A DNA stretch of 64,000 nucleotides from Bolinopsis microptera (taxonomy: Eukaryota > Ctenophora > Tentaculata > Lobata > Bolinopsidae): assembly GCF_026151205.1 (NCBI RefSeq), contig NC_087074.1:1862001-1926000 (forward strand), given 5' to 3'. Below are positions 1-64,000 of the stretch, piece by piece. The position numbers and the translations under genes were made by a program. The notes under the pieces are model-generated. The model saw only the letters and a program-made list of their open reading frames with translations. It was not told the DNA's origin and did not search any database. Each line of letters begins with the position of its first letter. The first letter of the stretch is position 1.

Positions 1-544
1 TGAATCGCTATTTTGATCTCAGATTTTGGAAATGCGATATACCCAAAAACAATTGAACTATTATTTCACATGGCTGAACAACTAAGCCTGTATTACAGTA
101 GACCCCAAGTTCAGCGGTATTACCTTACACAGCCCCCCCCCCCCCCACAGCCCCACTGTCCCCTCCCCCACAGCCCCCACCTCCCTCACAAGAATCATTG
201 CCCAATATATTACCCATTAACTGATAGTAATTCCCTGTTAATGTTATTCCACTGACACTTTCCACTGTCACAAATACACCGTGACTATGCCAACACCATT
301 GTAACTATGACAACGCCATTACTTCCCCACAATGAACTTAAATACATGAGATTTGATAAGTTGGTCTTCAATACTACACTACTACGTGTGCACTTTATTT
401 CATCAGAGTGTCAATCTCAGAGCACTGTAAACGTAGCGTGATGCAACTTAGTGACGTTTTGAAAAACCAATTAATTTACAAGAGATACGGGCAGCTTAGA
501 GAGATGCAGTCAGTGCATGTGTGTTGCAGGGCTGGAAAAAACAC
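1..544. other. No gene recognised; poly-C tract
   Basis: This stretch has a C homopolymer run near 129-147 with C-rich flanks, and otherwise AT-rich unique-looking sequence. The short open frames across it have low complexity (a proline run from the poly-C) and no recognisable domain. Confidence 0.5.
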
Positions 545-548
545 TGAC

Positions 549-1487
549 GTGGTCACTTGTCACGTGTTGGAGTGAAGTTGTCACGTGTTGGAGTGTAGTT
601 GTCACGTGTTGGAGTGTAGTTGTCACGTGTTGGAGTGTAGTTGTCACGTGTTGGAGTGTAGTTGTCACGTGTTGGAGTGTAGTGGTCACGTGTTGGAGTG
701 TAGTTGTCACTTGTTGGAGTGTAGTTGTCACGTGTTGGAGTGTAGTTGTCACGTGTTTGAGTGTAGTTGTCACGTGTTGGAGTGTAGTTGTCATGTGTTG
801 GAGTGTAGTTGTCACGTGTTGGAGTGTAGTTGTCACGTGTTGGAGTGTAGTTGTCACGTGTTGGAGTGTAGTTGTCACGTGTTGGAGTGTAGTTGTCACG
901 TGTTGGAGTGTATTGTCACGTGTTGGAGTGTAGTTGTCACGTGTTGGAGTGTAGTTGTCACGTGTTGGAGTGTATTGTCACGTGTTGGAGTGTAGTTGTC
1001 ACGTGTTGGAGTGTAGTTGTCACGTGTTGGAGTGTAGTTGTCACGTGTTGGAGTGTAGTTGTCACGTGTTGGAGTGTAGTTGTCACGTGTTGGAGTGTAG
1101 TTGTCACGTGTTGGAGTGTAGTTGTCACGTGTTGGAGTGTAGTTGTCACGTGTTGGAGTGTAGTTGTCACGTGTTGGAGTGTAGTTGTCACGTGTTGGAG
1201 TGTAGTTGTCACGTGTTGGAGTGTAGTTGTCACGTGTTGGAGTGTAGTTGTCACGTGTTGGAGTGTAGTTGTCACGTGTTGGAGTGTAGTTGTCACGTGT
1301 TGGAGTGTAGTTGTCACGTGTTGGAGTGTAGTTGTCACGTGTTGGAGTGCAGTTGTCACGTGTTGGAGTGTATTGTCACGTGTTGGAGTGTAGTGGTCAC
1401 GTGTTGGAGTGTAGTTGTCACGTGTTGGAGTGTAGTTGTCACGTGTTGGAGTGTAGTTGTCACGTGTTGGAGTGTAGTTGTCACGTG
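549..1487. repeat. 21-bp minisatellite, about 44 units, E-box in each
   Basis: The array is a tandem repeat with a 21-bp period and core tgtcacgtgttggag. Nearly every unit contains the palindrome CACGTG. A few units are 19 bp (near 912, 974, 1371) and a few carry single substitutions (for example near 712, 757, 794). The long open frames on both strands here are by-products of a 21-bp period, which is a multiple of three, and are not genes. The array ends at 1487, twenty bases before a candidate splice acceptor. Confidence 0.95.
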
Positions 1488-1506
1488 ACTAATTTTGGTT
1501 GTTTAG

Positions 1507-1564
1507 CAACCTTTTCCAAGATTATTAGTAACCCTGATCTGTCTATCAGATGTAAAGCTGTAAG
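1507..1564 (+). CDS. Candidate orphan internal exon
   Basis: A pyrimidine-rich acceptor (ttggttgtttag) precedes 1507, and a consensus donor GTAAGT begins at 1565. The 58-nt interval is open in one frame and reads TFSKIISNPDLSIRCKAVR, which has ordinary coding composition. No partner exon was found on the plus strand nearby, so the gene cannot be named. It could be a chance match. Confidence 0.3.
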
Positions 1565-1851
1565 GTAAGTTACACAAGAGATTAAGTATTTCACAAGTTA
1601 CCCACACACTTACTAATAGTCGTATCTTAATTTCCCAATAATTACTAAATTACTCAAAACGTCAGCTTAAACTGTTAAAGTTTAACTCCTGGGAATTCGG
1701 GGAACAGATGTAGCAGTTTACACGGGGGAGGGGGGAGGGGGGGCACATTGTATAAACATAGTACTAAATAGCTAGTAATACTGTAGGTAGCAAATAAAGT
1801 GTATCAGATATTTGAACTCTAATAAAGCTTAGATAAAATAACAGTACTTAC

Positions 1852-1943
1852 TGAAGCGGATGAAGCAGCAGACCTCGGTCTTCCTCCGAGTGGGTTCAGC
1901 CTGATCTTATCATCTAGTCCCGTTAGAGAGGGGTCCATAGACC
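1852..1943 (-). CDS. Candidate exon, possibly first coding exon
   Basis: On the minus strand the interval is preceded by TTATTTCAG and followed by donor GTAAGTAC. One frame is open through the whole exon and contains an ATG; it starts MDPSLTGLDDKIRLNPLGG and ends Ser-rich, in phase 0. The product is not recognised. The good donor and acceptor and the non-repetitive composition are the only support. Confidence 0.33.
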
Positions 1944-1954
1944 CTGAAATAAGT

Positions 1955-2048
1955 GCACGTGTTACTTATACTGGATCACGTGATTATTAGACTGGTTCAC
2001 GTGATTATCATACTGGATCACGTGATTATTAGACTGGTTCACGTGATA
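1955..2048. repeat. Short E-box repeat, four units
   Basis: Four units of about 23 bp alternate between ctggatcacgtgattatta and ctggttcacgtgattatca forms. Each has CACGTG at its centre, and two are the perfect 10-bp palindrome ATCACGTGAT. The unit sequence is unrelated to the array at 549-1487 apart from the E-box. Confidence 0.85.
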
Positions 2049-2311
2049 AAGTTAGTTTCATCAGCCAAATATGCAGATTTTTCTTTTTCAATAGATCGTA
2101 TCTCAGGGTATAAATTACATATATTTAAAATGACACACGATTCACCATCCACTTCCAGCATTGACCTATTATAAGTTTGCCTGGAGGGGGATTTGTTTAA
2201 ACGTTATTATTATAAGTTTGGTTTCTCCTCCCCGCCACGTCTATAAAAATGTAGGTGTAGAATTAGTAAATGGGGACACAATGAGAGCAGAAGATCAAGG
2301 AGTAGTACTTA

Positions 2312-2490
2312 ATTAACTCTGGGCACGTGAAGCAAAGTTTTGAAAAGGAATGGGAAGAGTAGAAATTCTAGACGTTGGCTATTTGGCACTGCTTTTTTTG
2401 AGAAGCAAACATTAGATAAAAGAATGAATTAACTCCGGGCACGTGAAGGAAACTTTTGAAAAGAAATAAGAAAAGTAGAAATTCTAGCCG
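2312..2490. repeat. Imperfect 60-bp direct duplication with CACGTG
   Basis: Two copies, about 2312-2375 and 2428-2490, share gggcacgtgaag, then ttttgaaaag, then gtagaaattctag. Each has one E-box. The second ends about 280 bp upstream of the small secreted-peptide gene, so a regulatory role is possible but not shown. Confidence 0.6.
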
Positions 2491-2768
2491 GGGACTAAAG
2501 TACCTGCCTCTTTGGGAATTAATTAAAATTAGTTTTATCAACTGGAGAGCATAATGACTAATATAGACAATGAAATCCTTGTTATTACTCGCATAGATGG
2601 TGCTGTGCAGGACTTAGCACCTGGAAAAGCTATAGGCAAAATAATTATAGTGATAAAGAGGGCGCACAGCACGTAAATCATAAGTCTCATTTAATGTCAA
2701 AGTTATTTAAGGGTACCAACATTTCCGTTTGCTCATTTCCTAATCGCACCATCTACTGACTGCTGAAG

Positions 2769-2978
2769 ATGAAAATGTTTGCTGCTGCTCTCCTTTTCCT
2801 GGCACTCTCCCTAGCCTGCGCTTATGACTATTATGACATGGAAGGAAAAGGATATGATTATGCCGAATACGTAGGAGAAGAAGACCATTATGGAGATGAT
2901 TATTACGATAGTTCAGCTGGTTATCTCCAGACAACCTGCTCTCTGATAGTTCCTGCGCTGTACTTCTTGCTTAACTGA
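2769..2978 (+). CDS. Small secreted Tyr/Asp-rich peptide, possibly GPI-anchored
   Basis: The 69-aa product begins with a clear signal peptide (MKMFAAALLFLALSLACA). A roughly 37-residue acidic, tyrosine-rich segment follows, with motifs such as YDYYDMEG and DDYYDSSAG. The last 15 residues are hydrophobic after a small-residue SSAG patch, which resembles a GPI-attachment signal. The first Met is chosen because it opens the hydrophobic h-region; Met3 is an alternative. Tyr residues flanked by Asp/Glu are typical sulfation contexts, which is inference. It looks like a single-exon gene with an AATAAA about 160 bp after the stop. No family is recognised; the shadow frame on the other strand is ignored. 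It could be a matrix, adhesive or neuropeptide-like precursor, but there are no dibasic cleavage sites. Confidence 0.6.
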   Translation: MKMFAAALLFLALSLACAYDYYDMEGKGYDYAEYVGEEDHYGDDYYDSSAGYLQTTCSLIVPALYFLLN

Positions 2979-3138
2979 GTACACCAGACTGTGCAACAGA
3001 AGAAAATTGTGTAGTTTTGAGAATCATTGAACTGACATTTAAAATATTTAGTTTTTGTTGCACTTATATGTTGCAAGTTTAGTTCCAACATTTAGTTACC
3101 AATAGACCTGTCTTATTGTTTTACTTGTAGAGAGTAGT

Positions 3139-3144
3139 AATAAA
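3139..3144 (+). terminator. AATAAA polyadenylation signal of the 2769 gene
   Basis: AATAAA lies 161 bases downstream of the stop codon, in AT-rich sequence. It is a plausible 3' end for the small-peptide transcript. Confidence 0.45.
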
Positions 3145-4290
3145 TAATATGATGCTCTGGAATCTGTGCTACAAATTGTAGGGCAACAATCAGGGCCCCA
3201 TTCATTAGGTAGAACTATTTCTCCTGAAATATTGCTACTGAACACATATGACAGTATGCATGAAGTCCATTGCATGAAGAATGAAACAGACTCTTAATCA
3301 TGGATTATTAACGTGTAATGTTCTAAATGACATGTGATCCGGACTGTTAACACCTCTCTCCCCCCCTCTTGTAAAGCAGCTGAGCTAGGCTGATAATCTG
3401 ACTGATCAGGAGTATTTATCGTTATGTTGATTTATTGATAGATCAGCTGCAGTAATCTATAAGTTTGAATGTTGACAATAATAATTGATTAATTGTTCCC
3501 ATACCTTTATAAAAGTTTGGAATTGTAACACTGTTTCTACTGCATGACTTATGTGGCTGGTTCCAGATGCGGACGAAGCGCTGAGCAGAGTTTGGTCTGT
3601 TTCTTCTTCCATATGAGTGATTCTGATTTTGTATAGCCAACCACGGCAAAATTGGATCAATGTACGCCGTGGCCATACTGACCTATAAGTTATGGGATAT
3701 TGTTAAACCAAATCAAATGAGTGGCTATTTCAATGAATGTTTAATCACACAAAAATAATTAATGAATAACCTGACAGATATTCAAATAAACTCAACAAGA
3801 TAGGGTTGGAGTATTCCAAAGCTGTCTAATAAAAACATCAGTATGAACAGTATTCGATTGGTTGAAATGAGCAAAAAATGTGCACAGATCTCAGAAAAGA
3901 CTTTTTTAATTGAAAAATAATAATTTATCACCAATCAAAACAATCAGTTAAATATAAAATCTAAGTAATTTTTAGCACAAAATCGTGGCATATGCTAACA
4001 GCCAGCTGATACGCAAATTGTGCATGAGTGGGTGATGTACAAGCACATTATTTCATTTCATTCAGAAATCTTGAAGGTGCTACATTTGATTTATAGAATG
4101 TGTGTACCCAAATGCGAGACCCAGGTGTAAAAATTCGTTCTTGGAATAAGTGCATGCAGTACTACTATGTCCGAGCGTTTTTAAATGGCATAGTGCAAAT
4201 ATTCAGCAACAAGCGACTAATTAATCTCAAAATATACATTTATTTGAAAATTCATTTTTTTTTATTTGAAAATTCAATTAATCATTATAT
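3145..4290. other. No gene recognised
   Basis: AT-rich sequence with short spurious frames only. No domain, repeat array or splice-supported exon was seen. Confidence 0.5.
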
Positions 4291-5172
4291 ATATAAATCA
4301 AGCGTTACATTTCAGCCATGCAAAATTACAATGACATATTTTGATATACTAAATGATAAATGGTACTGCAATATAAGTTGCTTAATGTTTGGCCGAATGA
4401 CAACTAACGAGAAAAACAAACTTGATTATATAATAATTAATTCGGCTGAACCAACACATAGCAAGAGCCACATTAACGTTGGGGCCGTCTACCAAATTTG
4501 AATGACAAACATTAACAAGAAATCAAACATATCATAAATAATTATAAGGATTTTGTTCATTACAATTCCGTCACAACTGATAAAGAAAAAGAAAAGGACA
4601 AGCAGATAGGAAATTGGACGGACAGAATTGTAACCAACAAAAACAAATTTCTGAGACTCATAAGACTGATGAGCTAATCTGGCCAGACTGTATCGGCAGC
4701 CCAGAGGTACTTGATCAGTTTGGCCTTAAAAGTAGAAATCCGCTCTGACTGCCGGATACATACTGGTAGACTATTCCATTTCAGCATAGATCTATGAAAA
4801 AAGCTATTTCGGAAGGCATCCGAGCAGGGCACAGTGGTACTCATGTAAGTTGAAGTATCCGACATATCAATTATTTGAGCATTGTGCCTAGTGTATCGGG
4901 TGCCCTCTGGACGGCATTATTATATATATAAATCAAGGCTCAAGCGTTGCATTTCAGCCACGCAAAATTACAATGACATATTTTGATTTACTAATTGATA
5001 AATAGTACAGCAATATAAGTTGCTTATTGTGTGGCCGGATGACAACTACACTAGAAAAATAAACTTGATTATTATATAATAATTAATTATAGCAAGAGCC
5101 ACATTAACATTGGGGCCGTCTACCAAATTTGAATGACAAACATCAACAAGAAATCAAACATATCATAATGTC
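4291..5172. repeat. Direct duplication of about 245 bp
   Basis: About 4291-4540 and 4926-5172 are diverged direct copies. Both include aaattacaatgacatatttt, then a ggcc-gatgacaacta block, then gccacattaac and gggccgtctaccaaatttg. The copies flank a LINE reverse-transcriptase remnant, so both are probably parts of old element insertions. Confidence 0.75.
4674..4920 (-). pseudogene. C-terminal remnant of a CR1/Jockey-type LINE ORF2
   Basis: Reading the minus strand from about 4920 to 4674 gives ARYTRH-like sequence, then FRNSFFHRSMLKWNSLP and a Phe-Lys segment before a stop. This matches the usual end of CR1/Jockey ORF2 proteins (F..SFF.R....WNSLP.......F+..L). Only about 80 residues survive, with no RT catalytic core. 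A second short fragment of the same sequence (gactgtatcggcagcccaga region) is at 5636-5705. Confidence 0.6.
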
Positions 5173-5346
5173 AGGTGATTGGTTTACCTAATCACATGAT
5201 TAGGTGACCCCGTTAACCACCCAGTTGAACATTATGGGAATTGTTAAGGGTGCCCAATTAAGGTGTCGTGTCACAGTGTCACATAATCACCCAGTCAATT
5301 TTGTTAACGATCAATTTTGACGATCAATTTTAACGTCAATTTTGTT

Positions 5347-5551
5347 GTTAGCAAAGCCGCAGTCAAGGTTTGGTGAACGGTAGTTAAAGCACTTAAAACG
5401 ATTTATGAAGGAGCAACCTTACATTCTACGTCTATTACTCATTTCTCAAGATGTCTACTACATGATGTTGCTCTACCACTTTGCTTATGTCCCTTAAGTG
5501 CTTTTAACTACCGTTCACCAAACCTTGAATGCAGCTTTGTTAACAAGGTTT
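5347..5551. mobile_element. Small foldback/MITE-like element
   Basis: Inverted arms of about 60 bp (left from 5347, right ending 5551) share caaggtttggtgaacggtag and its complement ctaccgttcaccaaaccttg. The loop is about 90 bp with no coding capacity. The outer bases are GTTA/TAAC. Target duplication was not resolved. Confidence 0.7.
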
Positions 5552-5863
5552 TGCCGGTAGAGGGTCCGCAATAGTCCCATTACCTTAGTATTGCTGTACA
5601 ACTACTACAAAGAACACATTTCTGGGAACCATATGAAAAGACTGATGAGCAAATCTGGCCTGATATATGACTGTATCGGCAGCCCAGAGGTACTTGATCA
5701 GTTAATGCACACTATCGTCTCAACATGCCTTAACCATGCTTGGAGGAAAAATGGATCCCCACCACGTTTCAGGCAATCCACTAAGAGAAATCCGAGACTT
5801 TTTTGTCAAGTGAAGTTTTATGCACCGCTTTATACGTCATCAGACAAACATAAAATAAAATGA

Positions 5864-6709
5864 ACAATATGTTGGTGCAGACTATATCTCCTGCGAAAGC
5901 ACATCCAATTTGATACATATGTCACGGAATGCATTACCATAAACTTCCGAATAGGGCATGCAAATTGCAAACACTGTTCTACTACAAATGAGGAATCACT
6001 CAACCTTCTTCTAGAGCTTCCTTTCCCTGATCGATCCAATCATCGAAGACGAGCTTCATGTATTGCGCACTTGCCCTCTCTATGAAGATTTCCGTCACTG
6101 ATTCAGGTCGGTTTCAACTGTCATTGCATGTCGGAAGCCCTTTTAGAAAAATCTCGAAAATCGTCTTTAAAGTTAAAAGTGATTTAGCGCAGCACGCTTG
6201 TTTAATTTTATTTTCATTCTTTTGTATATATATATATAATATACATAGATTTTTTTTGTGATTTTAAGTGATTTTCCGAGAATCAGTTATCAGTATTTAG
6301 ATATGAGGCAAGATAAAAGTATATTTTTAACGGCTTTCAGTTTCTTTTTTAGATTCCTTTAGATTCCTTTAAATTTCATCAGATTTTCCCACTGCTTTTA
6401 GTTTGTATTTATTCTCAATTGTATATGATTCGAATTTGTTATAGTTGCTTTAATGATATAATTTCTCAGAATTTATGTAAATAAATGATGCAAAGACTTA
6501 CAAAGATCAAATCAAAAATACTTTCTTTTATTATCGAAATTTGTCTAAAAGTGATCAAAAATGTTGAAACCAACCACAAATCAAAATTAATGAACGCTGA
6601 TATGATTTCGAATCATCCCCATGACATGAGCTCAAAATTAAAATGAGCTCCCCTGGCAAGATATTGGCGTGGCAAAAACTATTTTAATCTTTATCATATA
6701 TTTTACCAA
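5864..6709. other. No gene; possible LINE tail remnant at 5930-6070
   Basis: One plus-strand frame near 5930-6070 reads RIGHANCKHCSTTNEESLNL, which loosely resembles the Cys/His tail of some LINE ORF2 proteins. It lacks enough context to call. The rest is AT-rich with homopolymers. Confidence 0.25.
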
Positions 6710-6762
6710 GACGTGCGCCGCGCCGAGTTGGGCTCGTCGACGGTGAACAAATATTGTTCAAA
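6710..6762 (+). repeat. Fragment of dispersed family D
   Basis: The fragment contains gcgccgagttggg, ctcgtcgacggt and gaacaaatatt. It is the middle of a dispersed repeat whose fuller copies are at 7058-7178, 20128-20220 and 61874-61980. Confidence 0.6.
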
Positions 6763-7057
6763 GTGCACTTTGAACAAAACTGAGCTGTGCACAACATGTG
6801 CTAAAATCAGCTAACCATAACGATAAATTAGACCAACACTAGTGAGCAGATCTGGTCTTAATCTTGTATCATCCAACAAACGTTGTAAGAGTATGGCAAA
6901 TATTAGGAATATCCAAAGTTCATTTCTTCAAGAGCGAATTATTCCTTACTGGAACAAACTCGGTATGTGGTATGACTGTTTTAAGTTTTAAGATTAAATT
7001 AAAATGTAGAAGGCCGGGTTTAAGAAAGATATGATTTCTAGATCTTTTGATATTTTG

Positions 7058-7178
7058 TAGGTTTACAACATACAGCTGCAGGATGCGCGCCGAGTTAATA
7101 TATATATAAGTTGGACCCGTCACGTCGACGGTCCAATATACGGAACAGATATTTTACGAGTATCACCCGTTAAAGGAT
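7058..7178 (+). mobile_element. Dispersed family D copy
   Basis: The order is gtaggtttacaac, gcgcgccgagtt, gtcgacggtcc, cagatattttacgagtat and cacccgttaa. The same blocks occur reversed at 20128-20220, forward at 61874-61980 and in truncated form at 47970-48020. It is a non-coding element of about 100 bp; the class is unknown. Confidence 0.7.
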
Positions 7179-7498
7179 ATTTCTAATGATTCACATTTTT
7201 GCAATGTTTCAAATGAAGTATTAGGGAGAATTGAAGTACTTAACTATGTTAGTAATAAAGAGAATTGTAGCGCAATGCGTTACTGTGCCGCGCCGCGCAC
7301 TCAATGAGGCTTCTCTCAGCGACATCTCTAGATCGGCGAGATGCACTATTGGCTACTGTGCTGCGCCGAGCTGAGATGTCTAGGGTGGCGGATTTTGTAT
7401 CGAATTTTCGAATCAAATACCGTTTTAATGTTTATTTAAAATAAATAAGGATGGTGGAAGTCTTTTCTAAAATGGACTTGACCGAACTAAGAGAATGG

Positions 7499-7578
7499 TT
7501 GTCATACGTTGTATGACCCGCCGCGCACGAAGTGCGCGGCTCCCCCTGTATCGTCAGGGGGGTCGCAACGTGATACAA
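7499..7578. mobile_element. 80-bp insertion with 8-bp target duplication
   Basis: The insert is bounded by gagaatgg on both sides (7491-7498 and 7579-7586). Its ends are imperfect inverted repeats (TTGTCATACGTTG... and ...CAACGTGATACAA). The right arm of the host foldback keeps the uninterrupted sequence (agccattctcttagttcgg near 9069-9087), which serves as an empty site. An 8-bp duplication fits hAT-like transposition, but the element is too short to classify. Confidence 0.8.
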
Positions 7579-8049
7579 GAGAATGGCTAATAAACAAATC
7601 AATAATTGTCGCTGATCCAGTCTATAAGTGAGCCGGTCCATTGCTCCAACGATCCTTTCTAATTGACCTGCCAAGCCTTAGGGGTACGGTGCACCGTTGT
7701 TCCTGTGATCATGTACGCAAAATGTATCAACTGAGGTCACGTGATGGAGCCAGGATCCCCTAGCGGCCTTATTACCGGTTAACACATACAACCACGAACG
7801 TTCGCGTTTGAATCTTGAGTTAAATGGTTGGTTTACTAAATGTTAAGTATAATATATTCTTCAGCGTACACTCTACACCTAATATAAAGACATCAGCGGG
7901 ACGTCAGCCTTTCCTGCTATAATTATGCGGAAGATTAATTGCCAGAAAATAGAAAGTTTACAACGAGAAATATTATACAACTTTGATAGATGTTGGTAAT
8001 AATACTAATAGATATAATTAACTACAAGTAAACGTAAACCTCGACGAAG

Positions 8050-8640
8050 CAATTGATCATCTCTCGTGAGACTCAAGCGGCATTCTCAAAGCATTCTCGT
8101 GGTAATCAAGCGGCATTTTCAAGGCACTCTCGTGGCACTCAAGCGGCATTCTCAAGGCACTCTCGTGGCACTCAAGCGGCATTCTCAAGGTACTCTCGTG
8201 CCACTCTCGTGGCGCTCTATCGAAATTCTCAAAGCACTCTCGTGCCACTCAAATGGCATCATCAAGGCACTCTCGTGCCACTCAAGCGCTATTCTCGTGG
8301 CACTCATGTGGCACTCTAGCGGCACTATAGCGGCTTCATCAAGGCACTTTCATGGCACTCTCGTGGCACTCTAGTGGCACTCTCGTGACACTTTCGTGAC
8401 ACTCTCATAGCACTCACGTGGCACTCTCGTGGCACTCTAGTGGCACTCTCGTGACACTCTCATAGCACTCTCGTGGCACTCTCGTTGCACTCTCGTGGAA
8501 GTCTCGTGGCACTCTCGTGACACTTTCGTGGCACTCTCGTGGCACTCTCGTGGAAATCTGGTGGCACTCTAGTGGCACTCTCGTGCCACTCTCGTGACAC
8601 TCTCGTGGCACTCTCGTGACACTCTCGTGGCCACAAGAGT
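8050..8640. repeat. Irregular ctcgtggcact minisatellite
   Basis: Units of about 11-15 bp revolve around cactctcgtggcactct, with many single-base variants. The array is the core of the foldback at 7265-9565. The open frames across it are low-complexity by-products. Confidence 0.85.
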
Positions 8641-9654
8641 TTCTTGAGAATACCGCTTGAGAACCACGAGGGTACTTTTAGAAAGCCGCTTGAGTGTCAC
8701 GAGAGATGAATTGCTTCGTTGAGGTTTAAGTTTACTTGTAGTTAATTGGCTGACGTCCCGCTGATGTCTTAAGGTGTAGAGTGTACGCTGAAGAATATAT
8801 CATACTTAACATTTAGTAAACCAACCATTTAACTCAAGATTCAAACGCGAACGTTCGTGGTTGTATGTGTTAACCGGTAATAAGGCCGCTAGGGGATCCT
8901 GGCTCCATCACGTGACCTCAGTTGATACATTTTGCGTACATGATCACAGGAACAATGGTGCACCCCTAAGGCTTGGCAGGTCAATTATGAATTAGAAAGG
9001 ATCGTTGGAGCATGAATGGACCGGCTCACTTATAGACTGGATCAGCGACAATTATTGGTTTGTTTATTAGCCATTCTCTTAGTTCGGTCAAGTCCATTTT
9101 CGAAAAGACTTCCACCATCCTTATTTATTTTAAATAAACATTAAAACGGTATTTGATTCGAAAACTCGATACAAAATCCGCCACCTTATATGAGATGAAT
9201 TGACATCGTCAATTAATAAAGAGAAGCATAATAACGATTATCTTTATTTCCACCCTCTTGTGGCAAAAAAAAGATTTATAAATCTTTATTCCACTGGGAA
9301 GTATGAATAGGGTTAAGTTATATTTTTGGTTGTAGCTCGATGCACTACTGGGTCGCGCGCGCATCCAATAACGCTTCTCGCAACCGCCAACCACAGCTTT
9401 CGTAGATCGGCGAAATGCACCACTTTTACATTTTATTTGATAATTTATTAATTTTGGTGGTAAGATCATATTTATATTTTTCCAATTTTCATATAGTGAT
9501 TTGTGTCGCTGTGGGAAGCCTTATTAAGTGCGCGGCGCGGCACAGTAACGCATCGCGCTACAAAGTGATTTGATACTTTGTAAACATTTACCTGGGGACC
9601 TCAGGCTATCATGTTCATTAATAGAGATTCGCGTCGGCGGAACGACAGGCTGAT

Positions 9655-10169
9655 AGGGTGGTTCCTTTCGCATACTTCTTCATTGAATACTCAGCACTTT
9701 TGTACGTGTCCCTTGGATGATTCTGAAGCTTGCCTGTTTATTCCGGGAGTTTCAAATAATATTTTTACCGTGGTTGGCCACGCCTTTTTAAACAACTTTT
9801 TATTAGACTGTTCCACGTTTATTTTGCCTTCCTCGGGGCTCTGGATTTCCGGAAAAACAGGAAAAGCAACAGAATGACCATCATAAATTAATAGTGACTG
9901 GTTTCTGAAGCCAAAACTGCACGGAAATAACTTTTTGACGAAGCTTTCGGTAATTAACCTGGATGCCTCACCACAACGCGGCAACTCGGAGAGGTATAAT
10001 TGATGTGAGCCTATTAAGACACGAACCCAGGTACGTGTCATGTGACAAGTGACGTCAAATTAGCATCACCTCAACTTGACCCTTTCCCGCGCGGCAACTT
10101 GCATCTCCGAACCAGGGCCCCTAAGGGGGTTTGTTTATATTTGATATTGCATATGTCATTTGACCAGCG
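9655..10169 (-). mobile_element. Left copy of inverted 515-bp repeat with transposase-like remnant
   Basis: This 515-bp block recurs in reverse complement at 21237-21754. The minus strand carries a 116-codon open frame (10041 to 9691) with SLLIYDGHS and KKLFKKAWPTT, which loosely resemble the D-G-H and downstream region of pogo/jerky-type DDE transposases. The frame is too short to be an active enzyme. It may be a remnant of a DNA transposon carried as a MITE-like copy. Confidence 0.5.
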
Positions 10170-10624
10170 CAGCATTAACACTTCGACTAATTAAGTTAAA
10201 ACACAGGAACTAGGAATTCTCAAGCAGAGAATCTTCCTGATGAAGTATTTCGAGCTTGTCCCTGCAATACCGTTAGCTCTGAATAATTGAATAAAGCCAC
10301 TTCCTGCATTTGTACTGAAGCTATCAAGATAATCCTATTCACTTTTAATTTAAATGAACTCTTTCGTTCTACGATTACTTTAATTTATTACTTTAAGTTT
10401 TATTTATATATTTTGTCGATAAAGATGGGATAATGTTCATTGTTCAAGATAAAAGTATTCTTCCATGCACGAATAAAATTAAATCGGAAAGCACTGCAGC
10501 GGAACATGTGAAAGTCAAACCAGTCAAATAATAATATATCGGAACATGTAAATTTCGGAGCAGGAATAGCCCGGAAAAATGTTTATCCGGTGTGTGGTTT
10601 GTCCAAATAGAGCGTGTTTCAGTG
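10170..10624. other. No gene recognised
   Basis: AT-rich sequence between the inverted repeat copy and the start of the 28-bp array. Nothing else is supported. Confidence 0.5.
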
Positions 10625-13600
10625 TACATGTGTACTGACTGCATCTGACAGGCCCGTAGTTACTGACTGCATCTGACAAGACAGTAGTTACTGACTGCAT
10701 CTGACAGATCCGTAGTTACTGACTGCATCTGACAGGCCCGTAGTTACTGACTGCATCTGACAGGCCCGTAGTTACTGACTGCATCTGACAGGCCCGTAGT
10801 TACTGACTGCATCTGACAGATCCGTAGTTACTGACTGCATCTGACAAGACCGTAGTTACTGACTGCATCTAACAAGACCGTAGTTACTGACTGCATCTGA
10901 CAGGCCCGTAGTTACTGACTGCATCTGACAGGCCCGTAGTTACTGACTGCATCTGACAGGCCCGTAGTTACTGACTGCATCTGACAGGCCCGTAGTTACT
11001 GACTGCATCTAACAGGCCCGTAGTTACTGACTGCATCTGACAGGCCCGTAGTTACTGACTGCATCTGACAAGACCGTAGTTACTGACTGCATCTGACAGG
11101 CCCGTAGTTACTGACTGCATCTGACAGGCCCGTAGTTACTGACTGCATCTGACAGGCCCGTAGTTACTGACTGCATCTAACAAGACCGTAGTTACTGACT
11201 GCATCTGACAGGCCCGTAGTTACTGACTGCATCTGACAGGCCCGTAGTTACTGACTGCATCTGACAGGCCCGTAGTTACTGACTGCATCTGACAGATCCG
11301 TAGTTACTGACTGCATCTGACAGATCCGTAGATACTGACTGCATCTGACAGGCCCGTAGTTACTGACTGCATCTGACAGATCCGTAGTTACTGACTGCAT
11401 CTGACAGGCCCGTAGTTACTGACTGCATCTGACAGGCCCGTAGTTACTGACTGCATCTGACAGGCCCGTAGTTACTGACTGCATCTGACAGGCCCGTAGT
11501 TACTGACTGCATCTGACAGGCCCGTAGTTACTGACTGCATCTGACAGGCCCGTAGTTACTGACTGCATCTGACAGGCCCGTAGTTACTGACTGCATCTGA
11601 CAGGCCCGTAGTTACTGACTGCATCTGACAGGCCCGTAGTTACTGACTGCATCTGACAGGCCCGTAGTTACTGACTGCATCTGACAGGCCCGTAGTTACT
11701 GACTGCATCTGACAGGCCCGTAGTTACTGACTGCATCTGACAGGCCCGTAGTTACTGACTGCATCTGACAAGACCGTAGTTACTGACTGCATCTGACAGA
11801 TCCGTAGTTACTGACTGCATCTGACAGGCCCGTAGTTACTGACTGCATCTGACAAGACCGTAGTTACTGACTGCATCTGACAGGCCCGTAGTTACTGACT
11901 GCATCTGACAGGCCCGTAGTTACTGACTGCATCTGACAGGCCCGTAGTTACTGACTGCATCTGACAGGCCCGTAGTTACTGACTGCATCTGACAGGCCCG
12001 TAGTTACTGACTGCATCTGACAGGCCCGTAGTTACTGACTGCATCTGACAAGACCGTAGTTACTGACTGCATCTGACAGGCCCGTAGTTACTGACTGCAT
12101 CTGACAGGCCCGTAGTTACTGACTGCATCTGACAGATCCGTAGTTACTGACTGCATCTGACAGGCCCGTAGTTACTGACTGCATCTGACAGGCCCGTAGT
12201 TACTGACTGCATCTGACAGGCCCGTAGTTACTGACTGCATCTGACAAGACCGTAGTTACTGACTGCATCTGACAGGCCCGTAGTTACTGACTGCATCTGA
12301 CAGGCCCGTAGTTACTGACTGCATCTGACAGGCCCGTAGTTACTGACTGCATCTGACAGGCCCGTAGTTACTGACTGCATCTGACAGGCCCGTAGTTACT
12401 GACTGCATCTGACAGGCCCGTAGTTACTGACTGCATCTGACAGGCCCGTAGTTACTGACTGCATCTGACAAGGCCCGTAGTTACTGACTGCATCTGACAG
12501 GCCCGTAGTTACTGACTGCATCTGACAGGACCGTAGTTACTGACTGCATCTGACAGGCCCGTAGTTACTGACTGCATCTGACAGACCGTAGTTACTGACT
12601 GCATCTGACAAGACCGTAGTTACTGACTGCATCTGACAAGACCGTAGTTACTGACTGCATCTGACAAGGACCGTAGTTACTGACTGCATCTGACAGGCCC
12701 GTAGTTACTGACTGCATCTGACAAGACCGTAGTTACTGACTGCATCTGACAGGCCCGTAGTTACTGACTGCATCTGACAGACCGTAGTTACTGACTGCAT
12801 CTGACAAGACCGTAGTTACTGACTGCATCTGACAGGCCCGTAGTTACTGACTGCATCTGACAGATCCGTAGTTACTGACTGCATCTGACAGGCCCGTAGT
12901 TACTGACTGCATCTGACAGACCGTAGTTACTGACTGCATCTGACAAGACCGTAGTTACTGACTGCATCTGACAAGACCGTAGTTACTGACTGCATCTGAC
13001 AGGCCCGTAGTTACTGACTGCATCTGACAGGCCCGTAGTTACTGACTGCATCTGACAGGCCCGTAGTTACTGACTGCATCTGACAAGACCGTAGTTACTG
13101 ACTGCATCTGACAGGCCCGTAGTTACTGACTGCATCTGACAGGCCCGTAGTTACTGACTGCATCTGACAGGCCCGTAGTTACTGACTGCATCTGACAAGA
13201 CCGTAGTTACTGACTGCATCTGACAGGCCCGTAGTTACTGACTGCATCTGACAGGCCCGTAGTTACTGACTGCATCTGACAAGACCGTAGTTACTGACTG
13301 CATCTGACAGGCCCGTAGTTACTGACTGCATCTGACAAGACCGTAGTTACTGACTGCATCTGACAGGCCCGTAGTTACTGACTGCATCTGACAGACCGTA
13401 GTTACTGACTGCATCTGACAAGACCGTAGTTACTGACTGCATCTGACAGGCCCGTAGTTACTGACTGCATCTGACAGACCGTAGTTACTGACTGCATCTG
13501 ACAAGACCGTAGTTACTGACTGCATCTGACAGATCCGTAGTTACTGACTGCATCTGACAAGACCGTAGTTACTGACTGCATCTGACAGGCCCGTAGTTAC

Positions 13601-15490
13601 TGACTGCATCTGACAGGCCCGTAGTTACTGACTGCATCTGACAAGACCGTAGTTACTGACTGCATCTGACAGGCCCGTAGTTACTGACTGCATCTGACAG
13701 GCCCGTAGTTACTGACTGCATCTGACAGGCCCGTAGTTACTGACTGCATCTGACAAGACCGTAGTTACTGACTGCATCTGACAGGCCTGTAGTTACTGAC
13801 TGCATCTGACAGATCCGTAGTTACTGACTGCATCTGACAAGACCGTAGTTACTGACTGCATCTGACAAGACCGTAGTTACTGACTGCATCTGACAAGACC
13901 GTAGTTACTGACTGCATCTGACAGGCCCGTAGTTACTGACTGCATCTGACAGGCCCGTAGTTACTGACTGCATCTGACAAGACCGTAGTTACTGACTGCA
14001 TCTGACAAGACCGTAGTTACTGACTGCATCTGACAGGCCCGTAGTTACTGACTGCATCTGACAGGCCCGTAGTTACTGACTGCATCTGACAAGACCGTAG
14101 TTACTGACTGCATCTGACAAGACCGTAGTTACTGACTGCATCTGACAAGACCGTAGTTACTGACTGCATCTGACAGGCCCGTAGTTACTGACTGCATCTG
14201 ACAGGCCCGTAGTTACTGACTGCATCTGACAAGACCGTAGTTACTGACTGCATCTGACAGGCCCGTAGTTACTGACTGCATCTGACAGGCCCGTAGTTAC
14301 TGACTGCATCTGACAAGACCGTAGTTACTGACTGCATCTGACAAGACCGTAGTTACTGACTGCATCTGACAAGACCGTAGTTACTGACTGCATCTGACAG
14401 GCCCGTAGTTACTGACTGCATCTGACAGGCCCGTAGTTACTGACTGCATCTGACAAGACCGTAGTTACTGACTGCATCTGACAAGACCGTAGTTACTGAC
14501 TGCATCTGACAAGACCGTAGTTACTGACTGCATCTGACAAGACCGTAGTTACTGACTGCATCTGATAAGACCGTAGTTACTGACTGCATCTGACAAGACC
14601 GTAGTTACTGACTGCATCTGACAGGCCCGTAGTTACTGACTGCATCTGACAAGACCGTAGTTACTGACTGCATCTGACAAGACCGTAGTTACTGACTGCA
14701 TCTGACAGGACCGTAGTTACTGACTGCATCTGACAAGACCGTAGTTACTGACTGCATCTAACAGGCCCGTAGTTACTGACTGCATCTGACAGGCCCGTAG
14801 TTACTGACTGCATCTGACAAGACCGTAGTTACTGACTGCATCTAACAGGCCCGTAGTTACTGACTGCATCTGACAGGCCCGTAGTTACTGACTGCATCTG
14901 ACAAGACCGTAGTTACTGACTGCATCTAACAGGCCCGTAGTTACTGACTGCATCTGACAGGCCCGTAGTTACTGACTGCATCTGACAGGCCCGTAGTTAC
15001 TGACTGCATCTGACAAGACCGTAGTTACTGACTGCATCTGACAAGACCGTAGTTACTGACTGCATCTGACAGGACCGTAGTTACTGACTGCATCTGACAA
15101 GACCGTAGTTACTGACTGCATCTAACAGGCCCGTAGTTACTGACTGCATCTGACAGGCCCGTAGTTACTGACTGCATCTGACAGGCCCGTAGTTACTGAC
15201 TGCATCTGACAGGCCCGTAGTTACTGACTGCATCTGACAGGCCCGTAGTTACTGACTGCATCTGACAGGCCCGTAGTTACTGACTGCATCTGACAAGACC
15301 GTAGTTACTGACTGTATCTGACAGGCCCGTAGTTACTGACTGTATCTGACAGGCCCGTAGTTACTGACTGCATCTGACAGGCCCGTAGTTACTGACTGCA
15401 TCTGACAGGCCCGTAGTTACTGACTGCATCTGACAGGCCCGTAGTTACTGACTGCATCTGACAGGCCCGTAGTTACTGACTGCATCTTAC
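10625..15490. repeat. 28-bp minisatellite, about 173 units
   Basis: The constant part of the unit is tagttactgactgcatct, followed by a variable gacaggcccg. Variant cores are caggcccg, caagaccg, cagatccg, one-base-shorter cagaccg and one-base-longer caggaccg/caaggcccg. The first third is dominated by ggcccg and the second half is a mixture with aagaccg. A three-unit higher-order pattern marked by a taac variant repeats around 14720-14960. There are no unique spacers, and no open frame survives across it. Confidence 0.97.
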
Positions 15491-16375
15491 ATTGATTATT
15501 GGACACCCATCTGTCAAACTGACATACGATCAACGCGAACGGTGACATTTGACAAACTCAATGGTACTGCAGTAAAAATATAATTGAGAATGCCCACCGG
15601 CATTATCGGTATATTATTCTGTTATTCATATTGCTTTATTAAAACGTTCAACGTTTCCTTCATTATAGCTAGTTGTAGCTTTAGTTTGACATACTGAGAG
15701 TGAGAATACGGTTACATTTTTCTTAATTATGTAAGTATGTACTACGAAGTGAAGACACGAACTTTAGAGAACCAAACGTATATTGAGATAATAAATAATC
15801 AATAACGAACAGAAAGAATTATAATTACATTTACAGTCGTATCCGCTTATAACGCGGGTTGACGAGTGAAAATTAGAACTTACAGCAAAAAAACGTTGTA
15901 CTTCTAAGTTTAATTAAACTACGCCTTTCACTGCCTCATACTTATAACCGAACCCACGTTATAACCGGGTTTGCTCTTGAAAACAGATCTTACTAAATCG
16001 CAAGTCATACTTTGATCAAAAGTCGAGTCTATGGACTGGCTTTAATTTTAAACGACCCAACGAGCATAAATTCACTGGCAAATATATTTAACTGGTAGGT
16101 TTGACTTTGGCTTTCGTCTTTATATTTAGTTTGACTTGATGTTTCGGTTGAAGTTGATTGTAGGATAATATCCTAATGACCGCACTCGCAGCTGTGCTGC
16201 TCGCTGCACGTCATATATTTCAATCGAAATTTATACGCGTATCACCCGTTAAGAAGTTGATACCTAATTTTGTATTGTTAGTACCAAGGGAAACTCGTTG
16301 ATTAAAAAATAAACAATAATCAACAGAACAACATCACGTTAACTTAAGAAGTTATCTTTCCTTCAACACTATACC
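15491..16375. other. No gene recognised
   Basis: AT-rich unique-looking sequence. A cgtatcacccgttaa piece near 16216 matches the end of dispersed family D. Confidence 0.45.
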
Positions 16376-16468
16376 ACGCTCGCGAAAAGCTGGCAGCGAA
16401 ATTTCGAGCTTTTAGTGTAATTCTATATTGCAATTTCGAGCTTTTTCCTGCCAGCTTTTCGCGAGCGT
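16376..16468. repeat. Strong hairpin (20-bp inverted repeat)
   Basis: cgctcgcgaaaagctggcag (16377-16396) is exactly complementary to 16448-16467. The loop of about 51 nt contains aatttcgagctttt twice in direct orientation. It is probably a small foldback element. Confidence 0.75.
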
Positions 16469-16597
16469 ACTGTAAATTGTACACGAATCTATCCGAAAAC
16501 GAATCTCTAGTTAAAGATTCAAGAGTAAACAAATAGACAATCGTAAACTAAAAGGGTCCGTTATACTTATCGCAACTCTACTCGTCCTTATAATATT

Positions 16598-16624
16598 GGG
16601 GTTGGGTTGGGTTGGGTTGGGTTG
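16598..16624. repeat. Short (GGGTT)n tract
   Basis: About five units of ggggtt/gggtt. It resembles a degenerate telomere-like repeat but is too short to interpret. Confidence 0.5.
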
Positions 16625-16932
16625 ACGAGCATGCGTGCCACATAGGTCCAGGGTTACCGGACTTCTAGGCAATGTGCTAAGGATATGGAACACACTCGAA
16701 TACCGCCCAAACCCAGAAAGAGCCCCCGTAGTTGTTGTATAATAAGATAAGCGGACGCCTGACGTCAGTTTCATGGGTCTATTTGATCGAGAAATGAGAG
16801 TACAATTCCAAAAACAGCTGTTTGATCTAAACAGGGCTAAAAACCCTCTCTATTAATAATAATTAATAATTATTCCAGATCGTAAATTAGGCTAGGTAAG
16901 GTCATTAAAACATGGTTCAATAGTTTACTTAC

Positions 16933-18007
16933 ATTCAGTTTCACCTGTTGTCGGGGTTAAGCAGGTTGAATCAGGGACAGCTTTGAGAGATGAAATCTTT
17001 CTTGGCCGCCCTAGTGTAGGCCGAACCACAAAATTTTCGGACATTAGTTCTTCAAATTTCACAAATCTAGGATGTGTTTTGCAGGGTAGCTTGGCCGCTG
17101 CTCTCATTCTATCGTCTAGGGCTTTAACTTGTCTGAAAATATAACCCATCATCAGAAGTGGAATTAATAGCGCATTTATGTATTACCTATTTGAAAATGA
17201 AATATGGGGTCGTTCACATATTATGTAATCACCGAAGGGGGGAGGGGGGTTTCGAAATGATTACGCTTGTGTAATTTTCACACAATAGCTATGTGTAAAA
17301 GTGATTACGGAGGGGGGAGGGGGGTATAGAAATGGCCAAAAAGTGATTACGTAATATGTGAACAACCCTATATGTAAACTAATAAGTTTTTTTTAACGAA
17401 TCCGATTAGTATGTTCCGTCGTGCAACTGTGCACGACAGTACGTGCCAAAATTTTAAATCATTCCAGACGAAAAATTTGAACGGATTATGCATGTTATTA
17501 ATGAAAATTGGTCAGGAAATGTGTTGATTCGAATCCGGGCCCTTGCCAGGACCCAGAACATTTGCAAAAGCCAAAAAAGAACGTGCATGACGGTGGCGTT
17601 TGTGCACACACGTGGTTTTATATTTAAGTATTTATAAGCTCTGATAACCCGTTATTTACGCCACTTTGGTTTATACATTTTCGATTAAAAAAACATATAC
17701 ATCTAGACCCACGTGATTTGTTCTGAAAATTTAATCCAAAGTGACGTAAATATCTCCTTATCAGAGCTTATGAAACCACGTGTGTGCACAAACGCGCACA
17801 AACGTGCTACTGTCAGATAATTGTCTATAATATTTATCGGCAAACTCTAGTTGATGTGTACATACTTGTAAGTATACCCATCGCTCCCAACGAATCCGAG
17901 ATCTTCAAGCCGTTTTGATACTGTGCGGTATATCTCGTTAAGTTGGGTTTCGGAGGATCTTAAATAATTAAGGTACTGCAAGATTTCTAGCTTGGTCACC
18001 ACTGGCA
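16933..18007 (-). CDS. Two exons of a Myb/SANT-like (MADF/GT1-type) protein gene, partial
   Basis: On the minus strand, exon a (18007-17866) follows acceptor TTACATTTACAG and ends at donor GTATGT. Exon b (17132-16933) follows TATATTTTCAG and ends at GTAAGT. Exon a ends in phase 2 and exon b starts with one base, so they join in frame (TYK|QVKALDDR). The joined segment of about 113 residues has the layout of a Myb/SANT-like DNA-binding domain: a helix with ETQLNEIYRTVSKRLEDLGF, then YTYKQVKALDDRMRAA, then HPRFVKFEELM. The first helix with its tryptophan and the protein termini lie in exons not found. Two short elements (17205-17372 and 17596-17812) sit in the intron between them. It may be a host transcription regulator or a domesticated or dead transposon-derived protein; without the rest this is open. 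Confidence 0.45.
17205..17372. mobile_element. MITE with 26-bp terminal inverted repeats
   Basis: The left end gggtcgttcacatattatg and the right end catattacgtaatc-type complement form near-perfect inverted ends (GTTCACATATTAYGTAATCAC). The interior has two copies of a ggggggaggggggt tract. TA lies at both flanks, compatible with a Tc1/mariner-type TA duplication. It has no coding capacity. Confidence 0.8.
17596..17812. mobile_element. Foldback element of about 215 bp
   Basis: The left arm gtttgtgcacacacgtgg and further blocks (aagctctgata, ttacgccactttgg) return as complements in the right arm (ccacgtgtgtgcacaaac at about 17776-17793). The central loop is short. It is non-coding and lies in the intron of the Myb/SANT-like gene. 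Confidence 0.75.
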
Positions 18008-18508
18008 CTGTAAATGTAATAAAACCAGTTAATTATACCATTAAAGGGCACTACGAATTATCACCAATCTTAAACAGAGGTAATATTGATAGATATTTTA
18101 TAAAAACCCATGCATTAAATTTAAATGAATTAATCATGAGTATGGGGGAGTGGATGCGATTTCCTAATTTAATTTTTATGTGACTATGTACTAGCTGTTA
18201 TAGTTGACCAAAATATTTGAGATGGATGGTAACATACAGGGTATTCCAAATTAAACTTAGTTGTGCAAAGGTTTAACTCTGATTCTTAAAATCTTTCTTG
18301 CTAATCCGATCATCATATTTCATTCGAGGATTTCATGATAAAATGGAACAAAAGTCGTTTATTTTTTCTCACGCCATGTTCATTTTGACCCTTTTAACAC
18401 TGTGTCTGTAGTCAGTTTTTATGGATATGGAACTTAGTGCATAATTATGTTCAAGGCATAACAAATCTGTAATAAAATCGTGCACGTTTTACTTACAAAT
18501 TAAATTAT

Positions 18509-18692
18509 AGTGGCAGTAATTGAAGTTGGCGGTCCGTTCAAGAAGGAAAGCAACTACCTCGACAAATCATGGCCATATTTGGTAATATATGGGGCAGATA
18601 TTGCCAAATATGGTTATGATTTGTTGAGGTAGTTGCTTCCCTTCCTGAACGGACCGCCGACTTCAATTACTGCCACTTCAATTACTGCCACT
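18509..18692. mobile_element. MITE with long inverted repeats, TA-flanked
   Basis: The left end agtggcagtaattgaagt and the following 50 bases return as complement on the right (acttcaattactgccact). The terminal 15 bases are duplicated once at the right end. TA occurs just outside both ends. It is non-autonomous. Confidence 0.8.
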
Positions 18693-19374
18693 GTACTCAA
18701 GCAATAACAGAATTACAGAATGTTATTAATCTTAAAACTATCAGTAACGCTTATTATATTATATATCGCTCTATTTATTATCAAAGTTAAACGTGTCAAA
18801 ATTCAATTGAACTGCTCTAAATTCAATTTCAATGGCTATACGATTTTAATAAGTTAATAGTTCACCTTCATTACAGGGTACTTCAAAATCGCTTCTAAAA
18901 CAAGCACTGACTGCTGCCGTAACGGCATCTGAAATTTTCATAGCAACTACAACTACAAGTTTTTTTAGCAACCGTAGCGATTCGTGAAAACAACAGAGAA
19001 CAACTGAAAAGCAATTTGCTTGATTAGCAAGCTCTAGCTAGGGAATGTTGAGAAAATTACAAACGTAGTTAGAGTTAATTGGTATTAACCTGAGGGTCAC
19101 TGGTAAGAGGTTCAAAATTGCGGCAAGAATAACGCACCGTTCGGGTTTTAACAATTGTAGCTCCCATGACGTTTCGAGACCAAACTTATAATTAAGTTTG
19201 ATCGCAATATAAATATTTCAGTGCAGGTATATGGTATCAGGTATAGGTCGACTGACTCGCTATAAGACACTATTATACTTATAGACTGTAGACAGGAAGG
19301 CAGGAACGGAAAAAAATATTTCAAATAATTATAATCATACTATATTTATAAAATATCAATTCGGATAATCAGTC
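18693..19374. other. No gene recognised
   Basis: AT-rich sequence without supported exons or arrays. Confidence 0.45.
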
Positions 19375-19640
19375 GACCGTTCGACGAACTCCGTCGATGG
19401 TCGAACCTCGTCGAACTCTGACGAACCTTTTATGTGATTGATCTGAGTTCGGTAATTTCAAGTTTGACAGAGGTCGACGGAGTTCGACGAAAATCGACGG
19501 ACTTCAAGTTCTAGTTCAACGAACTCTTCGTGCGTTTTTTCGAACTACTGTAAATTTTGACGAATCTCTGTCGAACTGTCATGACATCTGACGAACCCCA
19601 AAAACTCGGAACGTTAAACTTAAAGTCTCTGTCTAGTGGT
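19375..19640. repeat. Degenerate TCGACGAA-type repeat
   Basis: Many imperfect copies of tcgacgaactc/cgacggagttcgacga occur in both orientations. It is a decayed short tandem or palindromic array. Confidence 0.5.
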
Positions 19641-20127
19641 TCTGAGGAATATTACTTTTATTATTCCTGTATAACTATTATAAGAGACTCAGTGTCTGAA
19701 AATAAAACATTTTCCAACGTATTTTTGAACGCTCGCTCTGAATCATTTAAAACTATAACTCCCGAAATACAAAATATAATTCTATTCCTAATGTGTATAA
19801 CCTAAAACCCCAAATTTTAGGTTTTAGGCTATAACTTATTAGGAATAGGATCACCTTTTAGATTATCGAGACACGAGAGTGTTTTTAAACGATTTAAAAG
19901 ATTCAGCGTTCAAAATATGTCGGAACATGTCGAATATTCAATTAACACGGGGCCTTCTAAACATGAATAATCAAAGAGAAAGTCCGATTCTTGGTGGTCA
20001 AAGTCCGCCTGGCAGACAAGGTCCGCCGCAGAAAAAATCACGGCGGACAATGTCCGCCTCGGACAACGTCCGCCGCGGACGATGTCAACCAATGGGTTAG
20101 GGTTAGGGTTAACCAATGGGTTAGGGT

Positions 20128-20220
20128 TTAACGGGTGATACTCGTAAAATATCTGTTCCATATATTGGACCGTCGACGAGTCCAACTCGGCGCGCGTCCT
20201 GCTAGGTTGTAAACCTACAA
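20128..20220 (-). mobile_element. Dispersed family D copy, reverse orientation
   Basis: It reads taacgggtgatactcg, aaaatatctgttcc, ggaccgtcgac, aactcggcgcgc and gtaaacctac, which is the reverse of the copy at 7058-7178. It abuts the telomere-like junction. Confidence 0.7.
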
Positions 20221-20221
20221 G

Positions 20222-20274
20222 TTAGGGTTAGGGTTAGGGTTAGGGTTAGGGTTAGGGTTAACCCTAACCCTAAC
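20222..20274. repeat. Interstitial telomere-like repeat, head-to-head
   Basis: Seven TTAGGG units run directly into CCCTAA units (ttagggttaaccctaa). This is the order produced when two telomere ends join. Further short TTAGGG stretches occur at 20093-20112 and 20119-20128. Confidence 0.85.
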
Positions 20275-20639
20275 TGTAACCCCAACCCTAGGTCTGCGGC
20301 GGACATTGTCTGCGGCGGACATAATTGTCCGCGGCGGACTTTCCCTCTCGGACTCATGCGGGAATTGGACTTTGTCCGCGGCGGACTCAGGCGGAACTCG
20401 AAGGCAAAAGTCCGCGGCGGACTGTCCGCGAGTTGGGGGCGGATCCGATCGGATCCACCTGAGTTCGAGAAGTCCGCCTGAGTCCGAGAAGTCCGCCTGA
20501 GTCCGAGAAGTCCGCCTGAGTCCGCCGAAAAGTCCGCCTATGTCCGCATGAGTCCGCAAAGTTAAAATCCGCCGCGGACTCCGCCTCGGACTGAGGCGGA
20601 CAAAGTCCGCCAAATATTGTGCCGTGCAACCTGGACCTA

Positions 20640-21236
20640 TTAGAAATAGAAAAATTATACTTCACCTAACCAATATAGTATATAATACCATGTGTTTATG
20701 CGTACTCTACTTTGTGACGCGCGAAGAGGGCTCTAGCTCTGGTTAGACTTCATAGACTTAGAGCAAAGAAAATTTACTGTCGATTATTGCTCAGTGAACG
20801 CGGGAAATGTCGGCGTCAGTTGCAGCTTGGGTCATCTGTGTTGACGAATATTTTAATTTTCACAAAGCATCTGACCAATCATAACACATAAATTTGTGGT
20901 GTTAATCATGTTGCTGGCACTGCAGTTATCTATTTGATAATTATTAATTATTTGATAAATATTTAATAATTGCAATGTCGCTATCAACATGTTTAATTAT
21001 AGTAAAATTATATGTTACAGTGTACACTTACAGTTACAGTGACCTCATTATTATTACATGAAACTTATAAAATGAGTTAAACTGAGCTGCAAGTTTGAAG
21101 TTGCCACTTTGCACTTGACTATTATATTAAGGCCAAGGTACAGTTGCCTAGCCACTAGCGAAGGTAGCATCTAGTGGTTATATATTAAGGTTGTAGAGCT
21201 GAGGCATATAATTTGAGTCCGCTTGTATTGTGTCAT
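20640..21236. other. No gene recognised
   Basis: AT-rich sequence between the GTCCGC island and the inverted repeat copy. No supported feature. Confidence 0.45.
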
Positions 21237-21754
21237 CGCTGGTCAAATGACATATGCAATATCAAATATAAACATACCCCCTTAGGGGCCCTAGTTCGGA
21301 GATGCAAGTTGCCGCGCGGGAAAGGGTCAAGTTGAGGTGATGCTAATTTGACGTCACTTGTCACATGACACGTACCTGGGTTCGTGTCTTAATAGGCTCA
21401 CATCAATTATACCTCTCCGAGTTGCTGCATTGTAGTGAGGCATCCAGGTTAATTCCCGAAAGCTTCGTCAAAAAGTTATTTCCGTGCAGTTTTGGCTTCA
21501 AAAATCGTCACTATTAATTTATGATGGTCATTCTGTTGCTTTTCCCGTTTTTCCGGAAATCCAGAGCCCCGAGGAAGTAGGCAAAATAAACGTGGAACAG
21601 TCTAATAAAAAGTTGTTTAAAAAGGCGTGGCAAACCACGGTAAAAATATTATTTGAAACGTTCCCGGAATAAACAGGCAAGCTTCAGAATCATCCAAGGG
21701 ACACGTACAAAAGTGCTGAGTATTCAATGAAGAAGTATGCGAAAGGAACCACCC
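21237..21754 (+). mobile_element. Right copy of inverted 515-bp repeat
   Basis: It is the reverse complement of 9655-10169, with scattered substitutions and small indels. The transposase-like frame is preserved only in part here (21484-21672, with LLIYDGHSVAFPVFPEI). The two copies lie 11 kb apart and enclose the 28-bp array. Confidence 0.7.
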
Positions 21755-22587
21755 GCCTAACAGGCTGAGCGCGGCCCGCAATAAGTAAACATGTGTACGT
21801 AATGATGTTATGTCACAATTTTTACTTTACTTTACTTTACTTTTTATGTTTTGTTCTGGATTGGGTTAAGGTCGTTAGGGTTATAATTTAGATCTTGACG
21901 GATGTTACTCGTCTAAATGTTTCGAAGTAGCGCGCGCCGCTTTCTTCTCAAAATGGCACAAGGCAAGTGCTACGATACGAAGTAGCACGTGCCGGGCTAG
22001 TCCATGCATTGACAAATGGATTAATTGACGATGTCAATTCATGGCAGCTCGGCGCAGCACAGGTAGCGCATTTCGCCGATCTAGCCAGTAACGCATCGCG
22101 CTACAAACAAATGGACAAACCTAGATCATGTCAGATTAGATAAGAGGAGTAGGGTTTCAAATAGTCGTTCAAGGCCAGTTAGAGAACGGGTTAAAAACTT
22201 TACGTGACAGTCGAGTGAAGTGATTAATCATCATCTATTTATGAAACCAGATTTTTGCACGCCGCGCATTGCGCATGAATTGATGAATTAAATCGAGCGT
22301 TATTATTGATTTTTATTTCAGCATAATCCGGTGACAAATGTACTATAGATCTTTCAGTTTATGTTAGCAACAAAACAAATCATTTCCTACAAGCCATGAA
22401 GACAGCATATGGTTTCCCTATTATACTCCCTATATACTAATCTCGTGAACCTAAAAATGGCTATTTCTATGTGTCAGTAGGTCAATGGACTTTACTTTGC
22501 TTTACTTTACTTTACAATAGAAACAAGTCCGTACCGAATACAGAGTACATCCTGTTTTACATTAAGTGTCCTTGACATAGCAAACCT
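21755..22587. other. Repeat debris upstream of the LINE
   Basis: It contains ttactttac short tandems (about 21820 and 22490) and a GC-rich block at 22038-22106 (cggcgcagcac, cgatctagcc, gcatcgcgctac). That block matches, in reverse, parts of 7265-7385 and 9340-9565. No gene. Confidence 0.5.
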
Positions 22588-23492
22588 GTGTTTGTCTCTC
22601 TTGGTACTGCATGTCATGTTTCTTTCTCTGATGCTAGTACAGGTATTGATGAGCACAAGCAACTATGTGGCCCAGGATCATTATATGTAATGACTCGTCG
22701 TAGCCAAGCACTGTTCCACCATCGTATCGATGCAGGCGAGATAACTGGGCTGCGCTACAGTATAACATTGAGATTAGTCAGTTCCCTGAATAGAAACGCT
22801 ACATGTATCATTGGGGACTCGAACACCGGCGGACTGAAATTCGGTTCTGATCCTGCCAAGTCATTCGGCAAATGGCTTCCTGGAAAACGATTCTTTGCCC
22901 CAACTGTCGATAGCATTGATCCTTATGTGTCCTGTGGCTATAGAAACTGTGTTATATTGTGTGGGGTTAATGACCTGAAACAAACAGATGTAAAAAGCCA
23001 AAACGATATTGATATAATCTACAACCATCTAGTTTCAAAAATTGCCCAGATTCAATCTATTAATCCGGGTGTGCATGTATATGTTTGTCCAACAATTCCT
23101 TCTAAACGTGCTGATTTAAATAGAAAGCTTATATACTTTAACAGTTTGATTCGATGTAGGCTGCTCCCGTCCAATTTTGGTGTCAGTTATGTGGATGGAT
23201 TTGATGAGTTCTGTGATAGGGATGGTCTCCTTGACCGCTCTCTCTCTCTCGCGACCTCAACAAATACCAAAAACCGGACTTCCTTCACCTCAACTGGAGG
23301 GGACTAGCAAAGTTAGGTCAATTTATTCGTAACACTGTTCTTCTCAGGATTAACGGTGGTATCGACAAAAGGAAGAGGAGGTCCACAAGGGTAGACGATA
23401 GATCCTACAGGGATGCGACTGCTGGAAGAGAAACTGGTCCTGTTGTTCCTGCTGCTGCTAGTCAGGGTCACGTGGATGGTTACCAACCATGA
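22588..23492 (+). CDS. LINE ORF1: AlkB-like fragment plus SGNH esterase (frameshifted)
   Basis: The first 62 residues match the C-terminal half of AlkB-type 2-oxoglutarate/Fe(II) dioxygenases: SLGTACHVSF, GPGSLYVMTRRSQ, FHHRI (iron-binding His) and RYSITLR (2-oxoglutarate-binding Arg). From residue 72 an SGNH hydrolase follows, with IGDSNTGG (nucleophile Ser) and CGVNDLK (block III). The Asp/His pair (PDFLHLN) is found only in another frame after a slip in the CTCTCT tract near 23237-23250; in the first frame a stop comes at 23305. The continued frame ends at TGA 23490-23492. The AlkB N-terminal half with the first His and Asp is missing, so the element is probably truncated at 5'. The start codon is therefore not original. 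The esterase may act on lipids or proteins; its role in retrotransposition is unclear. Confidence 0.65.
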
Positions 23493-23725
23493 CTCCCCTC
23501 ATTAAGGAGGTATGTCCTGTCTGTTCTAAGAACATAGTCATCGGCCAAACAATAGTTGAATGTTTTCACTGTGACTGCATAATGCACCATAAATGCTATC
23601 GCAAATCAAATCCAAATAGCCAATCTAATGAGTTTTACTGTACTCGTTGTATCCATTTAGACAAGGTTAAATACAGTTCCCATTTAAACTACTCACTGAC
23701 AATGACGACGACGACAACAACCTAG
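23489..23725 (+). CDS. LINE PHD-type zinc finger segment
   Basis: ATG 23489 overlaps the stop of the upstream frame as ATGA, a layout suited to termination-reinitiation. The peptide has CPVCSKNIV, VECFHCDCIMHHKCY and FYCTRC, giving a C4-H-C3 zinc-binding pattern of PHD type. The frame then runs into ACG/ACA repeats and stops at 23725. The endonuclease frame is already open in a neighbouring frame, so this is probably the N-terminus of ORF2, or the end of ORF1, broken by an indel. Confidence 0.65.
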   Translation: MTPLIKEVCPVCSKNIVIGQTIVECFHCDCIMHHKCYRKSNPNSQSNEFYCTRCIHLDKVKYSSHLNYSLTMTTTTTT

Positions 23726-26700
23726 ACGAATACACAACCAAAATCTCAAATACTTTAAATGATTGTAACTCATACACTGCATCTGACCTTACAAATATTC
23801 TCTGCAACCAAGTAAAGAAACAATCATCTATTCTCTTTCAAAATATTGATGGAAATAAATCAAATTTTGACAACCTTGCCATTGAAACCTGTAGGTACAA
23901 AACAAAATTCTCCGTAATAGCCCTAGCTGAAACCAACACTGGAAAAGAATTAAGCAATCTATTTCAGCTCGACGGTTATAATAGTTACTATCAGGACACA
24001 GCACCTAACAAACAAAAGGGCACTGGAGTAGCCCTTTATGTTGACGATAAATTAAATGCTACTGTAATTGAGAATATATCACAAGTCACAGAACATCTAG
24101 AAATACTTGTCTTATCATTAAGTAACGAAGATCAACCTGTTAATGTAGGTGTTTTGTATCGTCCACCAAGTGGCTGTATTTCCCAAGCTCTAGTTGAACT
24201 TTCTAACCTTCTTGATCACATGCCGAAGTTTAGTTATCTAGCTGGAGACTTTAATATCGATCTTCATGATAAAGATAACAAAAATGTTCAAAAATATGAA
24301 GAAATATTATTCAGTAAAGGATTTTGTCCGTTAATATCTATTGTTACCCACGAAAAACCAGGCTGTAAAGCATCCTGCATAGATAACATTATTACTAACG
24401 ATATTGAGAATGTGATTACTTCAGGCACCCTAAAAGAACGAATAACTCATCACTCACCTATTTTTAACACATTTAACTGGAATGTTGAAGTCAACTCTGA
24501 AAAAACTTCTTTTAAACAATATTACGACTTCTGTCAATCAAATGTTAACGGCTTCCTAGTGGATCTTGAAGATGAGCTTAAAACTAAAACAATCCATAAC
24601 TTTACTGAATTCCATGACACTTACAAAAACTGCGTCGAAAAATCGTTTAAATTAGAGACCCCGAAAACCTCTAAGAGAACTGTTCAGGTTAACCCTTGGA
24701 TAACTCCCGGTCTCATTTGCTCAATTAATAATCAGCATAAACTGTACGAAAATTGGGTTGAGATAAGAAATAGAAAATGTAAACTCGGGGAAACTGATAA
24801 CAAGGGCGGCATTTGCCAGTGCCCTGAATGCTCACTAAAACGTAGTCGCTACCTTATCTACAAAGAATACAGAAAAGTCCTAAAGAAAACACGTCAAACT
24901 GTGAAAACAGAATACTTCTCTGGTAAATTTGCTGAAAATAGCGGTGATAGTAAAAAGACCTGGGAACTAATAAATCGTATAAGAGGTAAACGGCGGCGTG
25001 AAATAAAGCCGCTGTTCACCATAGACAACGTTAAGATAACAAATAGAAGGATCATAGCAAACGAATTCAATAAATATTTTGTATCATTAGCCTCTGACCT
25101 AAATACCGCTTACAATGATCTTGGACAAATTAACATAAACAGTATACCTAGTTTCTATGATTATCTACCGCTTTCAAACACTTCCAGCATTTACATGCAT
25201 GACTGCACAACAGACGAGGTTAGCAAAATCATATCTGAACTTAAAAATGGCAAGGCAAGTGACATACCGATTCATGTAATTAAGCAGTCCTCTAAAATAG
25301 TTACTCCTTTACTCACTGTACTGTATAACGAATGTATGAAGGATGGCATATTTCCAGATGACCTTAAAGTTGGAAGGATTAGTCCCATTTACAAGAAAGA
25401 TAACCAGGAACTCCTTGAAAACTATAGACCTGTATCAACGCTAGCTGTGTTTGGTAAAATATTTGAAAAGATTATATTCAATAGATTATACAGCTTCTTT
25501 CATTCACAGAACTCCTTATATGAAAACCAGTACGGATTCCGTAAAAATCACTCGACCAGTTATGCCCTAAATTACTCAGTGAACCACGTAGAATCTTGCC
25601 TCAAGAAAAAACAACACGTTCTTGGAATATTTATTGATCTTAGTAAAGCCTTTGATACAATATCACATGAAAAGTTACTGCATAAGTTAGAAAATTATGG
25701 AATCCGTGGAAATGCAAATAACCTTATAGCAAGTTACCTGTCGAACAGATACCAGTATGTCTCGGTATTAGGTGAAGAATCCGAGAAACTTCCAGTAGTC
25801 TATGGAGTGCCGCAGGGGAGCTGTCTTGGTCCCTTACTTTTTATTATTTATATTAATGACATCCGTAACTCATCAATTATAGGAAAGTTTATACTATTTG
25901 CCGACGACACTAACATATTTATAGAAGACACATGTGTCAAAAGACTATACGAAAAAGGAAATGAAGTTCTATCATTTGTGTACAAGTATATGAAACTAAA
26001 CTTATTACATATTAACATTAAGAAATGTTGTTTTATTCATTTTAAACCCTCACGGGCCAAAGAGGAAGTAGAAAATGACGAGAACATACTAACTTTAAAT
26101 AATGTAGTTATTAAAAGAGTTCAAGAAGCTAAATTTCTAGGCGTTATTATTGACGACCAACTTAACTGGAAATCACATACGCAGTCACTTAACTCAAAAC
26201 TTAAATGCGAAGTAGGAAAGCTGTGCAGAATACGACACATTGTCCCAAAGCAGTATTATAAGGATTTATATCATACTCTATTTGAATCACATTTAGGATT
26301 TGGAATATCTGTGTGGGGTGGTATTAGCAATAACCGACTTGAACCTATCTTTAAAACACAGAAAAAGTGTATAAGAATTCTGTTTGGGGATAGAGAAGCT
26401 TACCTAGAGAAGTTTAAAACGTGTGCCCGAACACGACCTGTTGATAAGCAAAGACTGGGGGTGGACTTTTACCAAAAAGAACACTCCAAGCCCTTGTTTA
26501 AAACCCACAGGTTGTTGACGGTCCACAATCTGTACAAGTACACTTGTCTCTTAGAACTATTCAAAATTAATAAGTTAGAGGAACCATTATCACTGTACTC
26601 ATCATTTAACAGGTCACCACGACGAGAGGATTATTTCATTACATCACAACCATCCTCACAATTCATCTACCAATCATCCTACATGTGGAACAGCTGTCGA

Positions 26701-26844
26701 CAAACATCAAGTAAGATAAGTTTTAATACTCCGACAAACGGGTTTAAGAATATATTGAAAATTGCCTTACGAGAATTGCAATTCAAGCATGATACACTTG
26801 ATTGGTGTGAGCTTAATTTTGCCACAAATGAGCTCAAGTTCTGA
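23671..26844 (+). CDS. LINE ORF2: AP endonuclease and reverse transcriptase
   Basis: The frame is open from 23671 to the stop at 26842, about 1057 codons. The endonuclease part shows ALAETNT, GTGVALYV, GVLYRPPSG, LAGDFNID and HHSPIF, which are the usual APE-type blocks. The RT part shows GRISPIYKK, NYRPVSTL, YGFRKNHST, FIDLSKAFDT, YGVPQGSCLGP and the catalytic FADDTN, followed by a thumb and the terminal WNSCR-type motif. The block order is that of the CR1/Jockey group. No ATG begins the open region, consistent with an upstream frame break separating it from the PHD segment. The protein would nick target DNA and prime reverse transcription from the RNA 3' end. Confidence 0.9.
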   Translation: MQFPFKLLTDNDDDDNNLDEYTTKISNTLNDCNSYTASDLTNILCNQVKKQSSILFQNIDGNKSNFDNLAIETCRYKTKFSVIALAETNTGKELSNLFQLDGYNSYYQDTAPNKQKGTGVALYVDDKLNATVIENISQVTEHLEILVLSLSNEDQPVNVGVLYRPPSGCISQALVELSNLLDHMPKFSYLAGDFNIDLHDKDNKNVQKYEEILFSKGFCPLISIVTHEKPGCKASCIDNIITNDIENVITSGTLKERITHHSPIFNTFNWNVEVNSEKTSFKQYYDFCQSNVNGFLVDLEDELKTKTIHNFTEFHDTYKNCVEKSFKLETPKTSKRTVQVNPWITPGLICSINNQHKLYENWVEIRNRKCKLGETDNKGGICQCPECSLKRSRYLIYKEYRKVLKKTRQTVKTEYFSGKFAENSGDSKKTWELINRIRGKRRREIKPLFTIDNVKITNRRIIANEFNKYFVSLASDLNTAYNDLGQININSIPSFYDYLPLSNTSSIYMHDCTTDEVSKIISELKNGKASDIPIHVIKQSSKIVTPLLTVLYNECMKDGIFPDDLKVGRISPIYKKDNQELLENYRPVSTLAVFGKIFEKIIFNRLYSFFHSQNSLYENQYGFRKNHSTSYALNYSVNHVESCLKKKQHVLGIFIDLSKAFDTISHEKLLHKLENYGIRGNANNLIASYLSNRYQYVSVLGEESEKLPVVYGVPQGSCLGPLLFIIYINDIRNSSIIGKFILFADDTNIFIEDTCVKRLYEKGNEVLSFVYKYMKLNLLHINIKKCCFIHFKPSRAKEEVENDENILTLNNVVIKRVQEAKFLGVIIDDQLNWKSHTQSLNSKLKCEVGKLCRIRHIVPKQYYKDLYHTLFESHLGFGISVWGGISNNRLEPIFKTQKKCIRILFGDREAYLEKFKTCARTRPVDKQRLGVDFYQKEHSKPLFKTHRLLTVHNLYKYTCLLELFKINKLEEPLSLYSSFNRSPRREDYFITSQPSSQFIYQSSYMWNSCRQTSSKISFNTPTNGFKNILKIALRELQFKHDTLDWCELNFATNELKF

Positions 26845-28007
26845 TTTATGTGAGTTACTAAAATGACCATATATCTTTTCTCATACATATAACCACTGCA
26901 CTCCAACCAAAAACATTACTTACACCATACTCCACAAATGATATATATATATATACACAAACACACTAGTACCGAGCAATCGCACTGTAAAACATGCTCA
27001 CGATACACTCAAAATTGGAAATATTCAACGGCTTGTATATGAAACTTACACTTACACTCAGTGTACACCCAGTGTTAACTAGTATTACACACTGGTAAAC
27101 TCTACGTAACGCGCGAAAATAATAATTCTATGGCGTTTTCATTGTCACATTTCACGTCGACGGGATTAAACGCGCGTGCGCGTAACATCTTATCTTACTG
27201 CTATCTCAACGAATAAACACACAACGACTTTGACAATTGACCGACGACTTAACGATTGTGAGTTATGACGGACTTAACTGTATGGGTCAACTACTAAAAC
27301 TGCATTGTATACTATCTTAATCATTATACTGGACATGAGATGACGAAGTATCTTGAGCAGCACTTTATACCTCCATTTAGAACTTGATTAGTCACGAACA
27401 ATAGAATCATTATAAATCAATACAATAAAACATCTTGATCAATAAATGCCTAGCAGCACCAGACAGCAGCCGTGTACCTTTTTCGACTCCACGGAGTCCC
27501 TGATGGACTTTTGTTTACTTTTGTTAATAATTTGACCGCAACCTTTCTTTCTCGAAACACAAATCCTACTGTACTTCATTACAGTATTAAAATAATATAA
27601 TATAAAGCAAATCATGTGAATATATGACTACGAAATAGATCTATAGACTTGTCCATAATATTTAATACCGTATTGATGGTTTTGAATTTTGTATATTGAA
27701 TTTTAATGTGAAGCGTTTACTCTTCCCCCTCGGCAATTAATTAGAAAGTTAGATTAATGACAATAATTGCCAAATGACGTAGTAGATATAGATGTTCAAT
27801 GTTGTAGAGTGATTTCAAGAGTAGTGGTCCACAGGGGCCCGAAAAAGCCGTACAGGCACTTGGGTCCTTATCCTTGTCACTAGTCCCAATTGGATTCACT
27901 TTACACAAAACATGAACGTTTACAATTTAGACGTACACATTGGCACGATATTTATTAGAAAGCAAACAGTATAAAATAATACGTGCGTGCGCGGCTTGAG
28001 CCGCGCC
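26845..28007. other. LINE 3' flank and unique AT-rich sequence
   Basis: It holds an AT dinucleotide tract at 26940-26956 and otherwise no recognised gene or array. Confidence 0.45.
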
Positions 28008-28399
28008 GCATAACAATTAGACTGACCTGAATTTTCACTTTTTCGTCCGATCATCTTGGAAAGTTTTTTGTACATCCCCATAGACGTAAATAGTAACCAA
28101 AAAAATTATTATTGAAAAATTCGGAAATTTAGGTGTTCCCCAAGCCGTTTCCATGACAACCGCTCTCGCGAACCTCAGAAATCTGGAAAAATTCGATATC
28201 TCAGGACCCATTGCACCTACAGAGCTAAAATTAGGCTTAAAAGATGCGGAATCAGCACATTTATATGAGACTTATTAATAAACATATAGCCTAAAGTGCT
28301 CACTTTCGTCAAAAATTGCAAAAAACACATTTTTTGTACATTTCCATGGCAACCGCGCCCTAAAATTTGGATGTGCATCTCTATTTTTCAGTCAAACTA

Positions 28400-30790
28400 T
28401 GAACAGCTCAGAACTACAGGGGGATAACTACAGGGGGAGAACTAGAGGGGAGAGAACAGCTCAGTACTACACCCGAGGAAGAACTACAGGAGGGAGAACA
28501 GCTCAGAACTACAGGGGGGGGGGGGGGGGGGGAGAACTACAGGGGGGAGAACAGCTCAGAAGAACTACAAGGGGAGAACAGCTCAGAACTACAGGAGGGA
28601 GAACTACAGGGGGAGATCAGCTCAGAACTACAGGAGGGAGAACTACAGGGGGAGAACGGCTCAGAACTACAGGAGGGAGAACTACAGGGGAGAGAACAGC
28701 TCAGAACTACAGGGGGAGAACAGCTCAGAACTACAGGGGGAGAACAGCTCAGAACTACAGGAGGGAGAACTACAGGGGGAGAACAGCTCAGAACTACAGA
28801 GTACAGGGGGAGCACTACAGCGGAGAGAACAGCTCAGAACTACAGGGTGGGAGAACTACAGGGGGGAGAACAGCTCAGAACTACAGGAGGAAGCACTACA
28901 GGGGGAGAACAGCTCAGAACTACAGGGTGGGAGAACTACAGGGAGAGAACAGCTCAGAAGAACTACGGGGGAGAGAACAGCTCAGAAGAACTACAAGGGA
29001 GAACAGCTCAGAACTACAGGAGGAAGAACTACAGGGGGAGAACAGCTCAGAACTACAGGAGGGAGAAATACAGGGGAGAGAACAGCTCAGAACTACAGAG
29101 TACAGGGGGAGCACTACAGCGGAGAGAACAGCTCAGAACTACAGGGTGGGAGAACTACAGGGGGGAGAACAGCTCAGAACTACAGGAGGAAGCACTACAG
29201 GGGGAGAACAGCTCAGAAGTACAGGAGGGAGAACTATAGGGGCAGAACAGCTCAGAACTACAGGGTGGGAGAACTACAGGGAGAGAACAGCTCAGAAGAA
29301 CTACGGGGGAGAGAACAGCTCAGAAGAACTACAAGGGAGAACAGCTCAGAACTACAGGAGGAAGAACTACAGGGGGAGAACAGCTCAGAACTACAGGGTG
29401 GGAGAACTACAGGGGAGAGAACAGCTCAGAACTACAGGGGGGAGAACTACAGGGGAGAGAACATCTCAGAAGAACTACAGGGGAAGAACAGCTCAGAACT
29501 ACAGGGGGAGAACAGCTCAGAACTACAGGGGGAGAACTACAGGGGGGGAGAACAGCTCAGAACTACAGGGGGGGGGGGAGAATTACAGGGGAGGGGGAGA
29601 ACTACATGGGGGAACAGCTCAGAAGAAACTACAGGGAGGGGGGAGAATAGCTCAAAAGAACTACATGGGGAGAGAACAGCTCAGAACTACAGGGGGAGCA
29701 CTACAGGGGGAGAACAGCTCAGAACTACAGGGGGAGCACTACAGGGGAGAGAACAGCTCAGAACTACAGGGAGGGAGAACTACAGGGGAGGGGTAACTAC
29801 AGGGGGAACACTGACTTACTTGACTTAAGTCGGCTTCTTGGTCCGAGCAACTACAATTCCTCGCCACACGTCGCGGTCAAGCATAACAGATCTTATCTCT
29901 TCAACACAGGAAAGGCTGGTGTCCTTCTTTAGCATGTCCAGAAACGTAAGGTGGGGCCTCCCCGGTCTCCTGTATCCATGCTGAGGGTCCCAGAACAGAA
30001 GTTGGTTTGCCAGAAGGTCGTCATGCCTGGCTACATGTCCAGCCAGTCTCATTCTTCTGGAGGCTATCATCGCTGATGGCTTGGGGATGTTGCCGTATAA
30101 ATCACTGTTGTTGATGATTTGTGGCCAACGTATGTTCAAGGCCATCCGGAGCATTCTAGTGTAGCATCCATTGATCCGCTTAGTCATGGATTGGCTTATC
30201 GTCCAAGCTTCAGAGCCGTACAGGAGTACAGGCTCAACCGCTGCTCGAAAGACACGGATCTTTAAGTCCCTGCGCATTCCAGACTTCCAGGTTGTCTTTA
30301 ACTGATGACAGGCCCCCCATGCCTTTGCTTTCCTAACATCAAAGTCCTTCTCCGCACTCATTATTCTGCTTCCAAGGTAGACAAAGTCATCTACTTGCTC
30401 TATCTCCTGCCCACTTGCTGCTTTAATGACGGTAGAGTCAGACTCAGCGAGATTGACTCTGATGTACTTCGTCTTACTCTCGTTGAGGTGAAGTCCAACG
30501 GAGTTAGCAGCCAGCTCCACACTGAGGAGAAGATCTTGCGCTTGCTCTGCGGTGTCTGTTGTCAGTGCAAGATCGTCACTACTACAGGGGGAACAGCTCA
30601 GAAGAAACTACAGGGAGGGGGGAGAATAGCTCAAAAGAACTACATGGAGAGAGAACAGCTCAGAACTACAGGGGGTGAATTACAGGGGGAGCAGCTCAGA
30701 ACTACAGGGAGAGAACAGCTCAGAACTACAGGAGGGAGAACTACAGAGGAGGGGGAGAACTACATGGGGGAACAGCTCAGAATTATGTAG
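28400..30790. repeat. Purine-rich minisatellite (gagaacagctcagaactacag)
   Basis: The repeat modules gagaactacaggggg and agaacagctcagaactac alternate irregularly, with G runs of 4-18. Two parts, 28400-29815 and 30583-30790, are separated by the RT fragment. The long Arg/Thr/Gln frames across it follow from the repeat composition and are not credited as genes. Confidence 0.9.
29825..30582 (-). pseudogene. LINE reverse-transcriptase C-terminal fragment
   Basis: The minus-strand frame begins inside the RT active site (only SDDLAL remains of the YADD box, near 30575). It runs through GLHLNESKTKYI, VYLGSRI, LLYGSEAWT, RRMRLAGHVARHDD and GRPHLTFLDML to a stop at 29825. That is about 250 residues of thumb and C-terminal region of a LINE RT of a different type from the copy at 22.6-26.8 kb. 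Both edges lie directly in minisatellite sequence. The frame is intact, so the capture is fairly recent, but the catalytic core is missing. Confidence 0.8.
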
Positions 30791-31290
30791 TTCTAAGCTG
30801 TAGTAGTTCTTCCTCAGGTGTAGTACTGAGCTGTTCTCTCCCCTCTAGTTCTCCCCCCTGTAGTTATCCCCCTGTAGTTCTGAGCTGTTCATAGTTTGAC
30901 TGAAAAATAGAGATGCACATCCAAATTTTAGGGCGTGGTTGCCATGGAAATGTACAAAAAATGTGTTTTTTGCAATTTTTGACTAAAGTGAGCACTTTAG
31001 GCTATATGTTTATTAATAAGTCTCATTTAAATGTGCTGATTCCGCATCTTTTAAGCCTAATTTTAGCTCTGTAGGTGCAATGGGTCCTGAGATATCGAAT
31101 TTTTCCAGATTTCTGAGGTTCGCGAGAGCGGTTGTCATGGAAACGGCTTGGGGAACACCTAAATTTCCGAATTTTTCAAAAATAATTTTTTTGGTTACTA
31201 TTTACGTCTATGGGGATGTACAAAAAACTTTCCAAGATGATCGGACAAAAAAGTGAAAATTCAGGTCAGTCTAATAACAATTTATGCGTT

Positions 31291-32128
31291 TAGGGGCTGG
31301 AGTACGCGTGTTTACAGATTAATGAATTGTTGCATTGTAAATATTTAAAGTTGACGATATATTATGATTTAATAGTATATTTTTCAAAGCTGGCTTTGGA
31401 CTTAGGTAAAATTATAATTTATTTATTTAAAAGAAAAAACCACTGATAGTTTTTAATTTACATAGTCGTATAACTATAATCAAGTTAATCCTGTTTTCAA
31501 GAATGCGCGGCTTTGGCGGCCAGTTATTGACTTGAACATAAAATTGAATTTTAAATAGAAATGTGAATGTATTAAAATTTAAAACTTTCAAAACGGAGGC
31601 TTATAAATATTATTATATTATGATTGTAAAATAAAGGATAAAATTTTAAATTTGTTTCACTAAAAAAATTTGTTTCACTAATTGCTAATGTTCTTTGAAA
31701 TAATATAGACTCTTGAATTGGGCCAGCTGTCAGACAGCTGCTGTCTGTCAGTCCAAGACTGCGTAACTAAAAATGATAAATAATGTTATTTTGTTAAAAC
31801 GCAGAACAATTTGTTTCTCTATATTCTGTCTTAGTTATATTCATATAGTATATAGTAGATATCAGTATGCTGTTTTTAGACACAAAGGGAAATACACAAG
31901 TGAGGCTGTAAAACTTCATCACAATAGTCTTCAAAACATTTGGAACAATCACTATATCAAACAAAATTCGTTCTTTAAATCCAAAATGTATATCAAATTT
32001 TAAAATGACCACTATTAATTACCACTAATTGTAAAAATGTATCCAATCAAGAATATAAGAAATTGTGAATCATTCATTATATATAAGGTTTTACACGCCT
32101 GCTAAAATTATATTGAATACTCCCCAGC
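31291..32128. other. No gene; upstream region of the FIT gene
   Basis: AT-rich sequence. Two overlapping opposite frames at 31773-32012 have no recognisable domain and look fortuitous. A promoter was not identified. Confidence 0.4.
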
Positions 32129-33686
32129 ATGACTATACCTGTCACTAACTGTTTAGCTGCAATATACATTGTTGGAGTTGTTATTGGTAGTCTAGCTTCA
32201 GATGCTTGGAAGATTCCATGTTTTTCCATTTTCTGTGACAAGTTCAATATACTAAATCAGGTGAGACCTCTTCACAAAATGCTGTTAAATTTATCATAAT
32301 TCATCTAATTCACACTCCATTTAAAGTGAAATGTTTATCGTTTCCATGCTTGTAATATTGGATGCATTACTTATCAGATCTAAATCAGTTATATTAGTGT
32401 TTCTAGAATTAAATTATTTCTGGTAGTCCAACCTTCAAAAATGTATCTAATTTTTCATTTTATTTCAGTACTTTGTCAAGTTATGCTGGGGATGGTCCCT
32501 ATTCCTGTGTTTAACATTGTTTACTATAAAACTTTGGCGGCAGCTCATTGATAATAAAGATTACTGTGCAGTGTGGCTCCACTTTGTGGCTGGAACATTT
32601 ATTTGGTAAGCTCAGTAAATAAATGTTCTAGTAAATCAATGTATTACAGTTACATTTACAAAAGACCACAATATCTCCTGTGAGGCAAAAAAACATGGAA
32701 AATGAGAGCTAGAAAAATATTCGTCAGGCTCAACAGTCAACACTACCAGACTGCAGCTGGAGTGAGAAACATTATATAAAACATCATAGTAAAATTTATT
32801 TCGGCTGAACCAAAACACGATGGTTAAACCATAATTACATTGGTGGCGTCTAACATGGTTGAGTTGATATCATTCTAAAGATATAAATCTTTACTTTGTC
32901 TGTTGACTTTCATTATTTATTATCACAACTTGTTTGGAATAATGTGTTCAGGTTCACTGGGACAAAATCGGTAGATTATATTAAAGACAGTTACGGGATA
33001 TGTGAAACGGGTGCTAATGTTACAACAGAGTCAAATAAAGTAAAATGCAGAAATGAAATGAATGGTCAGTGGGTACCAGATCTAGATATTTCAGGTTAGA
33101 ATTGTTCTATAATGTAAGTCATGACAGTTGTAATTCTAATGCATAATGTTCTATTAGCACTTCAGCTCTTTATGAGTTTTGTACTATGTTGAAATCATAA
33201 GTTTAATTTCAAATAGTGTGCTACCAGCTCACATTCATTCTACTTAGTTAATACCTAAAAATTCCAGGTCACATCTTCATGATGGTCTTCTGTTGTCTTT
33301 TAATAGCCTACGAAGAGGAGCGTTTCTATAGACCAGAACATTTTATAAAGGCAGTCGAAATAGTGACTCCTGCTGAAACTTTATCAAGTGACAATGAAGA
33401 TGACGAACCAGTTAAAACGATAAAGCGGACTGAGACTGAGAACCAGGAGAAATGTGTTGTGCCTGATGTATTGTTACAGTTCATGGATAGATTTGTTACG
33501 AGTATTGTCTTTGTTATCTTCAGTATTTTTAATTTGATGATGATAATGACGACGCTGTACTTTCATACACCCATTGAGAAGGTGTTGGGTGTTGCTATGG
33601 GTGTTTGTGGGTACGTACTGATATCGTTCAAGTACCCTTGGCTATGTTTCCCTCAAAACTGCAAAACCGTCTCTAGAAAAAAATGA
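32129..33686 (+). CDS. FITM2-like: FIT family (fat storage-inducing transmembrane) protein
   Basis: Four exons (32129-32260, 32469-32605, 32952-33094, 33268-33686) join in frame to 276 residues; human FIT2 has 262. All introns are GT-AG. FIT proteins are ER membrane enzymes of the lipid phosphatase superfamily that cleave acyl-CoA and support lipid-droplet budding. Hallmarks visible are YFVKLCWGWS, the DISGH block (His139) followed by IFMMVFCCLLIAYEEE, and TTLYFHTPIEKVLG (His237). The two His residues match the family's catalytic pair. Several hydrophobic segments fit the expected multi-pass topology. An acidic, Lys-rich loop of about 40 residues lies between the two halves. The start ATG gives a hydrophobic first helix ending SDAWKIPC. 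The neighbour downstream is a TMEM106 gene 500 bp away on the same strand. An AATAAA follows at 33784. Confidence 0.88.
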
Positions 33687-33783
33687 TATTGAACAAAAAA
33701 TAGATTTATTCAGTTGGTTTTTGATTTAAAAAAAGAAATATTTGATGATATTTGTATTTTGTGATTAATTGACAGAAATTTGT

Positions 33784-33789
33784 AATAAA
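33784..33789 (+). terminator. AATAAA polyadenylation signal of the FIT gene
   Basis: AATAAA lies 98 bases after the FIT stop codon and about 400 bases before the next gene. Confidence 0.55.
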
Positions 33790-34188
33790 GTACATGATGG
33801 TGTGCAGTAAATACCTGCTGTGATTAAAAAGGTATTTTGGGGTTTTTAATTTTTAATCAGATCTTTGTTATTGTGTTAAATGTAAGATTATGTTAATGAT
33901 TATGATAATGTACGAACTTTGAAATTTGATATGTATGCTAAAAGTGCACAATGCTTGAGCGTTTTATTCATTCATTAGATTATCTCCAAGTTTTTCTCGA
34001 ATATCGTAATAATTATATATTATCTATTTTCAGCAGAACACATAATAGAGATAAAATTTAAATTTAATTTATAAATCTCTTTTTTAGCATGTTTACGACT
34101 ACGTACTAACGAGAACTCTACAAGTAAAATAACGACTATAAACAACTATAAAGAGTCTGAAGCACTACTAGACACTATTAAGTACTAG

Positions 34189-35725
34189 ATGATATCACCA
34201 GAAGACGAAAATGCGTTCACCAAGATCTTAACCACGTCACCAAATGATATGAAAAAAGGTAAGACCCTCATTACTCATGAGAACATTAGTAAATATTGAA
34301 TATCCCGTTTGCATTTCGATAAGAAACATACTTTCAACCTTGTATTAAGTTATAATAACTAACAAATCAGACATTAAAACTCTCTCAGACTTGACAAGAC
34401 GGCAGTCGTGGCTGGAGAAGAGAAAGAGAACGTTTAGTGGAGATGGAATGATAACCTGCCCTAGTTGCAGGGGTTCAGGTGTCAAGGACGCTTCTACTGA
34501 TCTGGTAAAATAGATACTACTGTTGCTAATATCACTATACTACTACTACTTATAATATACCTGATTCTACAGTTAAAGTTCATGTTCCTGCTTTGACTTT
34601 TAGATTCTCAAAACATTAATTTCACATAAAGTCGTTTGTTAAAGTGACTTTATGTTACACTACCTCAGGTAGCTCTGATACCCTACAGTGACTTTATGTT
34701 ACACTACTTCAGGTAGCTCTGATACCCTACAGTGACTTTATGTTGCACTACTTCAGGTAGCTCTGATACCCTACAGTGACTTTATGTTACACTACTTCAG
34801 GTAGCTCTGATACCCTACAGTGACTTTATGTTACACTACTTCAGGTAGCTCTGATACCCTACAGTGACTTTATGTTGCACTACTTCAGGTAGCTCTGATA
34901 CCCTACAGTGACGAGCGTCTTAAACCCCGCTTCACCAAATGTAAGATCCTCTTTGCTCTGGTGGTGTGTGCTGTGTTACTTGGTGTCTCAACTTACATAT
35001 TCCTGCCTGGGAAGGTGATAGTTACTACCACTAACTTGACCATTGTCAACGCTTCTGTTGCTGACTACAATGAAAACCTCTACTCGTTTGATATATTGAA
35101 AAGTACGAAGATAGCAGATCCAATATTACATGGCAGGTTGATGTAATGGTGGAGAATAGGAACAGGTTCCTCTCTATTACTGTCAACAAACTTCAAGTCG
35201 ACCTCAAGTGGGATGTAAGTTTTCGGAGATATTCATTTTGATCTTTAAATTACATACAACATTTTGGTACCTAGACAATAATAACCTAGCTGAAGAATGA
35301 TAACTTTTATTTTAACTTGTATCCCTGTCTCTTCACAGGTAAACGACCAGATAGAAGTAGGTTCCATAGTGCACGGCAACTTCACAGTTGGGGGACACAA
35401 AGTGTACTCTTCGGCTTACGACATCAAGACCCCCCAGAATGGTAGTGGTAAATACAGTGACTACCTCCTCACTTGCAAGTGCTGCAGACAATACACGCAG
35501 TGTGGTAAAATCCACATGTTCAGTTCCATTACACTTCATTACACATTGCACGTGGGCAAGTTTAACTATTTTTCTAACTTTGTGAGCAGTGATAAGTTGG
35601 GTTTTGATAATTGTAATTATTTTGATAATATGGGAACTAAGAATATTACGTGCGAGACTTTTAATAGTTGCCATAGAGATGGGAGGAATAGGATGATGCA
35701 GAATTTGGAAGATATGTTTGTTTAA
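34189..35725 (+). CDS. TMEM106-family protein, paralogue A
   Basis: The exons are 34189-34258, 34389-34504, 34889-35214 and 35339-35725. Exons 1 and 2 give 62 residues, the same length as in paralogue B, with the zinc-binding-like CPSCRGSG. Exon 3 starts VALIPYSDERLKPR, the family signature before the single transmembrane helix (LFALVVCAVLLGVSTYIFL). A luminal LEA-2-like domain follows, and exon 4 ends with a Cys-containing tail. TMEM106 proteins are type II late-endosome/lysosome membrane proteins. In exon 3 the frame breaks between about 35058 and 35105: the first part would stop at 35146, while the family-like continuation (NITWQVDVMVENRNRFLSI) is in another frame. A 47-nt intron (GT at 35058, AG near 35104) or a one-base indel would reconcile them. 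The intron before exon 3 carries a 6-unit repeat of the splice junction. Confidence 0.75.
34643..34912 (+). repeat. 44-bp repeat of the intron 2/exon 3 junction (6 units)
   Basis: Each unit is intron tail (gtgactttatgttacacta, then cttcag) plus exon start (gtagctctgataccctaca). Only the last copy continues into the full exon (34889). Using an earlier acceptor reads VALIPYSDFMLHYFR and then stops. The exon and the intron share gtgac at the junction, a likely microhomology for the first duplication. Confidence 0.95.
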
Positions 35726-36611
35726 TTTTGAGGAAGATAAGTTGATAAGTTCTTTTAATTTTTGTGCTGTTGAAAACTCATTTCAGGACCTTAAGTCTTT
35801 GATTTCTGACGGCTGGTTTCCGTGATTACTCACCCAGATTTTGTACCCGTTTTTAAAAATCACATTCAAATCTATTTGTACGCATGCTAAATATTTAAAA
35901 AGCTGCTGTTTTTTAAGTAATGTTCAGGCTAAAGTTTGGCAGTGAAGACCTTGTTTTTATTTTTATATATCCTTTTAACACGATTACAAATGACAATTTG
36001 GTGACTATCAACTATGGGATCGACACTGCATGGTTCAGTTGCATAGTAGTGTCCGAATTGCACTGATTCTAGCCCGAGTAGTGTTCGAAAGGGCGCCCTG
36101 TTTTGACATACCTCCTGAGCCGGTACTCATTTCCTCTCTGAGCTAGCTAGTGTATATCAGTTTCTTGTTGGTGTTTTGTCTGTGTTTGTTTGTCCGTAGT
36201 AGGAATTTACTGTAACTTTGGAGACTGGGCGCAGTAATGTCCCAGAGGGTTTGTAACATCATGGATGCTGACTAAGCTTACCTGATCCTCTCCAACTTGT
36301 ATTAGTACACTACTTCATTCACACCAGTCATTTCACTACATTAAACTGATTGAGGTTATGCCCTTTGTACATGCTGAAGCGATATGCTATGATGAGTGGA
36401 ATATGAGTTAGGATCAGTTTGGTCCGTTTCATGGCAAAAACATTTATGGATCGACACTAAGATCTAGCATGCCAGCAAATTTTCCGATTGTAGCAATGAT
36501 ATCGTGATTGTGTCTGCCATAACCTGAACATTATTAGTATTTTTATTTTTTTATCAGAATATTGTTGAAAATGATATTTAAGTGTAAATAAAGTTGATTG
36601 TTGTAATGTGT
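35726..36611. other. Intergenic; no gene recognised
   Basis: AT-rich sequence after paralogue A. No clear AATAAA near the stop was credited. Confidence 0.4.
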
Positions 36612-37790
36612 TGTGGGGGGGGGGGGGGCTGGGCGGTTTGTAACCATGGTAACAATGTGTATGAGGGGGTTTGTAACCATGGAAACAATGTGTATGGGGG
36701 GTTTGTAACTATGGTAACAGTGTGTATGGAGGGGGGTTTGTAACCATGGTAACAATGTGTATGGAGGGCATTGGAGGGGGGTTTGTAACCATGGTAACAG
36801 TGTGTATGGAGGGGGGGGGGGGTTTTGTAACCATGGTAACAGTGTGTATGGAGGGGGGGGGGGGGTTTGTAACCATGGTAACAGTGTGTATGGAGGGGGG
36901 GTTTGTAACCATGGTAACAGTGTGTATGGAGGGGGGTTTGTAACCATGGTAACAATGTGTATGTGGGGTTTGTAACCATGGTAACAGTGTGTATGGAGGG
37001 GGGGTTTGTAACCATGGTAACAATGTGTATGGAGGGGGGTTTGTAACCATGGTAACAGTGTGTATGGAGGGGGGGGGGTTTGTAACCATGGTAACAGTGT
37101 GTATGGAGGGGGGGTTTGTAACCATGGTAACAATGTGTATGGGGGGTTTGTAACCATGGTAACAATGTGTATAGGGGGGTTTGTAACCATGGTAACAATG
37201 TGTATGGGGGTTTGTAACCATGGTAACAATGTGTATGTGGGGTTTGTAACCATGGTAACAATGTGTATGGAGGGGGGTTTGTAACCATGGTAACAATGTG
37301 TATGAGGGGGGGGGTTGTAACCATGATAACAATGTGTATGGGGGGTTTGTAACCATGGTAACAATGTGTATGGGGGTTTGTAACCATGGTAACAATGTGT
37401 ATGTGGGGTTTGTAACCATGGTAACAATGTGTATGGAGGGGGGGGTTTGTAACCATGGTAACAATGTGTATGGGGGGGGGGGGTTTGTAACCATGGTAAC
37501 AATGTGTATGGAGGGGGGTTTGAAACCATGGTAACAATGTGTATTGGGGGGTTGTAACCATGGTAACAATGTGTATTGGGGGGTTTGTAACCATGGTAAC
37601 AATGTGTATTGGGGGGTTTGTAACCATGGTAACAATGTGTATTAGGGGGGTTTGTAACCATGGTAACAGTGTGTATGGAGGGGGGTTTGTAACCATGGTA
37701 ACAGTGTGTATGGGGGGGGGGGTTGTAACCATGGTAACAATGTGTTATGGGGGGGGGGGGGAGTTTGTAACCATGGTAACAATGTGGATT
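36612..37790 (+). repeat. X-box minisatellite, about 33 units
   Basis: Units of about 31-40 bp consist of gtaaccatggtaac, then aatgtgtatg (or cagtgtgtatg), a G run of 4-15 and a short link. Most units keep GTAACCATGGTAAC exactly; a few differ (near 36677, 36712, 37321, 37525). Length variation is almost entirely in the G run. Open frames on both strands follow from the repeat. The array ends about 670 bp upstream of paralogue B's start codon. Confidence 0.95.
36612..37790. promoter_or_regulatory. Putative RFX X-box cluster
   Basis: GTAACC-AT-GGTAAC fits the RFX-factor X-box consensus GTHNCC-AT-RGNAAC at every position. About 30 copies lie in tandem upstream of TMEM106 paralogue B. The match is seen in the sequence; any binding or regulatory role is inference. 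Confidence 0.4.
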
Positions 37791-38461
37791 ATTGAAGTAT
37801 TAACCAGTTACAGACTTGATTTTTATACAAATCTCGATTAAAATTGTTTTGTTCTTAGTTTTATTTTCTTAATTATGAACGATCTTAAATCTTAAATTCG
37901 AAATTTCGGTAAAGGGACGGCAGAAAAGCTTCTCTTCAAAAATATTCCAAAATCTCTTTTTATATTCTGATGATTTTCCGTTTATCAAAGCTTTCTTTGG
38001 GAATAGAACTTTGAGAACCTCAATCGTGTCTTGTGCCAGCCTCAGTGACCTTGTAAGATGGTCATTCAAGAAAAATTCAGTCAAAACAGTGAAATTTGGG
38101 TCGCGGAAAGCTGAAATTCGAATATGTCCTACCGGTATGACATATTCAAAATTTCATTGCATCAAAGGTTTCTCTAGATTTTGACCGAAAAATGATAACC
38201 ATTTTCCACATTTATTCCTCAATTTTTGTTAAAATGGGTATCGATGGGGTTGGTTCCCTCCGCCCCCCCAACAATGGTACAGCACGTGTTATTGTTTAAA
38301 TTACTTCATCTTACATGTCATGTGGTATGTGGTGCTCCACGATACTACCTCTAGTAGCAGAGTGTAGTAATTGGTACTTTCAGCTTTTAGATAATATTTG
38401 TGATATTCTCTTTCCCTATAGCTAAATGGTATTGAACTATGTATTGTGGTACAAATAAGAG

Positions 38462-41400
38462 ATGAGTGGAACTAATAATGAGGAGAACGATTTCCACAAG
38501 ATCCTCACTTCAACTCCTCCTCCCTCCACCAGCTCTGGTATCGGAGGTAAATAGATACAAGTAACCATGGTAACAATGTGTATGGGGGGTTGTAACCATG
38601 GTAACAATGTATATGGGGGGTTGTAACCATGGTAACTCCGCCTCCCTCCACCAGCTCTGGTATCGGAGGTTAATAAATATAAGTAGATACGAACCCTGAA
38701 TAGATATTTGTACCATACAACACTAACCAATGGGCACTATTTGGCAAGTTGCCCACTATTTAATATTGCCAAGTTGATTAATATAATATTATCGAAACGG
38801 AAGGTTTGTAAGCGTCATGTGTAAAAATCCCAAATGGGACTTAAAAAACGGAACAATGTAACAATTAAACCTTATCTCAAGGTATAGTTACACACACACT
38901 ACACAACACACAATAACACACACGAAGGCAGTTAAACGAATTACTATATAATATAATAATAAATAAATAAATAAATTCTAACATTTACTACACGCTTCGA
39001 CACGCTTATGTGGACAGGTTTTTAATAACAAATGTTAATAAAATGTAGTCATTGTTACATTCCTCAGGTGTAAACAGAACTACCTCGTGGTTTAAGAAGG
39101 ATGACAACCAGCTAGTAACGTGTATCAGTTGTAAGGGATCCGGCTACAAGGAAACTACTAATGAACTGGTAGGTAACAAACCAAACTGGTGACTGGCAAC
39201 ACCTATTATTATACTGGCAACACCTATTATTATACTGGCAACACCTATTATTATACTGGCAACACCTATTATACTGGCAACACCTATTATACTGGCAACA
39301 CCTATTATACTGGCAACACCTATACTGGTAACACCTATTATACTGGCAACACCTATTATACTGGCAACACCTATTATACTGGCAACACCTATTATACTGG
39401 CAACACCTATTATACTGGCAACACCTATTATACTGGCAACACCTATACTGGTAACACCTATACTGGTAACATGTACCCACATGTAATGTTACATAGTTAT
39501 GTCAATCTACCGGTCTGTGCAGTCAGCAGTGTGTGTTTTCCTTCACACATGAAACTTAAAGTTTGATAGATACGTTAAATTACTTAGTAGTTATCCTTAC
39601 TATGTAAATCTGCAAAATCAATGCCTCCACGACGATAAGACCTATCTGGATGAAAGCTTTTCAAGTAAGCCTTGTTTCGATATGCCCTTGAAATAGTGGC
39701 TACTAAATACCACCGTCTAAAAAGTACTAACACTGTGCCCCTTCAGGTGGTGCTGATACCGTACTCAGACGAGAGGTACTAACACTGTGCCCCTTCAGGT
39801 GGCGCTGATACCGTACTCAGACGAGAGGTACTAACACTGTGACCCTTCAGGTGGCGTTGATACTGTACTCAGACGAGAGGTACTAACACTGTGCCCCTTC
39901 AGGTGGCGCTGATACCGTACTCAGACGAGAGGTACTAACACTGTGACCCTTCAGGTGGCGTTGATACTGTACTCAGACGAGAGGTACTAACACTGTGCCC
40001 CTTCAGGTGGCGCTGATACCGTACTCAGACGAGAGGTACTAACACTGTGCCCCTTCAGGTGGTGCTGATACCGTACTCAGACGAGAGGTACTAACACTGT
40101 GCCCCTTCAGGTGGCGCTGATACCGTACTCAGACGAGAGGTACTAACACTGTGACCCCTTCAGGTGGTGCTGATACCGTACTCAGACGAGAGGTACTAAC
40201 ACTGTGACCCCTTCAGGTGGCGCTGATACCGTACTCAGACGAGAGGTACTAACACTGTGCCCCTTCAGGTGGCGCTGATACCGTACTCAGACGAGAGGTA
40301 CTGACACTGTGCCCCTTCAGGTGGCGCTGATACCGTACTCAGACGAGAGGTACTAACACTGTGCCCCTTCAGGTGGTGCTGATACCGTACTCAGACGAGA
40401 GGTACTGACACTGTGCCCCTTCAGGTGGCGCTGATACCGTACTCAGACGAGAGGTACTGACACTGTGACCCTTCAGGTGGCGCTGATACCGTACTCAGAC
40501 GAGAGGTACTGACACTGTGCCCCTTCAGGTGGCGCTGATACCGTACTCAGACGAGAGGTACTAACACTGTGACCCTTCAGGTGGCGCTGATACCGTACTC
40601 AGACGAGAGGTACTAACACTGTGCCCCTTCAGGTGGCGCTGATACCGTACTCAGACGAGAGGTACTAACACTGTGACCCTTCAGGTGGCGCTGATACCGT
40701 ACTCAGACGAGAGGTACTAACACTGTGACCCCTTCAGGTGGCGCTGATACCGTACTCAGACGAGAGGTACTAACACTGTGCCCCCTTCAGGGGGCGCTGA
40801 TACCGTACTCAGACGAGAGGTACTAACACTGTGCCCCTTCAGGTGGCGCTGATACCGTACTCAGACGAGAGGTACTAACACTGTGACCCCTTCAGGTGGC
40901 GCTGATACCGTACTCAGACGAGAGGTACTAACACTGTGCCCCCTTCAGGGGGCGCTGATACCGTACTCAGACGAGAGGTACTAACACTGTGCCCCTTCAG
41001 GTGGCGCTGATACCGTACTCAGACGAGAGGTACTAACACTGTGCCCCTTCAGGTGGCGCTGATACCGTACTCAGACGAGAGGTACTAACACTGTGCCCCT
41101 TCAGGTGGCGCTGATACCGTACTCAGACGAGAGGTACTAACACTGTGACCCTTCAGGGGGCGCTGATACCGTACTCAGACGAGAGGTACTAACACTGTGA
41201 CCCTTCAGGTGGCGCTGATACCGTACTCAGACGAGAGGTACTAACACTGTGCCCCATCAGGTGGCGCTGATACCGTACTCAGACGAGAGGTACTGACACT
41301 GTGACCCTTCAGGTGGCGCTGATACCGTACTCAGACGAGAGGTACTGACACTGTGCCCCTTCAGGTGGCGCTGATACCGTACTCAGACGAGAGGTACTAA

Positions 41401-44341
41401 CACTGTGCCCCTTCAGGTGGCGCTGATACCGTACTCAGACGAGAGGTACTGACACTGTGACCCTTCAGGGGGCGCTGATACCGTACTCAGACGAGAGGTA
41501 CTAACACTGTGACCCTTCAGGTGGTGCTGATACCGTACTCAGACGAGAGGTACTAACACTGTGACCCCTTCAGGTGGCGCTGATACCGTACTCAGACGAG
41601 AGGTACTTACACTGTGACCCCTTCAGGTGGCGCTGATACCGTACTCAGACGAGAGGTACTAACACTGTGCCCCTTCAGGTGGCGCTGATACCGTACTCAG
41701 ACGAGAGGTACTAACACTGTGACCCCTTCAGGGGGCGCTGATACCGTACTCAGACGAGAGGTACTAACACTGTGCCCCTTCAGGTGGCGCTGATACCGTA
41801 CTCAGACGAGAGGTACTAACACTGTGCCCCTTCAGGTGGCGCTGATACCGTACTCAGACGAGAGGTACTAACACTGTGCCCCTTCAGGTGGCGCTGATAC
41901 CGTACTCAGACGAGAGGTACTAACACTGTGCCCCTTCAGGTGGCGCTGATACCGTACTCAGACGAGAGGTACTAACACTGTGCCCCTTCAGGTGGTGCTG
42001 ATACCGTACTCAGACGAGAGGTACTAACACTGTGCCCCTTCAGGTGGCGCTGATACCGTACTCAGACGAGAGGTACTAACACTGTGCCCCTTCAGGTGGC
42101 GCTGATATCGTACTCAGACGAGAGGTACTAACACTGTGCCCCCTTCAGGTGGCGCTGATACCGTACTCAGACGAGAGGTACTAACACTGTGCCCCTTCAG
42201 GTGGCGCTGATACTGTACTCAGACGAGAGGTACTGACACTGTGACCCCTTCAGGTGGCGCTGATACCGTACTCAGACGAGAGGTACTAACACTGTGCCCC
42301 CTTCAGGTGGCGCTGATACCGTACTCAGACGAGAGGTTGCAGCCCCGACACACCACGTTAAAAGTAACTATAGCTCTGGTTATAACGGCTATCATTATTG
42401 GGTGTCTCTTCTTCGTCTTCTTCCCTCGGCACGCTGGAGCTACTTCTGCAGGTACGTGGTAACTCCAACTGTGAGCTGCTGTATTTGTATGGTTAATTCA
42501 CTACCCTTACATGAAATATTAGAATTATGTACTCAATATAAATAGTCAAAATTAAAATACTCCTCAATACTCACTGTGTGTATTAAGTACTCACTGTGTG
42601 TATGTGTGTACTAAGTACTCACTGTGTGTATCATGTGTGTACTAAGTACTCACTGTGTGTATCATGTGTGTACTAAGTACTAAGTAATCACTCTATGTAA
42701 CCATGTTAACACTGTGTGTATTACTCAGGGCTGGAGATAGCGAGCGGGGACGTATACAGTGACACAACTAAACCAACTATCCTGACACTATTAGATAACG
42801 TTACAGTAACTAATGATAACTACTTTCCTATTGTTATAGATACTCTCAATATCAGTCTTGCTATATCCTGGGTCGGAGGAGTTCAGTTCGAGGTAAGATA
42901 GCTAATTAATTAATTAGTTAATTAATTAATTAATTAGTTAAATTTTATCAAAATAATGGCTAAAAAGTTTGAAGTACGAGCATTTATGACGATCAGATTC
43001 TACTAATATTCTATAGTGCAGCTGAAAGTTACCCACTATAATTGCCACAGTTAATACAAATTTGTATAATTCAGTGAACAAAAACCCATAGTCTACTCTT
43101 AGTGTAAGTTGGATGAAATAATGAGTGTTAAAAATTATTGATTTAAATTGTCGTGGCAAAGTAAACAATTACTTTTCTTAAATGAAATAATTTCACTTTC
43201 ATCAAATCACTTTCATAACTTGATTTTTAATCGTTTTGACACTTTATTAATATGATTGTGTGGTAAGATTTCTAAAATGTATGTTACATTTTGTACATAA
43301 TATGTAATATAATATATTTTGTATGTGGTATTACATTTCTCCAGTAAATGTAATTTCCAAGTTGAACTGTAACTTGATAACAGCTCTACAGGTAACTCAG
43401 TAACTGTTTGACAAGGTGTACTGTGTCACGAGTCACGAACTGTATTTATAGCTGTCGCTATGTCACGTACTGTTTGACTTTTCTGATAACTTTATTTGTT
43501 ATAATATAACTGTTAATGAATAAACTTTGTAAAACAGATGTGGAAATAATATGTAATATAATATATTATGTGTACATAATATAATATATTCAATGTGACT
43601 TATTTATATCTTTATAATTATCTAATAGTCCACACTATCCCTACAAATCTTCAGAAGATCTCACCTCCGGGACCTCCCCACCATGCCAGTATCTCTCTGG
43701 TTACTATAGTAGCAGAGTTGAGTATGCACTTCTCAACTACTCAACTACACTCTGCTACTAGTAGTAGTACTAGTAGCAGAATAACCTCTCCACTCTGTTA
43801 CTACTAGTAGTAGTACTAGTAGTGCTACTAGAGTAACCCACCATGCCAGTTTCCAGATCTATTCTTTACACTCCAACACATGACATTCCACACCATCACA
43901 CATCAAACTCACTCTAACATTACACACTCTCACTCTAACATTCCACATGACACACACTGTAACAGCATTACACAGCATTACACAGGATTACACTCTCTAT
44001 TCTCTAACACACCATTACACTCTCTAACACTCTCTAACACTCTCTAACACACCATTACACAGGTGGGAAGTATAGGGCGCTCCAAGATAGAGATCCCAGC
44101 TCACATTGACCAGCTCACCATCCCCTTCAGTATCCAGACCTACGACTACCCAATAGACCGGCTCTTCAGAACCTGTTGCTATGTGTTCGCTGGGCACTAC
44201 ATCTGGTACAGAGTCACTATTAACGCACGTTACAAACTTGCTTTTGTGGGGAATTATTACTTCTCTAGCTCTGATGTGCAGACTATTCCTGTGTATTGTG
44301 ATTACAGTCAGAACAAGAACATCACGTGTCATTACAACTGA
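38462..44341 (+). CDS. TMEM106-family protein, paralogue B
   Basis: Five exons (38462-38546, 39068-39168, 42307-42451, 42729-42892, 44063-44341) join in frame to 257 residues (human TMEM106B: 274). The N-terminal cytosolic part has CISCKGSG. Exon 3 encodes VALIPYSDERLQPRHTT and the transmembrane helix (VTIALVITAIIIGCLFFVFF). Exons 4 and 5 encode a luminal LEA-2-like domain with several N-glycosylation sequons (NVT, NIS, NIT) and a CC pair, as in the family. The protein is expected in lysosomal membranes, where TMEM106B affects acidification and trafficking. The true exon 3 acceptor is the last of about 50 near-identical copies. The stop codon lies in the first unit of a 20-bp tandem array. 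Introns 1 and 2 also hold minisatellites, which makes the gene almost 6 kb against 1.5-2.5 kb for its neighbours. Confidence 0.85.
38547..38690 (+). repeat. X-box units inside a duplicated exon 1 end
   Basis: The end of exon 1 (ccctccaccagctctggtat through cggaggt) recurs at 38644-38671. Between the copies are three gtaaccatggtaac units with ggggggt links, the same unit as the 36.6-37.8 kb array. The second exon-end copy is followed by taataa, so it is intronic. Confidence 0.85.
39189..39474 (+). repeat. 18-bp minisatellite in paralogue B intron 2
   Basis: About 16 units of actggcaacacctattat occur, with 21-bp variants (extra tat) at the start and 12-bp variants (actggtaacacct) inside and at the end. 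The open frames over it are repeat by-products. Confidence 0.9.
39724..42335 (+). repeat. 52-bp repeat of the intron 2/exon 3 junction, about 50 units
   Basis: Each unit holds the branch-site motif TACTAAC, a pyrimidine-rich gtgccccttcag acceptor, and the first 29 bases of exon 3 (gtggcgctgataccgtactc plus agacgagag). It then begins again with gtactaac. Units are highly alike (variants: ggtgct, gtgaccc, cccccttcaggggg). Only the last copy (acceptor at 42306) continues into the remainder of exon 3. Read from any earlier acceptor the frame is VALIPYSDERY followed by TAA, the stop being part of TACTAAC. Confidence 0.97.
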
Positions 44342-44760
44342 TCACGTGTCATTGCAACTGATCACGTGTCATTGCAACTGATCACGTGTCATTACAACTG
44401 ATCACGTGTCATTACAACTGATCACGTGTCATTACAACTGATCACGTGTCATTACAACTGATCACGTGTCATTACAACTGATCACGTGTCATTGCAACTG
44501 ATCACGTGTCATTACAACTGATCACGTGTCATTACAACTGATCACGTGTCATTACAACTGATCACGTGTCATTACAACTGATCACGTGTCATTATAACTG
44601 ATCACGTGTCATTACAACTGATCACGTGTCATTGCAACTGATCACGTGTCATTACAACTGATCACGTGTCATTACAACTGATCACGTGTCATTGCAACTG
44701 ATCACGTGTCATTACAACTGATCACGTGTCATTACAACTGATCACGTGTCATTATAACTG
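44329..44760 (+). repeat. 20-bp array grown from the coding end, about 22 units
   Basis: The unit tgatcacgtgtcattacaac begins as the last codons and stop of paralogue B (ITCHYN, stop) and repeats with a/g and a/t variants. Each unit contains ATCACGTGT with the E-box CACGTG. It forms the first 420 bases of the 3' UTR. Confidence 0.95.
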
Positions 44761-45156
44761 ATAGTTTTTACATGAATATATAAAGCATCAAGTGGGTTCT
44801 CATGTGTGATGTGGGCTCCTGGAAAGTGATGAGATGTAAATTTTAATGGTGTAGTCCAATTTTATGAAGACGGTTTTCCAGTTTCTATTTAAAACCTAAC
44901 GTGTACATAATATTGGATATTTTTCACGATTCTCCCAAACTCTGTAAGCTAGCTAACAGCACATCACTTATTCTACATCGTTATTTTATCAATACAATAA
45001 CGTTAAATAGTCCCCTAGTGTGACAGTATTGTGCAATGAACTCCCTACAAATTCTAATTCTTTACAATACCCACGTGTTTTATACAATGCTATATACTAG
45101 ACAGGGTGTACACTGTACAATATATTTCTAATGGTATAATGAGAGGAGTTGATGTA
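44761..45156. other. Paralogue B 3' region, nothing else seen
   Basis: AT-rich; possible 3' UTR. No clear AATAAA signal close to the array was identified. Confidence 0.4.
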
Positions 45157-45352
45157 GTACTACACTACTACACTACTACACTACTACACTACTACACTAC
45201 TACACTACTACACTACTACACTACTACACTACTACACTACTACACTACTACACTACTACACTACTACACTACTACACTACTACACTACTACACTACTACA
45301 CTACTACACTACTACACTACTACACTACTACACTACTACACTACTACACTAC
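45157..45352. repeat. 8-bp microsatellite (ctactaca)n
   Basis: About 24 perfect units. A 123-codon plus-strand frame runs through it as an 8-residue repeat because 24 bp is three units; there is no sign that it is coding. Confidence 0.95.
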
Positions 45353-46838
45353 AGTCTTATAACCCTTTAAAACCTGATCTCTTCACCTGCAACTCTGCAG
45401 ACACCACCTGGTATGTAACATCACCTTATTTGGGCATCACGTGTGTAAGGAATGTTTTAATTAGCCGAGAGAGGTAACAGACTGTGTTCTAAGTAGCTGG
45501 ATCATTAGACACGATCATGAGGTAAAGTGTGTATGAATATGGAATGAATTAATATGATGAGAAGATGTAGTTACCATGTGGCTCACTCAATACACATTAT
45601 GTTTTACATAACAACAAGTTGTAACATTATACCTTATATTGCTTACAATAGTTCATGTAAATGGATGGATCGTCCTTAGCTACATTAAATCACTCTTTAA
45701 TACTAAGTAAAATACTAGGTAATAATGGGGAATATTACCAAGTAAACATCAAGAGAATCGTGAAATCAACCAAAATGTGCCTTTAACTATAATAGTCCAG
45801 CCTTCAGTTTCCATTTTATTAATATTATTTAAGTAAAGAGTAACCAATATTTTTTGCATTTGAGGTGCTTCTCAAAAACTCACTCGGAAAAGAATAATGA
45901 GTTTCAGATATTTATTGTGTAATGATGATCATAAAATTTTAATATAGGCGCCACAAAATATACAGTTATAAATCACGAAATTTTAGTAAATTCTTTGAAA
46001 TCTACTTTTATTCTGTATTTGAATAGATTTTTTAGACATTTGTATTTGAGTCGTGTTTTTTTTTTCGATATTTGTTTATTCGGCCCAGTGAATTCTCAAT
46101 TATTGGAAATTAAAATGATACAACGATGCACTCTACTGCGATGTTATCTCGTTTTTAAATGGATCGTATTTTATTTATCTGAAAATTGTCCGTTCATTTG
46201 TTACTGTTAAGTGAGCTATGTGATATGAATTAATTAACTATCGTCACTGCAAAGTTTATCACTCTACATTTTGCAATGTCTTGTATATTTAGTATTTCAA
46301 GTAATACATTTGATATATTATTGTATAGTTTCATTGAACCTCCATAGTCCATACCATGTAAATCGTTAGAAGTTTCCATCGTAGACACATTCGTAGAAAA
46401 CCGGATATTCCAAAAAAATAGAAAAATATTTCACAAATTTGGGAGCTTTTTATTAATGTGTTATTCTGTGGTATATATCCGGGTGTCCACAAAATCAGAA
46501 AAGCGTTTCAAGGAAGTCTCACTTCATGAGTTCATACTTCCCTGACATCATTTAGGTAAACACACAGTTCCAAATTTGAGCATAAACATTCGAAAAAAGT
46601 ATTTTTAAGGATTCAGATAACATCAGCATAATATATAAGATAATTTGCATCCTATTGCATATTTTCAGGATTATAGTAAATTAGTTTCATTTCTAAGAAA
46701 TAAAATGTGGGTATGTTATAGTATTCTTACTCGCGATATGTATTCTGATTTTTCTTCCTTCATCCCTAACTTGGCACATTTCCAACTAATAACCATTTAT
46801 TTTACTAGCTATGTGTAGAGAAAATATAACATGATTGA
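45353..46838. other. Intergenic; no gene recognised
   Basis: AT-rich sequence with short spurious frames. No splice-supported exon upstream of paralogue C was found, though one could exist. Confidence 0.4.
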
Positions 46839-49300
46839 ATGAAACATTTTACAAGTAAAGCATACGGCGCAACCGGGCCAACTGAGAGATGTAGGACTTG
46901 CAAGGGAACTGGCAAAATAACCAGAAAAGACAAAGAGGTAAATTATCATTTCACACTATTCTCTATGATTTGAGGAATTTCACTGCCCTGAAATCTCAGT
47001 GCTTCTCGTTTGAGTTGCATTCTGCTATTCTGTGTAGCAACTTGGAATAATGTGCTAATGTAATACTCTAATCAACATTCAACTTGCCTGTAAGCTTGGA
47101 ACAACGCCTTCTCATATTTCACGGTGACCATGTCACAACCGTGACCATGTCACAACTTTCCCGTTTCCTCATCTAAGATACTTTGCAGGGTATTGCAGTG
47201 ATATCGTACGGGGATGAAAGGCTCGCCCCTTCTCGTACTGCTATTTATATCATAATAGCTGTGATATTGTTTCTAGCCCTCACTGGAACACTGGTGGTTC
47301 TATTTTATCCACGAACGGTACGTAACGCGCAGCGCCGAACCGTTTTATTGTGATATTGTTTGCGCGCACGTACAAACTTTTACGCTTTATTGTAGATTTT
47401 ATGTCGTAGTGTGGCTTAAGTGTAGAGTGTACGTGTTTTACCTCAATACAACAGACATTGTACACAAACATTATATACATTATATAATGTTAATTATACA
47501 CCGCAGTGTTTTATTGTTGGTTAAATACTTCACCCTTCAGGTGAGCGCTACTTCGACCAACCTGAAGATAATATACGCGGACATTGACAAGAATTCCACC
47601 AAGCTTGTCCTGCAAGACACTGTCAATGTAAAGAATTCTAACTATTTTGTTGCCTACTTGGATGGAATCGATATAACTGTACAGGTATAAACCATTATGT
47701 ATTCATAAGGGCCCATGCTTGTGCAGGAGCTGCATTTGCACTCAATATCTGTGTTTTGGTGACCCTCAGGTCCTTTGGTTACATACATTTTGTCCGAGAA
47801 AATTTCAACTTTGACAATCCATGCTTAGAGGACAATATTATATTTAACTAATTCATTGTGTAAACTTGTATGTAATTGACTGATTTGAAAGATTTCAATA
47901 AAAAAAATATTCAGACTCTGGACGAATGATTCCGGACACGTTGATATTAATTTGTTCTGTGGTTACTTATAAAAGTCGACGGTCTAAGGTCTTGGAACAA
48001 ATATTTTACACGTTAAATAAAGGAGCAAGATATAATCTCACTCTCTCGCAAATCTAACTGCACCACATTTACCAGTACCAGCAAAGAGAGGTGGGAAAGA
48101 ACAGCACAGAATACGGAGTTAACCTAACTCACCCTTCCATCTCGTCCCGCAAAGTCTCCCCTCTCAACTACAGTATCACATTGGAGTTCAACAAGGAAAC
48201 GGGGTCTGATGATATCTGGACTTACTGCTGTCTTATCAAATACAGTCTCGGCTTCCAGGTGGGTGTTATTGACACACGTGATATCCCAATGCCAAGGTGT
48301 TTTTTACCCACATGATGCCCAATTAAGGTTGTTGTTTGGGAGCTTCGTCGTCAAAAGCAATGTCAGGGCACGAAATAATTCTCTTACAAATTACAAATTA
48401 CAAATTAGCGGATTCATGTTTATTTCTGACGATATTTTGGGGTTTCTTGATGATAGCTGTACTGTTATACGTTTTTGTTCAACTTTATTAATTTTCATCT
48501 AATTGATTGAGTGTATATTGTTAAGTTGTTAGAGAAGAATAACTCCTCTTAAACTAATTACAATTTCAGGTGCAAGTAAATACTCGGTTCAGTTACTTCT
48601 CGAACAAGTTTGAGTTTAGCGACAGTATGTATCAGATAGCTAATTGTAATGAAATGATAAAGCACAGTGATAACACATGTCATCTTGACTTAACAGGTAA
48701 AATACGCTCTCAAATAGTCGCGAAATTAACTCATATTAAGGTTACTGATAACAGACAGACGACAGACTGCACTATATCAACATTCCAATCGAACTTGTGC
48801 ATTGTATTGAGCTTGATTGATGGATTGTTCTTTTTTTTCCGATCACAAAACCATCTTTCATAATAAATTCCGACCTTTTAAACCGGTCATCTGACTGCAT
48901 GAATTTTAATCTTTTAGTTCATTTTAGACATACACCTCTATGTTATTTGCTATAAATTCTGATATTTTTATGGAAGAGAGACGGGGTAGACCATGTTTAA
49001 ACTTATTAGATGTTATTAGAAAAGACTTGACTAGTAGAAATCTTGATATTAGACTTAAGAATTTGACTGATTTCGAAGACCTTAGATTTTTAGCTTTAGA
49101 TAGGGAGGAGTGGAAGAAGTTAGAAGATGGTTGATGTTTTTGTTTTCTTTTTTATGCGTTTTGATATCTATAAGGTGCCTAGGATGCTCTTTTAAACAGA
49201 TATTTCGTACTTTGAAAGATTTACTACAATAGTTCATTTTAGTTGAATTTCCGTTATCCCCGCAGGAACTAAAGAAGTGCCCGAAGAAGTAGCTGGATGA
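46839..49300 (+). CDS. TMEM106-family protein, paralogue C
   Basis: The exons are 46839-46937, 47189-47317, 47541-47684, 48091-48258, 48570-48696 and 49266-49300, joining in frame to 233 residues. Exon 1 has a short N-terminus and CRTCKGTGKI, closest of the three to vertebrate TMEM106. Exon 2 encodes VISYGDERLAPSRT and the transmembrane helix (AVILFLALTGTLVVLFYP). Exons 3-5 are the luminal domain with TNLKIIYADI, NSNYFVAYLDGIDI and a Cys pair. The last exon (TKEVPEEVAG) is short; without that splice the frame would continue to 48863. The luminal part is split by an intron (48259-48569) that A and B lack. The exon 2 acceptor is a single copy here, unlike in A and B. The start is the first in-frame ATG after a stop; an upstream exon is possible because the N-terminus is 29 residues shorter. 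AATAAA follows at 49413. Confidence 0.8.
47970..48020 (+). repeat. Truncated dispersed family D piece in paralogue C intron
   Basis: It contains gtcgacggtct, ggaacaaatattttac and acgttaa, matching the second half of family D. Confidence 0.5.
48940..49134 (+). pseudogene. LINE C-terminal remnant in paralogue C last intron
   Basis: A 64-codon frame reads RRGRPCLNLLDVIRKDL and later LALDREEWKKL. This is the characteristic tail of many LINE RT proteins (GRP...D.+..D+.......A.DR..W+), also seen in the fragment at 29825-30582. It is the 3' end only and sits between exons 5 and 6. Confidence 0.65.
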
Positions 49301-49412
49301 CAGTATAATATTATCATCAGATAATTTATTTGCTCATTAATAGCCTGGAGGTCATCACATTCACCGAAGACGAACTTTTATTGACCGGACTTGAGTAATG
49401 AGTATTTGAACG

Positions 49413-49418
49413 AATAAA
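49413..49418 (+). terminator. AATAAA polyadenylation signal of paralogue C
   Basis: AATAAA occurs 113 bases after the TGA of the proposed last exon, which supports that exon as the gene's end. Confidence 0.5.
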
Positions 49419-50540
49419 GAAAAAGTTATATGTCAGTTCTGGAAGATGTTTATATACGTGAAATGATTTTATGTAGCATTAGGGGAGGATTCTCCCATTC
49501 AGTGCCACTTGCTTTTCAGAGTCATGTTAATTTTATCATTTTTATTTCGGCATTCAAATTAACGAGTTGCCATTTTCAAGGGTGATGTTGTATTACATTT
49601 TTAGGGATTTCCTCTGACATTGTTTTATGAAAAGACACAAGAAAATCCGTTGTTACTGTTACATGAAAATTAAAATACAGATAACTAAAAAGTGTTAACT
49701 GAAATTAGATCCTTCATTTATCTTGTCCGAATTAAATAAGAAACCGAGAAAAATCGCCGTGAGATTTTAATGTAGGGCATTCTTGACCTGTTTATAAACG
49801 ACTGAAAGATCGAAAGCACCTCGCTAGGGGAGTGCCTCCAATGGATAAATTTATTAAATACGTCATAATCAGCTTTAAATTATAAACCCCGATGGGCACT
49901 CCTGCACAGTGCACAATATTACTTCTAGAAAAATATATAAAAATTATAAATGTGAAAAGGTTTGACTAATATAAGATAGCATTGATTTATTTAAGTAATA
50001 AAGTGACAGGAGTTGAATAAAAACTTAGGTAATAAAGTGACAGGAGTTGAATAAAAACTTAATTCTAGACGTTAAATTAGCAGCAAAACAGTTACGAATT
50101 TCTATTTGACCTCCGAAGGCCGCTAATAGTTTCGTGTATGAAAAATTTACTCGAAGACCAATCATTTACATAATTTAAATAATAAGTAAGACAATCTGGT
50201 TGATTGGTATCCAATTTTCTGAATCACAATAAGTTTCAGATAATTAACAAATATTAAAGTAAAGTGTCTTAATTGCAACTCTTGTGCTAGTTACCCTGGC
50301 ACTGTAATTAATTAAAATGTTGGGCGTAAAAACTTGAATATCATAAAAATCACCACGTTGTTCTGTAATAGCCTCATTACAGAACAACATGGCTATCAGC
50401 TAGAAAAACGGGTGATACCGTTTTTCTGAGCTTCGCTTAAAATATAGTGTGATTTGTCTTAGAACCAGGTATTCGATTCAGTGTGTCTGTCATGTCAGTG
50501 ATGTGGTATAAAGTGGGGGGGGTGTGCCCCCCCCCCCCCC
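49419..50540. other. Intergenic between convergent genes; two small hairpins
   Basis: Mostly AT-rich with a 41-bp direct repeat (aggtaataaagtgacaggag type) at about 49990-50060. A perfect 13-bp stem with a 6-nt loop (gttgttctgtaat/attacagaacaac) is at 50357-50388, followed by aaaacgg/ccgtttt at about 50405-50425. Function unknown. Confidence 0.5.
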
Positions 50541-50608
50541 CTATAAAGTGGTCGTAGTGGTATAAATAAATAGTTGGATGTCGTTTGCTCTACAATTCAA
50601 AGTCTCAC

Positions 50609-53600
50609 CTCGTTTGTGACAGGTTGGTACAGTTGTCCAGGTTCCATCTGTTTGACACGAGACCTGCTCTGAGCCAATCAGAGAGAAGCCTGCTAGACAC
50701 GTGACCATGACAACTGTATTCTCCACAGCACGCACTTCTTTACTCAGCAGTTGGGAGTTCTCCACGAGCAGCCCTTCACAAAACCGCACTGAGGTTGTTA
50801 GTTTTAATGAGGGAACTCAGAACCGCACTGAGGTTGTTAGTTTTAAATTATGAGGGAACACTGCTCTCTGCAGAAGTCAAGCAATTTTATGATCGATTTA
50901 AGCAATGTTGCTGTTTTATTTTTTACAAGGAACTTATACATACATACCACACTCATCTCTGTTATCGTTTATCTCTTTCCCCGGACCACAAACTGCACAT
51001 GCTGTCATATCTTCAGATCTGTAGGTACCCTCTGAACAAGGCTCTGAAATTTAAATATTTTTAACAAACCTAGAATTTGTTAGTCCGAGCATCATTTCAC
51101 AGAATCACTCATTTTTGATCAGATTCAAACAATATGTTCTGCGCTCCCAGATAGCTGATAACTTCTTTCCTTACCGCACAGAGTGTTTTGTTGGTTGGAG
51201 ACAGTTCCTGGAGAACAAGGACTGCATTCTCCAGCTCCATCTTGTTCACTGATGTAGTTCTGTTCACATCTTGTACAGTCTGTTAGAGAAGAGTCCCGAT
51301 ATGTACCAGCTTGACATTTATCTGTGGGATCAATTAGATAATTTAATCTATATACTGAGATTAATGAATATTTAAGGAGCCTGGAATATACCTCTAGGAC
51401 CTCAGGTACAAAATTGAAATGACTTGCACATTTTGAAATTCTTAACGGGATATCATTGCTCAGGAAAAAGATAACTTCTTTTCTTACCACACAAAGTGTT
51501 TTGTTGGTTGGAGATAGTTCCTGGAGAACAAGGACTGCATTCTCCAGCTCCACCTTGTTCACCGATGTAGTTCTGTTCACATCTTGTACAGTCTGTTTGA
51601 GAAAAGTCCCGATATGTACCAGCTTGACATTTATCTGTGGGATCAATTAGATAATTTAACCTATAATCTATATTATACTGCGATTAAACTTAAAAAACGT
51701 TCCAGAAACACATCTTTTGCACCACTTTTAAAAATGAAATCACTAGTGCACTTTGATTTTTAACAGGATATCATTGCTCAGGAAAAAGATAACTTCTTTT
51801 CTTACCACACAAAGTGTTTTGTTGGTTGGAGACAGTTCCCGGAGAACAAGGACTACATTCTCCAGCTCCACCTTGTTCACTGATGTAGTTCTGTTCACAG
51901 CTTGTACAGTCTGTCAGAGAAGAGTCCCGATATGTACCAGCTTGACATTTATCTGTGGGATCAATTAGATAATTTAACCTATAATCTATATTATACTGCG
52001 ATTAAACTTAAAAAACGTTCCAGAAACACATCTTTTGCACCACTTTTAAAAATGAAATCACTAGTGCACTTTGATTTTTAACAGGATATCATTGCTCAGG
52101 AAAAAGATAACTTCTTTTCTTACCACACAGAGTGTTTTGTTGGTTGGAGACAGTTCCCGGAGAACAAGGACTACATTCTCCAGCTCCATCTTGTTCACTG
52201 ATGTAGTTCTGTTCACAGCTTGTACAGTCTGTTAGAGAAGTCTCCCGATATGTACCAGCTTGACATTTATCTGGATGATAAACTGATTAATTCAATTTAT
52301 ATACTGCGATTAAATTTAATAAACGTTCAAGAAATACATCTTTTGCACCACTTGTAAAATTGAAATGACTTGCACATTTTGAAATTCTTAACGGGATATC
52401 ATTGCTCAGGAAAAAGATAACTTCTTTTCTTACCACACAGAGTGTTTTGTTGGTTGGAGACAGTTCCCGGAGAACAAGGACTGCATTCTCCAGCTCCATC
52501 TTGTTCACTGATGTAGTTCTGTTCACAGCTTGTACAGTCTGTTAGAGAAGAGTCCCGATATGTACCCGCTTGACATTTATCTGTGGGATCAATTAGATAA
52601 TTTAATCTATATACTGAGATTAACGAATATTTAAGGAACCTGGAATATACCTCTAGGACCCCAGGTAAAAAATTGAAATGACTACTGCGCCTCGATTTTT
52701 AACGGGAAACCATTGCTCCGGAAAAAGGATACTTGATTCCTTACCACACAGAGTGTTTTGTTGGTTGGAGACAGTTCCCGGAGAACAAGGACTACATTCT
52801 CCAGCTCCATCTTGTTCACTGATGTAGTTCTGTTCACATCTTGTACAGTCTGTTTGAGAAAAGTCCCGATATGAACCAGCTTGACATTTATCTGGGGGAT
52901 TACCTGGTTAACTGACTTTACAATAATAATATGTAAACTACCATTTAAAATTGAATGTCAGTATCGTTTGTTTGATCCCCTGTTGATATAAACTCCCTCA
53001 TATGGTACCGCGACAATCGACCCCCCGACAATTGACCCCCTATGTAATTACACTGGGGTCAATAGTCGCGAAATCTAGGGTTTAGTACGACAATTGACCC
53101 CCCAACAATTGACCCCCATGTAATTTCACTGGGGTCAATCGATCGGGTTAGGCCTTAGGGTCAGGATCAGGGTCAGGGTCAGAGTCCTGGGTCAGGGTCA
53201 AGGTCAGGTCAGGGTCAGGGTCAGGGTCAGGGTCAGGGTCAGGGTCAGGGTCAGGGTCAGGGTCAGGGTCAGGGTCAGGGTCAGGGTCAGGGTCAGGGTC
53301 AGGGTCAGGGTCAGGGTCAGGGTCAGGGTCAGGGTCAGGGTCAGGGTCAGGGTCAGGGTCAGGGTCAGGGTCAGGGTCAGGGTCAGGGTCAGGGTCAGGG
53401 TCAGGGTCAGGGTCAGGGTCAGGGTCAGGGTCAGGGTCAGGGTCAGGGTCAGGGTCAGGGTCAGGGTTAATTGTATTAAATTATATTGTCGGGGGGTCAA
53501 TTGTCGCCCACCCGGTGCTTCTCTTGAAGAAGCACCTAGCAACTAGATACGGTGCTTCTCTTAAAGAAGCACTTAGCAACTAAATACGGTGCTTCTCTTA

Positions 53601-56600
53601 AAAAAGCACCTAGCAACTAGATACGGTGCTTCTCTTAAAAAAGCACCTAGCAATTAGTTATTAGATGCGGTGCTTCTCTTAAAATGCCCTTTTTGTTTAC
53701 TAAGTCCGTAAGATCAACTTGCATCTCTCTCTCCAGACGAATTAAAGGATATCAAGATTTGAAGCTTATAAACTAATTATACTAATTATACTAATTATAC
53801 TAATTATACTAATCATACTAATTGTACTAATTATACTAATTATACGACCAACTCACCTGGTGTGGGTGCTGGGTTGCTCTCACAGTTTCCACCGGGGCAC
53901 GACGTGGCCTGGTCTCCCGCGCAACACAAACTGTCTCTCTGAATCACACTGCCGTCACATTGGGCACCCTGAGGCTCGTAGAACTTCTCCATGTTGGATT
54001 TACAACAGTACTGTCCGTTGTAGTAGACGTTGGGATAATCAGTAGGACAATGAATTACAACAACTTCCTCTTCCTCTGAAATATAAGCCTCATTATTATA
54101 ATAATATAAATATTGTATAATAAAAAAATTAGGAAATCAAAATGTTCTATTATATACTACTGGACAATTGACACAGATTATTTGTCACGTCTTATAAATG
54201 TGGATAATGGCGGAGAGACGATACAAGTGTTGACTCGTGACAGTTTTGCTGCCTGTGTACGTTCCACCACAACTATTAGGTCAGAGTATACTCATCATAA
54301 TATAAATATAGAAGCATTGTTAAAATATGAGTACTTAATTTTACCAAAACCCATAATCATGGGTAGAGTGGACCGCTGCCAGTGTCTCTGTTTCCCAAAC
54401 AAAAGGAAATGATATTAATTTGATTGACCGTTCTCAAATGCAAAATGATACCGAGAATGAAATCGGTCGCTCGCTTTTTCCATTCATTCACGGCTTACGA
54501 ATTGTAATAAGTTTCGATTGATTACATCAATCAGATGCTGTAAAAATCTCTTTGGGTTGCGTTCGGGTCGATACCTAGTATTTCGGGGTAAGGGTGGTAG
54601 TTATTACTTATTGAATTAGCTGAAGTTTATTGAATCTTTATTGCCGAGTACAGCTGCCTTTGGGTAGTTCTTCTTAATCTATTACAATTGTAAATGAATG
54701 GGAAAAGCGAGCTCGACCGATTTCATTCTCGGTATCATTTTGCATTTGAGAACGGTCAATCAAATTAATATCATTTCCTTTTGTTTGGGAAACAGAGACA
54801 CTGGCAGCGGTCCACTCTACCCATGATTATGGGTTTTGGTAAAATATCATCTATTTTTGATTATAATGTCAGGGTACTTTATAAAGTCGAAATATAAACT
54901 GATATCTTCATTAATATTAATAAGGAGGAAGTTTCAACGATTTCGAAATTTTTCCTTTAAAAACATTTCCTTGTATTTAGGTAAGCATATCGGTCGATCA
55001 CTGACTGAATATGCCACTTAATACTCATTCAAGTTGCCAGTTGGCATTAAATTCATATATAATGACATTAAACTGTCGTGGCAAAGCAGAATTTGTTGGA
55101 AATCACGAATGAGCAAAATTCTCACCTTTCGCACGTGCAAACTTTAAGCGGACGTTGCGTGCAATATTATATTCAATATTGAATCGGCGTACATTTTTGC
55201 ATGTAATTGTTTTATATATAGTTTGATAAGCATGCAAAGTTTCAAAGTATTTCAAGAAGAACTGTAATCACAACGGCACTCTAAAGTTGACAGAAAATGA
55301 CGAAAACAGCAATTTTCAGTGATTTTAGCAATTTTCTATCAATTTGGGCGTGTCCCCACGTGTGCAACTTTTCGATTTTCAACTTTAAAACTAGCCTAAT
55401 GCACAATTTATACCTATAGGAAGCAGAACTGAGCTCCACAACCCAAGGCATGGCCCAACACCAGAGAATACTAAATCGCAAAATTGACGTTTTTATAAAA
55501 TAATTCTTCAAAAAAGCACAAACTTCAATGACGAATATCTTTATGAAGGAGCAAGCTAGAAAAACTTTCCGGTAGATTTTCAGAATACTTGAACAATTAT
55601 CTAGGGTAAAAATTTCCTCAGATTTTGAATACAATTACTTTTTAATGGTGGAAAATCATTTTTAAAAGTTATTACTTTGTCAAAAATCAAGTTTTAAAAA
55701 CGGTTAACTTGATGACGTCATCAAGGGGTGTTCATGACGTCAAATAATTTGTTTATACAATGTAAACTAAAGTGTAAACAATTATTTTCAAGACCTGTGG
55801 TCGGAAATGGCTGTATCTTTTATACTTTTGAATCTATGGACAATTAAATACAGGCTACAATTGACTGTCAAAGCGTCTATCCCTGAATATATATATGTAT
55901 CACGACAATCTGTCGTAAAACAGGGGTTCTAGAAAATCCATTTCCCGATGCTCCTGAAACCTGAAACTTTTTTTGCAGTCGATTTGGTCAACGTCTAGAC
56001 GCCCTGAAAAATTTCAGATCTCTAACTCAATTTTAACATGGTTTTTAAGGCACCTGAATATGGCGATTTTGGGTTTTTTACCGAATTTCGTATAACAGTG
56101 CTGGCGAGTATTTTATGCAAATTTCTTAAAAATCTCAACATAACTATTTTTTATTCCTGTCATCTTTGACATCAAATTAGAATGTTTTGAACTAAAAATA
56201 AATCTGCTGAACGACTTCCGATGAGTCTTAATGCCTGAAAAACTCCTGCCGGAGGCGGCCGCCGCCTCCGGCCGGAGTGCACGAAAGAGGCTTGTAACGT
56301 GTACCAAAGGGGGTATAATAGTAAAGGGGGTATAATAGTAAAGGGGGTATAATAGTAAAGGGGGTACATAGCATACCCACAATAAATGCACCGGTCGTGC
56401 TTGCCAGCACTGTGATAGCAGTTATGAAACTATTCCACGTCTCTAATAGAAAATAATGTCTATCACAGTGCTGGCAAGCACGAGCGGTGTCTTTATTGGG
56501 GGTATACTATGTACCCCCTTTACTATTGTACCCCCTTTACTATTATACCCCCTTTACTATTATAACCCCTTTGGTACTCGTCGGAAGCCTCTTTCGTGCA

Positions 56601-59600
56601 CGCGAAGCGTGCACTCCGGCCGGAGGCGGCGGCCGAAGGCCGCCGCCTCCGGCAAGAGTTTTTCAGGCATTAAGACTCATCGGAAGTCGTTCAGCAGATT
56701 TATTTTTAGTTCAAAACATTCTAATTTGATGTCAAAGATGACAGGAATAAAAAATAGTTATGTTGAGATTTTTAAGAAATTTGCATAAAATACTCGCCAG
56801 CACTGTTATACGAAATTCGGTAAAAAACCCAAAATCGCCATATTCAGGTGCCTTAAAAACCATGTTAAAATTGAGTTAGAGATCTGAAATTTTTCAGGGC
56901 GTCTAGACGTTGACCAAATCGACTGCAAAAAAAGTTTCAGGTTTCAGGAGCATCGGGAAATGGGTTTTCTAGAACCCCTGTTTTACGATAGATTGTCGTG
57001 ATATATACATCACATGAGTGCTGGCAAGCACGACCGGTGCATTTATTGTGGGTATACTATGTACCCCATTTACTATTATACCCTCTTTACTATTATACCC
57101 CCTTTACTATTATACCCTCTTTGGTACACGTTACAAGCCTCTTTCGTGCACGCGAAGCGTGCACTCCGGCCGGAGGCGGCGGCCGAAGGCCGCCGCCTCC
57201 GGCAGGAGTTTTTCAGGCATTAAGACTCATCGGAAGTCGTTCAGCAGATTTAGTTTTAGTTCAAAACATTCTAATTTGATGTCAAAGATGACAGGAATAA
57301 AAAATAGTTATGTTGAGATTTTTAAGAAATTTGCATAAAATACTCGCCAGCACTGTTATACGAAATTCGGTAAAAAACCCAAAATCGCCATATTCAGGTG
57401 TCTTAAAAACCATGTTAAAATCGAGTTAGAGATCTGAAATTTTTCAGGGCGTCTAGACGTTGACCAAATCGACTGCAAAAAAAGTTTCAGGTTTCAGGAA
57501 CATCGGGAAGTGGGTTTTCTAGAACCCCTGTTTTACGACAGATTGTCGTGATACATACATATTATACATATACATATATTCAGGGATAGACGCTTTGCCA
57601 GTCAATTATAGGCTACATTCAGGTGTCTGTAGATTTGTACCTATAAAAGATACAGCCATTTCCGACCACAGGTCTTGCAAATAATTGTTTACACTTTAGT
57701 TTACATTGTATAAAAAAATTATTTGACGTCATAAACACCCCTTGATGACGTCATCAAGTTAACCGTTTTTAAAACTTGATTTTTGACAAAGTAATAACTT
57801 TTAAAATTAATTTTAAACCATTAAGATGTAATTTTATTCAAAATCTGAGGAAATTTTCATCTTAGATAATTGTTCAAGCATTCTGAAAATCTACCGGAAA
57901 GTTTTTCTAGCTTGCTCCTTCATAAAGATATTCGTTATTGAAGTTTGTGCTTTTTTGAAGAATTATTTTATAAAAACGTCAATTTTGCGATTTAGTATTC
58001 TCTGGTGTTGGGCCATGCCTTGGGTTGTGGAGCTCATTTCTGCTTCTTATAGGTATAAATTGTGCATTAGGCTAGTTTTAAAGTTGAAAATCGAAAAGTT
58101 GCACACGTGGGGACACGCCCAAATTGAAAGAAAATTGCTAAAATCACTGAAAATTGCTGTTTTCGTCATTTTCTGTCAACTTTAGAGTGCCGTTGTGATT
58201 ACAGTTCTTCTTGAAATACTTTGAAACTTTGCATGCTTATCAAGCTATATATAAAACAATTACATGCAAAAATTTACGGCGATTCAATATTGGATGCGCA
58301 CGCAACGTCCGCTCAAAGTTTGCACGTGCGAAAGGTGAGAATTTTGCTCATTCGTGATTTCCAACAAATTCTGCTTTGCCACGACAGTTTAATGTCATTA
58401 TACAGGGTGAGTTGAAAATAGTGTGTAGAATGTAAAAATCGATAACTTTTTTATGAAGGAGCAAATTTTGAAAGGTGAATTGCTATCAGTTTATAAACGT
58501 TACAAATTTCATTCTTGCCTCTCATTTGATTCTAACTCATAATTTGGTTGATTTTTGGCAGTTTTCCAAAAATTCGTAAATTCGTCCTAATGGGGTTCTC
58601 AAATCGCGTGCCCTGAAAATCGAGTCTAAAAATCTATCTCCTACTACATTTTTTGAGCAATCACCCTGAAACTTTCAGGATATGTTCTAGGGATCATTTA
58701 GAAGAGATGAGCCAGACAGAATTTTGAGAGAGACCTTTAAAAAAAATTTATTCGATTTTGAAAATCGTAGACCTCGAAAAACCATAAAAAAACGAGGTCC
58801 AAGATTTTAAAAATCGAATAAAAATTATTTGAAGGCCTATCTCAAAATTATGTCTGGCTCATCTCTTTTAAATGATCCCTAGAACATATCCTGAAAGTTT
58901 CAGGGTGATTGCTCAAAAACTGTAGGAGGAGATAGATTTTTAGACTCGATTTTCAGGGCACGCGATCAAAAATCGCTCGCGCAATACAATTATCATACAC
59001 GCGCTGACCTTTGACCAGCATTAATTTCGGCTAGGAACAATATTTTTCCATGGGATCAAAAGCATCTGATAAATATTACTCCCCTCTATCAGAAACAACT
59101 TAAAAGTCGATTTTGAGAACATTTCCACGAAGACCTCCCCTGCCCCCTTAATACAGTCAAGTCGGCTATAGACAATTGTCTTACACGTTATCAACATGTC
59201 CTAGCTAATAAAGGACGATGGGTTGAGCAAATTATTAATTATTAAGTATTTTTATTGTATTATTATAATATTTATATATTTTCATTACCTAAATATGCAA
59301 AAATTAAGTGGAAATTTCATTTATCAAAAAAATTAGAGCCATTTACATTCTACACACTATTTTCAACTCACCCTGTATATGAATTTAATGCCAACTTGAA
59401 TAAGTATTAAGTGGCATATTCAGTCAGTGATCGACCGATATGCTTCCCTAAACACAAGGATATGTTTTTAAAGGAAAAATGAAACTTCCTCCTTATTAAT
59501 GAAGATATCAGTTTATATTTCGACTTTATAAAGTACCCTGACATTATAATCAAAAAGAGATGATATTTTACCAAAACCCATAATCATGGGTAGAGTGGAC

Positions 59601-62600
59601 CGCTGCCAGTGTCTCTGTTTCCCAAACAAAAGGAAATGATATTAATTTGATTGACCGTTCTCAAATGCAAAATGATACCGAGAATGAAATCGGTCGAGCT
59701 CGCTTTTCCCATTCATTTACAATTGTAATAGATTAAGAAGAACTACCCAAAGGCAGCTGTACTCGGCAATGAAGATTCAATAAACTCCAGCTTGTTCAAT
59801 AAGTAATAACTACCACCCTTGTCCCTTACCCCGAAATACTAGGTATCGACCCGAACGCAACATAAAGAGATTTTTACAGCATCTGATTGATGTAATCAAT
59901 CGAAACTTATTTATTGTTTATACAATTCGTAAGCCGTGAATCAATGGGAAAAGCGAGCGACCGATTTCATTCTCGGTATCATTTTGCATTTGAGAACGGT
60001 CAATCAAATTAATATCATTTCCTTTTGTTTGGGAAAGAGAGACACTGGCAGCGGTCCACTCTACCCATGATTATGGGTTTTGGTAAAATATATATATATA
60101 TACATATATTCAGGGATAGACGCTTTGCCAGTCAATTGTAGCCTGTATTTAAGTGTCCATAGATTCAAAAGTATAAAAGATACAGCCATTCCCGACCACA
60201 GATCTTGCAAATAATTGTTTATACTTTAGTTTACATTGTATAAAAAAATTATTTGACGTCATAAACACCCCTTGATGACGTCATCAAGCTAACCGTTTTT
60301 AAAACTTGATTTTTGACAAAGTAATAACTTTTAAAATTAATTTTAAACCATTAAGGAGTAATTTTATTCAAAATCTGAGTAAATTTTCATCTTAGATAAT
60401 TGTTCAAGCATTCTGAAAATCTATCGGAAAGTTTTTCTAGCTTGCTCCTTCATAAAGATATTCGTCATTGAAGTTTGTGCTTTTTTGAAGAATTATTTTA
60501 TAAAAACGTCAATTTTGCGATTTAGTATTCTCTGGTGTTGGGCCATGCCTTGGGTTGTGGAGCTCAGTTCTGCTTTCTATAGGTATAAATTATGCATTAG
60601 GCTAGTTTTAAAGTTGAAAATCGAAAATTTGCACACGTGGGGACACGCCCAAATTGATAGAAAATCGCTAAAATCACTTTAAATTGCTGTTTTCGTCATT
60701 TTCTGTCAACTTTAGAGTGCCGTTGTGATTACAGTTCTTCTTGAAATACTTTGAAACTTTGCATGCTTATCAAGCTATATATAAAACAATTACATGCAAA
60801 AATTTACGGCGATTCAATATTGGATGCGCACGCAACGTCCGCTCAAAGTTTGCACGTGCGAAAGGTGAGAATTTTGCTCATTCGTGATTTCCAACAAATT
60901 CTGCTTTGCCACGACAGTTTAATGTCATTATATATGAATTTAATGCCAACTTGAATGAGTATTAAGTGGCATATTCAGTCAGTGATCGACCGATATGCTT
61001 CCCTAAATACAAGGAAATGTTTTTAAAGGAAAAATTTCGAAATCGTTGAAACTTCCTCCTTATTAATGAAGATATCAGTTTATATTTCGACTTTATAAAG
61101 TACCCTGACATTATAATCAAAAAGAGATGATATTTTACCAAAACCCATAATCATGGGTAGAGTGGACCGCTGTCAGTGTCTCTCTTTCCCAAACAAAAGG
61201 AAATGATATTAATTTGATTGACCGTTCTCAAATGCAAAATGATACCGAGAATGAAATCGGTCGCTCGCTTTTCCCATTCATTTACAATTGTAATAGATTA
61301 AGAAGAACTACCCAAAGGCAGCTGTACTCGGCAATGAAGATTCAATAAACTTCAGCTTGTTCAATAAGTAATAACTACCACCCTTGTCCCTTACCCCAAA
61401 GAGATTGTTACAGCATCTGATTGATGTAATCAATCGAAACTTAATTATACAATTCGTAAGCCGTGAATGAATGGGAAAAGCGAGCGACCGATTTCATTCT
61501 CGGTATCATTTTGCATTTGAGAACGGTCAATCAAATTAATATCATTTCCTTTTGTTTGGGAAAGAGAGACACTGACAGCGGTCCACTCTACCCATGATTA
61601 TGGGTTTTGGTAAAATTACTGTAAAGGTTTCGAGACTTCCGCTAAAAATACAAATTCCTACCAGGAGCACAGCTCATTTCACACATCTTTGACTTTGTTG
61701 ATACTCCAGCACACGTGCTACCTCTGCAGGACGGGGTGGGGTTATTACAAGTTCTGGAGGTAGTTCGTGTTCCACTAGAATCACTCTCACTCGCACAGGA
61801 ACAAGAGCTCCAATCTCTCCAGACAGACCAACCTCCGTTTACTGCTCCACCTGAATAGTCAATATTCATTAGGTTTGTAGGTTTATAACCTACCAGGACG
61901 CGCGCCGAGTTGGACTTGTTGACGGTCCTGAAAGTGCAGAAACAAATATTTTAGTTTTACGAGTATCACCCGTTAATCATTAAGTAAGTTACGAACTACT
62001 GACCCAAATTATTATTAAAACTATATAAGGTTGTGAATTACTGTCAGTAACAATTATCCTGCCCTTCTTACTGAAATTAGTTACGTTATCCAGTGGCGTA
62101 ACGTTGCCTGTTGGCGCCCCCCCCCCCCCCCGAAAAAGCGCCCCCCTGTTGGCGCCCCCTCCCATTTTGGTGCCCCTCCTTAAAATTGAACAAATTAGGT
62201 GATTTTAGAGTATAACTATACAACGGTAAAATCTCTAAAAAAGTGTGTATCTAGAGCAAAACGCGCAGTTTTGCTAGTACTTTAGTTACGTTTTTGAAAT
62301 TGTCCCACATTCAAACGACGATTTGGCTCCCCCCTAAGACGGCGCCCCCCTCCCCCCGCACAGCGGGGTCAGCGCGGCGGGGTCCTTCGTTACGCCACTG
62401 ACGTTATCTATCAACTGACTGTATACCTACCTCATGACTACGTCACTTTGAGACGTGTCCGAACAACTGGTGTCGAACCATAATGATAATTATAATTTTA
62501 AAGATTGATTCGCGATTTGAAGTGTTAAAGTTTTCAAGGATTTAGAAACATGATGCAGTGGGTTGAAATTTAAAATTAATTCAATTAAAGAATTAATAAT

Positions 62601-62731
62601 CGAACAAACTTACAGGAAGTTGATGAACGTCTTCTCGCTGACCCTCTAATATTTATATTAGGAGGTTTTTTAAAGCTCGAGCAGACCGAAACTGCCACAA
62701 AGAGGAATATCCAGGTTATGAATATGTTCAT
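50609..62731 (-). CDS. Secreted modular protein: TSP1, Cys-rich, six Eph-like repeats, sushi
   Basis: The minus-strand exons in order are 62731-62614 (signal peptide, starts MNIFITWIFLFVAVSVCSS), 61850-61662 (TSP1: WSVWRDWSSCSC and six Cys), 54075-53857 (acidic start, then a Cys-rich module with YYNGQYCCKS and QCDGSVIQRDSLCC), six 147-nt exons at 52891-52745, 52580-52434, 52270-52124, 51952-51806, 51634-51488 and 51321-51175 (ephrin-receptor-like CxAGTYRD, CTRCEQNYIS, CSPCSPGT), and 50788-50609 (sushi/CCP with four Cys and GTWTTVPTC). Every junction is phase 1, so the modules join in frame to about 529 residues. There is no transmembrane segment, so the product is probably extracellular and adhesive or defence-related (inference). 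The sushi exon may splice further or read on to a stop at 50541. The third intron boundary spans 7.6 kb of foldback elements. Confidence 0.75.
51175..52891 (-). repeat. Tandem exon duplication: six 147-nt exons
   Basis: The period is 310-318 bp and includes each exon plus its intron. Exons and introns are both highly similar (for example tatcattgctcaggaaaaag recurs in the introns), so the duplications are recent. Each exon encodes 49 residues, and any number can be skipped without changing the frame. Confidence 0.92.
53006..53512. mobile_element. Small foldback with telomere-variant core
   Basis: The left arm has gacaatcgaccccccgacaa and further attgaccccc blocks (53006-53150). The right arm has attgtcggggggtcaattgt (53487-53506). 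The core is the hexamer array. It lies in the intron between the Cys-rich and first Eph-like exons. Confidence 0.7.
53162..53466. repeat. (TCAGGG)n hexamer array, about 48 units
   Basis: It is nearly perfect after a few irregular units and ends in one TTAA-flanked variant. TCAGGG is one base from the TTAGGG telomere repeat. Confidence 0.97.
53510..53685. repeat. Hairpin-forming 37-bp repeat, about four units
   Basis: Each unit has ggtgcttctct, then agaagcacc (or aaaagcacc), followed by tagcaactagatac. Every unit is thus a short hairpin plus a link. Confidence 0.85.
56230..57200. repeat. GC-rich hairpin cores and taatagtaaaggggg tandems in F3
   Basis: Each F3 copy contains ccggccggaggcggcggcc with a nearby complement, and three to four units of a 15-bp tandem (tactattataccccc or complement). 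The GC-rich cores stand out from the AT-rich surroundings. Confidence 0.75.
58403..59375. mobile_element. 973-bp TA-flanked insertion nested in F2
   Basis: The ends are CAGGGTGAGTTGAAAATAGT and its complement, with about 36 bp of inverted terminus. A long inner palindrome (about 58600-58970) contains gactcgattttcagggcacg with its complement. The sister F2 copy near 60930 has the uninterrupted site (tcattatatatgaa), so the insertion duplicated TA, as Tc1/mariner-type elements do. It encodes no transposase. Confidence 0.88.
61874..61980 (+). mobile_element. Dispersed family D copy in intron 1 of the modular gene
   Basis: It has gtaggtttataacctac, gacgcgcgccgagttgg, gttgacggtcc, ttttacgagtatcacccgtt and aa. 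The flanking tcatta on both sides (about 61866 and 61976) may be a target duplication. Confidence 0.7.
62091..62400. mobile_element. hAT-type MITE with perfect 8-bp target duplication
   Basis: The ends CAGTGGCGTAACG and CGTTACGCCACTG are exact inverted repeats of 13 bp. acgttatc flanks both sides (62083-62090 and 62401-62408). The interior is rich in ggcgcccccc and has no coding frame. Short CAGTG-type termini with an 8-bp duplication are the hAT pattern. Confidence 0.92.
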
Positions 62732-64000
62732 TTCTATCTAGCAGTTTCACATACTGATACAACTGCAGTGTAAATAAGTTAGCAAACTGTTAACTAGAAC
62801 TGTTTTAAATAAATTAATAAAAGTACCTTCGCATTATAAAAGCGGTACGTACAAGTAAACTGTAATTCTTAATTTGGTAAGTAAAGGTTCCATCAATGAT
62901 CAAAGCGAACCGAGTCTTATTAAATACTTTAGTCTTAGAGGCAGAGTCGGATCCAAATCCGGACAAAATTTGTCTATTTGGACATAGATAGCTAAAATCA
63001 AGCGTGGCTCAAAGTGCTGACTGTCCCCAAATTCTGGATAATCGACTGAGAAAATAGCAGCACATCGGGTTTCTCATGTCGAATGTTAAAAGCTAAGTCC
63101 AGTAACCAAGAGCTAGACTAAGAGCACAAGCTTAGGGGTGCAGGTGAAAGAGAACAATGGAAAGTGAAGAAAATCCTTGCTTCTGCTGCTCTCCTATTCT
63201 CTTCTATTGTTTTAAGATCCGTTATAGGATAAGAAGCAGCCCCAATAATCTCGTTCTTTATCTTGGGGGCGTCTAATGGGTACTTATACAGGGCATCTTG
63301 GAATGTTATAAAGAAGGTTTACTTCAATAGTAAACGTTGCAAGTGTATACAAATCGTTAGCTTCGCAAGTTTTCTGAATAATGAGTATGGATGAGAGAAT
63401 ATTAAGCTTTGTTCTGGACTCTGGGTCCCGGTGAGGGCTAGAATCACCGCCGCGCCAGTGCATATTAGTAACTAAACTCTGAAAATACTCGATCAGTAAC
63501 AATATAAAATGGTAAAGGATACCTGATGGGTCATGGGAAGGGACGTTATTACTTCTAGAGACAGTTAGTACTTTAGTATTACCTGTTTTAGGGTTCAGAT
63601 GTGAACTTGGAAGATAGCTGACAGTTTATTAGAGTGTCTATTACTCTACAGTTTGTAATCCAAAGTATAGCTCATTTTGTTGAGCTATACTACCTATTAA
63701 AGAATTAAAATATGTTCATTATGCATTAACATTTCGATTGCTGCGAGCACAAATTTGTGAAAAATTAAAGTCTGTCGGTAAAAATATTATTTTTCACCAT
63801 AAGTTCTTCCTTAAACATGATTAAATAAAACTAATGGTAAGAACTAATGATAGAGAATAAGACTTTTATAAGCTCCCCGCGCGACGCGATCATACACTAG
63901 GCCAGGATGGCCCGATGGCGTTAACCCTTTCCCTACAAAAAATCTAGCCAGGCTAGCGCAGTTTAGCCAGGCTAAATAGGGTTTCTTAAGCTAGCTAAAT
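62732..64000. other. Upstream region of the modular gene; possible SINE head at the edge
   Basis: No gene is recognised. Near 63902-63930, ggccaggatggcccgatggc resembles the A-box region of a tRNA-derived SINE, but the window ends before this can be tested. Confidence 0.3.

Follow-up and report, generated by a model that had tools for sequence, protein, structure and literature searches.

A minisatellite across the exon 3 acceptor of a Bolinopsis microptera TMEM106 gene, probably tolerated, and related arrays at other exon edges

Introduction

How does a gene make its mRNA when one of its 3' splice sites stands at the end of a long row of near-identical copies, and does such a row serve the gene at all? 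Both questions are raised by the second of three tandem TMEM106 paralogues (A, B and C) on the plus strand of a window of 64,000 nucleotides from the ctenophore B. microptera (contig NC_087074.1, positions 1,862,001 to 1,926,000 of the forward strand), in which positions are counted below unless another contig is named. The initial annotation of this DNA had proposed that paralogue B (gene B) carries a ladder of decoy acceptors whose copy number could tune its output. We examined the array itself, its counterparts in the paralogues, and the same pattern elsewhere in the genome.

Results

Structure of gene B and its acceptor-spanning array

Gene B is modelled with five exons and four GT-AG introns encoding 257 amino acids, open to the stop: exon 1 with the start codon (38462..38546); exon 2 (39068..39168), with the donor CTG/gtaggt; exon 3 (42307..42451), which encodes a hydrophobic (membrane) segment; exon 4 (42729..42892); and exon 5 with the stop codon (44063..44341). 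The product matches the Pfam family TMEM106_N (PF21002) over residues 42-78 (3.9e-12; 47.1 bits against a cut-off of 24.5), and this match crosses the join of exons 2 and 3 made through the last acceptor of the array.

Most of intron 2 (3138 nt) is array. TRF, run on the whole window, reports a 52-bp unit repeated 50.0 times at 39724..42337 with a score of 4861, and a script divides the array into exactly 50 units, of which 38 measure 52 bp and 12 measure 53 bp, with 19 distinct sequences among them. Every unit straddles the intron-exon boundary, comprising 23-24 nt of intron and 29 nt that are identical or nearly identical to the start of exon 3, in the layout GTACT(A/G/T)ACACTGTG, a short C-rich run, (T/A)TCAG and the 29 nt. 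The CAG acceptor is intact in 50/50 units, and the branch motif is TACTAAC in 41, TACTGAC in 8 and TACTTAC in 1 (TACTRAC in 49/50), which bears out the earlier description of about 50 repeated units that contain a branch motif, a 3' splice site and the first 29 bases of exon 3. Exon positions 1-2 read GT in 45 units and GG in the other five. TACTAAC was considered as a special motif and set aside, because CTAAC or TTAAC-like sequences also precede some other acceptors of these genes; we take it for the ordinary branch motif. The last unit and unit 47 share one sequence type, so that position, not unit sequence, must mark the last one. A 90-nt unit query against the species' own genome returned at least 49 overlapping matches, all inside this array. 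The array is thus head-to-tail, with a boundary-spanning unit, splice signals in its units and an authentic exon at its edge, as in the 'mirage' minisatellites discussed below.

Smaller arrays lie elsewhere in the gene. TRF finds an 18-bp unit repeated 14.8 times (39192..39461), starting 23 nt into intron 2; a 31-bp unit repeated 3.5 times in intron 3 (42575..42681), ending 47 nt before exon 4; and a 20-bp unit repeated 22 times across the stop codon (44321..44762), whose first copy is the coding end with its TGA (NITCHYN-stop) and whose later copies lie 3' of the stop. The tail of intron 4 holds three copies of a 20-bp unit with CTAAC (44001..44060), ending 2 nt before exon 5. The end of exon 1 with its donor (GGAG/GTAAAT) recurs about 120 nt downstream (38500-38690), with GTTAAT replacing GTAAAT in the second copy and a 31-bp array between the two. 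A search of the window with Rfam at gathering thresholds gave 0 matches.

Consequences of acceptor choice in gene B

The initial annotation had held that the last copy alone opens into the real exon, and the readings agree: splicing of exon 2 to any upstream acceptor, followed by translation on through the array, gives an early stop in 49/49 cases, and the 50th acceptor is the only one that stays open through exon 3. The ending that it had given for the earlier acceptors, YSDERY followed by TAA, is found in 48 of these 49 readings (...YSDERY-stop); the exception is the TACTTAC unit, which reads VALIPYSDERYLHCDPFRWR-stop, nine residues later than the others. Splicing a unit in as a 29-nt microexon ahead of the last acceptor also ends in a stop (...SDERWR-stop, 49/49), in line with the TGA that had been predicted for such an inclusion. 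Stops number 38, 39 and 38 in the three frames through the array. Both the gene model and homology lead one to expect that gene B chooses the last acceptor.

Paralogues A and C

Paralogue A (34189..35725; TMEM106_N 4.7e-14 by Pfam, first 153 aa) carries an acceptor-spanning array of its own (34643..34912; 44 bp x 6.1 by TRF), at the same acceptor as the gene B array and 5 kb upstream of it, with a different part of the intron and a shorter piece of the exon. Its unit consists of an intron tail with CAG and 18 nt of the homologous exon, or 24 nt if six letters common to the unit start and the exon are counted; the acceptor context is CAG/GTAGCT, 138 nt of intron lie ahead of the array, and all five upstream acceptors lead to VALIPYSDFMLHYFR-stop. 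The frame of paralogue A changes near 35100-35140 with no obvious intron, and neither reading tried stays open to the end; this may reflect a pseudogene, an assembly error or an unrecognised short intron. Paralogue C, represented by its first three exons (46839..47684; TMEM106_N 1.6e-7), has no array at the homologous acceptor (47188/47189).

A single origin for the arrays of A and B was considered and rejected, as the units differ in period (44 and 52 bp), in the part of the intron taken up and in where the exon piece ends. These differences between the units make separate births more likely, and an older duplication common to both arrays is possible. Neither the array of paralogue A nor the presence of the pattern beyond TMEM106 figured in the initial annotation.

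Exon-edge arrays in other genes

A sample of contig C1 contains an exon of a NOG2/GNL2 GTPase gene (NGP1NT match, 3.1e-45) flanked on the left by 8 copies of a 41-bp acceptor unit (CAG/TG) and on the right by 164 copies of a 38-bp donor unit (AAG/GTAAGG). When the last acceptor and first donor are used, the product aligns without gaps over 95/95 residues to chain 6lss_1 (nucleolar GTP-binding protein 2, which we take to be the human protein; 6.2e-36). When the donor array is split into 157 pieces, the first donor is AAGGTAAGGA in 150 and a variant in 7. The exon matches one place in the genome, so that its 8-copy and 164-copy arrays sit on the sole copy found. A CDK1-like kinase gene has an acceptor array (L049; 39 bp; the stretch examined holds 2.8 copies) whose units have only GTAGT and a few letters in common with the exon; the exon after the last acceptor, together with the next exon, aligns without gaps over 101/101 residues to the CDK1 chain 4yc6_A (2e-42). 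In the TMEM106, NOG2 and CDK1-like genes, homology says that the exon-proximal copy should be the right one.

Less firmly assigned is a gene, presumably PLCG-like, in a stretch with an SH3 piece (3.3e-6) and a later SH2 piece (2.9e-4; both Pfam). It has an 11-copy donor array (66 bp; 11.1 by TRF) at a junction read from phase alone, the piece across that junction having no Pfam match and chance-level PDB matches (0.2 and worse). In another stretch (L048), a short exon is bordered by an acceptor array (26 bp, positions 2-214), whose units have little in common with the exon beyond CAGG, and by a donor array (positions 350-805; 40 bp x 9.9, with 11 donors in the stretch when that of the exon is counted). 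The exon has a very weak Sushi match (0.06 to 0.09); it is the second exon, after that of NOG2/GNL2, to be flanked by both an acceptor and a donor array. The other stretch of its acceptor array (L047) ends at a retroelement-looking frame. At the duplication joints, read from the array ends, the shared letters number six in paralogue A, two in B, four in the SH2/SH3 gene, and 1 or 2 and 0 in the NOG2 arrays; there is no common signature among these five arrays.

Genome-wide excess and local tests

Repeated splice consensus is in clear excess across the genome (264.65 Mb tested). Triples of the donor consensus MAGGTRAGT, spaced 25-54 bp, occur 641+881 (1522) times against 55+5 (60) for the pattern read backwards, and acceptor-like triples YYYYNCAGG at the same spacing 2533+3126 (5659) times against 556+588 (1144), where the counts are of matches rather than arrays and are inflated by long arrays counted many times. 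The donor matches listed form nine arrays on C1, whose exon-side ends we examined; a coding-looking open frame runs into the first donor, as judged by eye, in six of the nine (L037 to L042), and no exon was seen at the end of the other three among the matches listed (L043 to L045). The six pieces gave one Sushi match, at 0.0026 below the Pfam cut-off, and otherwise nothing better than 0.17; L041, which we read as DPH2-like, had no match. The acceptor matches listed lie no further than 0.87 Mb into C1 and form three arrays, one split over two stretches; we examined their right ends. Two of the three lead to the CDK1-like exon (L049) and to the exon of L048. The third, which runs from C1 859560 to position 970 of L046 (over 80 copies of a unit of 38-43 bp, about 43 bp in one reading, with CCCCTCAG and a further CAGGT), had no recognised exon at its right end. 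Of the 12 arrays followed to an end among the matches listed, 4 had no exon there (L043, L044, L045 and L046).

Local tests were weaker. A splice-edge test of 45 arrays in 294 kb flagged five against 1.8 expected from 1800 random placements, which is not significant: the test had been prompted by two of the five, both in the window, and one more (C1 offset 141530) looks false. Donor motifs were found in one of 45 units (mean 0.16 over 200 letter shuffles, 29 of which reach it) and acceptor motifs in five (1.73 over 200 shuffles, six of which reach it), both weak results; the reversed units gave 0 donors and 1 acceptor.

Tandem repeats detected by TRF occupy 23.2% of a 200-kb sample of C1, 10.3% of a 30-kb sample of C5 and 25.7% of the window; for the genome of another ctenophore, Hormiphora, the excerpt of PMC8527503 gives 13% marked by TRF. 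Searches of the present genome gave 0 zf-C4 matches, with the controls silent as well, and 17 Wnt places, while kinase matches fell on C1-C13 and one on C68; together these make a ctenophore probable. The window also contains an array of 174 copies of a 28-bp unit (10633-15491; TACTGACTGCATCTGACAGGCCCGTAGT), which resembles a branch motif with an acceptor and at whose ends no exon was recognised, and a long open frame with the look of a reverse transcriptase (23671-26844), by eye a retroelement. On the minus strand of C1:1000001-1200000 (offset 112077-112328), a 42-bp array forms an in-frame 14-aa repeat that closes a GPCR-like frame (7tm_1 9.1e-6, below the curated cut-off).

Discussion

A tolerated minisatellite as the probable explanation

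The gene B array is probably a tolerated minisatellite of the 'mirage' type that has grown over the exon 3 acceptor, with the last copy making the mRNA. A short piece of DNA spanning the exon 3 acceptor would have been duplicated in tandem and grown to 50 copies; the last, which touches the body of exon 3, would lead to mRNA, and the other 49 would be spliced out as intron. The array may persist by tolerance and not by selection, since every duplication across an exon edge keeps one intact exon together with its splice site. This genome is rich in minisatellites, and such arrays have formed at other acceptors and donors too. The last acceptor would most likely win by cross-exon pairing with the donor at 42452, aided by the exon body. 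Its being the mostly used site, its way of winning and the neutrality of the array are what we infer.

Where introns are long, PMC9225289 reports a preference for the splice sites closest across the exon; for 3' sites in long introns, the same paper (section 9) has the upstream preference only reduced, downstream sites not being favoured outright. It follows that the 49 upstream acceptors should compete, and pairing across the exon is therefore not a complete account of the choice. Against the tolerated-minisatellite explanation stands also the 138-nt stretch of intron ahead of the paralogue A array, since pairing across so short an intron would favour the first acceptor. Together, these two points imply that exon-body sequences must help or that much transcript is lost.

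Alternative explanations

The view closest to the initial annotation is that the array is functional: upstream acceptors would divert transcripts to NMD or to a soluble N-terminal fragment, and copy number would set the productive fraction. The intact acceptors and branch motifs, the stop that awaits every early choice, the presence of arrays at one acceptor in two paralogues, and the upstream leaning of 3' site choice described in PMC9225289 are what such a device would show. Intact motifs are also what homogenisation alone yields in near-identical units, however, and the same structure in the NOG2/GNL2 and CDK1-like genes, with the genome-wide excess, points to a general mutational process; furthermore, the amphioxus cases are said to splice normally (PMC3087553, as excerpted). 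A special ladder tuning TMEM106 is thus not supported, given the different array of paralogue A, the exon-edge arrays of other genes, the genome-wide excess and the amphioxus precedent. A decoy or tuning role in gene B is possible, less likely because the pattern looks general, and on balance we think it unlikely. Unlikely, too, is a reading of wider reach, that exon-edge splice-site minisatellites of variable length across the genome act as inherited, perhaps somatically shifting, splicing rheostats, array length altering the yield of full-length mRNA from genes such as TMEM106, NOG2/GNL2 and CDK1, or else that the animal chooses splice sites so strictly that as many as 163 near-identical competitors are passed over.

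Stepwise (recursive) splicing, in which exon 2 is spliced to a CAG/GT that restores a donor and the array is removed hop by hop up to the last unit, would suit the GT that follows CAG in 45 of the 50 B units and the CAG/GTAGCT of paralogue A. Five B units have GG in place of GT, and the CAG/TG of the NOG2 acceptor array cannot work in this way, which together rule it out as a general mechanism; the regenerated donor, CTG/GTGGCG, is also weak by consensus, and for gene B itself such hopping is very unlikely. The array might have been free to grow in a dying or unused gene, as three tandem paralogues and the frame problem in paralogue A would allow. All five exons of gene B are open, though, and exon-edge arrays are borne as well by conserved genes of the NOG2/GNL2 and CDK1 kind, which are essential in other organisms, and we consider this explanation highly improbable. 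Tandem arrays are error-prone in assembly, and the length of the gene B array could be an artefact, yet the 19 distinct units in irregular order, the long contigs (C1 is 26.2 Mb) and the presence in two paralogues of arrays of two different units leave this the least probable of the explanations weighed here. The tolerated minisatellite is our preferred reading.

Relation to known systems

The 'mirage' minisatellites of amphioxus occur in Adh3, the globins BflGb6 and BflGb9 and TnC, with PGBD5 similar, and RT-PCR is said to suggest regular splicing there (PMC3087553 and PMC3902484, as excerpted). As far as those excerpts describe them, amphioxus mirages and the arrays reported here have in common a tandem duplication across the intron-exon boundary, many units with AG/GT signals, a position at 5' or 3' exon edges and an authentic exon bordering the array; somatic instability is reported for the Adh3 mirage. 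The BflGb6 haplotypes quoted have 6 and 3 units, whereas TRF gives 6.1, 8.0, 11.1, 50 and 164 copies here. Unlike the amphioxus cases, as excerpted, the present arrays are from a ctenophore, occupy both edges of one exon at once and accompany a genome-wide excess of motifs.

Rogers reportedly proposed in 1989 that introns are gained by tandem duplication of AG/GT proto-splice sites. Both TMEM106 units carry AG/GT, and whole units could accordingly be excised as introns; unlike that type of intron gain, the array lies within an existing intron, and no new intron position was seen. In human segmental duplications, internal tandem repeats at exon-intron boundaries likewise place minisatellite units on exon edges (PMC2812944); as that source is excerpted, they average 30 bp x 4, lie in recent primate paralogues and are reported with novel introns or alternative transcripts, whereas the arrays described here are longer and occur in conserved genes as well. 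Among the literature matches listed, there is no report of mirage minisatellites outside amphioxus. The copy number and the taxon look new, and the kind of repeat is known from amphioxus.

Implications

Gene annotation may find array-edged exons hard. Choice among identical splice sites has mostly been studied with few competing sites, and natural genes in which homology picks one right site out of 6 to 164 near-identical ones offer a test of that choice. If the exon-proximal copy is cleanly used, simple first-site or nearest-across-intron choice would be ruled out for these genes; if it is not, they would bear a large hidden cost or be under length-dependent control. The arrays of B. microptera extend mirage minisatellites beyond amphioxus and suggest that such arrays can be common.
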